From an uncultured Eubacteriales bacterium (lineage in GTDB: Bacteria > Bacillota > Clostridia > Oscillospirales > Oscillospiraceae): a stretch of DNA of 42,561 nucleotides. The position numbers were made by a program, and so were the translations under genes. This document shows, one piece after another, positions 1 to 42,561 of the stretch (position 1 is its first letter; each line of letters begins with the position of its first letter). The notes under the pieces were generated by a model. That model was not told the DNA's origin and searched no databases. It saw only the letters and a list, made by a program, of their open reading frames with translations. The stretch spans positions 1-42,561 of the forward strand of contig ONVI01000015.1 of the NCBI GenBank assembly GCA_900321275.1. The letters run 5' to 3'.

Positions 1-1394
1 AAGTTGATGTCCCCGCCCATGAGCATGCACAGGCGCAGGCGGCTTTTCTCGCCGCCGGAGAGGGCACCCACCGGCGTCAGTACATCTTCACCCCGGAAGC
101 CGAAGGCCGCGAGGCGATCCCGCGCCTCCTGCGGCTGGCAGCGGCAGTCCCACAGCATCGTGTCGAGGGCGGAGCGCTCTTCGTTCGTAAAGCCCACAAG
201 CTGCGGCAGATAGGCAGTCCTCACCGTTGGGCCAAGATAGAGCCAGCCCTTGTCCGGCTTTTCCACGTCCATGATGAGCTTGACAAGCGTGGATTTCCCC
301 GTTCCGTTGTCCCCGATGAGGGCGATACGCTCCCCGCCGGTGACGAGGGCGTCCAAATCGGAAAACAACACCCGATCGCCGTAGCCCTTCTCAATGCCAT
401 CCATGACCAGCACCTCGTCGCCGACAAATTCGCGTTCTTTGAACTTGACATTCAGCTTGCGCTGTTCCTTGGGCTTTTCGCTGTGGCTGAGCTTTTCAAT
501 GCGCTTTTCCATGGAGAAGGCGCGCTTGTGCAGCTTGTCATTGCCCATGAAGGCCCAGAGATGCATCTGCTCCGCCGCGCGGGTGAGCTGCTCGATCTTG
601 GCCTGATCCTTCTCGTATTTCTTCAGCTTTTCCTCAAAGCGGTGCTGCCGCTCCTCCACATAGAAGCTGTAGTTGCCGCTGTAAAACTCTGCCTTGCCCT
701 CATTGATCTCAATGCAGCGCTGTACCACCTTATCGAGAAAATAGCGGTCGTGGCTGATGGCGAGGACTGTGCCCTTGAAATGCAGCAGATAGTCCTCCAG
801 CCATTCCGTGGCCCGGAGGTCGAGATGGTTGGTCGGCTCGTCGAGAAGGAGGATATCGGTGTTTTCCAGGATCAGACGTGCGAGGTTGACACGCGTCTTC
901 TCCCCGCCGGAGAGGGACGCAAACTCCTGTTCGAGCATGGCGGGGGAGATGTCCAGACCGTTTGCGACCCGCGCCCGGTCCACGTCCATCTCATAGCCCC
1001 CCAGCCGCCGGAAATCCTCCTGCAGCTTGTCATATTCCCGCAGCAGGGCGGGGGACTGGTCGTGCTCCATGCGCTCGGTCAGCTCGTCCATGCGCTCGCT
1101 GATGCGGTACAGGCGGCGGTGCGCGTCCTTTAACACCATCTCGGTCGTCCAGCCCTCGGGGTAGACGGGGATCTGAGAGATGAGGCCCATGCGCTTTCCC
1201 GGCGCAACGGCGATCTCACCCTCGTCCGGGCGCAGCTGGCCCGTCAGAATACGGAAGAGCGTCGTCTTTCCGCAGCCGTTGTGGCCGAGAATGCCGATGC
1301 GCTCCCCCTCGGTGACGGCGAAGCTGAGACCGTCGAGGACATTCCTGCCGATCTCGAAGGATTTTATTAAATTGCTGACGGATAAGTCTGTCAT
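1..1394 (-). CDS. ABC-F family ATP-binding protein (3' end cut by window edge)
   Basis: Duplicated ABC ATPase with no membrane domain, read from ATG at 1394 to the left edge; 464 residues are visible and the C-terminus is missing. Seen: first Walker A GHNGCGKT near residue 37, signature LSGGEKTR, Walker B with DEPTNHLD, a charged coiled-coil linker, then second Walker A GDNGTGKS and second signature LSGGEKSR. This order is diagnostic of ABC-F proteins, which act on the ribosome (translation factors or antibiotic-target protection) rather than in transport. The linker is of ordinary length, so the sequence does not tell a housekeeping Uup/EttA-like role from a resistance role. It lies 24 bp downstream of the small unknown gene and is probably the last visible gene of the ftsW-pbp operon. 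Confidence 0.93.
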   Translation of the reverse strand, partial: MTDLSVSNLIKSFEIGRNVLDGLSFAVTEGERIGILGHNGCGKTTLFRILTGQLRPDEGEIAVAPGKRMGLISQIPVYPEGWTTEMVLKDAHRRLYRISERMDELTERMEHDQSPALLREYDKLQEDFRRLGGYEMDVDRARVANGLDISPAMLEQEFASLSGGEKTRVNLARLILENTDILLLDEPTNHLDLRATEWLEDYLLHFKGTVLAISHDRYFLDKVVQRCIEINEGKAEFYSGNYSFYVEERQHRFEEKLKKYEKDQAKIEQLTRAAEQMHLWAFMGNDKLHKRAFSMEKRIEKLSHSEKPKEQRKLNVKFKEREFVGDEVLVMDGIEKGYGDRVLFSDLDALVTGGERIALIGDNGTGKSTLVKLIMDVEKPDKGWLYLGPTVRTAYLPQLVGFTNEERSALDTMLWDCRCQPQEARDRLAAFGFRGEDVLTPVGALSGGEKSRLRLCMLMGGDIN

Positions 1395-1418
1395 GACAAT
1401 GAGTCCCTGTTTTTTATC

Positions 1419-1664
1419 TTATTCGCTGACGCTCCAGCCCTCGCTGCTCAAATCCAGAATCTGCGGGAATTTTGCAAGCTTCCCCTGGTTATAGCTCACC
1501 TGAATGTCGGCCTTCGCCTGCTTGCCGTCCTCGCCGGTAATCATGACGGTGACGGTCATGCGATGCTGGCCCTCCTTCAGAATGCCATGCTGCTTGACGA
1601 TGCGCAGGCCGGACTTGAGGAGGTCCTGGATCGTACCCATTTTCAAAAGCTGTAAAATAAACAT
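1419..1664 (-). CDS. Small protein of unknown function (81 aa)
   Basis: I do not recognise this protein. The 81 residues have an amphipathic N-terminal helix (FILQLLKMGTIQDLLKSG) and a beta-rich middle (RMTVTVMITG, KADIQVSYNQ), suggesting a small soluble alpha/beta fold; there are no Cys pairs and no signal peptide. The ATG at 1664 has a purine-rich ribosome site (AGGAAGG) nine bases upstream, which supports a real gene. It begins 40 bp after the transpeptidase stop and ends 24 bp before the ABC-F ATG, so it is probably co-transcribed with both. Function unknown. Confidence 0.7.
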   Translation of the reverse strand: MFILQLLKMGTIQDLLKSGLRIVKQHGILKEGQHRMTVTVMITGEDGKQAKADIQVSYNQGKLAKFPQILDLSSEGWSVSE

Positions 1665-1704
1665 TTCTTTCTTCCTTCCTGTTATATAGATTTAATATAC
1701 TCTA

Positions 1705-3015
1705 TCACATATTTTTAACGGCCCACTGGAGCACCTCGTTCGTGATGCGGCCCGCCTTGCTCAGACCGAAGCCGCCGCGCTCGACAAGCGTTACAAAGGC
1801 GTAGGGGTGGGCCTCGTCGTCCAGAAACCCCACAAACCAGGAGTGGGAGCTTCCGTCGCCCAGCTCCGCCGTGCCGGTCTTGGCACAGATGGGCAGACCG
1901 GGGAAGTTCGTATCCGCCTCGTAATGCGTGACGGCGTTGTTGCGCATCAGGTACTTGAGCCTGTCCGCCGTGGAGGGTTTTACAAGCTCCGTGATCGGCG
2001 GCGTCTCCCCGTCCAGAAAGTGCGGCTCGACCAGCATGCCGCCGTTTGCCACGGCGCAGAGGAAGCGCAGCATGGAATAGGGCACCACCATGTCCGTGGA
2101 CTGGCCGATGCCCGCCCAGCCGGTCTCGGGGTCGCCGACAAATTCCAGCGGGAAATTGCCCTTGACCGTCGGGATGCCGTCAATGCTGTGGCCGTCCAGA
2201 AAGCCGTATTTGCTGACGTATTCGATCAGCGTGTTCTGCCCCAGCGACACCGCAATCTGCGCGAAGGCCACGTTGCAGGAGTTGGCAAGCGCCTGTTCAA
2301 AATTCTGCGTGTAATGGCTGGCGACGCAGATAAAGGGGACGCCCGCGATCTTGAACTCGTCCTCGCAGTACCAGATGCGGCTGTCGATATCGGGGATGCG
2401 CTCGATCGCTCCGGCGGCGGTGATGAGCTTGAAAATGGAGCCCGGTGTGAAGGAGGCTGAGATGCAGCGGTTGATAAACGCGCCGTCCCGCTGCTCACCG
2501 TTGGTGTCCAACGGGTCGACCGAGGGGGTGGACACCATGCCCAGCAGCTCCCCGGTGCGGTAGTTGCACACCATCATGCAGCCGCTGGCCCACTCGCCGA
2601 TGGATTCGTAAATCTTGTTGTTCAGCCGCGCGTCGTAGGTCAGCGTGAGCTGCTTGTTTGAGCCGACATGCGTCGTGCCGGTCAGCAGGCTGAAGCCGTG
2701 CACATCATCCCAGAGGCGGGAGAGAATACCCGTCCCCGTGCGGCCCCAGTAGTCGCCGGTGACGTGGTAGTTCGCCGCGCGGGTGATGCGGTCGGGGGAA
2801 TAGGTGCTGCGTACCTCGTCAAAATAGGCGAGGGTGATGCCGTTTCGGTCCACGATATGTCCGGTCGCGCCGGAGTTTGCCCGGGAGAAGTAGAGCGCCC
2901 ATTCCTCGCCGTGCGCAATGTAGCGCGTCAGATACACGCTCATGCCGAAAACCACCAGCGCCGCGATGAGCAGTACCGAGAAGGCGCGGTTTGTTATTTT
3001 CCTCGTGGCTGCCAC
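1705..3015 (-). CDS. Penicillin-binding transpeptidase (FtsI/PBP2-like, short form)
   Basis: Membrane-anchored D,D-transpeptidase that cross-links peptidoglycan stem peptides. One N-terminal membrane segment (about residues 12-32) is followed by a short linker and the penicillin-binding domain. All three active-site motifs are visible: SIFK with nucleophile Ser193, SCN at 246-248, and KTG at 379-381. At 436 residues it is shorter than usual class B PBPs because the N-terminal pedestal is reduced, as in PbpA-type proteins. The gene overlaps the 3' end of the FtsW-like gene by 22 bp, the classic polymerase/transpeptidase pairing. The start is uncertain: the GTG at 3015 has a GGGAGG almost abutting it, so coupling to termination of the upstream gene is likely. 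Confidence 0.93.
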   Translation of the reverse strand: MAATRKITNRAFSVLLIAALVVFGMSVYLTRYIAHGEEWALYFSRANSGATGHIVDRNGITLAYFDEVRSTYSPDRITRAANYHVTGDYWGRTGTGILSRLWDDVHGFSLLTGTTHVGSNKQLTLTYDARLNNKIYESIGEWASGCMMVCNYRTGELLGMVSTPSVDPLDTNGEQRDGAFINRCISASFTPGSIFKLITAAGAIERIPDIDSRIWYCEDEFKIAGVPFICVASHYTQNFEQALANSCNVAFAQIAVSLGQNTLIEYVSKYGFLDGHSIDGIPTVKGNFPLEFVGDPETGWAGIGQSTDMVVPYSMLRFLCAVANGGMLVEPHFLDGETPPITELVKPSTADRLKYLMRNNAVTHYEADTNFPGLPICAKTGTAELGDGSSHSWFVGFLDDEAHPYAFVTLVERGGFGLSKAGRITNEVLQWAVKNM

Positions 3016-4724
3016 ACCTCCCAGTCGGAAAGATCCTCCTCCGCGTCCGTGTCCATGGACGCCTCACGGACGGCGAAGCTTGCGTCCCTGCGGTTGTCGG
3101 CGCTCTTGATAAAGGCCATCAGCATCCAGCAGGAGAGAAGCGACGTGCCGCCGCGGGAGACGAAGGGAAAGGTAACGCCCGTGAAGGGCAGAATATCCAG
3201 CGAACCGAACACGTTCATCGCAAGCTGTGTCAACAGCATGCTCATCGCGGCGCAGGCCGCGATCGAATAGTAGGCCGAACGCCCGTGTCTTGCACTGCGC
3301 ACGGCGAACAGCGCCAGCACCAGCATCGCCGCCACCATGATGACGCCGATGATGAGCCCCTGTTCTTCACAGACCATGGCGAAGACCATGTCCGTATTCG
3401 CCGCAAAGATGTCCTTGAGCCAGCCCGCGCCCGCGCCCTTGCCGTAGAGACCGCCCGCAGCAGCGGCGGACATGGCGCGTGTCTGCTGGAAGCCTGCGCC
3501 GTACACGTCCTCCCACACATGTCCCCAGGTGGAGAAGCGGCGGGCAATGTAGGGCTTGATGCTCACCGCCAGAAAAGCCGCCATAGCCGCGCCGGAGACC
3601 GCCAGGATCACCGTGGCGATGGAGCCGGAGCGCAGATAGGAGATGACGAGGAAGGTGACAAAGAAGATGAGGGCGGTGCCGAAGTCGCCGATCAGCGCGA
3701 GAGTTCCCACGCAGAAGGCGGAGAAAAAGATAAACGAGTACAGGTTTCGGCTGCGGTAGAGCCTGTCGAGCGTGGAAGCGCCCGCGTAGATATAGCCGAC
3801 CTTGATAAGCTCCGACGGCTGCATGGACAGCCCGCCGATGGTCAGCCAGTTTCGCGCGCCGAGTACCGCGTCGCTGAATATGATGTTGACGAACATCAGC
3901 ATGATCGTGCCGATCACAACGGTGGAGCGGGCGGCCATGCTGCGCTCCAGATCCCGCAGCCACCAGCCGAGCAGCGAGAACAGCAGCACCGCCGCGATCG
4001 TGAGCAGCAGCTGCTTGAGCAGGTCGTTCGGCGCGGAGGATGCGGCAACCGACATGCCGAGGCTCGTGAGATAGAAGGCGAGGGTCTCAATCTCAAAGCC
4101 GGAGCGGTTGAGAAAGCGCATAAAGTGATAGCAGCTCCACTCCAGCGCGATGAGCGCCACAAAGGACAACGCCACCGCGCCGATGTTCTCCTGCCTGCGC
4201 GTCATGGCGTGCTGTAAAAGCAGCGTCAGCTGAAACAGCGTCAGATCAAGGAGCGTACCCGCCGGGGAGACGCCATAGCCCGCGCGCTTGCGCTTTAAGT
4301 CCAGCTTCCCGCGCTTTTCGGGGGTCACGGAGCGAAAGCGTACCTTTTCGCCGCCGATGTTGATGGTGTCGCCGTCCTCCACCGGCAGTCCGCCGGGGCC
4401 GGCCTTGGCGTTCTTGATCCAGACGCGGCCGTTGTGAAAAACGTCGTACACGCGCCAGTGTCCGCTGCCCCCGCGCCGGATGACGGCGTGGGCGCGCTTG
4501 ACGCCCGGGGAGATCACACGCACGTCCGCGCTCAGGGAGCGGCCGATCAGGTTTTCCCAGTGGGTGAGGGGATAGCTCTCTCCCTCCCAGCGGAGATAAC
4601 CCCAGATCTCGGGCTCGGTATGCTCGGAGAGCAGGGAGCGGATGCAGCGCAGCAAAATCGCGATGGAGATGAGAATCAGCACATACTTGCTCAGCGCCAG
4701 CGTATAGTCCATCAGACTGCTCAT
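2994..4724 (-). CDS. FHA domain fused to FtsW/RodA/SpoVE-family protein
   Basis: A 576-residue fusion. Residues 11-26 form a membrane segment. Residues about 42-132 are an FHA phosphothreonine-binding domain with the expected IGRS (60-63), Ser72 and His79 pattern. The remainder is a polytopic SEDS protein with family sequences such as GARNWL, QPSEL, DFGTA and PFVSRGGTS. SEDS proteins polymerise lipid II glycan with a partner class B PBP, here the overlapping downstream gene. I chose ATG 4724 rather than an upstream alternative because a near-perfect AAGGAGGTGA sits four bases before it. The FHA domain implies phospho-dependent regulation, probably by a Ser/Thr kinase of the PrkC type; no kinase gene is in the window, so this is inference. 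Confidence 0.93.
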   Translation of the reverse strand: MSSLMDYTLALSKYVLILISIAILLRCIRSLLSEHTEPEIWGYLRWEGESYPLTHWENLIGRSLSADVRVISPGVKRAHAVIRRGGSGHWRVYDVFHNGRVWIKNAKAGPGGLPVEDGDTINIGGEKVRFRSVTPEKRGKLDLKRKRAGYGVSPAGTLLDLTLFQLTLLLQHAMTRRQENIGAVALSFVALIALEWSCYHFMRFLNRSGFEIETLAFYLTSLGMSVAASSAPNDLLKQLLLTIAAVLLFSLLGWWLRDLERSMAARSTVVIGTIMLMFVNIIFSDAVLGARNWLTIGGLSMQPSELIKVGYIYAGASTLDRLYRSRNLYSFIFFSAFCVGTLALIGDFGTALIFFVTFLVISYLRSGSIATVILAVSGAAMAAFLAVSIKPYIARRFSTWGHVWEDVYGAGFQQTRAMSAAAAGGLYGKGAGAGWLKDIFAANTDMVFAMVCEEQGLIIGVIMVAAMLVLALFAVRSARHGRSAYYSIAACAAMSMLLTQLAMNVFGSLDILPFTGVTFPFVSRGGTSLLSCWMLMAFIKSADNRRDASFAVREASMDTDAEEDLSDWEVWQPRGK

Positions 4725-4807
4725 GGGGTCACCTCCTTTTTCGTTTGCTTGAAAACGCATAAAGAATTATGCGGCAGTACGGCGCCTCTTTGATCAGTAA
4801 CCTATAT

Positions 4808-4837
4808 ATTATAACACACTTGCCCCCGTATTGACAA
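4808..4837 (-). promoter_or_regulatory. Promoter of the FtsW-PBP-ABC-F operon
   Basis: Read on the minus strand: -35 TTGTCA (4837-4832), 18-bp spacer, -10 TATAAT (4813-4808). The leader to the ATG at 4724 is about 80 bases and contains a 7-bp hairpin (CGCATAA/TTATGCG). Its -35 overlaps that of the divergent promoter. Confidence 0.75.
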
Positions 4838-4859
4838 CCGGGGCAAACTCAACTAAAAT
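4831..4859 (+). promoter_or_regulatory. Promoter of the NusG-II / Gx transporter pair
   Basis: -35 TTGACA (4831-4836), exactly 17 bp, -10 TAAAAT (4854-4859). Transcription would start about 7 bases later, almost on the ATG at 4867, so the mRNA may be leaderless; no ribosome binding site is visible before that ATG. Confidence 0.75.
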
Positions 4860-4866
4860 AGAACCC

Positions 4867-5223
4867 ATGAAAACAAAATCGCTTATGTGGGGTCTGCTCT
4901 TTGCCGTAATCGTCATCGGCGGGCTCCTTCTGTATCGCGGTCTCGGCCGGGGCGAGGGGACGGTCGCGCTCATTTCTGTCGACGGAGAGGAACTGGAAAG
5001 GGTTGATCTCTCAAAAGTCAGGAAGGAATACGACCTGGAAATCTCGACCGAGTACGGGAACAATACCGTGCATATCGAACCGGGCGCAATTTCCGTCACC
5101 GCGGCCGACTGTCCGGATCATGTCTGCGTGCATCAGGGCAAGCTGACCGGCAGCGGCATTCCTATCATCTGCATGCCTCACCGGCTTGTGATTGAGATTT
5201 TGGGCGGTGATCTTGATGCCTAA
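4867..5223 (+). CDS. NusG domain II-containing membrane-anchored protein
   Basis: 118 residues: one membrane anchor (about 7-23), then a small beta-rich domain of the NusG-II type found in Firmicutes exported proteins. Conserved features seen are Cys82 and Cys87 (ADCPDHVCV) and Cys102 before MPH, with a gapped GxI pattern. The biochemical role of the family is not established. It overlaps the following Gx transporter gene by 8 bp, a pairing I recall as common in Clostridia, so the two likely act together at the membrane. An upstream in-frame TTG at 4831 lies inside the promoter and is rejected as start. ATG 4867 lacks a ribosome site, consistent with a leaderless message. Confidence 0.82.
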   Translation: MKTKSLMWGLLFAVIVIGGLLLYRGLGRGEGTVALISVDGEELERVDLSKVRKEYDLEISTEYGNNTVHIEPGAISVTAADCPDHVCVHQGKLTGSGIPIICMPHRLVIEILGGDLDA

Positions 5224-5719
5224 AACAAGAAAGCTCACGCTGATGGCGCTGCTCACGGCGATTGCGCTGACGATCTTCGTGATTGAGAACCAGATCCCGG
5301 CGCCGGTGCCGATCCCCGGCGTCAAGCTCGGCCTTGCGAATATCATTACGCTGATCACGATGAAGCTCCTGGGCAAGAAGGAGGCCGGCGCGGTGCTGCT
5401 GGTGCGCATCCTGATGGGCGCCATGTTCGCGGGCAGTCCCTCCACGCTCCTGTTCAGCGCGGCGGGCGGTCTGCTTGCTTATCTTGTCATGTGTTTGACA
5501 GTAGACCTTTTTGGGGAAAATCAGCTCTGGATCGTCTCCGCGCTCGCGGGGCTTGCCCACAATGCCGGGCAGCTTCTGGCCTGTGTGCTGGTGGTCAGGA
5601 CGCCGGGCGTTTTTGCCTATGCGCCTGTGCTTGCGGCATCGGGCGTAATCACCGGCATCTTTACCGGTCTCGCCGCGCAGGCTCTCCTGAAGGCGCTGAA
5701 AAAGACGAAGTTCTGGTGA
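5216..5719 (+). CDS. Gx transporter family protein (heptaprenyl diphosphate synthase component I-like)
   Basis: 167-residue integral membrane protein with about five hydrophobic segments, rich in Gly and Ala, with the family's IENQIPAPVPIPGVKLGLAN signature near residues 20-40. It belongs to the Hpre_diP_synt_I / Gx transporter family, often annotated from an old link to heptaprenyl diphosphate synthase; more likely a small substrate-binding transporter subunit. The start at ATG 5216 overlaps the previous stop by 8 bp and has GGGCGGTGA upstream, so translation is probably coupled. Substrate unknown. Confidence 0.85.
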   Translation: MPKTRKLTLMALLTAIALTIFVIENQIPAPVPIPGVKLGLANIITLITMKLLGKKEAGAVLLVRILMGAMFAGSPSTLLFSAAGGLLAYLVMCLTVDLFGENQLWIVSALAGLAHNAGQLLACVLVVRTPGVFAYAPVLAASGVITGIFTGLAAQALLKALKKTKFW

Positions 5720-5753
5720 AATCACGAAGACGCACAGTCTAAAACCCACAACT

Positions 5754-5866
5754 GTAGGGGCCGTTCACGAACGGCCCGCGCGGTACGACCTCAGTTTTAT
5801 ATAGTCGCCCGGGCGGAGGGCTTGACGAAAAGGCATGCTGCCGGGCGATTCATGAATCGCCCCTAC
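5754..5866. repeat. Intergenic palindromic repeat with GTAGGGGC terminal inverted repeats
   Basis: 113-bp non-coding element. Perfect 8-bp terminal inverted repeats (5754-5761 and 5859-5866) enclose two palindromes: GGCCGTTC-AC-GAACGGCC at 5759-5776 and a perfect 20-bp palindrome GGGCGATTCATGAATCGCCC at 5843-5862. It resembles the REP/MITE-like sequences with GTAGGGGC ends scattered in many bacterial genomes. It lies between the Gx transporter stop and mrp and could act as a terminator. Confidence 0.7.
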
Positions 5867-5965
5867 GGAGTTGAATGAAGTCTGCACCGAAAGAACCAAC
5901 GCATATAACAAATCAGGCAATACTATATTTGCTAAATCACAACCAAAGAAAGGCAGAAAACAAAC

Positions 5966-6790
5966 ATGAGTGAATGCACACATGATTGCTCCACCTGCAG
6001 CCAGAACTGCTCTGAGCGCACGGCGGAGAGCTTTCGCAAACCCCTGCGCCCCGGCGCAAGCGTCAAAAAGGTGATCGCCGTCGTCAGCGGCAAGGGCGGC
6101 GTCGGCAAGTCCCTGGTGACCTGCCTGATGGCCTCCGAGATGCAGCGCCGCGGCTTTAACTGCGCGGTACTGGATGCGGACATCACCGGCCCCTCCATCC
6201 CGAAGTCCTTCGGCATCCATGAGCACTGCATGGGTACGGACGAGTACCTCCTGCCCGTGACCACCCACACCGGGCTCCAGCTCATGTCCATGAACCTCAT
6301 TCTCGAGACCGAGACCGAGCCTGTCGTCTGGCGCGGCCCCGTCATCGCGGGCGCAGTGACGCAGTTCTGGACGGACGTACTGTGGCAGGATGTGGACTAT
6401 ATGTTCGTCGACATGCCTCCCGGCACGGGCGATGTGCCCCTGACCGTGTTCCAGTCTCTGCCGGTAGACGGCATCGTGATCGTCACCACCCCGCAGGATC
6501 TGGTCGGCATGATCGTCGAGAAGGCCGTCCGCATGGCGGAGCTGATGAAGATTCCCGTGCTCGGCCTTGTGGAGAATATGAGCTACTTCAAATGCCCTGA
6601 CTGCGGCAAAAAATACAGCATCTTCGGCGACAGCAAGGTTGAGGCTCTGGCAAAGCAGTACGGCATCAGGAACTATGCCCGTCTGCCCATCGACCCCGTG
6701 ATTACGGCGATGGTCGACGCGGGCGAGGTCGAGAGCGTCAGCGGCGAGTATATCGCCCCTGTTGTGGACGCGATCCGGGAGGAGTGCTGA
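5966..6790 (+). CDS. Mrp/NBP35-family iron-sulfur cluster carrier ATPase
   Basis: 274-residue P-loop ATPase that carries and transfers Fe-S clusters in the cytoplasm. Seen: deviant Walker A SGKGGVGKS (41-49), DADITGPSIP (71-80), the switch FVDMPPGTGD (148-157), and a C-terminal CPDC pair (Cys211, Cys214) that binds the bridging cluster at the dimer interface. The N-terminus adds a Cys cluster (Cys4, 8, 11, 15), as in NBP35-type proteins and many anaerobe versions. ATG 5966 follows an AAAGAAAGG site. It is one base from the NifX-like gene, so both are surely co-transcribed; the pairing of Mrp with small NifX/NifB-like proteins is common in anaerobes. Confidence 0.94.
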   Translation: MSECTHDCSTCSQNCSERTAESFRKPLRPGASVKKVIAVVSGKGGVGKSLVTCLMASEMQRRGFNCAVLDADITGPSIPKSFGIHEHCMGTDEYLLPVTTHTGLQLMSMNLILETETEPVVWRGPVIAGAVTQFWTDVLWQDVDYMFVDMPPGTGDVPLTVFQSLPVDGIVIVTTPQDLVGMIVEKAVRMAELMKIPVLGLVENMSYFKCPDCGKKYSIFGDSKVEALAKQYGIRNYARLPIDPVITAMVDAGEVESVSGEYIAPVVDAIREEC

Positions 6791-6791
6791 C

Positions 6792-7217
6792 ATGCGTATT
6801 GCGGTTGCATATCAGGACGGACAGATCGGCGAGCATTTCGGCCACGCCAAAATGTTTGCCATTTATGAGTATGAGGACGCGGACGTCAACCGCTGCACCA
6901 AGCGCCTGGTCGAGACCGGCGACCGTCACGGCCACGAGGCGATGGCGGAGCTCATGCGGGACGAGAAGGTTGACGCCGTGATCACCGGCAATATGGGCGG
7001 CGAGGCCAAGGCCGCACTCCTGAGTCTCGGCATTGTTCCCGTCGCGGGCTTTGCCGGCCCCGCCGACGACGCGGCGGATCTGCTGATCCTCGGCCAGCTC
7101 CCGATCCTCGGCGGCGACGACGCCTTTATGGGCGGCTGCGGCGGGTCCTGCTCCGGCTGCAGCGGCTGCTCCACGGAGGGTGCCTGCGGCGGCTGCGATT
7201 GCGGCTGCGGCAGCTGA
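6792..7217 (+). CDS. NifB/NifX-family protein with cysteine-rich tail
   Basis: 141 residues. Residues 1-105 form the dinitrogenase Fe-Mo cofactor-binding fold (start MRIAVAY, GEHFGHA, GNMGG), known to bind metal clusters in NifX, NafY and NifB C-termini. Residues 116-139 form a tail with eight cysteines in a Gly/Ser context (Cys116, 120, 123, 126, 132, 135, 137, 139). No nitrogenase genes are nearby, so a role with Mrp in cluster handling is more likely than nitrogen fixation. ATG 6792 is chosen because it is the family start and follows the mrp stop by one base. Confidence 0.88.
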   Translation: MRIAVAYQDGQIGEHFGHAKMFAIYEYEDADVNRCTKRLVETGDRHGHEAMAELMRDEKVDAVITGNMGGEAKAALLSLGIVPVAGFAGPADDAADLLILGQLPILGGDDAFMGGCGGSCSGCSGCSTEGACGGCDCGCGS

Positions 7218-7242
7218 GACAGAAAAAAAGGAGAGCGCAAAC

Positions 7243-7947
7243 ATGGGTAAGGGAACCATCGGCATCATCGGCGCGATGGACAATGAGATCGAGCTGCTGA
7301 AACGCAGCATGGACGTGGAATCGACGGAAACCCTGACGGGTATGACCTTCTATCGCGGCACAATCGGCGGCCGCCCGGTGGTGCTGGTTCGCTGCGGGAT
7401 CGGCAAGGTGAACGCGGCGATCTGCGCGCAGACGCTTATCCACCGGTACGGCGCTGAGAAGATCATCAACACCGGGGTTGCCGGTTCGCTGTACAACGCG
7501 ATCGACATTGGGGATATCGTCGTCTCTGCGGATGCCGTGCAGCATGATATGGATGTGACGGGCCTTGGCTACAAGCGGGGTATTATTCCCGGCAATGCGG
7601 TGAGCATTTTCCCGGCGGATGAGAAGCTGTGGAAAAGCGCGGCAGAAGCCGTCTTTGAAGTTACGCCGGAGATTCGCGTGTTCGTGGGGCGTATTGCCTC
7701 CGGGGATCAGTTTATCGCGGACAGCATGAGAAAACAGGCGATCATCGACGAGTTTGACGCGATGTGCTGTGAGATGGAGGGCGCCGCCATCGCACAGGTA
7801 TGCGCAATGAATAAGGTACCTTTTGTAATCATCCGTGCCATCTCCGACAAAGCCGACGACTCCGGCCATATGGACTACCGCGCGTTTGTGGAGGCCGCCG
7901 CAAAACACAGCGCTGCCATCGTGAGCCAGATGATCGCGAAGGGATAA
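7243..7947 (+). CDS. mtnN: 5'-methylthioadenosine/S-adenosylhomocysteine nucleosidase
   Basis: 234 residues. Hydrolyses MTA and SAH to adenine plus the thioribose sugar, recycling by-products of polyamine and SAM-dependent reactions. Family sequence is clear: GIIGAMDNEIELL at the N-terminus, the nucleoside-binding SGDQFI, EMEGAAIAQVC with catalytic Glu, and RAISDKAD with the catalytic Asp. Length is typical of MTAN. ATG 7243 has AAGGAG eight bases upstream and lies 25 bp after the NifX-like stop, so it probably belongs to the same transcript. It ends at a strong bidirectional hairpin. Confidence 0.95.
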   Translation: MGKGTIGIIGAMDNEIELLKRSMDVESTETLTGMTFYRGTIGGRPVVLVRCGIGKVNAAICAQTLIHRYGAEKIINTGVAGSLYNAIDIGDIVVSADAVQHDMDVTGLGYKRGIIPGNAVSIFPADEKLWKSAAEAVFEVTPEIRVFVGRIASGDQFIADSMRKQAIIDEFDAMCCEMEGAAIAQVCAMNKVPFVIIRAISDKADDSGHMDYRAFVEAAAKHSAAIVSQMIAKG

Positions 7948-7954
7948 TTTCGAA

Positions 7955-8016
7955 AAAAACGTTTTTGGGCGAATATGCACACATCTTGAAGTGCGTATTC
8001 GCCCAAAAGTTTTTTA
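7955..8016. terminator. Bidirectional terminator between mtnN and the PMT gene
   Basis: Long stem TTTTGGGCGAATAYGCAC (7963-7980 with 7991-8008) flanked by A-rich sequence on the left and T-rich on the right, giving a U-tract in both directions for two convergent genes. Confidence 0.85.
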
Positions 8017-9759
8017 AAACGGCCAGGTCGGGAGCCAGGAGCGCAGGATGCCCGATGCAACCGGCAGACCCGCAAGATTCGGGTAGAACAGCACGAACAC
8101 CGCGCAGCTCATAGCCGCAAAGCCGCATACATAGACCCACCCGTGACGGTCATTGCGCAGCATCACGTCAAAGCAGCGGCCCAGCGCCAGCGCCAGGAAG
8201 ACCGTACAGGGAAAATAGTGATAGGCAAAGATCAGGCGCTGCACCAGCACCCAGGGGAGCAGCTGGGCCAGATATCCCAAAAGGATATAGGCCGAGGGCA
8301 GATCACGCCGCGCGACGGCCAGAAAGCCCAGCACGAACAGCGCAAACAGGCCGCCCCAGCAGAGTACGGGGTTGACAAAAGCGCCGAAGCTCACATGCCG
8401 CCCGTCGGGCAGATAGTCCAGATAATAAAGGATGGGCCGGATGTCCAGCAGCCACTGGTACCAGTCCGAGGAATAGGGGTGCGTGGCGATGAGCTGGGAG
8501 TGATAGTTGAACATATATTGCTGATTGCTCAGCACCATGTTCAGATAGTCCCGGCTGAAAATGTTCGTTTTTCCCTCGGCCACCCCGTAGGGATAATAGG
8601 AGAGATAATAGATCCCGCAGGGGACAAGCACAAAGAACACGACGCAGAAGAGCGCATTCTTTACAAAACCCTTCCAATCCAGCGTCCCGGAGCGAAAGCC
8701 GTGGATCGCCCACAGAAGCCAGATCACCGCAAGACCCGCCCCGGCATAGAAGCAGGTCCACTTGCCGGCCGCGCCCAGTCCGAAGCTGATACCGCACAGC
8801 GCCAGCGTCCACAGCCGCTCCTCCGTGATGAAGAGGTGCATGAACAGATACATCAGCAGAATAAAGAAAACGGCATAGGTGTCTATGGTGGCGATGCGGG
8901 TCTGGACAAAGTGCATGAAGTCCGTTGCCATCAGGACCGTACACGACGTGGGAACCAGATAGCCGCCGAAAAGCTTCTTGGCAAAATAGTACAGGATCGG
9001 CAGCATCAGCACCCCGAACAGCGTTCCGGAGAAGCGCCAGCCGAAGGGCGTCATGCCGAAGAGCCTGATCCCAAGACCGATGATGATCTTCCCGAGGGGC
9101 GGATGCGTGATCTCATAGGGATAGACGCCGTTGAGATGCTCCCACGCGGTGCGGGCGTGATAGATCTCGTCAAAATAGCTGGAATTCATGAAGTTCTGCC
9201 GATCCGGGCAGAGAGACTGTTCGTCTGTAAGCTCCGGCCTGTCCGAGCCTGCGCGGACGACTCTCCCGTCTTCGGTCAGCGGCACGACCTCGCCCAGCCA
9301 GACATTACCGCTGCCGCGGATGAAAATCGTGCCGCCGGTGACTTCATAATCCAGCGATATCGGATGCCATTTGAGCACCTCCGCGTGGCTTTGCTCAAAA
9401 TCGGCGAGATGATAACTGTCGCTGCCGTCGGTGGTGTAGTCGATGCTGTAGCTCCCGATACCCACGCCTGTAAACAGCATCAGTTTTGAGACGGCGCCGT
9501 CGCTTAAGTCCGGCTTGATCATGGCGGTCTGCCCCTCCAGATTCACAAAGCTCTGCGGGGATTCGGTATTGCCGAGACCGGTAAAGGCGACGACCGCGTA
9601 GATGAGCGTGATCGCCGACATGAGCAGCGCGTCCACACGCCGGAAGCGGCGGCTTCCGCCCTCAAGCGTACACACGCGCAGATCCGGCAGAAGCATAAAG
9701 AAGACGGCGATCAGCAGAAAGCAGGCCGCCGGCAAAAAATATTTCGAGATTGCGTACAT
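8014..9759 (-). CDS. Phospholipid carrier-dependent glycosyltransferase (PMT/ArnT superfamily)
   Basis: 581-residue polytopic GT-C enzyme that moves a sugar from a lipid-phosphate donor to an acceptor outside the membrane. Seen: the catalytic FDEIYHARTAWE motif after a long first extracytoplasmic region, PPLGK, and at least eight further hydrophobic segments; the PMT signature around THPPLGKIIIGLGI is clear. About 150 residues of beta-rich sequence between the first membrane segments and the DE motif are unusual. The start is weak: ATG 9759 has no good ribosome site, an in-frame TGA lies three codons upstream, and a terminator-like hairpin sits directly before it. The gene may therefore be 5'-shortened or poorly expressed. 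Confidence 0.85.
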   Translation of the reverse strand: MYAISKYFLPAACFLLIAVFFMLLPDLRVCTLEGGSRRFRRVDALLMSAITLIYAVVAFTGLGNTESPQSFVNLEGQTAMIKPDLSDGAVSKLMLFTGVGIGSYSIDYTTDGSDSYHLADFEQSHAEVLKWHPISLDYEVTGGTIFIRGSGNVWLGEVVPLTEDGRVVRAGSDRPELTDEQSLCPDRQNFMNSSYFDEIYHARTAWEHLNGVYPYEITHPPLGKIIIGLGIRLFGMTPFGWRFSGTLFGVLMLPILYYFAKKLFGGYLVPTSCTVLMATDFMHFVQTRIATIDTYAVFFILLMYLFMHLFITEERLWTLALCGISFGLGAAGKWTCFYAGAGLAVIWLLWAIHGFRSGTLDWKGFVKNALFCVVFFVLVPCGIYYLSYYPYGVAEGKTNIFSRDYLNMVLSNQQYMFNYHSQLIATHPYSSDWYQWLLDIRPILYYLDYLPDGRHVSFGAFVNPVLCWGGLFALFVLGFLAVARRDLPSAYILLGYLAQLLPWVLVQRLIFAYHYFPCTVFLALALGRCFDVMLRNDRHGWVYVCGFAAMSCAVFVLFYPNLAGLPVASGILRSWLPTWPF

Positions 9760-9771
9760 AGGCGTTCAGTA

Positions 9772-9804
9772 CGCCCCCGGAGAGCCGGGGGCGTTCTTCT
9801 TTCT
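9772..9804 (+). terminator. Terminator-like hairpin oriented on the plus strand
   Basis: Perfect 9-bp stem CGCCCCCGG / CCGGGGGCG with AGAG loop, followed by TTCTTCTTTCTT. Its T-tract lies on the plus strand although no plus-strand gene precedes it; on the minus strand it lies in the 5' region of the PMT gene. Confidence 0.6.
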
Positions 9805-9818
9805 TAGATGGATTTCAG

Positions 9819-9979
9819 GGAAGCGCTGATGAAATCGACATGTGCAGACTGACGAGCGGATTTTTCGTCTGACGAAGATTGAAATGCGAAGGAATACTAT
9901 GTGTACTTCAAGCTTTTCAGAAACAGTCAGGAGGAAAATACACCGTCAGGATGTGCGTGGGGATTTATTCAGCATTTCC
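9819..9979 (-). repeat. 161-bp MITE-like element, copy A
   Basis: Starts GGAAGCGCTGATGAAATC and ends GATTTATTCAGCATTTCC, imperfect terminal inverted repeats of about 18 bp. Length is exactly that of copies B and C, in opposite orientation to them. Its right end overlaps the last codons of the HAD phosphatase gene and supplies the TGA stop (9969-9971). No protein of its own is credible. Confidence 0.85.
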
Positions 9980-10790
9980 TTAGAATTTCGTGCAGCTCGT
10001 GCACATCGCGCAGGACGTAATCCGGCTTGCGTTCGGCCTCGTCCACCATGGCCTGGCTCGTCTCGCCGGAGAGGACCAGCACGGAGACGGAACCCGCGTT
10101 CTGCGCAACGGCGATGTCGGTGTAGAGCCTGTCGCCCACGGCGCAGATGCGCTCGTTGGGGATGCCTGTCATGGTGGAGATCACGTCGATCATGTTGCGG
10201 TTGGGCTTGCCGATATAATTGGGCTTGACGCCGCTGGAGGCGGTGAGCAGGGCGCAGATGCTGCCGCAGTCGGGCAGAACCTCGTCGTGCGGCATGGGGC
10301 AGACCCAGTCGGGATTGGCGGCGATGAACTCCGCGCCGCGGCGCAGGAAGTGGCAGGCCTTGTCGAGCTTTTCATATACCAGCTCCGTGTCAAAGCCCTG
10401 CACCACCACGTCGACGGTATCCACATCGGTATGACCCAGCTCATCGTTGACGAGGTCGACGCCGTAGCTCTTGAGCTCCCGGTAAAAGGCCTTCGTCCCG
10501 GCAATGTAGACCTTCGCGCCGGGATGACGCTGGTTGAGGTACATGCCGGTGGCCATGCCGGAGGTGAAAACGTTCTCGCGCTCGCAGGGGAAGCCCAGCT
10601 TCCTCAGACGGGTAATATAGTCTTCGCCCGCGCGGGAGGAATTATTCGTCAGGTAGATGTATTTCTTGCCGAGCCGCGGCAAATCCTCCATCAGCTCGAT
10701 CGCGCCCTCGTAGACATTGTCGCCCAGATAGAGGGTGCCGTCCATGTCGAAGAGGAACAGCTCTGTATTTTTCAGTTTTGTATAGTCCAT
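9969..10790 (-). CDS. HAD-IIA family phosphatase (NagD-like)
   Basis: 273 residues. Cytoplasmic HAD-superfamily sugar- or nucleotide-phosphate hydrolase. Motif I is FDMDGTLYLGD (nucleophile Asp15, acid/base Asp17), motif II TNNSSR, a C2-type cap typical of NagD/AraL, motif III Lys in GKPNRN, and motif IV GDRLYTDI. ATG 10790 is preferred over the ATG two codons upstream because GGAG falls six bases before it. The gene starts 13 bp after glpK, so a role in clearing glycerol-phosphate or related phosphates is possible but unproven. Its last residues (RKC) and stop are encoded inside repeat copy A. Confidence 0.9.
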   Translation of the reverse strand: MDYTKLKNTELFLFDMDGTLYLGDNVYEGAIELMEDLPRLGKKYIYLTNNSSRAGEDYITRLRKLGFPCERENVFTSGMATGMYLNQRHPGAKVYIAGTKAFYRELKSYGVDLVNDELGHTDVDTVDVVVQGFDTELVYEKLDKACHFLRRGAEFIAANPDWVCPMPHDEVLPDCGSICALLTASSGVKPNYIGKPNRNMIDVISTMTGIPNERICAVGDRLYTDIAVAQNAGSVSVLVLSGETSQAMVDEAERKPDYVLRDVHELHEILRKC

Positions 10791-10803
10791 AGTCATCTCC
10801 GTT

Positions 10804-12294
10804 TTATTCTTCGCCCCACAAAAGCGCGCATTTGACCGCCTTGTCCCAGCCCTTGATAAGGGCCTTGCGGTACTGCTCGTTCATCTGGGGATGGAAGGTT
10901 ATGTCGATTGCCCAGTTTGCGCGGACGTCGTCGAGATTCGCCCAGTAGCCGACGGCAAGTCCCGCCAGATACGCGGCGCCGAGGCCGGTGGTCTCGATGC
11001 AGCGGGGGCGGTAGACGTCGGCGCCCAGCAGGTCGGACTGGAACTGCATGAGGAAATTGTTGGCGCTGGCGCCGCCGTCCACCTTCAGCTCCGCGATGGG
11101 AATGCCGCTGTCGCGCTCCATGGCGCGGGCAATGTCATGGGTCTGGTAGGCAAGGCTCTCCAGCGTGGCGCGCACCAGATGCGCGCGGGAGAAGCCGCGC
11201 GTAATGCCGACCACGCAGCCGCGGGCACGCTGGCTCCAGAAGGGCGCGCCGAGGCCGGTGAAGGCCGGAACCACATAGCCGCCCGCCGTGTCGGGTACCT
11301 TCGCGGCAAACTCGGCGCTCTCCTTCGCGCTGGTGATGACGCCAAGCTCGTCGCGCAGCCACTGGATCGCGGCGCCCGCAATGAAAATGGAGCCCTCAAG
11401 CGCGTAGTCCACCTTGTCGCTGGTACTGGCCGCAATGGTGGTGACAAGCCCGTTCTTGCTCTCCACAGGCGTCTTGCCGGTGTTCATGAGCAGGAAGCAG
11501 CCGGTGCCGTAGGTGTTCTTCATGGTGCCCGGTTCAAAGCAGCACTGACCGAAGAGAGCGCACTGCTGGTCGCCCGCCGCGCCCGCAATCGGGATCTCGC
11601 CGCCGAACATCTCAAAGTCCGTCTTGCCGTAGAGATAACTGGAGGGCTTGACCTCCGGCAGCATGGACGCCGGGACGTTCAAAAGCTTCAATAAATCCTC
11701 ATCCCATTGCAGGGTATGGATATTGAAGAGCATCGTGCGGCTGGCGTTGGTATAGTCCGTGACGTGGACGCGCCCGCCGGTGAGCTTCCAGATCAGCCAG
11801 GTGTCGACGGTGCCGAAAAGGAGCTTGCCCGCGGCGGCCCGCCTGCGCGCGCCGGGAACGTTGTCCAGCAGCCACTGGATCTTGGAGCCGGAAAAATACG
11901 CGTCGGGAATCAGGCCGGTCTTCTGCCGGATTATGTCGGCATGTCCGTCCTTTACCAGCTGGTCGATGATGTCGGAGGTACGGCGGCACTGCCATACAAT
12001 GGCGTTGGCAATGGGCTCGCCCGTTTCCTTGTCCCAGACGATGGTGGTCTCGCGCTGGTTGGTGATACCGATAGCGGCGATGTCGCTCGCCTTGACGTTG
12101 AGCTTCGCCATCGCGGCGTGGGCTACCTCATACGTTGTATCCCAGATTTCGTTGGCGTCATGCTCCACCCAGCCGGGCTGAGGGAAAATCTGCCGGAACT
12201 CCTTGTTCACGACAGAGCAGATGTTTCCGGATTTGTCAAACAGGATGCAGCGGCTGCTGGTGGTACCCTGATCGAGCGACATAATGTACTGCAT
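10804..12294 (-). CDS. glpK: Glycerol kinase
   Basis: 496 residues, the usual GlpK length. Phosphorylates glycerol with ATP to sn-glycerol 3-phosphate. Seen: [10 protein letters not shown] at the N-terminus (ATP site), VWQCRRTS, and the FGGY-family C-terminal signature ending in [16 protein letters not shown] 12294 is chosen because AAAGGAG precedes it; an upstream in-frame extension has no ribosome site and runs into the leader. It lies 76 bp downstream of the nucleoside phosphorylase and just ahead of the HAD phosphatase, so the three are likely one transcript. No glycerol facilitator or dehydrogenase is nearby. Confidence 0.96.
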
Positions 12295-12370
12295 GGCAAT
12301 GCACTCCTTTATGTTATTTTTCCGTTGTATTTCCCTGTTGCCGTTCTTCCATCGCAAAGAACGACAAAAA

Positions 12371-13675
12371 TCACACGATGATATCTTTGATCAGTTTGGG
12401 GGGCTCCACAGGCGCATTCGAGAAAGTGCAGCAATCGCGCAGAAGCTGCGCGGCTTCCTGTGCGCTTTCCATTGTCTGCGCGTGGATGGTGCCGAGGCTT
12501 TCCCCGCTCTCCACATGATCGCCGACTTTTTTGTTCAGCACAAGACCGACGGAGAGATCGATCTTATCCTCCTTCGTGGCGCGGCCTCCGCCGAGGTGCA
12601 TGGAGATGAGGCCCACCTTTTCGCATTCGATATGGCTCAGATATCCGGAAATCTTGGAAGGTACCTCCAGCTGCACCGGCGCGAGGGGAAGGCGAGAGGT
12701 ATCGTAGACAGCCTGCGCATCGCCGTCCTGTGCGCTGACGAGCTGGGCGAGCTTGTCCAGCGCCGCACCGCTGTCAATGGCTTCCTGCAGCATTTTCTGC
12801 GCGTCCTCCATCTCTTCTGTGATGTCGGCCCCTATAAGCATGCAGCCGCCAAGCGTCAGGCAGAGCTCCAGCAGGTCGCCCTTTGTCTCACCCTGCAGGA
12901 CGGAAATGGCCTCCTTGACCTCAAGCGCATTGCCCACCGCGCGGCCGAGGGGCTGATTCATATCGGTGATGACCGCGGCGCATTTTTTCCCGGCAAGCTT
13001 GCCGATGCGGGTCAGGCTGCGGGCAAGCTCCCATGCCTGCTTTTCGTTCTTCATAAAAGCGCCGTTGCCGCATTTGACGTCCAGTACAATGATGTCCGCG
13101 CCGGAGGCCAGCTTCTTGGACATGATGGAGCTGGCAATCAGGGGAATGCTGGGCACGGTCCCGGTCACGTCCCGCAGGGCGTAGAGCTTTTTGTCCGCCG
13201 GGACGATATCCGCCGTCTGACCGATGAGGGAAAGGCCGATGCGGTTGACATTGTCGATAAAGCGTTTTTCGCCGATGGAGATGTTATAGCCTGTAAAGCT
13301 CTCCAGCTTATCGAGCGTGCCGCCGGTGTGCCCGAGGCCGCGGCCGGACATCTTCGCAACGCGCAGCCCGCAGGCTGCCACCATCGGGCAGAGGATCAGG
13401 CTGGTCTTATCCCCGACGCCGCCGGTGGAATGCTTGTCCGCCTTTACGCCCTTTATGGAGCTCAGGTCGACGACGTCGCCGGAGTGTACCATTGCCATGG
13501 TCAGATCCAGCGTTTCCCGGTCTGTCATGCCGCGGAAAAGGATGGCCATGCACATGGCGGACATCTGGTAATCGGCAATTTTTCCGTGGACGTAATCATT
13601 GATAACAAAGCGTATTTCCTCGGTACTCAGCTCGCCGCCGTCGCGCTTTTTGGCGATCAGATCGGTCATCAGCAT
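12371..13675 (-). CDS. pdp: Pyrimidine-nucleoside phosphorylase
   Basis: 434 residues. Phosphorolysis of uridine, deoxyuridine and thymidine to base plus (deoxy)ribose 1-phosphate. Strong family match: [10 protein letters not shown] (phosphate binding), the signature [39 protein letters not shown] and the C-terminal [16 protein letters not shown]. The sequence resembles the Bacillus Pdp type, which accepts both uridine and thymidine, more than the thymidine-only DeoA type. ATG 13675 has AAAGGGG upstream and its own promoter, whose -35 touches the stop codon of the preceding gene. Confidence 0.95.
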
Positions 13676-13717
13676 ATGAAAGGCCCCTTTCCGCTTTCGT
13701 ATAAGCTTTGATAATAT

Positions 13718-13746
13718 ATTATACTACAGCTTTTTCCCTTTCTCAA
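13718..13746 (-). promoter_or_regulatory. Promoter of the pdp-glpK-HAD transcript
   Basis: Minus strand: -35 TTGAGA (13746-13741), 17-bp spacer, -10 TATAAT (13723-13718). The -35 overlaps the TGA of the upstream gene at 13743. Confidence 0.7.
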
Positions 13747-14405
13747 TAGCGAAAAACCAGATATTTCTGCCCTTCAATCACTCTTTCGGCCGCACGCGGA
13801 AGCCTGGCGCCGGGTTCGGCCGGCAGGGCGATCAGGCTGCTGATTCCGTCAAAGGCGACCAGACTCCCGTCGGGACGGGAATACCAGAGCAGCCCATCCT
13901 CCGGCGGCTCCGCCGGCCAGGGGCAGGCATGCAGATTTGTTTCTGCGTTATGTAAATCTTCTTGAGACGGCTGCTCGCACATTTGTTCCAAACCTTCAAA
14001 ATTATTATGTAAACAAAAATTCTCCTGGATTTTCTCTGAATTATCCGTTTTGTCATTACAGTTATGTAATCCATACTGTTCGTCGGAAATGGTGGATTCA
14101 CTTTCGGAAAAATTATTATGTAAATCAATTTCCGTAAACTGATAAGCCGCCTCACGATCGGAGACGAATTCGATCGGATCAGGAAAGCTTTTGAGTTCCA
14201 GCGCGCTCAGTTTACGGCGCAGCCAGAGCCCGCCGCTCCATGTCTGCATCACACCGAGATATGCGCTTTTGCCGCTCCCGTGGGTCCATAGCCGGACAAG
14301 ACCCGAACTGCCTTTTGCCTCGGCCTCGAAAACCGTGTACAGACCGTCCCGCATGATTCTGAGCTGTCCCGCTTCTTCCTGATTTATGTAAACCGGTATT
14401 TCCAT
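13743..14405 (-). CDS. Unknown protein with spaced LHN repeats
   Basis: 220 residues, not recognised. Residues 1-85 (beta-rich, VYINQEEAGQLRI, WSGGLWLRRKLSA) and 165-220 (WYSRPDGSLVAFDG, VIEGQKYLVFRY) look like two conserved, GC-rich coding parts. Between them, residues 92-160 are hydrophilic and AT-rich and carry the tripeptide LHN at 95, 113, 132 and 151, spaced 18-19 residues. At DNA level the octamer TTATGTAA (plus strand) recurs at 13948, 14005, 14062 and 14116, and once more near the 5' end at 14384. ATG 14405 has TTGGAGG seven bases upstream. No signal peptide. The linker looks inserted or repeat-expanded. Function unknown. Confidence 0.75.
   Translation of the reverse strand: MEIPVYINQEEAGQLRIMRDGLYTVFEAEAKGSSGLVRLWTHGSGKSAYLGVMQTWSGGLWLRRKLSALELKSFPDPIEFVSDREAAYQFTEIDLHNNFSESESTISDEQYGLHNCNDKTDNSEKIQENFCLHNNFEGLEQMCEQPSQEDLHNAETNLHACPWPAEPPEDGLLWYSRPDGSLVAFDGISSLIALPAEPGARLPRAAERVIEGQKYLVFRY
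13948..14123. repeat. Array of TTATGTAA octamers, period 54-57 bp
   Basis: TTATGTAA occurs at 13948, 14005, 14062 and 14116; the copies at 14005 and 14116 share the longer AAAATTATTATGTAAA-like context. The units lie in one reading frame and encode LHN. A fifth copy lies at 14384. Composition is AT-rich against the GC-rich surroundings. Confidence 0.75.
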
Positions 14406-14455
14406 GTTATGCCTCCAAGCGCTGCGTGTTTTCCCTCGGAGAGGGAGCCAAAGGC

Positions 14456-14493
14456 GAAAAACGCCCCTGCCCAACTATATGGGCAGGAGCGCG
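14456..14493 (-). terminator. Intrinsic terminator after mazF
   Basis: Minus-strand stem built on CTGCCCA/TGGGCAG extended by flanking GC pairs, followed by TTTTT (14460-14456). It separates mazF from the downstream unknown gene. Confidence 0.75.
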
Positions 14494-14505
14494 TTACTAT
14501 GATGA

Positions 14506-14850
14506 TTATGACCCCAGGCCGAAGCTGACGGCGAGGGCGCTGTCAACCTCGCTCATCGTCCCCTTGTCGAGCCTGCCCATTCTCTCCCGCAGGCGGGATT
14601 TGTCAATGGTGCGGATCTGCTCAAGCAGGATGACGCTGTCGCGGTTTAATCCGACGCTGCGGCCGTGAAGCTCGATATGGGTCGGAAGCTTTGCCTTTCC
14701 CAGTTGACTTGTTATGGCCGCGGCAATGACCGTGGGGCTGTGCCGGTTGCCGGTATCGTTCTGAACGATCAGCACAGGGCGCATGCCGCCCTGCTCGCTG
14801 CCGACGACCGGGCTGAGGTCGGCAAAGTAAATATCTCCTCGTTTGACCAT
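14506..14850 (-). CDS. MazF/PemK-family endoribonuclease toxin (EndoA-like)
   Basis: 114 residues, almost colinear with Bacillus EndoA/Ndo[21 protein letters not shown] at the start, [22 protein letters not shown], and [15 protein letters not shown]. The catalytic pair expected for EndoA (Arg near 24, Thr near 47) is present. The family cleaves mRNA at short U-rich sites. ATG 14850 matches the family start; an 11-residue upstream extension has no ribosome site. No MazE/EndoAI-type antitoxin gene is visible upstream (14851-15039) or downstream, so the toxin looks orphaned or is neutralised from elsewhere. Its own terminator follows. Confidence 0.94.
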
Positions 14851-14978
14851 GATTGTTTCACACTCCGATGAAGAGTCGCCCATACCAGTTTATGTAGGGT
14901 GCTGCACTTAGTCTCACCGGGAGGCGAAAAATTTATACATGGAAAAGTGCGGCTCATGCACCGCGCAGACCCCTTCCG

Positions 14979-15031
14979 CCGCTGAAGCGGTCCCCCTCCC
15001 CCAGTCGCCGCAAGCGGCTGGGGGAGGCAAG
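14979..15031. repeat. GC-rich palindromic module after hflC
   Basis: Two palindromes: CCGCTGAAGCGG (14979-14990) and CCTCCCCCAG...CTGGGGGAGG (14995-15027). The minus-strand sequence TTGCCTCCCCCAGCCGCTTG reads almost as at 30539, so this is a second copy of that module. It may act as the hflC terminator, though there is no clear T-tract. Confidence 0.6.
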
Positions 15032-15039
15032 GGAAACGT

Positions 15040-15915
15040 TTACTCCACACTCTTGAAGATTTTGGCGATGGGTGAATCCGCGGAAACGACCAAGGTCTTG
15101 TTCCCTTCGCCGAGGCTCTTTTCCGCCATGTCGAGCGCGCGCATGAACTCGTAGAAATCGGCCTCCTCCGGGGTGTCGTAAACCTCGGAGAGGATGCGCA
15201 TATACTCGGCCTCACCCTCGGCCTTGAGCTTTTCGGCCATGGCCTTTGCCTCAGAGAGGGTAATCTGGACGGACTTGTCGGCCTCATTGCGGATCTGCTT
15301 GGCCTCGGCCGCGCCTTCGGCGGCATAGGAGGCGGCGATATTGTCGCGCTCGGAGATCATGCGCTCGTAGACGGCGGACTTGTTCTCGTCCGGCAGGTCG
15401 ATGCGCTTGGTCTCAATGGCGAGGAGTTTGATGCCGTAGTTGTCGAAGGCGCTGCCCACATTGTCCATAATGCGCTGGGCAAGCAGGCCGTCGCGCCCGG
15501 AGATGACCTCCTCCTGCCGCATGGAAGAAATGACGGTCTTGAGGCTGTTGTAAACCACCGTGTCAATGCGGTATTCGGCGTTGCCGACATTGCCCGAGAG
15601 GGTCTGGATAAACTTCAGCGGATCGCTGATGCGCCAGAGGACAAAGGAGTCGGCAACCATGGATTTCTTGTCGCTGGTAATGACGTCGCTGACGGCGAGG
15701 TCATAGAGCATCTCCGTCTTGGGCAGGGTGCTGGCAGTCTGGATGAAAGGCAGCTTCATGCTCAGGCCCGGCTCGTCCACAATCTTCTTGACCGCGCCGA
15801 ACTGCCGCACAATGGTATACTCGTTCGGCTGCGTGACGACAAAGCAGGCGGAGGACAGCAGGAGAGCCAGAACCACAACAAGGACCGGAACTGCGATTTT
15901 CAGACTCTTTTTCAT
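15040..15915 (-). CDS. hflC: HflC-like SPFH/stomatin-domain membrane protein
   Basis: 291 residues: a membrane anchor at about 7-27, then an SPFH (band 7) domain and a long Ala/Glu-rich coiled coil (AAEGAAEAKQIRNEADKS, AEKLKAEGEAEYMRI). With HflK it forms the large cage that surrounds and modulates the FtsH protease in bacterial membranes. Motifs such as VTQPNEYTIVRQFG and IKLLAIETKRIDLPDEN are typical of HflC. The ATG overlaps the hflK stop by 4 bp (ATGA), so translation is coupled. No ftsH gene is in the window. Confidence 0.93.
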   Translation of the reverse strand: MKKSLKIAVPVLVVVLALLLSSACFVVTQPNEYTIVRQFGAVKKIVDEPGLSMKLPFIQTASTLPKTEMLYDLAVSDVITSDKKSMVADSFVLWRISDPLKFIQTLSGNVGNAEYRIDTVVYNSLKTVISSMRQEEVISGRDGLLAQRIMDNVGSAFDNYGIKLLAIETKRIDLPDENKSAVYERMISERDNIAASYAAEGAAEAKQIRNEADKSVQITLSEAKAMAEKLKAEGEAEYMRILSEVYDTPEEADFYEFMRALDMAEKSLGEGNKTLVVSADSPIAKIFKSVE

Positions 15916-16919
15916 TTATCCTCACCTCCCATGTTGACGGTGGCGAACTGCTCGAGCGGGAGCGCGGTCTGAACGCCGGTGTCGTTGTCCAGAATATAGA
16001 GCTTCATGCTCGGCAGGATAGATTCCATCGCCTCATAGAACAGGCGCTGCTTGGTGATGAGCGGGTACTTCTGGTATTCCTCAAAAAGCTCGGCAAAGCG
16101 GGAGGCCTGACCGCTGGCTTCGTTGATCTTGCTGGCCTTGTACGCCTCGGCGCTTTTGATGATCTGGTCGGCGTCGGCGGCCGCGGCGGGGATGACCTCG
16201 TTCGCGTACTTCTTGGCGTTGTTGACGGTGGTATCCGCGGACTGCTTGGCGGTCTCGACGGCGGTGAAGGCGCGCTGCACCTCATAGGTGGGCGGCTCCG
16301 CGTCCTGAATGCGGATGTTGGTCAGCTGCAGGCCGATGTCCTCTTCCTCGAGACGCTGCATGACCTTCTCCTTGATGGCGGCCTGGATCTCGCTCTTGCC
16401 GGTGGTGATGACGGTATCGACGTTGTACAGGCCGATGGTATCGCGGATATAGCTCTGGCAGAGCATCTTGAGGATGCCCACCGGGTCCTGTGAGCTGTAG
16501 AGGAACTTGATGGGATCGGTCACGCGGTATTCCACGTAGAAGTCGACGTTGACAAAGTTGTAGTCGTAGGTGATCATCAGTGATTCCTCGTCGACACTCT
16601 GGCTGCTGCCGATGCGGTAGCCGAGCGGGAAGCCCTGGATGGTCTTGGAGACCCTGGTGACATCCTGGATAAAGGGCAGCTTGAATTTCAGGCCGGAGGT
16701 GGAAACCATGGTGGGTTTGCCGAAGGTGGTGATGACGGCGTACTGATCCTCCTTCAGCGTGTAGTAGGAATCCATCACGGCCAGTACGAGCAGCACCAGC
16801 ACGACCACGATGATCGCCGACTTGCCGGGGAGATTGAACTTCGGGCGGCTCTTCTTCACCGGATCGCCGGAGCTCTTGAACGGGCCGCTGGAATAGCTGC
16901 CGTCCGGGTTTATGTTCAT
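15912..16919 (-). CDS. hflK: HflK-like SPFH/stomatin-domain membrane protein
   Basis: 335 residues: a Pro/Gly/Ser-rich cytoplasmic N-terminus (1-33), membrane segment (34-51), SPFH domain beginning YTLKEDQYAVITTFGKP, and a long Ala-rich helix (VNNAKKYANEVIPAAAADAD). Partner of HflC in the complex that modulates FtsH. ATG 16919 is chosen because AAAGGAG precedes it by about ten bases; an in-frame upstream extension covers the promoter and is rejected. First gene of the hflK-hflC unit, possibly extending to mazF. Confidence 0.93.
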   Translation of the reverse strand: MNINPDGSYSSGPFKSSGDPVKKSRPKFNLPGKSAIIVVVLVLLVLAVMDSYYTLKEDQYAVITTFGKPTMVSTSGLKFKLPFIQDVTRVSKTIQGFPLGYRIGSSQSVDEESLMITYDYNFVNVDFYVEYRVTDPIKFLYSSQDPVGILKMLCQSYIRDTIGLYNVDTVITTGKSEIQAAIKEKVMQRLEEEDIGLQLTNIRIQDAEPPTYEVQRAFTAVETAKQSADTTVNNAKKYANEVIPAAAADADQIIKSAEAYKASKINEASGQASRFAELFEEYQKYPLITKQRLFYEAMESILPSMKLYILDNDTGVQTALPLEQFATVNMGGEDK

Positions 16920-16955
16920 GGGCGGAACACTCCTTTCAGAATGGTTATTTTCTGC

Positions 16956-16984
16956 ATTATACAGCATTTCTGCCTGCTTGTGAA
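16956..16984 (-). promoter_or_regulatory. Promoter of hflK-hflC
   Basis: Minus strand: -35 TTCACA (16984-16979), 17-bp spacer, -10 TATAAT (16961-16956), about 35 bases before the hflK ATG. Confidence 0.65.
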
Positions 16985-17092
16985 GTATGCGCGAAAAAGT
17001 TTGATAAATTCCTGTCGAATTCTGGCCTGACGAATTTGGAACGCACAGCAAAAAGGCTTGCCTTCTGCTGCGCAATTCGATACAATAACAAG

Positions 17093-17253
17093 GGAAACGC
17101 TGAATAAATCACCTCGCACGTCTTGACGGCGGATTTTCCGCCTGACTTTGCCTGAAAAACTTGAAATACACAAAGTATTCCTGCGCTTTTCAGGCTTCGT
17201 CAGCCGAAAAACCTGCTCGCCAATCCGCACGCTTCGATTTAATCAGCGCTTCC
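17093..17253 (+). repeat. 161-bp MITE-like element, copy B
   Basis: GGAAACGCTGAATAAATC at the left end, GATTTAATCAGCGCTTCC at the right end; same orientation and length as copy C. The whole element is an imperfect palindrome centred on AATACACAAAGTATT. It lies just upstream of the small membrane protein gene at 17277. Confidence 0.9.
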
Positions 17254-17276
17254 AGGGAAAGGAAGGTGCTTCAAAT

Positions 17277-17519
17277 ATGTTTCTGAAATTCACAAGGCAG
17301 TTCGGCAAGCCGATTTGCGCGGCACTGTACGCCGTTTTCGCGTATCTTGCCATAAAGAAAAAACCCCTGCCGCTGCTTACGCTCCTGCTGCTGCACGGGT
17401 TTGAGTATCTGCATGTCGGAAGAGAGATCGCGGAAAAGAAGGGGATCGGCAAAGCGGCGGGACTGTTGATGTGCCTGTGCTTCGGCTTTACCTGGTGGCT
17501 GCCGCTGCGGGATGAATGA
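17277..17519 (+). CDS. Small integral membrane protein of unknown function
   Basis: 80 residues with three hydrophobic stretches (about 12-26, 31-46 and 61-76) separated by short charged loops (IKKK, REIAEKK), so probably a three-helix membrane protein. Not recognised. ATG 17277 follows GGAAGG by ten bases; a longer in-frame reading runs back into repeat copy B and is rejected. The 3' end overlaps the Smr gene by 8 bp, implying coupled translation. Confidence 0.7.
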   Translation: MFLKFTRQFGKPICAALYAVFAYLAIKKKPLPLLTLLLLHGFEYLHVGREIAEKKGIGKAAGLLMCLCFGFTWWLPLRDE

Positions 17520-17757
17520 CGCGTTTCAGGAGATCGACGTGCACGGCATGACGAAGGCGCAGGCGTTCACAGCGATCGACGCAAAGCTCAGGCGCTGCGG
17601 CAGCGCGGTGTATACACTGCGCGTGATTCACGGCTACCACGGAGGAACCGTGCTGCGCGACGCGGTTCGCGCGCATTACAGGAATCACCCAAAAGTAAAG
17701 CGTGTCGAGCTGGGGCTGAACCCGGGCGACACCGACCTCATCCTCCGGGAGCTATAG
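17512..17757 (+). CDS. Stand-alone Smr domain protein
   Basis: 81 residues forming only a Smr (small MutS-related) domain: EIDVHGMTKAQAF at 7-19 corresponds to the conserved DLHG motif, and VIHGYHGG (38-45) to the HGxG motif. Smr domains are nucleic-acid binding or nicking modules; stand-alone versions act in RNA or DNA processing. The canonical LDLHG and HGKGTG are both slightly changed here. ATG 17512 overlaps the preceding stop. A hairpin follows. Confidence 0.85.
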   Translation: MNDAFQEIDVHGMTKAQAFTAIDAKLRRCGSAVYTLRVIHGYHGGTVLRDAVRAHYRNHPKVKRVELGLNPGDTDLILREL

Positions 17758-17764
17758 CGCAGAA

Positions 17765-17794
17765 GGGGAGCGGCATCCCTGCCGCTCCCTTTCC
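17765..17794. terminator. Hairpin between the Smr and flavodoxin genes
   Basis: GGGAGCGGCA / TGCCGCTCCC stem with a short T-tract on the plus side; serves two convergent genes. Confidence 0.65.
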
Positions 17795-17802
17795 AATACA
17801 GA

Positions 17803-18267
17803 TTAAAGGATTTCCTTCGCCCAGTCCGCGAGCTCCGCGCCGTTATGGATCAGCTTTGCGCCCAAAAGCTCCCCGCCGGAAACATAAGGGCGCAGCTTGT
17901 CGGCCGTCTTGCCGATGCCGCTGCCGCCGGAGGTGGCAAAGGCCGCGATCTTCTTGCCGTACCAGTTGTAGCCCTGGCAGAAGGTGTTGATCACGTTGGG
18001 CGCACAGGCGTACCAGATCGGGAAGCCGATCAGCACCGCGTCATAATTGTCAAAATCGTCGATCCTGCCGACGACCGGAACGTCCTTGCCGCCGATCTTT
18101 TCCCGGTTGCAGCGGGCCAGCGGGTTTTTCCAGTTGAGATCCGCCGCCGTATAGGGCTGCTCCGGCGTGATCGCAAACAGATCCGCGCCGAGGATCTCCG
18201 CCGCTTCCTTTGCCGCGCGCGCGGTTGTGCCATTCTCCGCGGTGAAATAGGCAATCAGTGTTTTCAT
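17803..18267 (-). CDS. Flavodoxin-like protein
   Basis: 154 residues with a flavodoxin fold: the N-terminal phosphate loop YFTAENGTTARAA binds FMN phosphate (usual form S/T-x-T-G-N-T), and VLIGFPIWYACAPNVINTF is the flavin-contacting segment with the aromatic Trp-Tyr. The internal ATSGGSGIGKTADKL is typical of the Firmicutes flavodoxin/NAD(P)H-quinone-like subfamily. Low-potential electron carrier in the cytoplasm; partner unknown. ATG 18267 has AGGAG nine bases upstream. Monocistronic. Confidence 0.9.
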   Translation of the reverse strand: MKTLIAYFTAENGTTARAAKEAAEILGADLFAITPEQPYTAADLNWKNPLARCNREKIGGKDVPVVGRIDDFDNYDAVLIGFPIWYACAPNVINTFCQGYNWYGKKIAAFATSGGSGIGKTADKLRPYVSGGELLGAKLIHNGAELADWAKEIL

Positions 18268-18318
18268 AATACATCACTCCTGCGCTTATATTTGACGCCT
18301 GTCTGAAACAGGCGCCTT

Positions 18319-18458
18319 ATACTATTCCTTCATAGAAATCGCAAAGTCTTTTCGGTAAAATTTATGCCAAATATCTCCATTATTCGCTGCGGGCTCCGCC
18401 TTGTCTGGCGCAAATTTTGCTCGGAAATCCTTTTGCTCAGCTTATTAAGGAATAGTAT
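18319..18458. repeat. 140-bp element with ATACTATTCCTT terminal inverted repeats
   Basis: Perfect 12-bp inverted repeats at 18319-18330 and 18447-18458 bound a non-coding stretch. MITE-like by structure. The right end continues TATTATTGC, similar to sequences at 39241 and 41278. Confidence 0.6.
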
Positions 18459-18755
18459 TATTGCTTTTTTAACATATTCCATGGGGATCGACAAAATGAG
18501 GCCCCGGCCATGAGCAGCGCGTCATATCTGTCGGGGTGTTATTCTTTCAAAACGCCGCCTTGCGCCTAATTGGTACAGAAGATATCTCTTCTGTATTGTA
18601 ACATAGATCCCCGCAAAGGAAAAGAGGGTTTTGCTGTTCTGTTTTCTCTATGCGATCAGCAAGATGACAGGTGCTGTGTAAAGCGACTGCTTGTCTTTTT
18701 GAACGACATTTTACCGCGCAACCGAGCAAGTTTGCTTTTGAACTGTAAAATGCCG
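18459..18755. other. Intergenic stretch without a recognisable gene
   Basis: AT-richer non-coding DNA between the 140-bp repeat and the promoter of the XRE-UGD fusion. Short open frames have no ribosome site. A small inverted repeat AGAAGATATCTCTTCT (about 18577-18592) is visible. Confidence 0.5.
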
Positions 18756-18784
18756 TTGACAATATGCCCCTCATGCGCTATCAT
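18756..18784 (+). promoter_or_regulatory. Promoter of the XRE-UGD / epimerase operon
   Basis: -35 TTGACA (18756-18761), 17-bp spacer, -10 TATCAT (18779-18784). A leader of about 70 bases precedes the ATG at 18859; it is the likely target of the fused HTH if the protein is autoregulatory. Confidence 0.7.
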
Positions 18785-18858
18785 GCAGACAGACGATATT
18801 TGCCCAAAATACGATGTCGCGTGAAACGACAATTATCAGAAATACAGGGGGTTTTTCC

Positions 18859-20361
18859 ATGCGCACCTTATCTTTGCAGCTGCTTGCCGAGACCGTTGTC
18901 GCCCGTCGGAAGGCAAGGAAGCTCTCGCAGGCGCAGCTTGCCAAAGAGACCGGCATCAGCCGCTCCATCCTTTCCAACCTGGAAAACGGAGCCTATACGC
19001 CTTCCGTCGCCCAGCTCGAGGCCCTTGCCGCGGCGCTCAATTTTGAACCGACCGAAATGTTTGTCGAGCAGGGCGGCGAGGCCGTTGCGCTTGACCGGAC
19101 ATATAAGATCACAGTCGCGGGCGTGGGCTACGTGGGATTGTCACTCGCGGTGCTTCTTGCCCGGCATCATGAGGTTACCGCCGTCTGCACAAAGCCGGAG
19201 AAAGCGGAAATGATCAACGGTTATCGCTCCCCGATTCAGGACGAGTATATTGAAAAGTACCTGTCCGAGGCGGAAGCCGGAAAGCGTGTGCTCCATCTCA
19301 GAGCCACGACGGACGGCACTGCCGCGTACGCCGACGCTGACATCATTATTCTCGCTGTTCCCACAAACTATGATCCCAGGACCAACTGTTTTGACTGTTC
19401 CGCCGTGGAGGACGTGCTGCGCCTGATCCGGGACTGCACCGCAGGCCGAGAGACGAAGCCCGCGATTATCATCAAATCCACGATCCCGGTCGGCTATACC
19501 GTGCATGTGCGCGCGTTGATGGGCATGGACAATATTCTTTTCAGCCCCGAGTTTCTGCGGGAATCCAAGGCACTGTATGACAATCTCTATCCCAGCCGCA
19601 TCATCGTCGGCTGCGACGGGAGAACGGAGGCGGAGGCGCGCATCTTCGCTGCGCTGCTTCAGCAGGCCGCGCTGAAAAATCCGGTCCCCACGCTCTTCAT
19701 GGGCTTTACCGAGGCAGAGGCCGTCAAGCTCTTCGCCAACACCTATCTTGCCCTGCGTGTCAGCTTCTTTAACGAGCTGGACACCTATGCCGAGATCAAG
19801 GGGCTTGACACCGCCAAGATCATCAAGGGCGTGTGCCTCGACCCCCGCGTGGGCGACTTCTATAATAACCCCTCCTTCGGCTACGGCGGATACTGCCTGC
19901 CGAAGGATACCAAGCAGCTTCTCGCCAATTACCGGGACGTGCCGGAAAACCTCATCCAGGCCATTGTGGACAGCAACCGCACAAGGAAAGATTATATTGC
20001 GGACCGCGTGCTGGAGATTGCCGGGACCTATGGCAGCAGCGAGGATTACTCCGTTGACAAGGAGAGCAGACAGAAGGAAGTCGTTGTCGGCGTGTACCGT
20101 CTCACCATGAAGGCCAACTCCGACAACTTCCGCCAGTCTTCGATCCAGGGCGTTATGAAGCGTATCAAGGCCAAAGGCGCGGTCGTGGTGATCTATGAGC
20201 CGACGCTGGAAAACGGCTCCACCTTCTTCGGAAGCCTGGTGGTCAACGACTTGAAGAAGTTCAAGAAAATGTGCGGCTGCATCATCGCCAACCGCTACGA
20301 CCCTGCGCTGGACGACGTGCGGGAGAAGGTCTACACAAGAGACATTTTCGGGAGGGACTGA
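18859..20361 (+). CDS. XRE helix-turn-helix fused to UDP-glucose 6-dehydrogenase
   Basis: 500 residues. Residues 9-70 are a complete XRE/Cro helix-turn-helix ([39 protein letters not shown]). After a short linker, 83-500 is a full UDP-glucose/GDP-mannose dehydrogenase: NAD site GVGYVGLS (88-95), Lys290 in [11 protein letters not shown], catalytic Cys346 in [11 protein letters not shown], and the C-terminal UDP-binding domain. The enzyme makes UDP-glucuronate from UDP-glucose with two NAD+. The frame is continuous through the junction. ATG 18859 has AGGGGG seven bases upstream; an earlier ATG lacks one. The next gene uses the product. Whether the HTH binds DNA is not shown. Confidence 0.93.
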
Positions 20362-20364
20362 GAG

Positions 20365-21432
20365 ATGGGCAAAACCCCCGTCGTGCTGGATGGCAAGACG
20401 ATCCTGGTCACCGGCTCTCCCGGCTTTATCGGGGCCTGGCTTGTGATCCGGCTTTTGAAGGAGCTGAATGGCGGCGCAGTCGTCAGCTTCGACAGCATGA
20501 ACGATTATTACGAGGTCAGCCTCAAGCAATGGCGCCTGAAACAGATCGAAGAGGCGGCGTCACATTCCCCGGTCAGGCACGTGTTCATCCGGGGCAACCT
20601 CGCGGACAGGGCGATAGTCAGGCAGACTTTTGAGACGTACCGCCCCGGCGTGGTCGTGAACCTTGCCGCGCAGGCGGGCGTGCGCTACAGCATCGACCAT
20701 CCCGACGCTTATATTGAGAGCAATATCATCGGCTTTTACAATATCCTGGAGGCTTGCCGCCGTTATCCGGTGGAGCATTTGGTCTATGCCTCCAGCAGCA
20801 GCGTATACGGCGGGAACAAAAAGGTGCCCTTCTCCACGGAGGATATGGTCGATCACCCGGTCAGCCTGTATGCCGCTACCAAGAAGAGCGACGAGCTCCT
20901 GGCCCACAGCTATGCCAAGCTCTACAATATCCCCTCCACAGCGCTTCGCCTGTTCACGGTCTACGGACCCGCGGGGCGCCCGGATATGTTCTATTACAGC
21001 GCGACAAAGCGCCTCGCCGCCGGAGAAAAAATCCAGATTTTCAACTACGGCGATTGTATGCGGGACTTCACCTACATTGACGATATTGTCGAGGGAATCG
21101 TGCGCGTGATGAAGGGCGCGCCGGAGAAGGGCGTCGGTGAGGACGGGCTGCCGCTCCCGCCCTATGCGGTATACAATATCGGCGGCGGCCAGCCGGAAAA
21201 CCTGCTGGACTTTGTATCTACCCTGCAGGAGGAGCTGGTGCGGGCCGGGATCCTGCCGGAGGACTACGACTTTGAAGCCCACCGTGAGCTTGTGGGTATG
21301 CAGCCGGGCGACGTGCCCGTGACCTGTGCGGACAGCAAGGGCCTTGAGGACGATTACGGATTCCGTCCCGGTATTGACATCCATGAGGGACTAAGGCGCT
21401 TTGCGCAGTGGTACAAGGCATATTACGGCTGA
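20365..21432 (+). CDS. UDP-glucuronate 4-epimerase
   Basis: 355-residue extended SDR. NAD-binding GSPGFIG (17-23), active-site YxxxK at Tyr169-Lys173, SSSSVYG, and family sequences AGVRYSIDHPDAY, DIVEGIVRV, YNIGGGQPENLLDFV and MQPGDVPVTCADS that mark the UDP-GlcA/UDP-GalA epimerases more than GalE. Interconverts UDP-glucuronate and UDP-galacturonate, the direct product of the preceding gene (3 bp gap). The pair would supply uronic acids for capsule, exopolysaccharide or cell-wall glycan; no glycosyltransferase cluster is adjacent. ATG 20365 follows GGGAGGGACTGAG at suitable spacing. Confidence 0.93.
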   Translation: MGKTPVVLDGKTILVTGSPGFIGAWLVIRLLKELNGGAVVSFDSMNDYYEVSLKQWRLKQIEEAASHSPVRHVFIRGNLADRAIVRQTFETYRPGVVVNLAAQAGVRYSIDHPDAYIESNIIGFYNILEACRRYPVEHLVYASSSSVYGGNKKVPFSTEDMVDHPVSLYAATKKSDELLAHSYAKLYNIPSTALRLFTVYGPAGRPDMFYYSATKRLAAGEKIQIFNYGDCMRDFTYIDDIVEGIVRVMKGAPEKGVGEDGLPLPPYAVYNIGGGQPENLLDFVSTLQEELVRAGILPEDYDFEAHRELVGMQPGDVPVTCADSKGLEDDYGFRPGIDIHEGLRRFAQWYKAYYG

Positions 21433-21472
21433 GCATTTAGACAATGACGAAAACAAAAAGGGGGAAGACAGC

Positions 21473-22501
21473 ATGAAAACACTTACACTCGGAAAAACCG
21501 GCCTCGTCGTCACCAAGACCGCCATGGGCTGCCTGCCGGTACAGCGCTGCGACAAGGATTACGCCGTAAAGCTCCTGCAGGCGGCATACGACGGCGGCAT
21601 CCGCTATTTTGATACAGCCAACGCCTATACCGACAGCGAAGAGAAAATCGGCCTTGCCCTCGCGGATGTGCGCGATCAGATCGTGATCTCCACCAAGAGT
21701 GCCGCGCGCGACATGGCGGGCGTCCTCAAGCACATCGAGAACAGCCTGAAGATGATGAAGACCGATTATATCGACCTCTTCCAGTTCCATCAGGTGCCCG
21801 AAGTCCCGGACCCCAACGATCCGGACGGCGCCTACGCCGGGGCGCTGGAGGCGAAGGAGCGCGGCTGGATCCGCCACATCGGCGTGACCACCCATCGCGT
21901 AAACGTTGCCGAGGACTGCATTGCTTCCGGATATTTTGAGACGATGCAGTTTCCCTTCAGCTATATCTCTTCCGAGCGGGATCTTGCCCTGGCGGCCAAA
22001 TGCAAGGAGGCCGACATGGGCTATATCGCCATGAAGGGGCTCGCGGGCGGCATGCTGACAAATGTCCGCGCCTGCCACGCGTTTATGGGGCTCTATGACA
22101 ATGTGGTTCCCATCTGGGGCATCCAGACCATGGAGGAACTGGAACAGTGGCTCGCAGTCGACAGGGAAGACCCAAAGATGGATGCGGAGCTTGACGCCTT
22201 TATCAAGAAGGAGCGGCAGGAGCTCTCCGGCTCCTTCTGCCGCAGCTGCGGCTACTGCATGCCCTGTCCCGTGGGCATCGAAATCCGCAACTGCGCCCGC
22301 ATGGACAGGCTGCTGCGCCGCTCCCCCTGGCAGCAGTACATGACGGAGGAATGGCAGGCGAAGATGAACAAAATCGAAGACTGCCTCGAATGCCGCAGCT
22401 GCGCCAGCAAATGCCCCTACCAGCTCGATACTCCGAATCTCCTCAAGTACATGCTCAAGGACTATCGCAAGTTCTATGAGGAGCATAAGGATCTGCTGTA
22501 A
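21473..22501 (+). CDS. Aldo/keto reductase with C-terminal two-cluster ferredoxin domain
   Basis: 342 residues. Residues 1-250 are an aldo/keto reductase barrel with the tetrad Asp47, Tyr52, Lys75, His106 (FDTANAY, STKSA, FQFHQV). The C-terminal part holds Cys256, 259, 262 and 265 (CRSCGYCMPCPVG) and Cys304, 307, 310 and 314, two 4Fe-4S-type motifs. This architecture is common in anaerobes as oxidoreductases that may couple NAD(P)H to Fe-S electron carriers. Substrate unknown. ATG 21473 has AAAGGGGGAAG upstream; it is 40 bp after the epimerase stop and may be co-transcribed. Confidence 0.93.
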   Translation: MKTLTLGKTGLVVTKTAMGCLPVQRCDKDYAVKLLQAAYDGGIRYFDTANAYTDSEEKIGLALADVRDQIVISTKSAARDMAGVLKHIENSLKMMKTDYIDLFQFHQVPEVPDPNDPDGAYAGALEAKERGWIRHIGVTTHRVNVAEDCIASGYFETMQFPFSYISSERDLALAAKCKEADMGYIAMKGLAGGMLTNVRACHAFMGLYDNVVPIWGIQTMEELEQWLAVDREDPKMDAELDAFIKKERQELSGSFCRSCGYCMPCPVGIEIRNCARMDRLLRRSPWQQYMTEEWQAKMNKIEDCLECRSCASKCPYQLDTPNLLKYMLKDYRKFYEEHKDLL

Positions 22502-22514
22502 GCGTCATAAAAAA

Positions 22515-22556
22515 GAACAGGCCCCGTTCATTCAAGCGAGTGAACGGGGCCTGTTC
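22515..22556. terminator. Strong bidirectional terminator
   Basis: Perfect 16-bp stem GAACAGGCCCCGTTCA / TGAACGGGGCCTGTTC with a 10-base loop; minus-side U-tract (TTCTTTTTT, 22516-22508) for the LRR gene, weaker plus-side tract for the reductase. Confidence 0.9.
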
Positions 22557-22565
22557 TGTGGTTTC

Positions 22566-25259
22566 TTATGCGGCGGGAATGAAGGTGTAAGCGCTGCTTT
22601 TCTGTGCAAAGGTCTCCGCCGCGCTTCCGGCCTGACCGAAAATGTACAGCTCATCGGCCGCGCCGAAGGCGTTTGGGTCGATATATGTCACGGTGCTCGG
22701 AATATAGACGGTGATGAGATTCGGGATGCCGGTAAAGGCGCCGTCTTCAATCCGGGTCAGCGCAGCCGGGAGAACGAAGCCAGGCACCGTGTCGGGGGTG
22801 ATTAGGAGCACAGCTTCATCATACAGAAGCCACCGGAAGGTATCGCTCTCTGTATTGTCCATGTAAATAACCACGCCGTCCTCGATCTCGGGATTGACAT
22901 CGGTTATGAGCTGTGTCAGAACACCGCAGGGGCTGATGTTGAGGGCTTTCAGACCATTGTTCTGACAGGCAATGCCGCGCAGGGCTGTATTCCCTGTGAC
23001 ATCCAGCCTGCTCAGCGAGTTGTTGTAACAGGACAGGAGCAGCAGCTCACTGTTTTGGCTCACATCGAGATCGGAGAGCTTGTTATCAGAACACCACAGC
23101 CTTTGCAGCATGGTATTCTTGCTGACATCAAGGTTCGTGAGCGCATTCCCGGAGCAGTCAAGATACTCCAGATTGGGGTTTCCGCTGATGTCAAGACTGG
23201 TCAGCTTGTTGTCCCAACAGTAAAGCCATGACAGCTTCGGTGAGTTCTTGATAATCAGCGATTCAAGCTCGTTGCCGATGCATTGCAGCATCTCCAGATC
23301 TGTATTGCCGCGCAGATCCAGCGTCTTCAACAGATTGCCGTCGCAGGCAAAATAACGCAGTTTTTTGTTATTGCTGACGTTGAGACTGCTCAGCTTGTTG
23401 CCGTAGTTTACACCGTCAAGTCTGAGACCGCAGGCAAGCGTATCCAACTCCGTATTGCGGCTCAGATCCAGTGCCGTGATCTGATTTCCATAGCAGTACA
23501 GCTTCTGCAGCGCGGTGAAGAATTCTATACCTTTCATGCTGGTGATGCTTCCGACGGTTGCTGCGCCAAAGCTTTCGGCCTCTGTGAGCGTCGAAGAAAC
23601 ACCCGACGCGCTGCTTATATCATCAGCGATATACGGCGCAGAGGCGTTGAAGCTGTCGACCTCTGTGAGAATCGTGTATTCATTATCCACAGGAGTCTCT
23701 AACTGCGGGCGATAGGCGACGTCGATCGTCGTTACTGCCGCGATTTCTTCAGCGCTGAGATAACCGCTCCCGTCCGTGTCACAGTTTGCGGAGACGTAGG
23801 CGCGGAAGGTCTCATCCGGGAAGTTTACGCTGTCGACGGCAATTCCGGCAGCGGAGGGATCATAGTCGGTTGCCGAAAGAATGTAATTGTCAAATTCTTC
23901 GTATTGGCCCAGCAATGTCATTCGGGCAAGCTCATAATTCGCATCTACAAGCTGATAAGAGTCGTGGTGGAACTGGTCGCCTTCGGTGCTGTAGGGATTG
24001 CCATCGAGTGTGTGGTTGGCAAGCCACCAATCGCTGCCGCGCAGAAAGAAGTACGGCAGATCCGCAGAGCCGCCCTCCCGGCGATTTGCGTCCCAGGTCG
24101 CGTCGAGCTCGTAGTATTTTCCGCCGACCTTCACAATGTTCCAGCCGTGGTTCATGATGGTGCTGGAGACATAGCGCGCGTCAAGGTCCGCCGCAAGGCA
24201 AAGTCTGTAGAAGGCGGTGGAATAGCCCTGGCATACGGCGTAATGGTTGATCAGCGCGGCGTAATCCGAGTATTTCAGATCATAGCTGTCGCCGTGTGTA
24301 TCGTCGTAGTTGACATTCTGGTAGAGCCACTGGTGGATGGCAAGCACCTTTTCATAATCGCTCTTCCCTGCAAGGCCGAGGCTGTAAACCAGGTTCTCCA
24401 CTGCGCTGGCAGCGGACTGCTCCTGTGCGGCGTTGGTCAAGTAAAGCGTGGTGAAGGTGAAGTTGTATTGATACTGTCCGTTATAATATCGCCCTGTGGC
24501 AGAGTAGGCTGCCGATGTCGTGGCCTTGCTCAGCGTGTCGCCCTCCCAGTGGTTACCGGTGTGGCGGTAAGCGTCGAGCAGCGTGTTATAGAAAGCGGTA
24601 TCGAAATCTTCATCCACCCACAGCGTATTGGAGTAGAAGGTAATCTCACAGTCCTTCTCGCGCCTGACCATTGCGTTTCGCAGCATTTTCGCGGCGCTGC
24701 TGTCTCCGCTCGAATCGGCGTAAAAGACATCGCTGCTGTACAGGCCGTCCGTCCCCGCCTCGCTCTCCGCAAGGAGACGCGCAACGAAAGCATCAATGAC
24801 CTCTTCGCGGGTCGGCATCGCATCGAGTATCGCCGTCTCATCTGCGACAAAACCGGAGGACGGATTGATGATCCATCCCGTATAATAGACATCCTCAAAG
24901 GAAACAGAAAGCGTCAGCGAAATCTCCGCCGCGCCGTCGACCGTGAAGCCGGTTTCGTCCAGATCAAGGAAGATGCCGCGGTCGTCATGATAGGCATAGC
25001 TGTAGGCGCCGGGGGCGAGCAGATATGTCCAGCCATCCTCACGGGAGGAGGGATCAAGTGCATGGCCGACGGCGTCCGTCACTTGGAGACCGATCAGATC
25101 ATAACCCTTTTCATTATAGAAGCGAACCGGGAAAAGCTCCTGCCCGGAGGCATCTGCAGGCTGGCTTTGTGCGTCCTCGGCAAGGGCAGCAGGGGCCAGC
25201 AGCAGGCACAGGCTGAGACACAGGAGCAGCGTGAAGGCTTTGCGGAGCGTAGGTTTCAT
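22566..25259 (-). CDS. Secreted transglutaminase-like / EF-hand / leucine-rich-repeat protein
   Basis: 897 residues. Signal peptide 1-27 (hydrophobic core, cleavage likely after ALA). Residues about 285-415 are a transglutaminase-like (papain-fold) domain with Cys343 (AVCQGYS), His371 (NHGWNIV) and Asp386 (ELDATWD). Residues 494-505 form an EF-hand-like loop (DTDGSGYLSAEE). Residues 579-785 hold about nine 21-residue repeats of the pattern L-x-C-x-x-N-x-L-x-x-L-D-[VIL]-S, then a BspA-like LRR end (FVLPAALTRIEDGAF). No LPXTG, S-layer or TM anchor. Likely extracellular, acting in peptide cross-linking, cleavage or adhesion. ATG 25259 has TTGGAGG eight bases upstream. Monocistronic. Confidence 0.93.
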   Translation of the reverse strand: MKPTLRKAFTLLLCLSLCLLLAPAALAEDAQSQPADASGQELFPVRFYNEKGYDLIGLQVTDAVGHALDPSSREDGWTYLLAPGAYSYAYHDDRGIFLDLDETGFTVDGAAEISLTLSVSFEDVYYTGWIINPSSGFVADETAILDAMPTREEVIDAFVARLLAESEAGTDGLYSSDVFYADSSGDSSAAKMLRNAMVRREKDCEITFYSNTLWVDEDFDTAFYNTLLDAYRHTGNHWEGDTLSKATTSAAYSATGRYYNGQYQYNFTFTTLYLTNAAQEQSAASAVENLVYSLGLAGKSDYEKVLAIHQWLYQNVNYDDTHGDSYDLKYSDYAALINHYAVCQGYSTAFYRLCLAADLDARYVSSTIMNHGWNIVKVGGKYYELDATWDANRREGGSADLPYFFLRGSDWWLANHTLDGNPYSTEGDQFHHDSYQLVDANYELARMTLLGQYEEFDNYILSATDYDPSAAGIAVDSVNFPDETFRAYVSANCDTDGSGYLSAEEIAAVTTIDVAYRPQLETPVDNEYTILTEVDSFNASAPYIADDISSASGVSSTLTEAESFGAATVGSITSMKGIEFFTALQKLYCYGNQITALDLSRNTELDTLACGLRLDGVNYGNKLSSLNVSNNKKLRYFACDGNLLKTLDLRGNTDLEMLQCIGNELESLIIKNSPKLSWLYCWDNKLTSLDISGNPNLEYLDCSGNALTNLDVSKNTMLQRLWCSDNKLSDLDVSQNSELLLLSCYNNSLSRLDVTGNTALRGIACQNNGLKALNISPCGVLTQLITDVNPEIEDGVVIYMDNTESDTFRWLLYDEAVLLITPDTVPGFVLPAALTRIEDGAFTGIPNLITVYIPSTVTYIDPNAFGAADELYIFGQAGSAAETFAQKSSAYTFIPAA

Positions 25260-25316
25260 GGCGTGTTCCTCCAATTATCGGTAATTGCTGGTAAAAAACC
25301 CACATTTTACATTTCT

Positions 25317-25344
25317 ATCATAGCATATTTTTCATAAAAAACAA
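25317..25344 (-). promoter_or_regulatory. Probable promoter of the LRR/transglutaminase gene
   Basis: Minus strand: -35 TTGTTT (25344-25339), 16-bp spacer, -10 TATGAT (25322-25317), about 58 bases before the ATG. Confidence 0.5.
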
Positions 25345-25385
25345 GGATAAAACAGCTCCCTCGGACTATTGTCCGGGGGAGCTGT
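25345..25385 (-). terminator. Terminator of the oxaloacetate decarboxylase operon
   Basis: Stem ACAGCTCCC.CGGAC / GTCCG.GGGAGCTGT (25352-25385), then TTTTATCCTTG and TTTTTT on the minus strand. The T-rich region also carries the -35 of the next gene's promoter. Confidence 0.8.
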
Positions 25386-25406
25386 GCGGAAAACCGGGGG
25401 TTACGC

Positions 25407-26627
25407 TCAGCCGAAGACGGAGAGCAGGAAGCCCGCCGCGATGGCGGAGCCGATGACGCCGGCTACGTTGGGGCCCATGGCGTGCATCAGCAGGTAATTG
25501 TTCTTGTTGTACTTGCGGCCCACGTCCTGAGAGACGCGCGCGGCCATCGGCACGGCAGACACGCCCGCGGAACCGATCAGAGGATTGATCTTGCCGCCGG
25601 AGGTCTTGTACATCACAACGCCGCCGCACAGGCCGCCCACCGTGGAGATCGAGAAGGCGATCAGGCCGAGGACGACGATCTTGATGGTGGACCAGTTCAG
25701 GAAGTTCTGGGCGACCATGGTGGCGCCGACGGAGGTGGCGAGGAAGATCGTCACGATGTTCATCAGCGCGTTCTGCACGGTGTCGCTCAGACGCTCGGTC
25801 ACGCCGCACTCACGGAAGAGGTTGCCCAGCATCAGGCAGCCGATCAGCGGAGCGGTGGAGGGCAGGAGCAGGATGACGAAGGTGGCGACCACGATCGGGA
25901 AGACGATTTTCTCGGTCTTGGAGACCTCACGGCTCTGCACCATCTTGACCTTGCGCATCTTGTCGGTGGTCATCAGCTTCATAAAGGGAGGCTGAATAAA
26001 GGGAATCAGCGCCATGTAGGAATAGGCCGCGATGGCGATGGGGCCCAGCAGCTCAGGCGCGAGCTTGGTGGTGAGGAAGATGGCCGTGGGGCCGTCCGCG
26101 CCGCCGATGATGCCGATGGAAGCGGCCTGCGGGCCGGTGAAGCCGAGCAGAACCGCGCCGAAGAAGGCGACAAATACGCCGAGCTGGGCGGCAGCGCCGA
26201 GCAGCAGGCTCTTGGGATTGGCGAGCAGGGGGCCGAAGTCGGTCATCGCGCCGACACCCATGAAAATGAGCGAGGGGTAGATACCGGCCTTGACGCCGAT
26301 GTAGAAGAAGTCGAGCAGACCCGCCTCACGCATGATGTAGCCGTAGCTGTGATAGTAGGGGCTGGCGTGGTCGAGGAAGGCCTCCCAGATTTCGGGGTGG
26401 TACAGGGCGTTTGCGCCCATACCGACAAAGTAGCTGAGGTTCGTCAGCAGGCAGCCGAAGGCGATGCCGACGAGCAGCAGCGGCTCAAACTTTTTGACGA
26501 TGCCGAGGTAGAGCAGGCCGAAGGCAATAAGGATCATGACGAGGTTTTTCCAACCGCCGTCCGTCACGAAAAATGCCGCAAAGCCGGACTCTGCCCCCAG
26601 CTTTTGCAGGACACCGAGTATATCCAT
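25407..26627 (-). CDS. oadB: Sodium-translocating decarboxylase beta subunit
   Basis: 406-residue polytopic membrane protein of the OadB/MmdB/GcdB family, the subunit that decarboxylates carboxybiotin and exports Na+. Hallmarks: [14 protein letters not shown] (conserved Asp in the Na+ site), [14 protein letters not shown] and [19 protein letters not shown] near the C-terminus, with about ten membrane segments. Last gene of the four-gene operon, 10 bp downstream of the biotin carrier. In this context it most likely serves oxaloacetate decarboxylation during citrate fermentation, although methylmalonyl- or glutaconyl-CoA decarboxylases use near-identical beta subunits. Confidence 0.95.
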
Positions 26628-26637
26628 ACCTGCCTCC

Positions 26638-27048
26638 TTATGCGATCACGACGAGCGGAGAATCGGTCTCTACAACCGCACCCTTTTCGACGACGATCTG
26701 CGCGACCGTGCCGGTCTTGGTGGAGACAACCTCGTTCTCCATCTTCATGGCTTCAAGAATCAGGAGCACGTCGCCCTCATTGACCTTCTGTCCGGCGGTG
26801 ACGTTGATCTTCAGTACGTTGCCGGGCATCGGGCTCTTGACGACGGTGCCCGCGGCGAGAGCGCCGCCTGCGGGAGCGGCGGGGGCGGCAGCAGGGGCAG
26901 CGGCGGCGACAGGAGCAGCAGCCACGGGAGCGGCGGCAGGGGCGGCAGCGGCAGGAGCCTTGAGGTCGTACTCATCGACCAGCATAGCCTCGCCTGCTTC
27001 GACCTCCACTTCATAAACGCGCTTGTTCAGCGTTACCTTATACTTCAT
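26638..27048 (-). CDS. Biotin carrier protein of the sodium-pump decarboxylase
   Basis: 136 residues: short N-terminal beta segment ([17 protein letters not shown]), a Pro/Ala-rich flexible linker (31-60), and a biotinyl domain with EAMKMEN, Lys102 being the biotinylation site. It carries CO2 as carboxybiotin from the alpha subunit to OadB. In many enterobacterial systems this domain is the C-terminus of OadA; here it is a separate gene, as in methylmalonyl-CoA decarboxylases. ATG 27048 follows GGGAGG and overlaps the gamma stop by 11 bp. Confidence 0.94.
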
Positions 27049-27391
27049 CTTCTTTGACCTCCCTGATGGAAATAAAGCGCAGCTCATTGAGCGGCTTGCC
27101 GAGCGTGTCGGCTACAATCGCCATAACCATGGCGGCGTCGCGGGGATCGGTATTGTAGAGCTTGAAATCGCCGGCGGAGCCGGGAGCCGGAGCGGCCTTC
27201 GCGGCGGGCGCAGCGGGGGCGGCAGCGGGGGCGGCGGCAGCGGGCGCGGCCTTGGGCGTCTCCTTGTGCATAACCCTGCCCATGACGAAGATGACGCACA
27301 TCAGCATCACGAGGCCGAGGAAGACGACCAGATAGCCCAGCACAGCGTAACCGGCCGCGGTGGGAATGGAAATGTTTACAAGATCAGTCAC
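27038..27391 (-). CDS. oadG: Decarboxylase gamma-type subunit (OadG family)
   Basis: 117 residues: one membrane helix at about 15-40 (GYAVLGYLVVFLGLVMLMCV), an Ala/Pro-rich linker, and a C-terminal soluble part ending in IREVKEDEV. OadG-type subunits tether alpha and beta subunits at the membrane. The C-terminal segment (DAAMVMAIVADTLGKPLNELRFISI) is longer than in short OadG and looks like the small domain seen in clostridial versions. It lies 17 bp from the alpha subunit and overlaps the biotin carrier. Confidence 0.85.
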   Translation of the reverse strand: MTDLVNISIPTAAGYAVLGYLVVFLGLVMLMCVIFVMGRVMHKETPKAAPAAAAPAAAPAAPAAKAAPAPGSAGDFKLYNTDPRDAAMVMAIVADTLGKPLNELRFISIREVKEDEV

Positions 27392-27408
27392 GGTAAAATC
27401 CTCCTGTC

Positions 27409-28794
27409 TCAGTCAACAGAAACGATGGAGTACTTGACCTTCTTCTCTTCCTGCTCCTTGCGCTGGGCGAAGAACTTCTCCGCAACCGGCGGGAAGGAGA
27501 TGTAGCTGAGCACGTCTTCCTCGCATCTGGCGGTATCGCCGAGCTCGGCCTGCGCCTTCTCAAAGACGTCCTTGGGAAGGGTGTCGGCATAGCGGCCCTT
27601 GATGGGCTTCTCGTCGCCGAGAATCTTGGCCTGAACTTCGGGATTGATGGGAGCGGGAGTGCGGCCGTACTCGCCGCGGCAGTATGCCTTCAGCTCAGCG
27701 CCGACATTCTTGTAGCGCTCGCCCGCCAGGACGTTCTGCACGGCCTGGGTGCCGATGAGCTGGGAGGTCGGGGTGACCAGCGGGGGATAGCCCATGTCGG
27801 CGCGCACGCGCGGTGTCTCGAGCAGGGCTTCGTCGAACTTGTCCAGGGAGTTGAGGCTCTTGAGCTGGCTGAGCAGGTTCGAGAGCATGCCGCCGGGGAT
27901 CTGGTAGGTCAGGCACTGGGTATCGGTAGCCATGGAGATGGGATTGAGCGTACCCTTTTCCAGGAATTCGGCACGGATAGGCTTAAAGTAAGTGGCCATC
28001 TCATGCAGCTTTTCGGGATCAAGGCCGGTATCGTAGCCGTACTGACGGAAAACGTACTCCAGGGTCTCGGTGGCGGGCTGAGAGGTGCCGCCGGAGAAGG
28101 GGGAGATGGCGGTGTCGATGATGTCGGCGCCGGCTTCGACAGCCTTCATATCGGTCATGAAAGCAAGGCCGGTGGTGCAGTGGGTGTGGACAACGACGGG
28201 CAGATCGACCGCGTCCTTGATGGCGGAGACCAGGTCATAGGCCTCTTTCGGGCTCATGATGCCGGCCATGTCCTTGATGCAGATGGTGCTGACGCCCATT
28301 TTCTGGAGCTCCTTGACCATTTCGACATACTTCTTCAGCGTATGTACGGGGGAGGTGGTATAGGAGATCGCGCCGGAGGCGATGGCGCCGGACTTGACGG
28401 TCTCCTCAACGGCGACCTTGAGATTGGTCACGTCGTTGAGAGCGTCGAAAATGCGGATGATGTCGATGCCGTTGCGGACGGACGCGCGGACAAAACGGCG
28501 GACGATGTCGTCACTGTAGTGCTTGTAGCCCAGAATATTCTGACCTCTGAGCAGCATCTGGAGCTTGGTGTTGGGCATGGCCGCGCGAATCTTGCGCAGG
28601 CGCTCCCACGGATCCTCGTTCAGGAAGCGCAGGCACACGTCAAAGGTGGCGCCGCCCCAGCATTCCACGGAGTAGTAGCCGGCCTGGTCGATGGTCTTGA
28701 GGATGGGCTCAAACTGGTCATAGCTCATCCTCGTCGCGACAAGTGACTGGCTCGCGTCGCGAAGGACTGTTTCGGTAAACTGTACTTTCTTCAT
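27409..28794 (-). CDS. oadA: Oxaloacetate decarboxylase alpha subunit, carboxyltransferase only
   Basis: 461 residues. TIM-barrel carboxyltransferase of the pyruvate carboxylase-B / OadA / transcarboxylase 5S group. Metal site: Asp13 (ETVLRDASQSL), carbamylated-type Lys174 (ICIKDMAG), His203 and His205 (VVHTHCTTG). It ends without a biotinyl domain, which is on a separate gene two positions downstream. Transfers the carboxyl of oxaloacetate to biotin, releasing pyruvate. ATG 28794 has GAGGAGG upstream. It is first in its operon and adjacent to citM and citDEF, supporting an oxaloacetate substrate. Confidence 0.94.
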   Translation of the reverse strand: MKKVQFTETVLRDASQSLVATRMSYDQFEPILKTIDQAGYYSVECWGGATFDVCLRFLNEDPWERLRKIRAAMPNTKLQMLLRGQNILGYKHYSDDIVRRFVRASVRNGIDIIRIFDALNDVTNLKVAVEETVKSGAIASGAISYTTSPVHTLKKYVEMVKELQKMGVSTICIKDMAGIMSPKEAYDLVSAIKDAVDLPVVVHTHCTTGLAFMTDMKAVEAGADIIDTAISPFSGGTSQPATETLEYVFRQYGYDTGLDPEKLHEMATYFKPIRAEFLEKGTLNPISMATDTQCLTYQIPGGMLSNLLSQLKSLNSLDKFDEALLETPRVRADMGYPPLVTPTSQLIGTQAVQNVLAGERYKNVGAELKAYCRGEYGRTPAPINPEVQAKILGDEKPIKGRYADTLPKDVFEKAQAELGDTARCEEDVLSYISFPPVAEKFFAQRKEQEEKKVKYSIVSVD

Positions 28795-28888
28795 ACGTAC
28801 CTCCTCTGTTATTCGCTATCTGAAAATGATTTTGCTTTATCAAATATCCGGCTCGGACGGAAAATCCGCGCGGGAGTCTTTATGAGAT

Positions 28889-28918
28889 ATCATAATGCGT
28901 CAGGACTGCTTTTGTCAA
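28889..28918 (-). promoter_or_regulatory. Promoter of the oxaloacetate decarboxylase operon
   Basis: Minus strand: -35 TTGACA (28918-28913), 18-bp spacer, -10 TATGAT (28894-28889), giving a leader of nearly 90 bases before oadA. Confidence 0.65.
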
Positions 28919-29045
28919 TGCGCAGGATTGACAATATTTGCGCTTTAACTACACGCTTTGGGGCATATCTTGTGGTCAAGTTACCATTACGGCTTCCGCG
29001 CGGCTGCCGGCGGCCGGGAAAAAGAGCCCCCGTATTATGGGAAGC

Positions 29046-29071
29046 CCCTCCTCCGGTAAACCGGAGGAGGG
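29046..29071 (-). terminator. Hairpin after citM
   Basis: Perfect 11-bp stem CCCTCCTCCGG / CCGGAGGAGGG with TAAA loop. No immediate T-tract on the minus strand, but CTCTTTTTCC lies about 20 bases further on. Confidence 0.6.
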
Positions 29072-29091
29072 TTCGTCCAATGCGGAAGGGA

Positions 29092-30501
29092 TCAGAAGGG
29101 AATAATGCCGATGATCATGGCGACAAACAGGCACAGGATGGAGAAGACCCAAACGTACATGAAGCTCGCCTTGATATGATCCTTGATATCGACGTCGGCG
29201 AGACCGACACCGAGAAGAGTCGCGGGAACCATGGGGCTGATAAAGGTGGCGCAGTTGCGGCAGATGACCATGGCAATCGCGATTGGCAGGGCTTCGACGC
29301 CGAAGGCCTGGCCGATGCCGATCACGACGGGCAGCATGCCGTAGAAGTAGGAGTCGGTATCGAAGGCCAGCGCCAGAGGCACGGACAGAATGCCGATGAC
29401 CAGCGGGAGCTGCTTGCCGAGAGCGGGAGGCAGAACAGCGGCAACCATGTTGGCAAGGCAGCGCACCACGGAGGGCAGCGCGTCAGCGGGCAGCTCCATG
29501 ACCTTGGCGGAGATGACCTTACCGTCGGCGCCCATGCTGGAGGTCAGGATGCCCATGAGGACGGCCGCGCCCATCAGGGTGGAGCACATCATCAGGGCCG
29601 GGCCCGCATGGAGGTTGATGATCTTCTTGTGCATCTTGGCGGTGAAGCCGTAGTTGACGAAGAGGGCGAGGGCGCAGCCGAGCATGAAGGGATAGTAGCT
29701 GGGGAAGACGTCCCAGATCAGCATGGCAATGACGGCGATGGTCAGGAAAATGTTGAAGAGGAAGAGCTGGGGCCGCGCGAGCTCCTTGTCGGCGGTGACA
29801 ACCTCAGCGCCGACCTCGAGCTCAACGTCTCCCTCGGTCTTGGCAAGCGTGCCGTTCAAACCGGCGCCGCGTTTTTTCTCCTGCATACCGGTCAGAACCG
29901 CGTGGGCGAGGGCGAGGACGATACCGAAGGCCTGCACGGGAAGAATGGTCTTCCAGAGCTCACCGGCCTCAATGCCGAGAACGGAGGCGGCGCGCATGGT
30001 GGGGCCGGCCCAGGGCATGAGGTTCAAAACGCCCATCGCGAGAACCGCGATGCGAAGCAGGGAGGTCGGGCGCATGTGCATGCGCTTGAAGACGGGCAGC
30101 ATGGAGGGAATGACAATGCAGAAGGTGGAAGCGCCGCCGCCGTCGAGGTGACCGACCAGCGCGATGATGCAGGCGACGACACACACGCCGATGACGTTGT
30201 CGCCGACGTATTTCATCAGCTTGCCGATGATGACGTCGAACATGCCGGCGTCAGTCATAATGCCGAAGTAGAGAACGGAGAAGACAAACAGGGCCGCGGT
30301 CGGACCGGTGCTGTTGAAGCCGGCCTTGATCATGGCGGCGATGTCTTCAAAGCTGTGGCGGCCGCCGATGACCAGAATCAGCCCAAGAAGCGTCGGCCAA
30401 ACGATGAAGGCGATGGCGGGCTGCGTCTTGCTCTTGAAAAGCGTGATAACGATGGCAGCAATGGTCAGAAGACCAAGGATGCCGACAACGGTATTACTCA
30501 T
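29092..30501 (-). CDS. CitMHS-family citrate transporter
   Basis: 469-residue polytopic membrane protein of the CitMHS family (divalent-metal-citrate/H+ symporters). Two inverted halves with paired motifs: GHLDGGGASTFCIVIPSMLP in the first half and DTDSYFYGMLPV in the second, plus SPMVPATLLGVGLADVD near the C-terminus. Located 184 bp downstream of citF and upstream of the oad operon; uptake of citrate, probably as a metal complex, is the natural role. ATG 30501 follows AAGGGG. The gap to citF is filled by a palindromic repeat that may tune or separate expression. Confidence 0.93.
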   Translation of the reverse strand: MSNTVVGILGLLTIAAIVITLFKSKTQPAIAFIVWPTLLGLILVIGGRHSFEDIAAMIKAGFNSTGPTAALFVFSVLYFGIMTDAGMFDVIIGKLMKYVGDNVIGVCVVACIIALVGHLDGGGASTFCIVIPSMLPVFKRMHMRPTSLLRIAVLAMGVLNLMPWAGPTMRAASVLGIEAGELWKTILPVQAFGIVLALAHAVLTGMQEKKRGAGLNGTLAKTEGDVELEVGAEVVTADKELARPQLFLFNIFLTIAVIAMLIWDVFPSYYPFMLGCALALFVNYGFTAKMHKKIINLHAGPALMMCSTLMGAAVLMGILTSSMGADGKVISAKVMELPADALPSVVRCLANMVAAVLPPALGKQLPLVIGILSVPLALAFDTDSYFYGMLPVVIGIGQAFGVEALPIAIAMVICRNCATFISPMVPATLLGVGLADVDIKDHIKASFMYVWVFSILCLFVAMIIGIIPF

Positions 30502-30540
30502 AAGGATTTCCCCTTTTTCTTTTAATCAATCCTGTCTCTT

Positions 30541-30677
30541 GCCTCCCCCGGCCGCTTGCGGCGAAGGGGGGGTGTCACGGAGCGACGGAGAGGGCTTGCC
30601 GCGACAAGGGATACCCTCTCGGTCATCCGGCTTGCGTGAGACGCCGGATGACAGCTCCCCCGGAGGGGGAGCCAGGC
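30541..30677. repeat. Palindromic intergenic repeat between citF and citM
   Basis: 137 bp with nested palindromes: GCCGC-TT-GCGGC (30551-30562), TCATCCGGC/GCCGGATGA (30623-30651) and GCTCCCCC-GGA-GGGGGAGC (30654-30672). Its left 25 bases match the module at 15031-15004 in inverse orientation. Likely a mobile-type palindromic repeat; as RNA it would fold into several hairpins. Confidence 0.7.
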
Positions 30678-30685
30678 GCCGAAGC

Positions 30686-32248
30686 TTAGTCTTCCAGCGT
30701 GTAGGGCTTGATCTTGCGGATGACGTCGAGGATGGTGCCGTCGCGGGCTTCCAGAACGGCCACAACCTCGTCCTCCCACTGGAGGTCGTCGGGTCTGCCG
30801 ACCATGCTGTAGGCTTTCTCCTTGAGCTCTTCGATGGGGACATGCTTGATGCCCGCGGCGTCCAGGCACTCAATGAGGTCGGGGCGCAGGGGATTGACCG
30901 CGATGCCGTAGTCGGTGACGAGAACGTCCACACAGTCGCCGGGGGTGGTGACGGTGACGACATGCTCGCACACGGTCGCCATGCGGCCGCGGATGAGCGG
31001 GGTGACGATGACGCAGACCTTGGAGCCGGCCGCGGTGTCGGGGTGTCCGCCGGGGGCGCCGCGGAGGATGCCGTCGGAGCCGGTGAGGACGTTGACGTTG
31101 AAGCCGGTGTCGATCTCAAGGGCGGCGAGAACCACGAAGTCCAGCTTGTTGACGAACGCGCCCTTGTTGGCGGGGTTCGCATACTGGCTGGCGCTCATCT
31201 CAAAGTGGTTCGGGGTCTGGTTGATGGAGTTGACGGCGTCCAGGTCGAAGTCCTGCACGTCGATGACCTTGCCGACCTTGCCCTTCTTCAGCATCTCGAC
31301 CATGGGGCCGCAGATGCCGCCGATGGCCCAGCCCATCTTGATGCCGCGCTCGTCCATATACTTTTCGAGGAAGAGGTTGGCTGCCAGCGACGGGCCGCCG
31401 ACGCCGGTCTGGAAGGAGAAGCCGTCTTTGAAGTACGGGGTGGAGGCGATGACCTTCGCCACATTCTCCGCCATCATCAGATCGCGCGGGTTCTGGCTGA
31501 TGCGCGCGGCGGCGGAGGCGATCTTCTTCGGGTTGCCGATGGAGTCAACGACCACAACGGCGTCCACGTCGATGGCCTCAACGGAGGCGGGCATGTTCGG
31601 GAAGTCCACGAGGCAGTCGGTCACGACGACGACATGGTCGGCGTATTTGGCGTCGGTCATGGCGTAGCCCATGGAGCCGCAGTTGGACTTGCCGCCGATG
31701 CCGCGGCAGTTGCCCACGCAGTCGCTGGTGGGCGCTGCGATGAAGGCAATGTCGATGTGCACCTCGCCGGCCTCAATGGCGCGGGGACGGCCGCCGTGGC
31801 TGCGGATGATGGCGCGGGTCTTGAGCTTGCCCTTGGAGACAACCTCACCCATTCTGCCGCGAATGCCGCTGGTCTGGATGCCGACGACCTTGCCCTGCTC
31901 GATGTAATCGGCAATGGGGTCGTGGGCGGAACCGAGGGAGGACGCCGCGATGGTCAGATCCTCCAGGCCCAGCTCTTCGATGGCGGCCTTCATGACCATA
32001 TTGACCACAAAGTCGCCGTCGCGCAGGTGGTGGTGGAAGCTGAAGGTCATGCCGCTCTTCGCGCCGCACTGCTTCAGGGCCTCGGCGAGGCTCTCGACGA
32101 GCTTGCTCTCCTGTGGCTTCTCATAGCGCCGGGTTTTCGGGGACGCCTTCTGGATGTACTTGCCATCCATATAATTCTTTCCCTGATAGACTTCCTTGCC
32201 GTTAGAAAGCAGGAAATCGGGAATCTCTCTGCCTACTGCGTTTTTCAT
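30686..32248 (-). CDS. citF: Citrate lyase alpha subunit (citrate:acetyl-ACP transferase)
   Basis: 520 residues, usual CitF length. Exchanges acetyl on the carrier protein for citrate, forming citryl-ACP. CoA-transferase-like fold with family sequences SFHHHLRDGD, IQTSGIRGRMGE, GGRPRAIEAGEVHIDIAFIA, FSFQTGVGGPSLA and SDGILRGAPGGHPDTAAG. ATG 32248 is preferred to an upstream in-frame start because GGGAGGG precedes it and it overlaps the citE stop by 4 bp. Third gene of the citDEF unit. Confidence 0.96.
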   Translation of the reverse strand: MKNAVGREIPDFLLSNGKEVYQGKNYMDGKYIQKASPKTRRYEKPQESKLVESLAEALKQCGAKSGMTFSFHHHLRDGDFVVNMVMKAAIEELGLEDLTIAASSLGSAHDPIADYIEQGKVVGIQTSGIRGRMGEVVSKGKLKTRAIIRSHGGRPRAIEAGEVHIDIAFIAAPTSDCVGNCRGIGGKSNCGSMGYAMTDAKYADHVVVVTDCLVDFPNMPASVEAIDVDAVVVVDSIGNPKKIASAAARISQNPRDLMMAENVAKVIASTPYFKDGFSFQTGVGGPSLAANLFLEKYMDERGIKMGWAIGGICGPMVEMLKKGKVGKVIDVQDFDLDAVNSINQTPNHFEMSASQYANPANKGAFVNKLDFVVLAALEIDTGFNVNVLTGSDGILRGAPGGHPDTAAGSKVCVIVTPLIRGRMATVCEHVVTVTTPGDCVDVLVTDYGIAVNPLRPDLIECLDAAGIKHVPIEELKEKAYSMVGRPDDLQWEDEVVAVLEARDGTILDVIRKIKPYTLED

Positions 32249-33159
32249 ACCAGATCTCCCTCCCAAAGTCCGCAGGCGCGGGCAAGTTTCAGAGTTCTCT
32301 CAGCGCCGGGAATAAACGCGATGTCGATCATCTTGCCGTCGACGGTAAAGACGCCGACGCCCGCGGCACTCTGCTCGCGGTAGGCGCGGACGATCTTCTC
32401 GGCCTGGATGATCTCCTTCTCGGTCGGAGCAAAGACCTCATGCACGAAGCGGATCTGCTTGGGGTTAATCAGGCTCTTGCCGTCGAAGCCCATGGCCTTG
32501 TTCTGCAGAACCTCGGCTTCGAAGCCTTCCTGATCGTCGAGGTTGGTGAACACGGTGTCAAAGCACTGGATGCCGGCGGCACGGGCCGCGATCAGCATCT
32601 GGCCGCGCGCGACGACCATATCAATGCCGTCGCGGGTGGGCTTGGTCTGCATGCACTTGCGGAAGTCGCCGCCGGAGATGGCCACGCCGAACATACGGGG
32701 AGAGGCGGCGCAGATCTCATAGGCGTTCAGAATGCCCTTGGGGCTTTCGAGGGCGGCCATCAGAAGGGTGCGGCCCTTCTCGACGCCGAACTCTTCCTCG
32801 GCGGCTTCGACGGCCTTCTCGACCGTCAGCACGTCCTGCGCGCTCTCGCACTTGGCGATGCGGATGCCGTCGGCCCCGCCCGCGACGCAGACGCGGATAT
32901 CCTCCTGCCAGTGGGGGGTGTCAAGACCGTTGATACGGACGATGACCTCGGTATCGCCGTAGTCGATGGTTTTCAGCGCGTGATAGAGGGAGAAGCGGGC
33001 CGCGTCCTTCTGGTTCTCGGCGACCGCGTCCTCCAGGTCGAGCATGATGCTGTCGCAGCCGTAAATGTAAGCGTCTTTAATAAGTCCGGGCTTCTGCGCG
33101 TTCATGAACATCATGGTGCGGCGCAGGCGGAAGCGCTCAGGTCTGGGACGAGGAATCAT
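32245..33159 (-). CDS. citE: Citrate lyase beta subunit (citryl-ACP lyase)
   Basis: 304 residues. Splits citryl-ACP into oxaloacetate and acetyl-ACP, Mg2+-dependent. HpcH/CitE fold: RRTMMFMNAQKPGLIKDAYI at the start, DSIMLDLEDAV (metal-binding Glu/Asp), EVIVRINGLDTP, IRIAKCE, ALESPKGILNAYEI and GKSLINPKQI. ATG 33159 with GGGGAGG is the chosen start; the longer reading runs back into citD. Overlaps of 4 bp at both ends show tight translational coupling. Confidence 0.96.
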   Translation of the reverse strand: MIPRPRPERFRLRRTMMFMNAQKPGLIKDAYIYGCDSIMLDLEDAVAENQKDAARFSLYHALKTIDYGDTEVIVRINGLDTPHWQEDIRVCVAGGADGIRIAKCESAQDVLTVEKAVEAAEEEFGVEKGRTLLMAALESPKGILNAYEICAASPRMFGVAISGGDFRKCMQTKPTRDGIDMVVARGQMLIAARAAGIQCFDTVFTNLDDQEGFEAEVLQNKAMGFDGKSLINPKQIRFVHEVFAPTEKEIIQAEKIVRAYREQSAAGVGVFTVDGKMIDIAFIPGAERTLKLARACGLWEGDLV

Positions 33160-33458
33160 CTGATCGCACCTCCCCAGGGAATATTTTCTGCGGACTGGCC
33201 GCAGCTGCGGAAGACCGCGCATTCCACGCGGGCTTTGATGGTGCAGTCCAGCGCGCCCTTGTCCACAACGGCGACGCGGGCATTTTCAACGCCGAGGCGT
33301 TCCAGGGTTTCGAGAACGGTGGCCTTGATCTGACGGCCGTACTGATTCATGACGCTGCTCTCAAGCGTAAGCTCGATCCCGCCTTCGCCCGGCTCTACCA
33401 TGACCTGGGCGTCGCTGGATTCGAGGGTCCCCGCCATCGCGGGTTTCAGAATCTCCAT
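33156..33458 (-). CDS. citD: Citrate lyase acyl carrier protein (gamma subunit)
   Basis: 100 residues. Carries the phosphoribosyl-dephospho-CoA prosthetic group on Ser14 in AGTLESSD, the conserved attachment site, and shuttles acetyl and citryl groups between CitF and CitE. Family end RARVECAVFRS matches. First gene of citDEF, with GAGGAGG before ATG 33458. The genes that make and activate the prosthetic group (citC, citX, citG) are not in the window and must lie elsewhere for the enzyme to work. Confidence 0.95.
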   Translation of the reverse strand: MEILKPAMAGTLESSDAQVMVEPGEGGIELTLESSVMNQYGRQIKATVLETLERLGVENARVAVVDKGALDCTIKARVECAVFRSCGQSAENIPWGGAIR

Positions 33459-33565
33459 GTCTTCTCAATCCTCCTCGCAAAATATTAATGAAAACAGGCT
33501 TTCGCGATGTTAAGATTTTACCATTCCATCGTCCTGCGCGCAAATGCCTTTTTGCCGCAATTGCC

Positions 33566-33593
33566 ATAATACGAAGCTTATATTGCTTGACAA
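33566..33593 (-). promoter_or_regulatory. Promoter of citDEF
   Basis: Minus strand: -35 TTGTCA (33593-33588), 16-bp spacer, -10 TATTAT (33571-33566), with a leader of about 100 bases. Its -35 overlaps that of the divergent LysR promoter. Confidence 0.65.
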
Positions 33594-33596
33594 GCA
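33584..33596. promoter_or_regulatory. LysR-type T-N11-A operator
   Basis: TGCTTGACAAGCA: 6-bp arms around a central A, fitting the T-N11-A LysR box. It covers the -35 elements of both divergent promoters. Confidence 0.65.
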
Positions 33597-33616
33597 TAAT
33601 TAACACATTATATAAT
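33587..33616 (+). promoter_or_regulatory. Promoter of the LysR regulator gene
   Basis: -35 TTGACA (33587-33592), 18-bp spacer, -10 TATAAT (33611-33616); about 60 bases before the ATG at 33682. Confidence 0.7.
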
Positions 33617-33681
33617 CATAAATAGAAGCCTATGGTTATTCACAGAACAGTCAAAAAATGCCCGGCAGGGGGGAAAAGCTT

Positions 33682-34593
33682 ATGAACCTGAAGCAGGCCC
33701 TTTATATCCAGACGATCGCGCGGGAGGGAAACATTACCGCGGCTGCCAAAAAACTCTACGTCAGCCAGCCATCACTCAGCCAGATGGTGCGCCAGGTGGA
33801 GAACGAATACGGCGTCACGCTCTTTGATCGCACGGTCTCCCCACTCCGCCTGACCTATGCGGGGGAGAAGTACCTCCAGGCCGCGAAAACCATGCTGGCC
33901 GCCAATGAGCGCCTGGAAAACGAGCTGCGGGAGATCCGCCAGGAAAACAGCGGTCTGCTGCGTCTCGGTATCAGCGTGCAGCGTGCCATCCAGATCCTGC
34001 CGGTGGCGCTGCCCTGGTTTACCATGCAGTATCCGAAGGTCTCCATTGACCTGCGTGAGGAAGGCAGCGCAAGGCTCGAACAGCTTCTGGAGGACGGGGA
34101 GATCGACCTTGCCCTCGCCGCCATTGAGTCGGTCAGCCCCTCGCTGTCCTACACCCTTATTGAGAAGGAGGTCGTCGGTGTCCTGGCAGGTAAGGGCGCG
34201 GCCATCGCACAGCAGCTCCCGCCCGGAACGCCCATCTCCCTCAGCATGATCCGGGAGGACGCCTTTGTCTCTCTCAAGCCCGGCCACAGCGTCCGGGTGG
34301 TGCAGGACGCGCTCTTTCACGAAAGCGGCATGAAGCCGCAGATTCTGCTGGAAACGGACTCGCTGGAGGTTGCCAAGCGTGTGGCGGTGCAGGCGGGGGC
34401 GTGCATGCTCTGCTCGGACATCTTCGTGGACGACTACGCCCGGCGCGGCGGTGTTTTTTATCCGCTCATGGATTACGAGAACAGGCGCCATCTCTACGCC
34501 TGCTGGCGCAAGGGCGAAAAGCTTCCGCGCTACGCCGAGGGCTTTATCCAGATCGTCAGCAGAATACTCGACAAAAATACCGCCAGATTATAG
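33682..34593 (+). CDS. LysR-family transcriptional regulator (probable citrate regulator)
   Basis: 303 residues. N-terminal winged HTH (1-60: LKQALYIQTIAREGNITAAA, SQPSLSQMVRQVENEYGVTLFDR) followed by a LysR substrate-binding domain. ATG 33682 follows AGGGGGGAAAA. Divergent from citDEF across a 220-bp gap with overlapping promoters and a T-N11-A box, the standard arrangement for a LysR regulator that controls the divergent operon and itself. The co-inducer is inferred to be citrate or a related acid; this is context only. Confidence 0.92.
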   Translation: MNLKQALYIQTIAREGNITAAAKKLYVSQPSLSQMVRQVENEYGVTLFDRTVSPLRLTYAGEKYLQAAKTMLAANERLENELREIRQENSGLLRLGISVQRAIQILPVALPWFTMQYPKVSIDLREEGSARLEQLLEDGEIDLALAAIESVSPSLSYTLIEKEVVGVLAGKGAAIAQQLPPGTPISLSMIREDAFVSLKPGHSVRVVQDALFHESGMKPQILLETDSLEVAKRVAVQAGACMLCSDIFVDDYARRGGVFYPLMDYENRRHLYACWRKGEKLPRYAEGFIQIVSRILDKNTARL

Positions 34594-34606
34594 GGCGCTT
34601 CGTCAA

Positions 34607-34635
34607 TTGACAAAGAATGAGGTCGGAAGTAAACT
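34607..34635 (+). promoter_or_regulatory. Probable promoter of the GH31-GPH operon
   Basis: -35 TTGACA (34607-34612), 17-bp spacer, -10 TAAACT (34630-34635); leader of about 90 bases. Confidence 0.5.
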
Positions 34636-34729
34636 TAAAAAATAAGATGTTTCTTTCATCATAGTACACGATAGAAGTGCCATTCTGAGCGCAGCGAAGG
34701 ATGACACAGATACGAAAGGGGAAGATGAT

Positions 34730-36715
34730 TTGCAAATCACCCGCAGCACAGACGGAAGCTGGGCGCTCACCATGGGCGCCGAAACCCTGCTGACCGGGTC
34801 GGCGGAAAAGCCCTTTGCTTTGGCGCTCCGGCGGGAAAAGCACAGAACCGCCAACCGCGGCGTCGTAAAGACGGAGATTGTGGAGCTGGAGCGCGTTCCG
34901 CTTTCGGATTTCCGGCAGGAAAAGGATGGGACGCTGCTGTTTTCCGGGGAAGGACACACCCTGCGCGCGGCCGCGCGTCAGATCTCCGGCGGCGCCGAAT
35001 TCACATTCGAGGGCGAAGCAGGCTGGTCATACGAGTTTCAAATTCCCGCGAAGGCGGACGAGGCCGTCTTCGGCGGGGGCGAGCAGTACCGCAAGACGAA
35101 CCTGCGCGGGGAAATGGTGGTCAACTTCGTCTCCGAGCATATCAAGGCATCCACGATCATGGAGAAAGCCCTGCTGCATGAGAAGCTGTACCGGGTCAAG
35201 GAGCACCGCGAGATCGGCAGCTATGCCCCCATGCCCGTGTTCGTCACCGACAGACGGCGCATGATCCTCTTTGACACCACCATTGACGGCCACGCGGATT
35301 TTGGCGGCAGGGACTGCTTCCGCTTTCAGTTTGACGCCTGCCCGAAGCGCCTGCTGCTGTTGAAGGCCGCAAGCTATGAAGGGCTCGCGGGGCTTTTGAA
35401 TAACCAAATTCCGAATCGCCAGTACCTGCCCGCCTGGTGCACGGAGGGCATGATCCTCGGTGTCCAGGGCGGGACGCAGACGGTGCTGGACAAGACCTTC
35501 GCCATGCTGGACGCGGGCGCGAAAATCTGCGGCGTATGGAGCCAGGACTGGTCCGGCGAGAAGCGCACCGTCATGGGCAAGCAGGTCTGGTGGAACTGGG
35601 AGGTTGACGAAAAGCTCTATCCGGGACTCAAAGACGCGATCCAAAAGCTCAACGCGCGGGGCGTGAAGTTCCTGGCCTACATCAACCCCTACCTTGTCAA
35701 GGGCGGGAAGCTGTATAAAGAATGCAAAAAGAAGGGCTGGCTCATTACGAAAAAGGACGGCAGCGTATACCACATCAAGTCCACCACCTTCGACGCGGGC
35801 ATGCTCGACCTCACGAACCCCGACGCGGTGAAGTTTATCAAGGAGACGCTGATCGGGAAAAACATGCTCGACCTCGGCGTGTCCGGCTGGATGGCGGACT
35901 TCGGCGAATATCTCCCGGTAGACTGCGTCCTCCACGACGGCGACCCGGCGGAGCTGCACAACGCGTGGCCCGTTCTATGGGCGAAGATCAACCGAGAGGC
36001 CATTGAGGAATACGGCGCGAAGGAAGTCCTGTTCTTCACCCGCTCCGGCTATCTCGGGATTCAGAGCTATGCCCCCTTCCTCTGGAACGGGGATCAGCAC
36101 ACGGATTATACAAAGGATTACGGCATGCCCTGCGTCATGCCCGCAAGCTTCTCCCTGGGCTTTTCGGGCGTTACGATGGTGCACTGCGATATCGGCGGCT
36201 TCTTCTCCTTCGGCAAAATGAAGCGGGATGCGGAGCTGTTCACCCGCTGGATGGAGATGGGAACCTTCTCCCTGCTCATGCGCAGCCATGAGTCGATCCG
36301 CCCCTGGGCAAACGCCCAGTTCGACGCGGCGGGGGTCAGGGAACATACCGTGCGCCTGACGAAGGTCCACGCGGCGCTTGCGCCCTATATCAGGCATATC
36401 GCGGCGGACGCGGAGAAAGGCGTCCCCGCCCTGCGGCCCGATTTCTGGTACGCAGAGAACTTCGGCGAGAGCCGGGAGCCCTACGCCTACTTTTTGGGCA
36501 GCGAGCTGTTTGTCTGCCCCGTGATCCGAAAGGGCGCAAAACGCCAAAAGGTTTTTCTCCCGGAAGGGGAGTGGGCGCACCTGTGGAGCGGCAGAGTATA
36601 CAAAGGCGGGCGCCGAACTGTCGTCGACGCGCCGCTCGGATATCCCCCGGTGTTCTATCGCGCGGACAGCGATTATGCCGCATTGTTCCGGGGCATCGCA
36701 GAGATTGAAAAATAA
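34730..36715 (+). CDS. Glycoside hydrolase family 31, YihQ (sulfoquinovosidase)-like
   Basis: 661-residue retaining alpha-glycosidase without signal peptide, so cytoplasmic. Nucleophile region GWMADFGEYLPVD with Asp390, acid/base candidate Asp455 in WNGDQ, and LGFSGVTMVHCDIGG follow the YihQ branch of GH31 rather than ordinary alpha-glucosidases. E. coli YihQ releases sulfoquinovose from its glycosides. In the substrate pocket the segment KQVWWNW (284-290) may place Gln where YihQ has the sulfonate-binding Arg, so the substrate may differ. The start appears to be TTG 34730, with AAAGGGG seven bases upstream and no in-frame ATG nearby. It is followed 22 bp later by a GPH transporter, the family that also accompanies yihQ. 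Confidence 0.85.
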   Translation: MQITRSTDGSWALTMGAETLLTGSAEKPFALALRREKHRTANRGVVKTEIVELERVPLSDFRQEKDGTLLFSGEGHTLRAAARQISGGAEFTFEGEAGWSYEFQIPAKADEAVFGGGEQYRKTNLRGEMVVNFVSEHIKASTIMEKALLHEKLYRVKEHREIGSYAPMPVFVTDRRRMILFDTTIDGHADFGGRDCFRFQFDACPKRLLLLKAASYEGLAGLLNNQIPNRQYLPAWCTEGMILGVQGGTQTVLDKTFAMLDAGAKICGVWSQDWSGEKRTVMGKQVWWNWEVDEKLYPGLKDAIQKLNARGVKFLAYINPYLVKGGKLYKECKKKGWLITKKDGSVYHIKSTTFDAGMLDLTNPDAVKFIKETLIGKNMLDLGVSGWMADFGEYLPVDCVLHDGDPAELHNAWPVLWAKINREAIEEYGAKEVLFFTRSGYLGIQSYAPFLWNGDQHTDYTKDYGMPCVMPASFSLGFSGVTMVHCDIGGFFSFGKMKRDAELFTRWMEMGTFSLLMRSHESIRPWANAQFDAAGVREHTVRLTKVHAALAPYIRHIAADAEKGVPALRPDFWYAENFGESREPYAYFLGSELFVCPVIRKGAKRQKVFLPEGEWAHLWSGRVYKGGRRTVVDAPLGYPPVFYRADSDYAALFRGIAEIEK

Positions 36716-36737
36716 GTAAGAAAGAGAGAATACGGAT

Positions 36738-38159
36738 ATGGACAACTCCTACATCTCCCGCACGAGCGGCATCAAGGCCAGAGACAAAATCGGCTATGCC
36801 ATGGGCGATCTGGCCTCCTGCCTCGTCTTCGGCCTGACACAGAGCGTCCTGAACAAGTATTACACCGACGTTCTGGAGATCAGCGTCCTGAGCGTCATGG
36901 TCATGACCATCATCGCGAGAATCTGGGATGCGGTCAACGATCCCATCTGGGGCCGCATCATCGACGGGGCAAAGAAATACCCCGACGGGCGCTACCGCCA
37001 CTGGATCAAGGTTTTCGCCGTGCCGACGGCGCTGGCGGCGGTACTTATGTTCGCCGATGTGCGGGGCTTTTCCTCCGGTGCGCGGGTAGCGTGGATCTAT
37101 TTCAGCTACATCCTCTTCGGCATGCTCTATACCTGCATCAATATCCCCTACGGCTCCCTGGCGCAGGTCATCACTTCGGACGATAAGGAGCGCTCGTCCC
37201 TGTCCGTGTTCCGCTCCATCGGCTCTACCTTCGGCGCCCTGCCCGCGATGGTGCTGGCCTCCGTCTGCTATGCAAAACTGGCCGACGACAGAAAGGTCAT
37301 GGACTTTAACCGCGTCTTCATCGGCGCCTGTGTCATCGCCGCCCTGAGCGTCCTGTTCTATTTCCTCTGCTACAAGTGGAGCAAGGAGCGCGTGGATACC
37401 GAGCCTGCGCCCCGTGAGAAGGGGCAGACCGCGAAGGTCATCAAGACCCTGCTGCACAGCCGTCCCTTCATGGCCGTCAGCATCGCGAGTATGCTTTTCC
37501 TGGCGGCCCAGATGTTCGGCCAGGGCTACAACACCTATCTGTTCCATCATTACTTCAACAAGCCGGGGCTGACCATGCTGCCCACGGTGTTCCAGTACCT
37601 GCCGGTCGCGGTCGTCATGTTCTTTGCCACAAAGCTCGGCAACAAATACGGGCGGCGCGAGGTCTGTTCCCTCGGCATCCTGCTGGCGGCGATCTTCTAT
37701 ATTGCGCTGTTCGTGCTGGCGCTCTTCGGCATTACCCCGGTATGGCTCTATCTAGCGGCCTGCCTTGCCTCCGGTGTGGGTACCGCGTTTCTGTTCCTGC
37801 TGGTTTGGGTGCTCGCTACCGACGCCATCGACTACAACAAGGTCACCTACGGACTGAATGACGAGGCGACCTCCTACGCCTTCTACTCCTTCATGCGCAA
37901 GCTGGGCACCACCGTCGCCACGATCCTCATCAACGTCCCCCTGCTGCGTATCGGCTACAGCGGCAGCGAGCTGAGAACCGAGGGGCTGAGCGCGGAGGCT
38001 CTCAAGAGCATGTACAACTTCTCGGTCATGATCCCGGCTGTCCTCTTCCTGCTGGTCTATCTCACGCTGCGCTTCATGTACCCGCTGTCCAAGAAGCGCG
38101 TGGAGCAGCTGCAGGTGCAGAAGGAGGCCATGATGCGCGCCCAGAGCAAAGAGAGGTAA
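36738..38159 (+). CDS. GPH (MelB-type) sugar/cation symporter
   Basis: 473 residues, about 12 membrane segments. Glycoside-pentoside-hexuronide:cation symporter family, marked by GYAMGDLASCLVFGL at the N-terminus, the cation-site region WDAVNDPIWGRIIDGAK and PYGSLAQVITSDDKERSSL. Imports a sugar or glycoside with Na+ or H+. Directly downstream of the GH31 enzyme, so the pair probably imports and hydrolyses an alpha-glycoside; YihO and YihP of the sulfoquinovose locus belong to the same family. ATG 36738 follows AAGAAAGAGAG. Ends 10 bp before the metallophosphoesterase. Confidence 0.93.
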   Translation: MDNSYISRTSGIKARDKIGYAMGDLASCLVFGLTQSVLNKYYTDVLEISVLSVMVMTIIARIWDAVNDPIWGRIIDGAKKYPDGRYRHWIKVFAVPTALAAVLMFADVRGFSSGARVAWIYFSYILFGMLYTCINIPYGSLAQVITSDDKERSSLSVFRSIGSTFGALPAMVLASVCYAKLADDRKVMDFNRVFIGACVIAALSVLFYFLCYKWSKERVDTEPAPREKGQTAKVIKTLLHSRPFMAVSIASMLFLAAQMFGQGYNTYLFHHYFNKPGLTMLPTVFQYLPVAVVMFFATKLGNKYGRREVCSLGILLAAIFYIALFVLALFGITPVWLYLAACLASGVGTAFLFLLVWVLATDAIDYNKVTYGLNDEATSYAFYSFMRKLGTTVATILINVPLLRIGYSGSELRTEGLSAEALKSMYNFSVMIPAVLFLLVYLTLRFMYPLSKKRVEQLQVQKEAMMRAQSKER

Positions 38160-38169
38160 GACAGAACCG

Positions 38170-38769
38170 ATGAGAATCCTCGCCGTTTCGGACGAAGAGT
38201 CCAAACGCTTCTTCAGCTGTTACAGACCCGGTGCGCTGGACGGCTTCGACCTGATCCTCTCCTGCGGCGATCTCCACCCGGAGTATCTGGAATTTCTGGT
38301 GACGATGTCCCACTGCCCGGTCCTCTACGTGCACGGCAATCACGACGACCGCTACAAACGGGAACCGGAGGGCTGCATCTGCGTGGACGACAAACTGTAT
38401 AACTGCCGGGGCCTGCGCATTGTGGGCCTCGGCGGGTCCTACCGTTACCGGGACGGAAAGTATATGTACACCGAGCGGGAGATGAAGGCCAGGCTCTTTC
38501 GGCTCGGCTGGCGCTTAAAGCGCAGCGGCGGCTTCGATATCCTGCTGACCCATGCCCCAATGTACGGTCTTAACGACCTGGACACGCTGGCGCACCGAGG
38601 CTTCAACTGCTTTCGGACGCTTCTTGACCGCTGGCAGCCGCGGTATTTTGTCCACGGCCACGTCCACCGCAACTACGGCATGAAGATCCCCCAACGCTGC
38701 ACCTACGGCAGCACGACGGTCATCAACGCCTACGAGTACTGCATTTTTGAGATTCCGGACGAAACATAG
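38170..38769 (+). CDS. Calcineurin-like metallophosphoesterase
   Basis: 199 residues with the metallophosphoesterase motif series: Asp8 (AVSDEES), GD at 33-34, GNHD at 56-59, His128 (THAP) and GHVH at 163-166. The first motif normally reads D-x-H; here it is D-E-E, so one metal-binding His is missing, which may alter the metal site. Substrate unknown. Third gene of the GH31-GPH unit by position (10-bp gap), though a functional link is not obvious. ATG 38170 follows a weak purine-rich site. Confidence 0.87.
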   Translation: MRILAVSDEESKRFFSCYRPGALDGFDLILSCGDLHPEYLEFLVTMSHCPVLYVHGNHDDRYKREPEGCICVDDKLYNCRGLRIVGLGGSYRYRDGKYMYTEREMKARLFRLGWRLKRSGGFDILLTHAPMYGLNDLDTLAHRGFNCFRTLLDRWQPRYFVHGHVHRNYGMKIPQRCTYGSTTVINAYEYCIFEIPDET

Positions 38770-38859
38770 TATAAGGCGAAGTTTGCTGCAGGTCGCGCTG
38801 CCTTCAAAACAGGCTGTCCGCTTTGATTCTAAAGAACTCTTAAACCGGGCCGGAACGGA

Positions 38860-38889
38860 TTGACAATTGATTTGGTTTATTATATTATG
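38860..38889 (+). promoter_or_regulatory. Promoter of the double-glycine LysM peptide gene
   Basis: -35 TTGACA (38860-38865), 18-bp spacer, -10 TATATT (38884-38889); leader of about 50 bases with AAAAGGAGA before the ATG. Confidence 0.7.
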
Positions 38890-38946
38890 TCGACAGCCAA
38901 AGGATGATAAATAAAAAATCAAACACAAGAAAAGGAGAATATAACA

Positions 38947-39180
38947 ATGTCTGATGAAATGAAAGTCCTCAATGATCAGGAAGTCGAAAATGTTTCCGGC
39001 GGTGGCGCAAACGGCAACTTCTGGTCCGATGGCGGCGCGATCTACTACCGTGTCGTTTCCGGTGACACCCTCTCTGAGATCGCTCTGAGAGCGCAGGTCC
39101 CCATGAGCCAGATCCAGGCGCTCAACGGTATCAAGAATCCCGACGTGATCCGCGTCGGTCAGATCCTTCGCATCCGCTGA
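38947..39180 (+). CDS. Double-glycine leader peptide fused to a LysM domain
   Basis: 77 residues. Residues 1-19 (MSDEMKVLNDQEVENVSGG) match the class II bacteriocin / double-glycine leader pattern, in which a peptidase-containing ABC exporter cuts after GG. A short Gly/Asn-rich spacer follows, then residues 33-77 form one complete LysM domain (YYRVVSGDTLSEIALRA...GIKNPDVIRVGQILRIR), which binds GlcNAc-containing glycan such as peptidoglycan. The predicted mature product is therefore a 58-residue secreted wall-binding LysM peptide. ATG 38947 has a strong AAAAGGAG site and its own promoter and terminator. No C39-type exporter or modification enzyme is in the window. Export and cleavage are inference from the leader. 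Confidence 0.85.
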   Translation: MSDEMKVLNDQEVENVSGGGANGNFWSDGGAIYYRVVSGDTLSEIALRAQVPMSQIQALNGIKNPDVIRVGQILRIR

Positions 39181-39186
39181 GAACAA

Positions 39187-39230
39187 ATAAACAGAACCGG
39201 GAAGCAGCAGTGCTTCCCGGTTCTGTTTAT
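39187..39230 (+). terminator. 20-bp perfect terminator hairpin after the LysM peptide gene
   Basis: ATAAACAGAACCGGGAAGCA (39187-39206) pairs fully with 39211-39230 around a GCAG loop. The stem ends in TTTAT on the plus strand. Confidence 0.88.
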
Positions 39231-39268
39231 ACTGTTCGGATAATAGTATTATTTGCAGAAAAGAAAAC

Positions 39269-39298
39269 ACAGCCCCGGCGCTGCTGCGCCGGGGCTGT
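39269..39298 (-). terminator. Terminator after the second double-glycine peptide gene
   Basis: Perfect 13-bp stem ACAGCCCCGGCGC / GCGCCGGGGCTGT with TGCT loop, followed on the minus strand by TTTTCTTTTC. Confidence 0.85.
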
Positions 39299-39312
39299 TC
39301 TTGGTACGTTTT

Positions 39313-39555
39313 TTACCAGACGAGATCCCGTCCGAACTTTGCTTTGTATTCGTCGCGGGAAAGCACGCTTGTGCTGATGCCGTAGGCCTTTGCGAATTTC
39401 TGCGCTTTCTCGAGCGTAGGAACCGGAGAAATCACCGTTCCGTTCTGACGAACAAGCCAATACTTCTGGTTGCCTGCCTCCGCCACGATGATGCCGCCGC
39501 TGACGTTCTCCAGATCACTGTCACTGAGACCAAGGGCTTTCAGTTCTTCTTTCAT
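39313..39555 (-). CDS. Double-glycine leader peptide with unknown mature region
   Basis: 80 residues. Residues 1-21 (MKEELKALGL then SDSDLENVSGG) form a double-glycine-type leader, sharing ENVSGG with the facing LysM peptide. The predicted mature part (22-80, 59 residues) starts IIVAEAGNQKYW and includes VRQNGTVISPVPTLEKAQKF and a basic, aromatic C-terminus (DEYKAKFGRDLVW). It has no cysteine and no membrane segment, so it is not a classic lanthipeptide or pore-forming bacteriocin. ATG 39555 has AGGAAG upstream. Convergent to the LysM gene, with its own terminator. Function unknown; a secreted peptide is inferred. Confidence 0.75.
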   Translation of the reverse strand: MKEELKALGLSDSDLENVSGGIIVAEAGNQKYWLVRQNGTVISPVPTLEKAQKFAKAYGISTSVLSRDEYKAKFGRDLVW

Positions 39556-39690
39556 TTGTCATGCTTCTTCCTGTATCGTCTTGAATTGTCTGTTTCCTTC
39601 TTGCGGGGAAATCATAACACTGTGAGTGTCGCATTACTGTCACACAGTCTATCATATTGCCCCGGACAATTCAAGCCGTGAGGACATTAA

Positions 39691-39851
39691 GGAAACGCTG
39701 AATAAATCCCCGCGCACATCCTGACGGTGAATTTTCCGCCTGACTTTGCCTGAAAAGCTCGAAATACACAAAGTATTCCATCACTTTTCAGGCTTCGTCA
39801 GACAAAAAATCCACTCGCCAGTCTGCACACGTCGGTTTAATCAGCGCTTCC
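39691..39851 (+). repeat. 161-bp MITE-like element, copy C
   Basis: GGAAACGCTGAATAAATC at the left, GGTTTAATCAGCGCTTCC at the right, outer extension TTAA/TTAA; same length and orientation as copy B. The arms are complementary over most of their length, so the strand can fold into one long hairpin. The right end abuts the TAA stop (39854-39852) of the SDR gene. Confidence 0.9.
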
Positions 39852-41054
39852 TTAATAATACTTAAACTCGCTTCGAGCTCTGTCACGGTAAATGCCCGAA
39901 GCATTTCTCTGCGCTGTTGCCCCGATCGGGAGCTTGAGCATAAAGCCCACGTCATAGAAGATTGGCAGCAATTTTTTGAAGAGCAGGGACAGCACAGCCA
40001 CAGGACTGATCTCAATGACCTCGGCATTCTCCGGGGTCTTGAGAAAGCCTTCCTCCCGCAGCCAGTTCACCGTGTCCTGGATCGATTCCGAAAACGGCCT
40101 GCAGTGGAAGCCGAGCTCCCTTTCCGCCTTTGAACAGTCATATTCATTGTTGCGGTTCAGCATGTAGATATTGAATTCTGAGAGAAGCGGCTCCTTTCCC
40201 GTGACCCTGCTGACGGCTGCAAGCCCCTTCACCGCCATTTGAGCAAACTCCTTGGACAGAATATACGATTTTACGGAAAGTCCCGCCGCGTTGCTGATCT
40301 CACGGAACATATCGTGCATGGTAACGGTCTCACCGGTCAGAATATAGCTCTCGCCTCTGCGTCCCTTGTCACAGGCGGAGATTACCCCGTCGGCCAGGTC
40401 CCGGACATCGGCAATGCTGAAGGTGCCTTCAAGTCCCATTCTCATTTTGCCCTGCACAAACTGCTGTATCATGTCGGTGACGGAGTTGAAAGCATAGTCC
40501 TTCGGCCCGCAGATTCCCGAAGGCAGGACAATCGTGGCGTCCAGCTCCGGATGAGACTGTACTGCGTCAAGAACAAGCTGCGCAGCCTCCGCCTTGGTTA
40601 CCGAATAGCAGCCCACCAGTCCGTCAGTCGGCAGGTAGCAGTCCACTTCCCTGATTTTCTGCCCTGCGGGAAGCTCCGGGATGGCCCCGGTTGAACCGAC
40701 ATAAACCAGCTTCCTGACGCGGTGCTTCAGGCATTGGTCAAGAATGTTCGCGGTGCCGTCTACATTGACAGCGCGCACCTTCGGATTGTCCTGCATTTTT
40801 TCCCATACGATGGCCGCGCAGTGGATGACATAGACTTCGTCTTCTTCGGCAGTCCGGAAGAATGCCTCAAGAGACGGCACATCCAAAAGATCACCGTGAA
40901 AAAGCTCGACCTCTTTTGGCAGATACTTTTCGGCCGGGTCGTTCGGCAGAACCAGTGCGCGCACGCGCTCTCCCTTTTCCAAAAGCTGTCGGCAGATGTT
41001 GCCTCCCAGATTGCCCGCTGCCCCCGTTACAAGATAGATTTTATTATTCATCAT
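39852..41054 (-). CDS. NAD(P)-dependent epimerase/dehydratase (extended SDR)
   Basis: 400 residues. Rossmann motif VTGAAGNLGG near the N-terminus, HCAAIV, VYVGSTGAIPEL, and active-site YSVTK (Tyr-x-x-x-Lys), with a dihydroflavonol-reductase / 3-beta-HSD-like layout. The substrate is not predictable. The last 20 or so residues (NASGIYRDRARSEFKYY) look unlike the rest and end exactly at repeat copy C, so the native C-terminus may have been replaced. ATG 41054 has AAAGGAG six bases upstream. A palindromic operator overlaps its promoter. Neighbours give no pathway. Confidence 0.88.
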   Translation of the reverse strand: MMNNKIYLVTGAAGNLGGNICRQLLEKGERVRALVLPNDPAEKYLPKEVELFHGDLLDVPSLEAFFRTAEEDEVYVIHCAAIVWEKMQDNPKVRAVNVDGTANILDQCLKHRVRKLVYVGSTGAIPELPAGQKIREVDCYLPTDGLVGCYSVTKAEAAQLVLDAVQSHPELDATIVLPSGICGPKDYAFNSVTDMIQQFVQGKMRMGLEGTFSIADVRDLADGVISACDKGRRGESYILTGETVTMHDMFREISNAAGLSVKSYILSKEFAQMAVKGLAAVSRVTGKEPLLSEFNIYMLNRNNEYDCSKAERELGFHCRPFSESIQDTVNWLREEGFLKTPENAEVIEISPVAVLSLLFKKLLPIFYDVGFMLKLPIGATAQRNASGIYRDRARSEFKYY

Positions 41055-41081
41055 GATGTGCTCCTTTCCTTTTCTGGAGCA

Positions 41082-41110
41082 ATCATAACATCGTTGAATA
41101 AAATAGTCAA
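41082..41110 (-). promoter_or_regulatory. Promoter of the SDR gene
   Basis: Minus strand: -35 TTGACT (41110-41105), 17-bp spacer, -10 TATGAT (41087-41082), about 27 bases before the ATG. Confidence 0.7.
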
Positions 41111-41124
41111 CACATATATGTTGA
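41107..41124. promoter_or_regulatory. Inverted-repeat operator at the SDR promoter
   Basis: TCAACACATATATGTTGA: 6-bp arms TCAACA/TGTTGA around six bases, overlapping the -35 box. Size and position suit a dimeric repressor; which one is unknown. Confidence 0.5.
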
Positions 41125-41159
41125 ACATTCTGTAAACAAGCTGGCCGAAACTGCTGATG

Positions 41160-41281
41160 CTATTATCCAATAAGATGGCTTGGAATTTTCGCGAGGCAGA
41201 ATTATGTCAGGCGAGGCAGCGTCCGCAGGAAATACTTTGTGTATTTTCAAGGACGATACGAGCCGTTCTATTGGATAATAG
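41160..41281. repeat. 122-bp MITE-like element with CTATTATCCAATA terminal inverted repeats
   Basis: Termini 41160-41180 and 41261-41281 match at 18 of 21 positions as inverted repeats. Inside lies AGGAAATACTTTGTGTATTT, nearly the same core as in the 161-bp family, and a direct repeat GCGAGGCAG. Non-coding. Confidence 0.7.
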
Positions 41282-41300
41282 TATGATATAGCAGAAAAGA

Positions 41301-41328
41301 AGCCTGCTTTCAAGCGGGAAAGCAGGCT
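41301..41328 (-). terminator. Terminator after the XRE-type regulator gene
   Basis: 11-bp stem AGCCTGCTTTC / GAAAGCAGGCT, then TTCTTTTC on the minus strand. Confidence 0.8.
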
Positions 41329-41343
41329 CAGGGTGAAATACTT

Positions 41344-42222
41344 TCAGATCAGATGAATTTCGCTGACCGGGGTTTCGGATCTGTAATGGGAGAGATATTC
41401 TTCTTTCAGGAGCATTGCTCTTTCGAGGTCAAACAAGAGTACAGAGAGCTCACCGTGAAAGGATAAGCGGTCTTTACAGGCACAGAGCTCCTCATACGCG
41501 CCGGGATGATTCGTCACAAGCGATACGATGCGGTCTCTGCGCGGGTTCAGGAAAATCAGTTCCTCAACCATGCTGCGCACGGTGTTTTTTGCCAGATCAG
41601 GAGAGGAAGCTTCCTCTTCCGAAAGAAAGGCATACCGAATCAGATATTCTGAGACTTCGTGGTTCATCAGTCTCACGCAGGTATCAAAATGAATCCCGTC
41701 AATTTCCGCGCCGTTTGTCTGAACAAGCTGGAATGTCAGCCCCTTGCCTCCGAGACTTCCCAGGATGATGCCGTTGGCCGTAGCTGTAAAGCGCTGCTTT
41801 TCACTTTGGAGGCGCTGGATTCTTTTCACTTCTTCCGTTTTCATTGAGGCAGAAGGGGCTTCTGTTCTTCCGCCGCCGTCAGCGCAAATCCCCCTGGCCT
41901 GCAGGACTTTGACCATGACAGAGGACGGGATGTCGGCCAGCGCTGTACGGATTCCTACGGACATGCCGGCAGACATGCCGCTGAGATAATCCTCAGACGT
42001 GCCTGCGGCCTCGATCAGCTGTTGAGCCGTCACGCCGTCTCTCGGGGCTGCCTGACGGCTGGTTAAAGCTTCATAGAGCCCCGGCTTTTTGGGGATATAA
42101 GTCCCGTTTATCATCTTGGAGAGAATCGCCGCATCCACCCCGGAATCCCGTGCGTATTCTCTCAAGGATCGATCCGCACCTTTCGCCCGCTTTACCAATT
42201 CCCCAACGCTGTCCTGCTTCAT
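41344..42222 (-). CDS. XRE-type HTH protein with unknown C-terminal domain
   Basis: 292 residues. Residues about 5-55 form a lambda-repressor-like helix-turn-helix (VGELVKRAKGADRSLREYAR, GVDAAILSKMINGTY). A low-complexity linker near 135-145 precedes an alpha/beta C-terminal region of about 150 residues (FTATANGIILGSLGG, NHEVSEYLIRYAFLS, RIVSLVTNHPGAYEEL) that I do not recognise; it may sense a ligand. ATG 42222 follows GGAGGTTTGAA; an upstream in-frame start lacks a site. Own promoter and terminator, so monocistronic. Confidence 0.8.
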   Translation of the reverse strand: MKQDSVGELVKRAKGADRSLREYARDSGVDAAILSKMINGTYIPKKPGLYEALTSRQAAPRDGVTAQQLIEAAGTSEDYLSGMSAGMSVGIRTALADIPSSVMVKVLQARGICADGGGRTEAPSASMKTEEVKRIQRLQSEKQRFTATANGIILGSLGGKGLTFQLVQTNGAEIDGIHFDTCVRLMNHEVSEYLIRYAFLSEEEASSPDLAKNTVRSMVEELIFLNPRRDRIVSLVTNHPGAYEELCACKDRLSFHGELSVLLFDLERAMLLKEEYLSHYRSETPVSEIHLI

Positions 42223-42251
42223 TTCAAACCTCCATGTCAGGTTATTGAACA

Positions 42252-42280
42252 ATTATATCATAGTTGAAAAAGATTAACAA
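42252..42280 (-). promoter_or_regulatory. Promoter of the XRE-type regulator gene
   Basis: Minus strand: -35 TTGTTA (42280-42275), 17-bp spacer, -10 TATAAT (42257-42252). Confidence 0.7.
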
Positions 42281-42343
42281 CACCCATTTATGAGCCGTGC
42301 AGCGCTGTCTTTTTGCCTGGCTCAATTTCAGGTTTAGCCTGAA

Positions 42344-42561
42344 TTACATGATTTCCAGGACATCTCCCACGCAGAGCTCCTTGATCGGAACCGTATTATG
42401 AATCGCGGCGCGGGCGTGAAAGCAGGTGCAATGGCACGGACACAGGAGGCCAGGATGTTGGAGGCGCAGATAGTCGGCGGTCTTTTCAACCTGAGGTGTA
42501 ATCTCCAGCAGGTGGAAACCGCCGATGATCCCCGCAATCCGGTCGTCGCCGCATAAAGCCT
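42344..42561 (-). CDS. Metallo-beta-lactamase-fold protein, C-terminal fragment
   Basis: Only the last 72 residues are inside the window; the stop is TAA at 42346-42344. Visible: IAGIIGGFHLLEIT, then PCHCTCFHARAAIH and VGDVLEIM. IGGFHL and a late PCHCT are the end motifs of MBL-fold proteins of the 7,8-dihydropterin-6-methyl-aminobenzene-phosphate-synthase-like group found in anaerobes, where the His and Cys lie near the metal site. Substrate unknown. Translation in the other frames meets early stops. Confidence 0.75.
   Translation of the reverse strand, partial: ALCGDDRIAGIIGGFHLLEITPQVEKTADYLRLQHPGLLCPCHCTCFHARAAIHNTVPIKELCVGDVLEIM

Follow-up and report, generated by a model that had tools for sequence, protein, structure and literature searches.

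The gene at positions 38947..39180 (+ strand, 77 aa plus stop) of the window, by which we mean the whole analysed stretch of 42,561 nucleotides, likely encodes the precursor of a secreted wall-binding mini-protein, which would be one cargo of a genome-wide export system. Read as an open reading frame and represented by 115 homologs, it starts with a double-glycine (GG) leader of 19 residues (MSDEMKVLNDQEVENVSGG, 38947..39003, + strand) that carries the PCAT consensus of L at -12, E at -8, V at -7, V at -4 and GG, with C39 cleavage predicted after G19. Residues 34-76 (39046-39174, + strand) match the LysM domain in Pfam (PF01476, 59.5 bits, 3e-16, cut-off 20.9). The original prediction had placed a leader end ENVSGG and a full LysM domain in this protein; residues 14-19 of the translation do read ENVSGG, and the domain boundaries it gave (33-77) agree with those from Pfam within one residue. 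The predicted mature protein of 58 residues (39004..39177, + strand), based on Pfam, homolog conservation, AlphaFold2 and Foldseek, has a computed mass of 6300 Da and a pI of 9.7 when cut after G19. Expression signals upstream of the gene are an AAGGAG ribosome-binding site read from the sequence (38932..38937, + strand) and a predicted σ70-type promoter, TTGACA-17-TATTAT (38860..38888, + strand), with 11 of 12 consensus bases, sites of such quality being found twice in the stretch vs 1.3 times in shuffled sequences.

In the AlphaFold2 model confidence is low for residues 1-20 only (block pLDDT 48 and 51) and the remainder is ordered (86-92), so that the order boundary coincides with the GG. 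A fold search with this model returned PDB LysM chains on top, with probability 1.00 and a best E-value of 4e-3 (none at E <= 0.001), and a profile search of PDB sequences with the window protein matched Ecp6, LytE, SafA and others. In LysM sequence and fold the protein thus resembles wall LysM proteins such as LytE, SafA and endopeptidases, but these matched proteins are mostly parts of longer chains, whereas here LysM stands alone with a GG leader. Finding a GG leader or a C39 exporter is usually taken to indicate a bacteriocin or a signal. Neither of the two class II bacteriocin models exceeded its cut-off for the window protein (P0001): the Pfam bacteriocin family PF10439 scored 13.3, under its cut-off of 27.1, and TIGR01847 was not listed at E <= 0.1. 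TIGR03949 scored 19.9, with a cut-off of 21.5.

The search of the host genome (2.74 Mb, 93% complete) for a C39 exporter, which the original prediction had called for, gave two C39 matches. The first is one full C39-peptidase exporter of the NHLM type on contig C58 (TIGR03796, 928.3 bits, cut-off 853), with a neighbour matching TIGR03797 (740.8 bits, cut-off 709). Its peptidase part reads QMEALECGAASLAM...HWNFNHFVVLDG...NDPARG, and the C39 residues Q, C, H and D were judged by eye to be in place. The second, a weak match on contig C61, lies in an open frame of 280 aa whose start is signal-like and was rejected as an exporter. Upstream of the C58 exporter are genes for a STAS protein and for a short TIGR03794-like protein, corresponding to the first part of the adaptor (45.5 bits vs 156.2), and the first gene of the locus, directly upstream of the exporter operon (L006:9239-9565), encodes a GG-leader protein with two CW_7 repeats (95.1 bits, leader MSDEMKKLSEKQLDAVSGG). 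Among the seven ORFs of this exporter locus (L006:9239-18708) there were no modification enzymes (LanM, YcaO) and no response regulator, and no model for a nitrile-hydratase-like or Nif11 long leader was listed at E <= 0.1 for the window protein, its GG-leader neighbour P0002 or the C58 cargo. DUF218 proteins are present both in this locus and in the exporter locus of the related genome G017. The route first proposed, from GG leader through C39 exporter to release, is partly supported, in that an exporter is present and the GG is conserved, but the exporter is of the NHLM type and does not belong to a class II bacteriocin operon.

The own genome contains at least 15 scattered GG-leader genes with a common leader pattern and differing cargos, which were collected by a TIGR01847 search, the ENVSGG pattern, LysM and CW_7 searches and later scans. 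Seven of these are GG-LysM genes (on C29, C64, C55, C59, C38, C61 and C46); when LysM was searched irrespective of the leader, 7/10 genomic LysM places were short GG-leader proteins, with the other three in open frames of 387, 459 and 532 aa. Both CW_7 proteins found in the genome (C58, C2) also bear GG leaders, as do a PepSY protein on C55 (44.4 bits, cut-off 24), SH3-like proteins on C59 and C70 that were assigned by eye and are below the Pfam cut-off, the window's second GG-leader protein (P0002), and further a small CxxC-pair protein on C26 with no family over cut-off and a short peptide on C10. All 15 leaders have L, M or I at -12; an acidic residue is found at -10 in 14, L at -7 in 12 and V at -4 in 13, an agreement that is partly due to selection, as about half of the leaders were picked by leader pattern; the searches that gave the LysM and CW_7 genes used the domain and not the GG. 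Two of the own-genome leaders (C58 and C55) are over the TIGR01847 cut-off, and at E <= 0.5 this model matched 1/14 control genomes vs 20/60 genomes of the relatives set, with 6/14 controls matching at the looser E <= 10. A genome-wide search for a V-x-GG pattern with a fixed upstream Leu was dropped, its control counts being above the match counts. Other leaders of the ENVSGG type are present in the host genome, and what was first taken as a possible system of the window is instead a genome-wide set with its exporter on another contig.

LysM binds GlcNAc-containing glycans. CW_7 is described as binding GlcNAc-MurNAc-dipeptide, a muropeptide (PMC5705596), so that two unrelated wall binders share one leader, and the LysM and CW_7 cargos have wall binding in common. 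From the shared leader we infer that the C39 domain of the single NHLM-type exporter on C58 would recognise residues 1-19 and cut after G19, and by analogy with PCAT1 that the 58-residue remainder would be pushed out unfolded and fold outside, where the LysM domain, going by its type, would bind the GlcNAc-MurNAc glycan of peptidoglycan, most likely the producer's own. At least 15 leaders would be handled by this exporter, with LysM, CW_7, PepSY, SH3-like and small unassigned folds as cargos. A prefolded LysM domain could resist translocation, which is a point against export. PCAT1-CtA of Clostridium thermocellum, as described in PMC6959990, has a 24-residue GG leader with L at -12 and L at -7 and a 66-residue cargo, the cargo being unstructured and specificity being conferred by the leader only, and the C39 domain from a Lachnospiraceae strain is described as removing leaders from diverse peptides (PMC6363468). 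The window protein resembles PCAT1-CtA in the leader pattern bound by PCAT peptidases (PMC6959990, PMC6363468), but differs from it as described in that the cargos here are recognised wall-binding domains (PMC6959990).

The homolog set of the window protein (115 at E <= 0.001) came from a protein search that seeds on short shared words, so that very divergent relatives are missed. Conservation of the GG among homologs had been named beforehand as one of the points on which the prediction would stand or fall, and [VI][STA]GG is kept in 112 of the 115, all of which were inspected; the three exceptions comprise a 55-aa fragment that has no leader and two sequences reading VAAGG and VSSG. In the 114 alignment rows that reach the GG, G18 is present in 112 and G19 in all 114, and the residue that comes next is mostly G (103 rows), otherwise A (10) or V (one), so that the cut is most likely after G19. 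The stretch ahead of the LysM domain is conserved as well, with A21 and G23 in 114/114 aligned rows, W26 in 112 and G29 in 111. Among the 113 leaders with the GG pattern, in which the GG itself is present by construction, L is found at -12 in 99 and V at -4 in 107. Judged by its sequence, the leader fits the description of PCAT/C39 substrates, with hydrophobic residues at -12 and -7, V or similar at -4 and GG at -2/-1. One homolog (P0054) carries the name bacteriocin-like.

With regard to selection, the window protein is 73% identical to its relative from the G027 species, with a dN of 0.13 and a dS of 0.38 for the mature part, and in an 87-aa GG-LysM subfamily of six genes dN is smaller than dS in 29/30 leader and mature comparisons; purifying selection is visible in the GG-LysM genes. 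This bears on whether the protein is a bacteriocin-like weapon, the LysM part of which would dock on the walls of competitors and block synthesis or hydrolysis there. Weapons tend to diversify, which is at odds with both the identity to the G027 relative and the purifying selection, and the cargo contains a domain for binding but none for killing; the leader and exporter are nevertheless of bacteriocin type, the mature pI is 9.7, and LysM and CW_7 can bind walls of other species. The neighbours scanned around the gene, a metallophosphoesterase, the second GG gene and an epimerase, included no immunity-like gene, immunity proteins being a poorly modelled class. We regard the weapon as decidedly unlikely, and coating of the own wall is preferred over attack because the genes scanned include no toxic part, immunity gene or modification enzyme and the sequences are conserved. 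Of the roles that had been put forward (coat, decoy or signal), coating or protecting the producer's wall fits best, and the most likely use of the exported set would be to coat, mask or stiffen this wall, for example against hydrolases.

We expanded the analysis to 60 genomes, 37 of which are of the same genus (own genome included), and 14 controls. LysM matches at 1e-6 were found in 12/60 genomes, all 12 within the genus, and a GG leader could be read in at least one copy for each of the 12 and in 29/30 LysM loci, the exception being L017 (G031:C50) with VGAG instead of GG. A TIGR03796-type exporter was present in 21/60 genomes, of which 20 are in the genus, and in 0/14 controls; these counts use the curated cut-off only, as any ABC transporter matches at the search threshold (60/60, and 14/14 controls). 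GG-LysM genes are present in 12/20 same-genus genomes with the exporter vs 0/17 without it (Fisher p = 7e-5, a number weakened because these are drafts from one genus, related and often incomplete). Absence of GG-LysM here means the absence of a close relative only, since the 1e-6 search found 3/7 of the own-genome GG-LysM genes; G021, counted among the 17 genomes lacking the exporter, has a partial match that includes the peptidase part, and the search for C39 exporters of other kinds covered just the own genome. In 8/12 genomes (G007, G010, G013, G017, G022, G026, G031 and G034) a GG-LysM gene and an exporter gene share a contig and are no more than 10 kb apart, the nearby exporter gene in G031 and G034 being a TIGR03797 fragment or an ABC match without peptidase part, and in G000, G015, G027 and G033 the two are on different contigs. 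The window's own GG-LysM gene is not close to the exporter. The export of the GG-LysM set, as predicted, is well supported by these genomic data.

The same data speak to the notion of a vestigial or cytoplasmic protein, i.e. a small internal LysM protein in which ENVSGG is a linker. E. coli Kbp, a potassium-binding cytoplasmic LysM protein, is among the fold matches, but the presence of GG-LysM tracks the exporter, and the leader is retained across the homologs (112/115) and common to CW_7, PepSY and unrelated cargos, which makes a cytoplasmic role very improbable and leaves export as the preferred reading. CW_7 was found in 10 of the 37 genomes searched for it (24 of these 37 in the genus), in GG-leader proteins in eight and in open frames of 412 and 329 aa in G020 and G044, respectively; seven of the eight GG-CW_7 genomes have the exporter over cut-off, with G009 (65% complete) as the one without. 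In an order-wide search (295 genomes, E <= 1e-8) the matches listed outside the own genome were all in frames of at least 193 aa, hence GG-LysM was not found outside the genus in this search. Separately, 80 of at least 364 confirmed loci matching the window protein were checked, giving frames shorter than 150 aa at the match in two and a GG leader in one, that of Oscillospiraceae bacterium RGIG2509 (L088), where TIGR03797, a GG-LysM gene (leader end KASGG) and a TGTGACA repeat occur in one stretch. Eight exporter-bearing genomes of the genus have no close GG-LysM gene, G001 among them. This genome has 28 matches to the bacteriocin leader model, many of them clustered (e.g. on C65, C69 and C78), a large expansion of other leader peptides.

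The second GG-leader gene of the window (P0002; 39313..39555, - strand, 80 aa, leader ending LENVSGG), again from ORF reading, has 41 homologs, of which 40 keep the GG, and the remaining record is a 57-aa sequence that begins past the leader. Its mature part is strongly conserved (KYWLVRQNGTVISPVP...FGRDLVW); a fold search gave nothing in the PDB at E <= 0.001, and no domain was over cut-off, with a Pfam HTH_3 hint (0.0056) below it. A neighbour like this gene was not listed near GG-LysM in the G027 relative (L079), so that, going by this one relative, the pairing of both window GG genes does not look general. Between the two convergent genes lies an inverted repeat of 20 pairs (39187..39230), a possible 3' hairpin of the LysM gene that is terminator-like on the - strand only, followed by a terminator-like hairpin of the second gene (39269..39298, - strand; 13 pairs, 11 of them G-C, then a T-rich tail). 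Upstream of the second gene is a direct repeat, TGTGACA-N4-TGCGACA (39627..39644, - strand), which has one mismatch to the scan core and is a candidate operator.

This repeat is an instance of a recurring sequence upstream of GG genes, GTGTGACA-N4-TGTGACA, seen for example in L073, L075 and L077. We searched for TGTGA-N6-TGTGA with at most one mismatch in the 200 bp upstream of 57 GG-like genes, collected by leader pattern from the fetched loci of the genus, some of them spurious and none removed. The repeat was upstream of 35/57 genes vs ~0.7 expected, with 22/57 lacking it, the background rate being 41 in 672,330 (18 long loci, both strands) or 0.012 per 200 bp, and 0.006 in base-shuffled sequence. 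A TAnnnT sequence follows exactly 10 nt past the second 7-mer in 33 of the 35, genes that are not fully independent as they include orthologs. Cargos of the repeat-bearing genes are LysM, CW_7, PepSY, SH3-like, a 140-aa family and P0002. Counted from the site, the 18 long loci contain 34 sites with a -10 box, of which 28 are followed by a GG gene, and the other six precede one gene for a 663-aa lipoprotein-like protein, two other short ORFs and, in three cases, no called ORF; in the exporter stretch of G022 (L076) no TGTGACA repeat site was found. In PhoB boxes, two direct repeats of 7 bp are separated by a spacer of 4 bp, and the -10 box lies about 10 bp downstream. On sequence grounds, the candidate operator of the GG genes has this OmpR/PhoB-type architecture.

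In the own genome, repeats with at most one mismatch precede the LysM and PepSY genes on C55, P0002 and three Sec-signal-like genes (C8, C10, C98), and the C10 GG peptide has one with two mismatches upstream; only the better sites were used, as the two-mismatch scan gives 12 sites vs 9 for a control pattern. The sequence upstream of the window LysM gene has no TGTGACA repeat. It contains another element, CTAAAG-AACT-CTTAAA(C) (CTAAAGAACTCTTAAAC, 38829..38845, + strand), a possible regulator site in common with the promoter of the GG-LysM paralog on C64. As an exact 17-mer this element occurs at these two genomic places only, 14 nt before the -35 box in both promoters, and only this exact pair counts, since the other two matches have three mismatches and a control pattern also gives four matches at up to three. 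Lacking the TGTGACA repeat and having an element shared with the C64 paralog alone, the window LysM gene is probably controlled in a different way.

Among the exporter clusters tested, two (L073, L075) carry genes for response regulators. The cluster in G007 (L073) has two of these, Trans_reg_C exceeding its cut-off in one and falling just short of it in the other, together with genes for a histidine kinase and an M15 D-Ala-D-Ala dipeptidase; the cluster in G017 also has a response regulator gene. Together with the PhoB-like repeats, this suggests that the GG set is probably switched on by an envelope signal. The kinase, the regulators and the dipeptidase of the G007 cluster, along with the candidate operator common to GG genes, could also be taken to mean that wall fragments captured by exported LysM and CW_7 proteins, or these proteins themselves, feed the histidine kinase as sensor ligands. 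The regulators look like controllers of the cargo rather than its readers, however, and signal peptides are usually short and unfolded, so this is an unlikely role. The adaptor role, in which LysM and CW_7 would anchor other envelope proteins such as the large lipoprotein-like products of the clusters to the wall, has in its favour the large proteins with signal-like starts between GG genes of some clusters (L073, L077) and the same TGTGACA repeat at the gene for the 663-aa protein, but no conserved partner was seen beside the window LysM gene, and we consider it unlikely. Returning to the coating of the producer's own wall, it is conceivable, at a little less than an even chance, that in this genus an NHLM exporter of bacteriocin type has become a secretion system devoted to wall decoration, in which a two-component regulator acting on the TGTGACA repeats would switch on swappable leader-tagged LysM, CW_7, SH3-like and PepSY folds, which would assemble into a coat or shield of protein on the peptidoglycan of the cell itself.

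The nearest precedent is MAM of Faecalibacterium, an abundant envelope protein with a GG leader and proposed export by an adjacent PCAT (PMC12184118). Both MAM and the window protein are GG-leader proteins of gut anaerobes; MAM, for which processing and export by a PCAT are proposed, is found at the cell envelope, but as described it has no known domain, a leader of the form MMMPAN...VxGG and its own adjacent PCAT in most species (PMC12184118). The leader of the window protein begins MSDEMK and its exporter is on another contig, so that it does not belong to the MAM family, and here a single NHLM exporter is accompanied by numerous cargos with known wall-binding folds. In its main text, the MAM paper (PMC12184118) does not mention LysM, NHLP or NHLM. 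TIGR03796 and TIGR03797, the families that the exporter proteins match above the curated cut-offs, are those of the NHLP/Nif11-NHLM system (PMC2887384), whereas, compared with that system as described there, the leaders here are short, the domains are recognised, the seven ORFs of the exporter locus contain no modification enzyme, and the TIGR03794 adaptor is a fragment. Haft 2010 remarked that the exporter is distributed more broadly than the precursors that revealed it, with a chance of further precursors (PMC2887384), and the GG set is a candidate answer to this remark. No work joining C39/PCAT export with a LysM or CW_7 cargo was found in the literature covered, which was partial, with subscription journals largely outside it and PMC5524665 and PMC3482391 (both with 'double-glycine leader' and LysM) not included. 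The apparent use of one export tag on many small wall-binding proteins, sent out through a single bacteriocin-type exporter, suggests a means of covering the cell surface that has been little described. If such machinery routinely exports wall-binding modules, some predicted bacteriocins of gut Oscillospiraceae would belong to the envelope, with MAM as a single example of a more widespread practice. Both the leader rule and the candidate operator make the system searchable and testable.

Finally, several further genes were seen in loci of the relatives. Large genes with signal- or lipoprotein-like starts are located between the GG genes of exporter clusters at L073:786-3260, L073:4162-6267 and L077:10953-13952, the two from L073 having no Pfam match over cut-off. 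A GG-leader family of ~140 aa with no clear Pfam domain was seen in L046, L047, L049 and L073 (19321-19743), in the last of these beside the exporter cluster. The M15 D-Ala-D-Ala dipeptidase gene of the L073 cluster (L073:16396-17055) hints at a link with peptidoglycan precursors.
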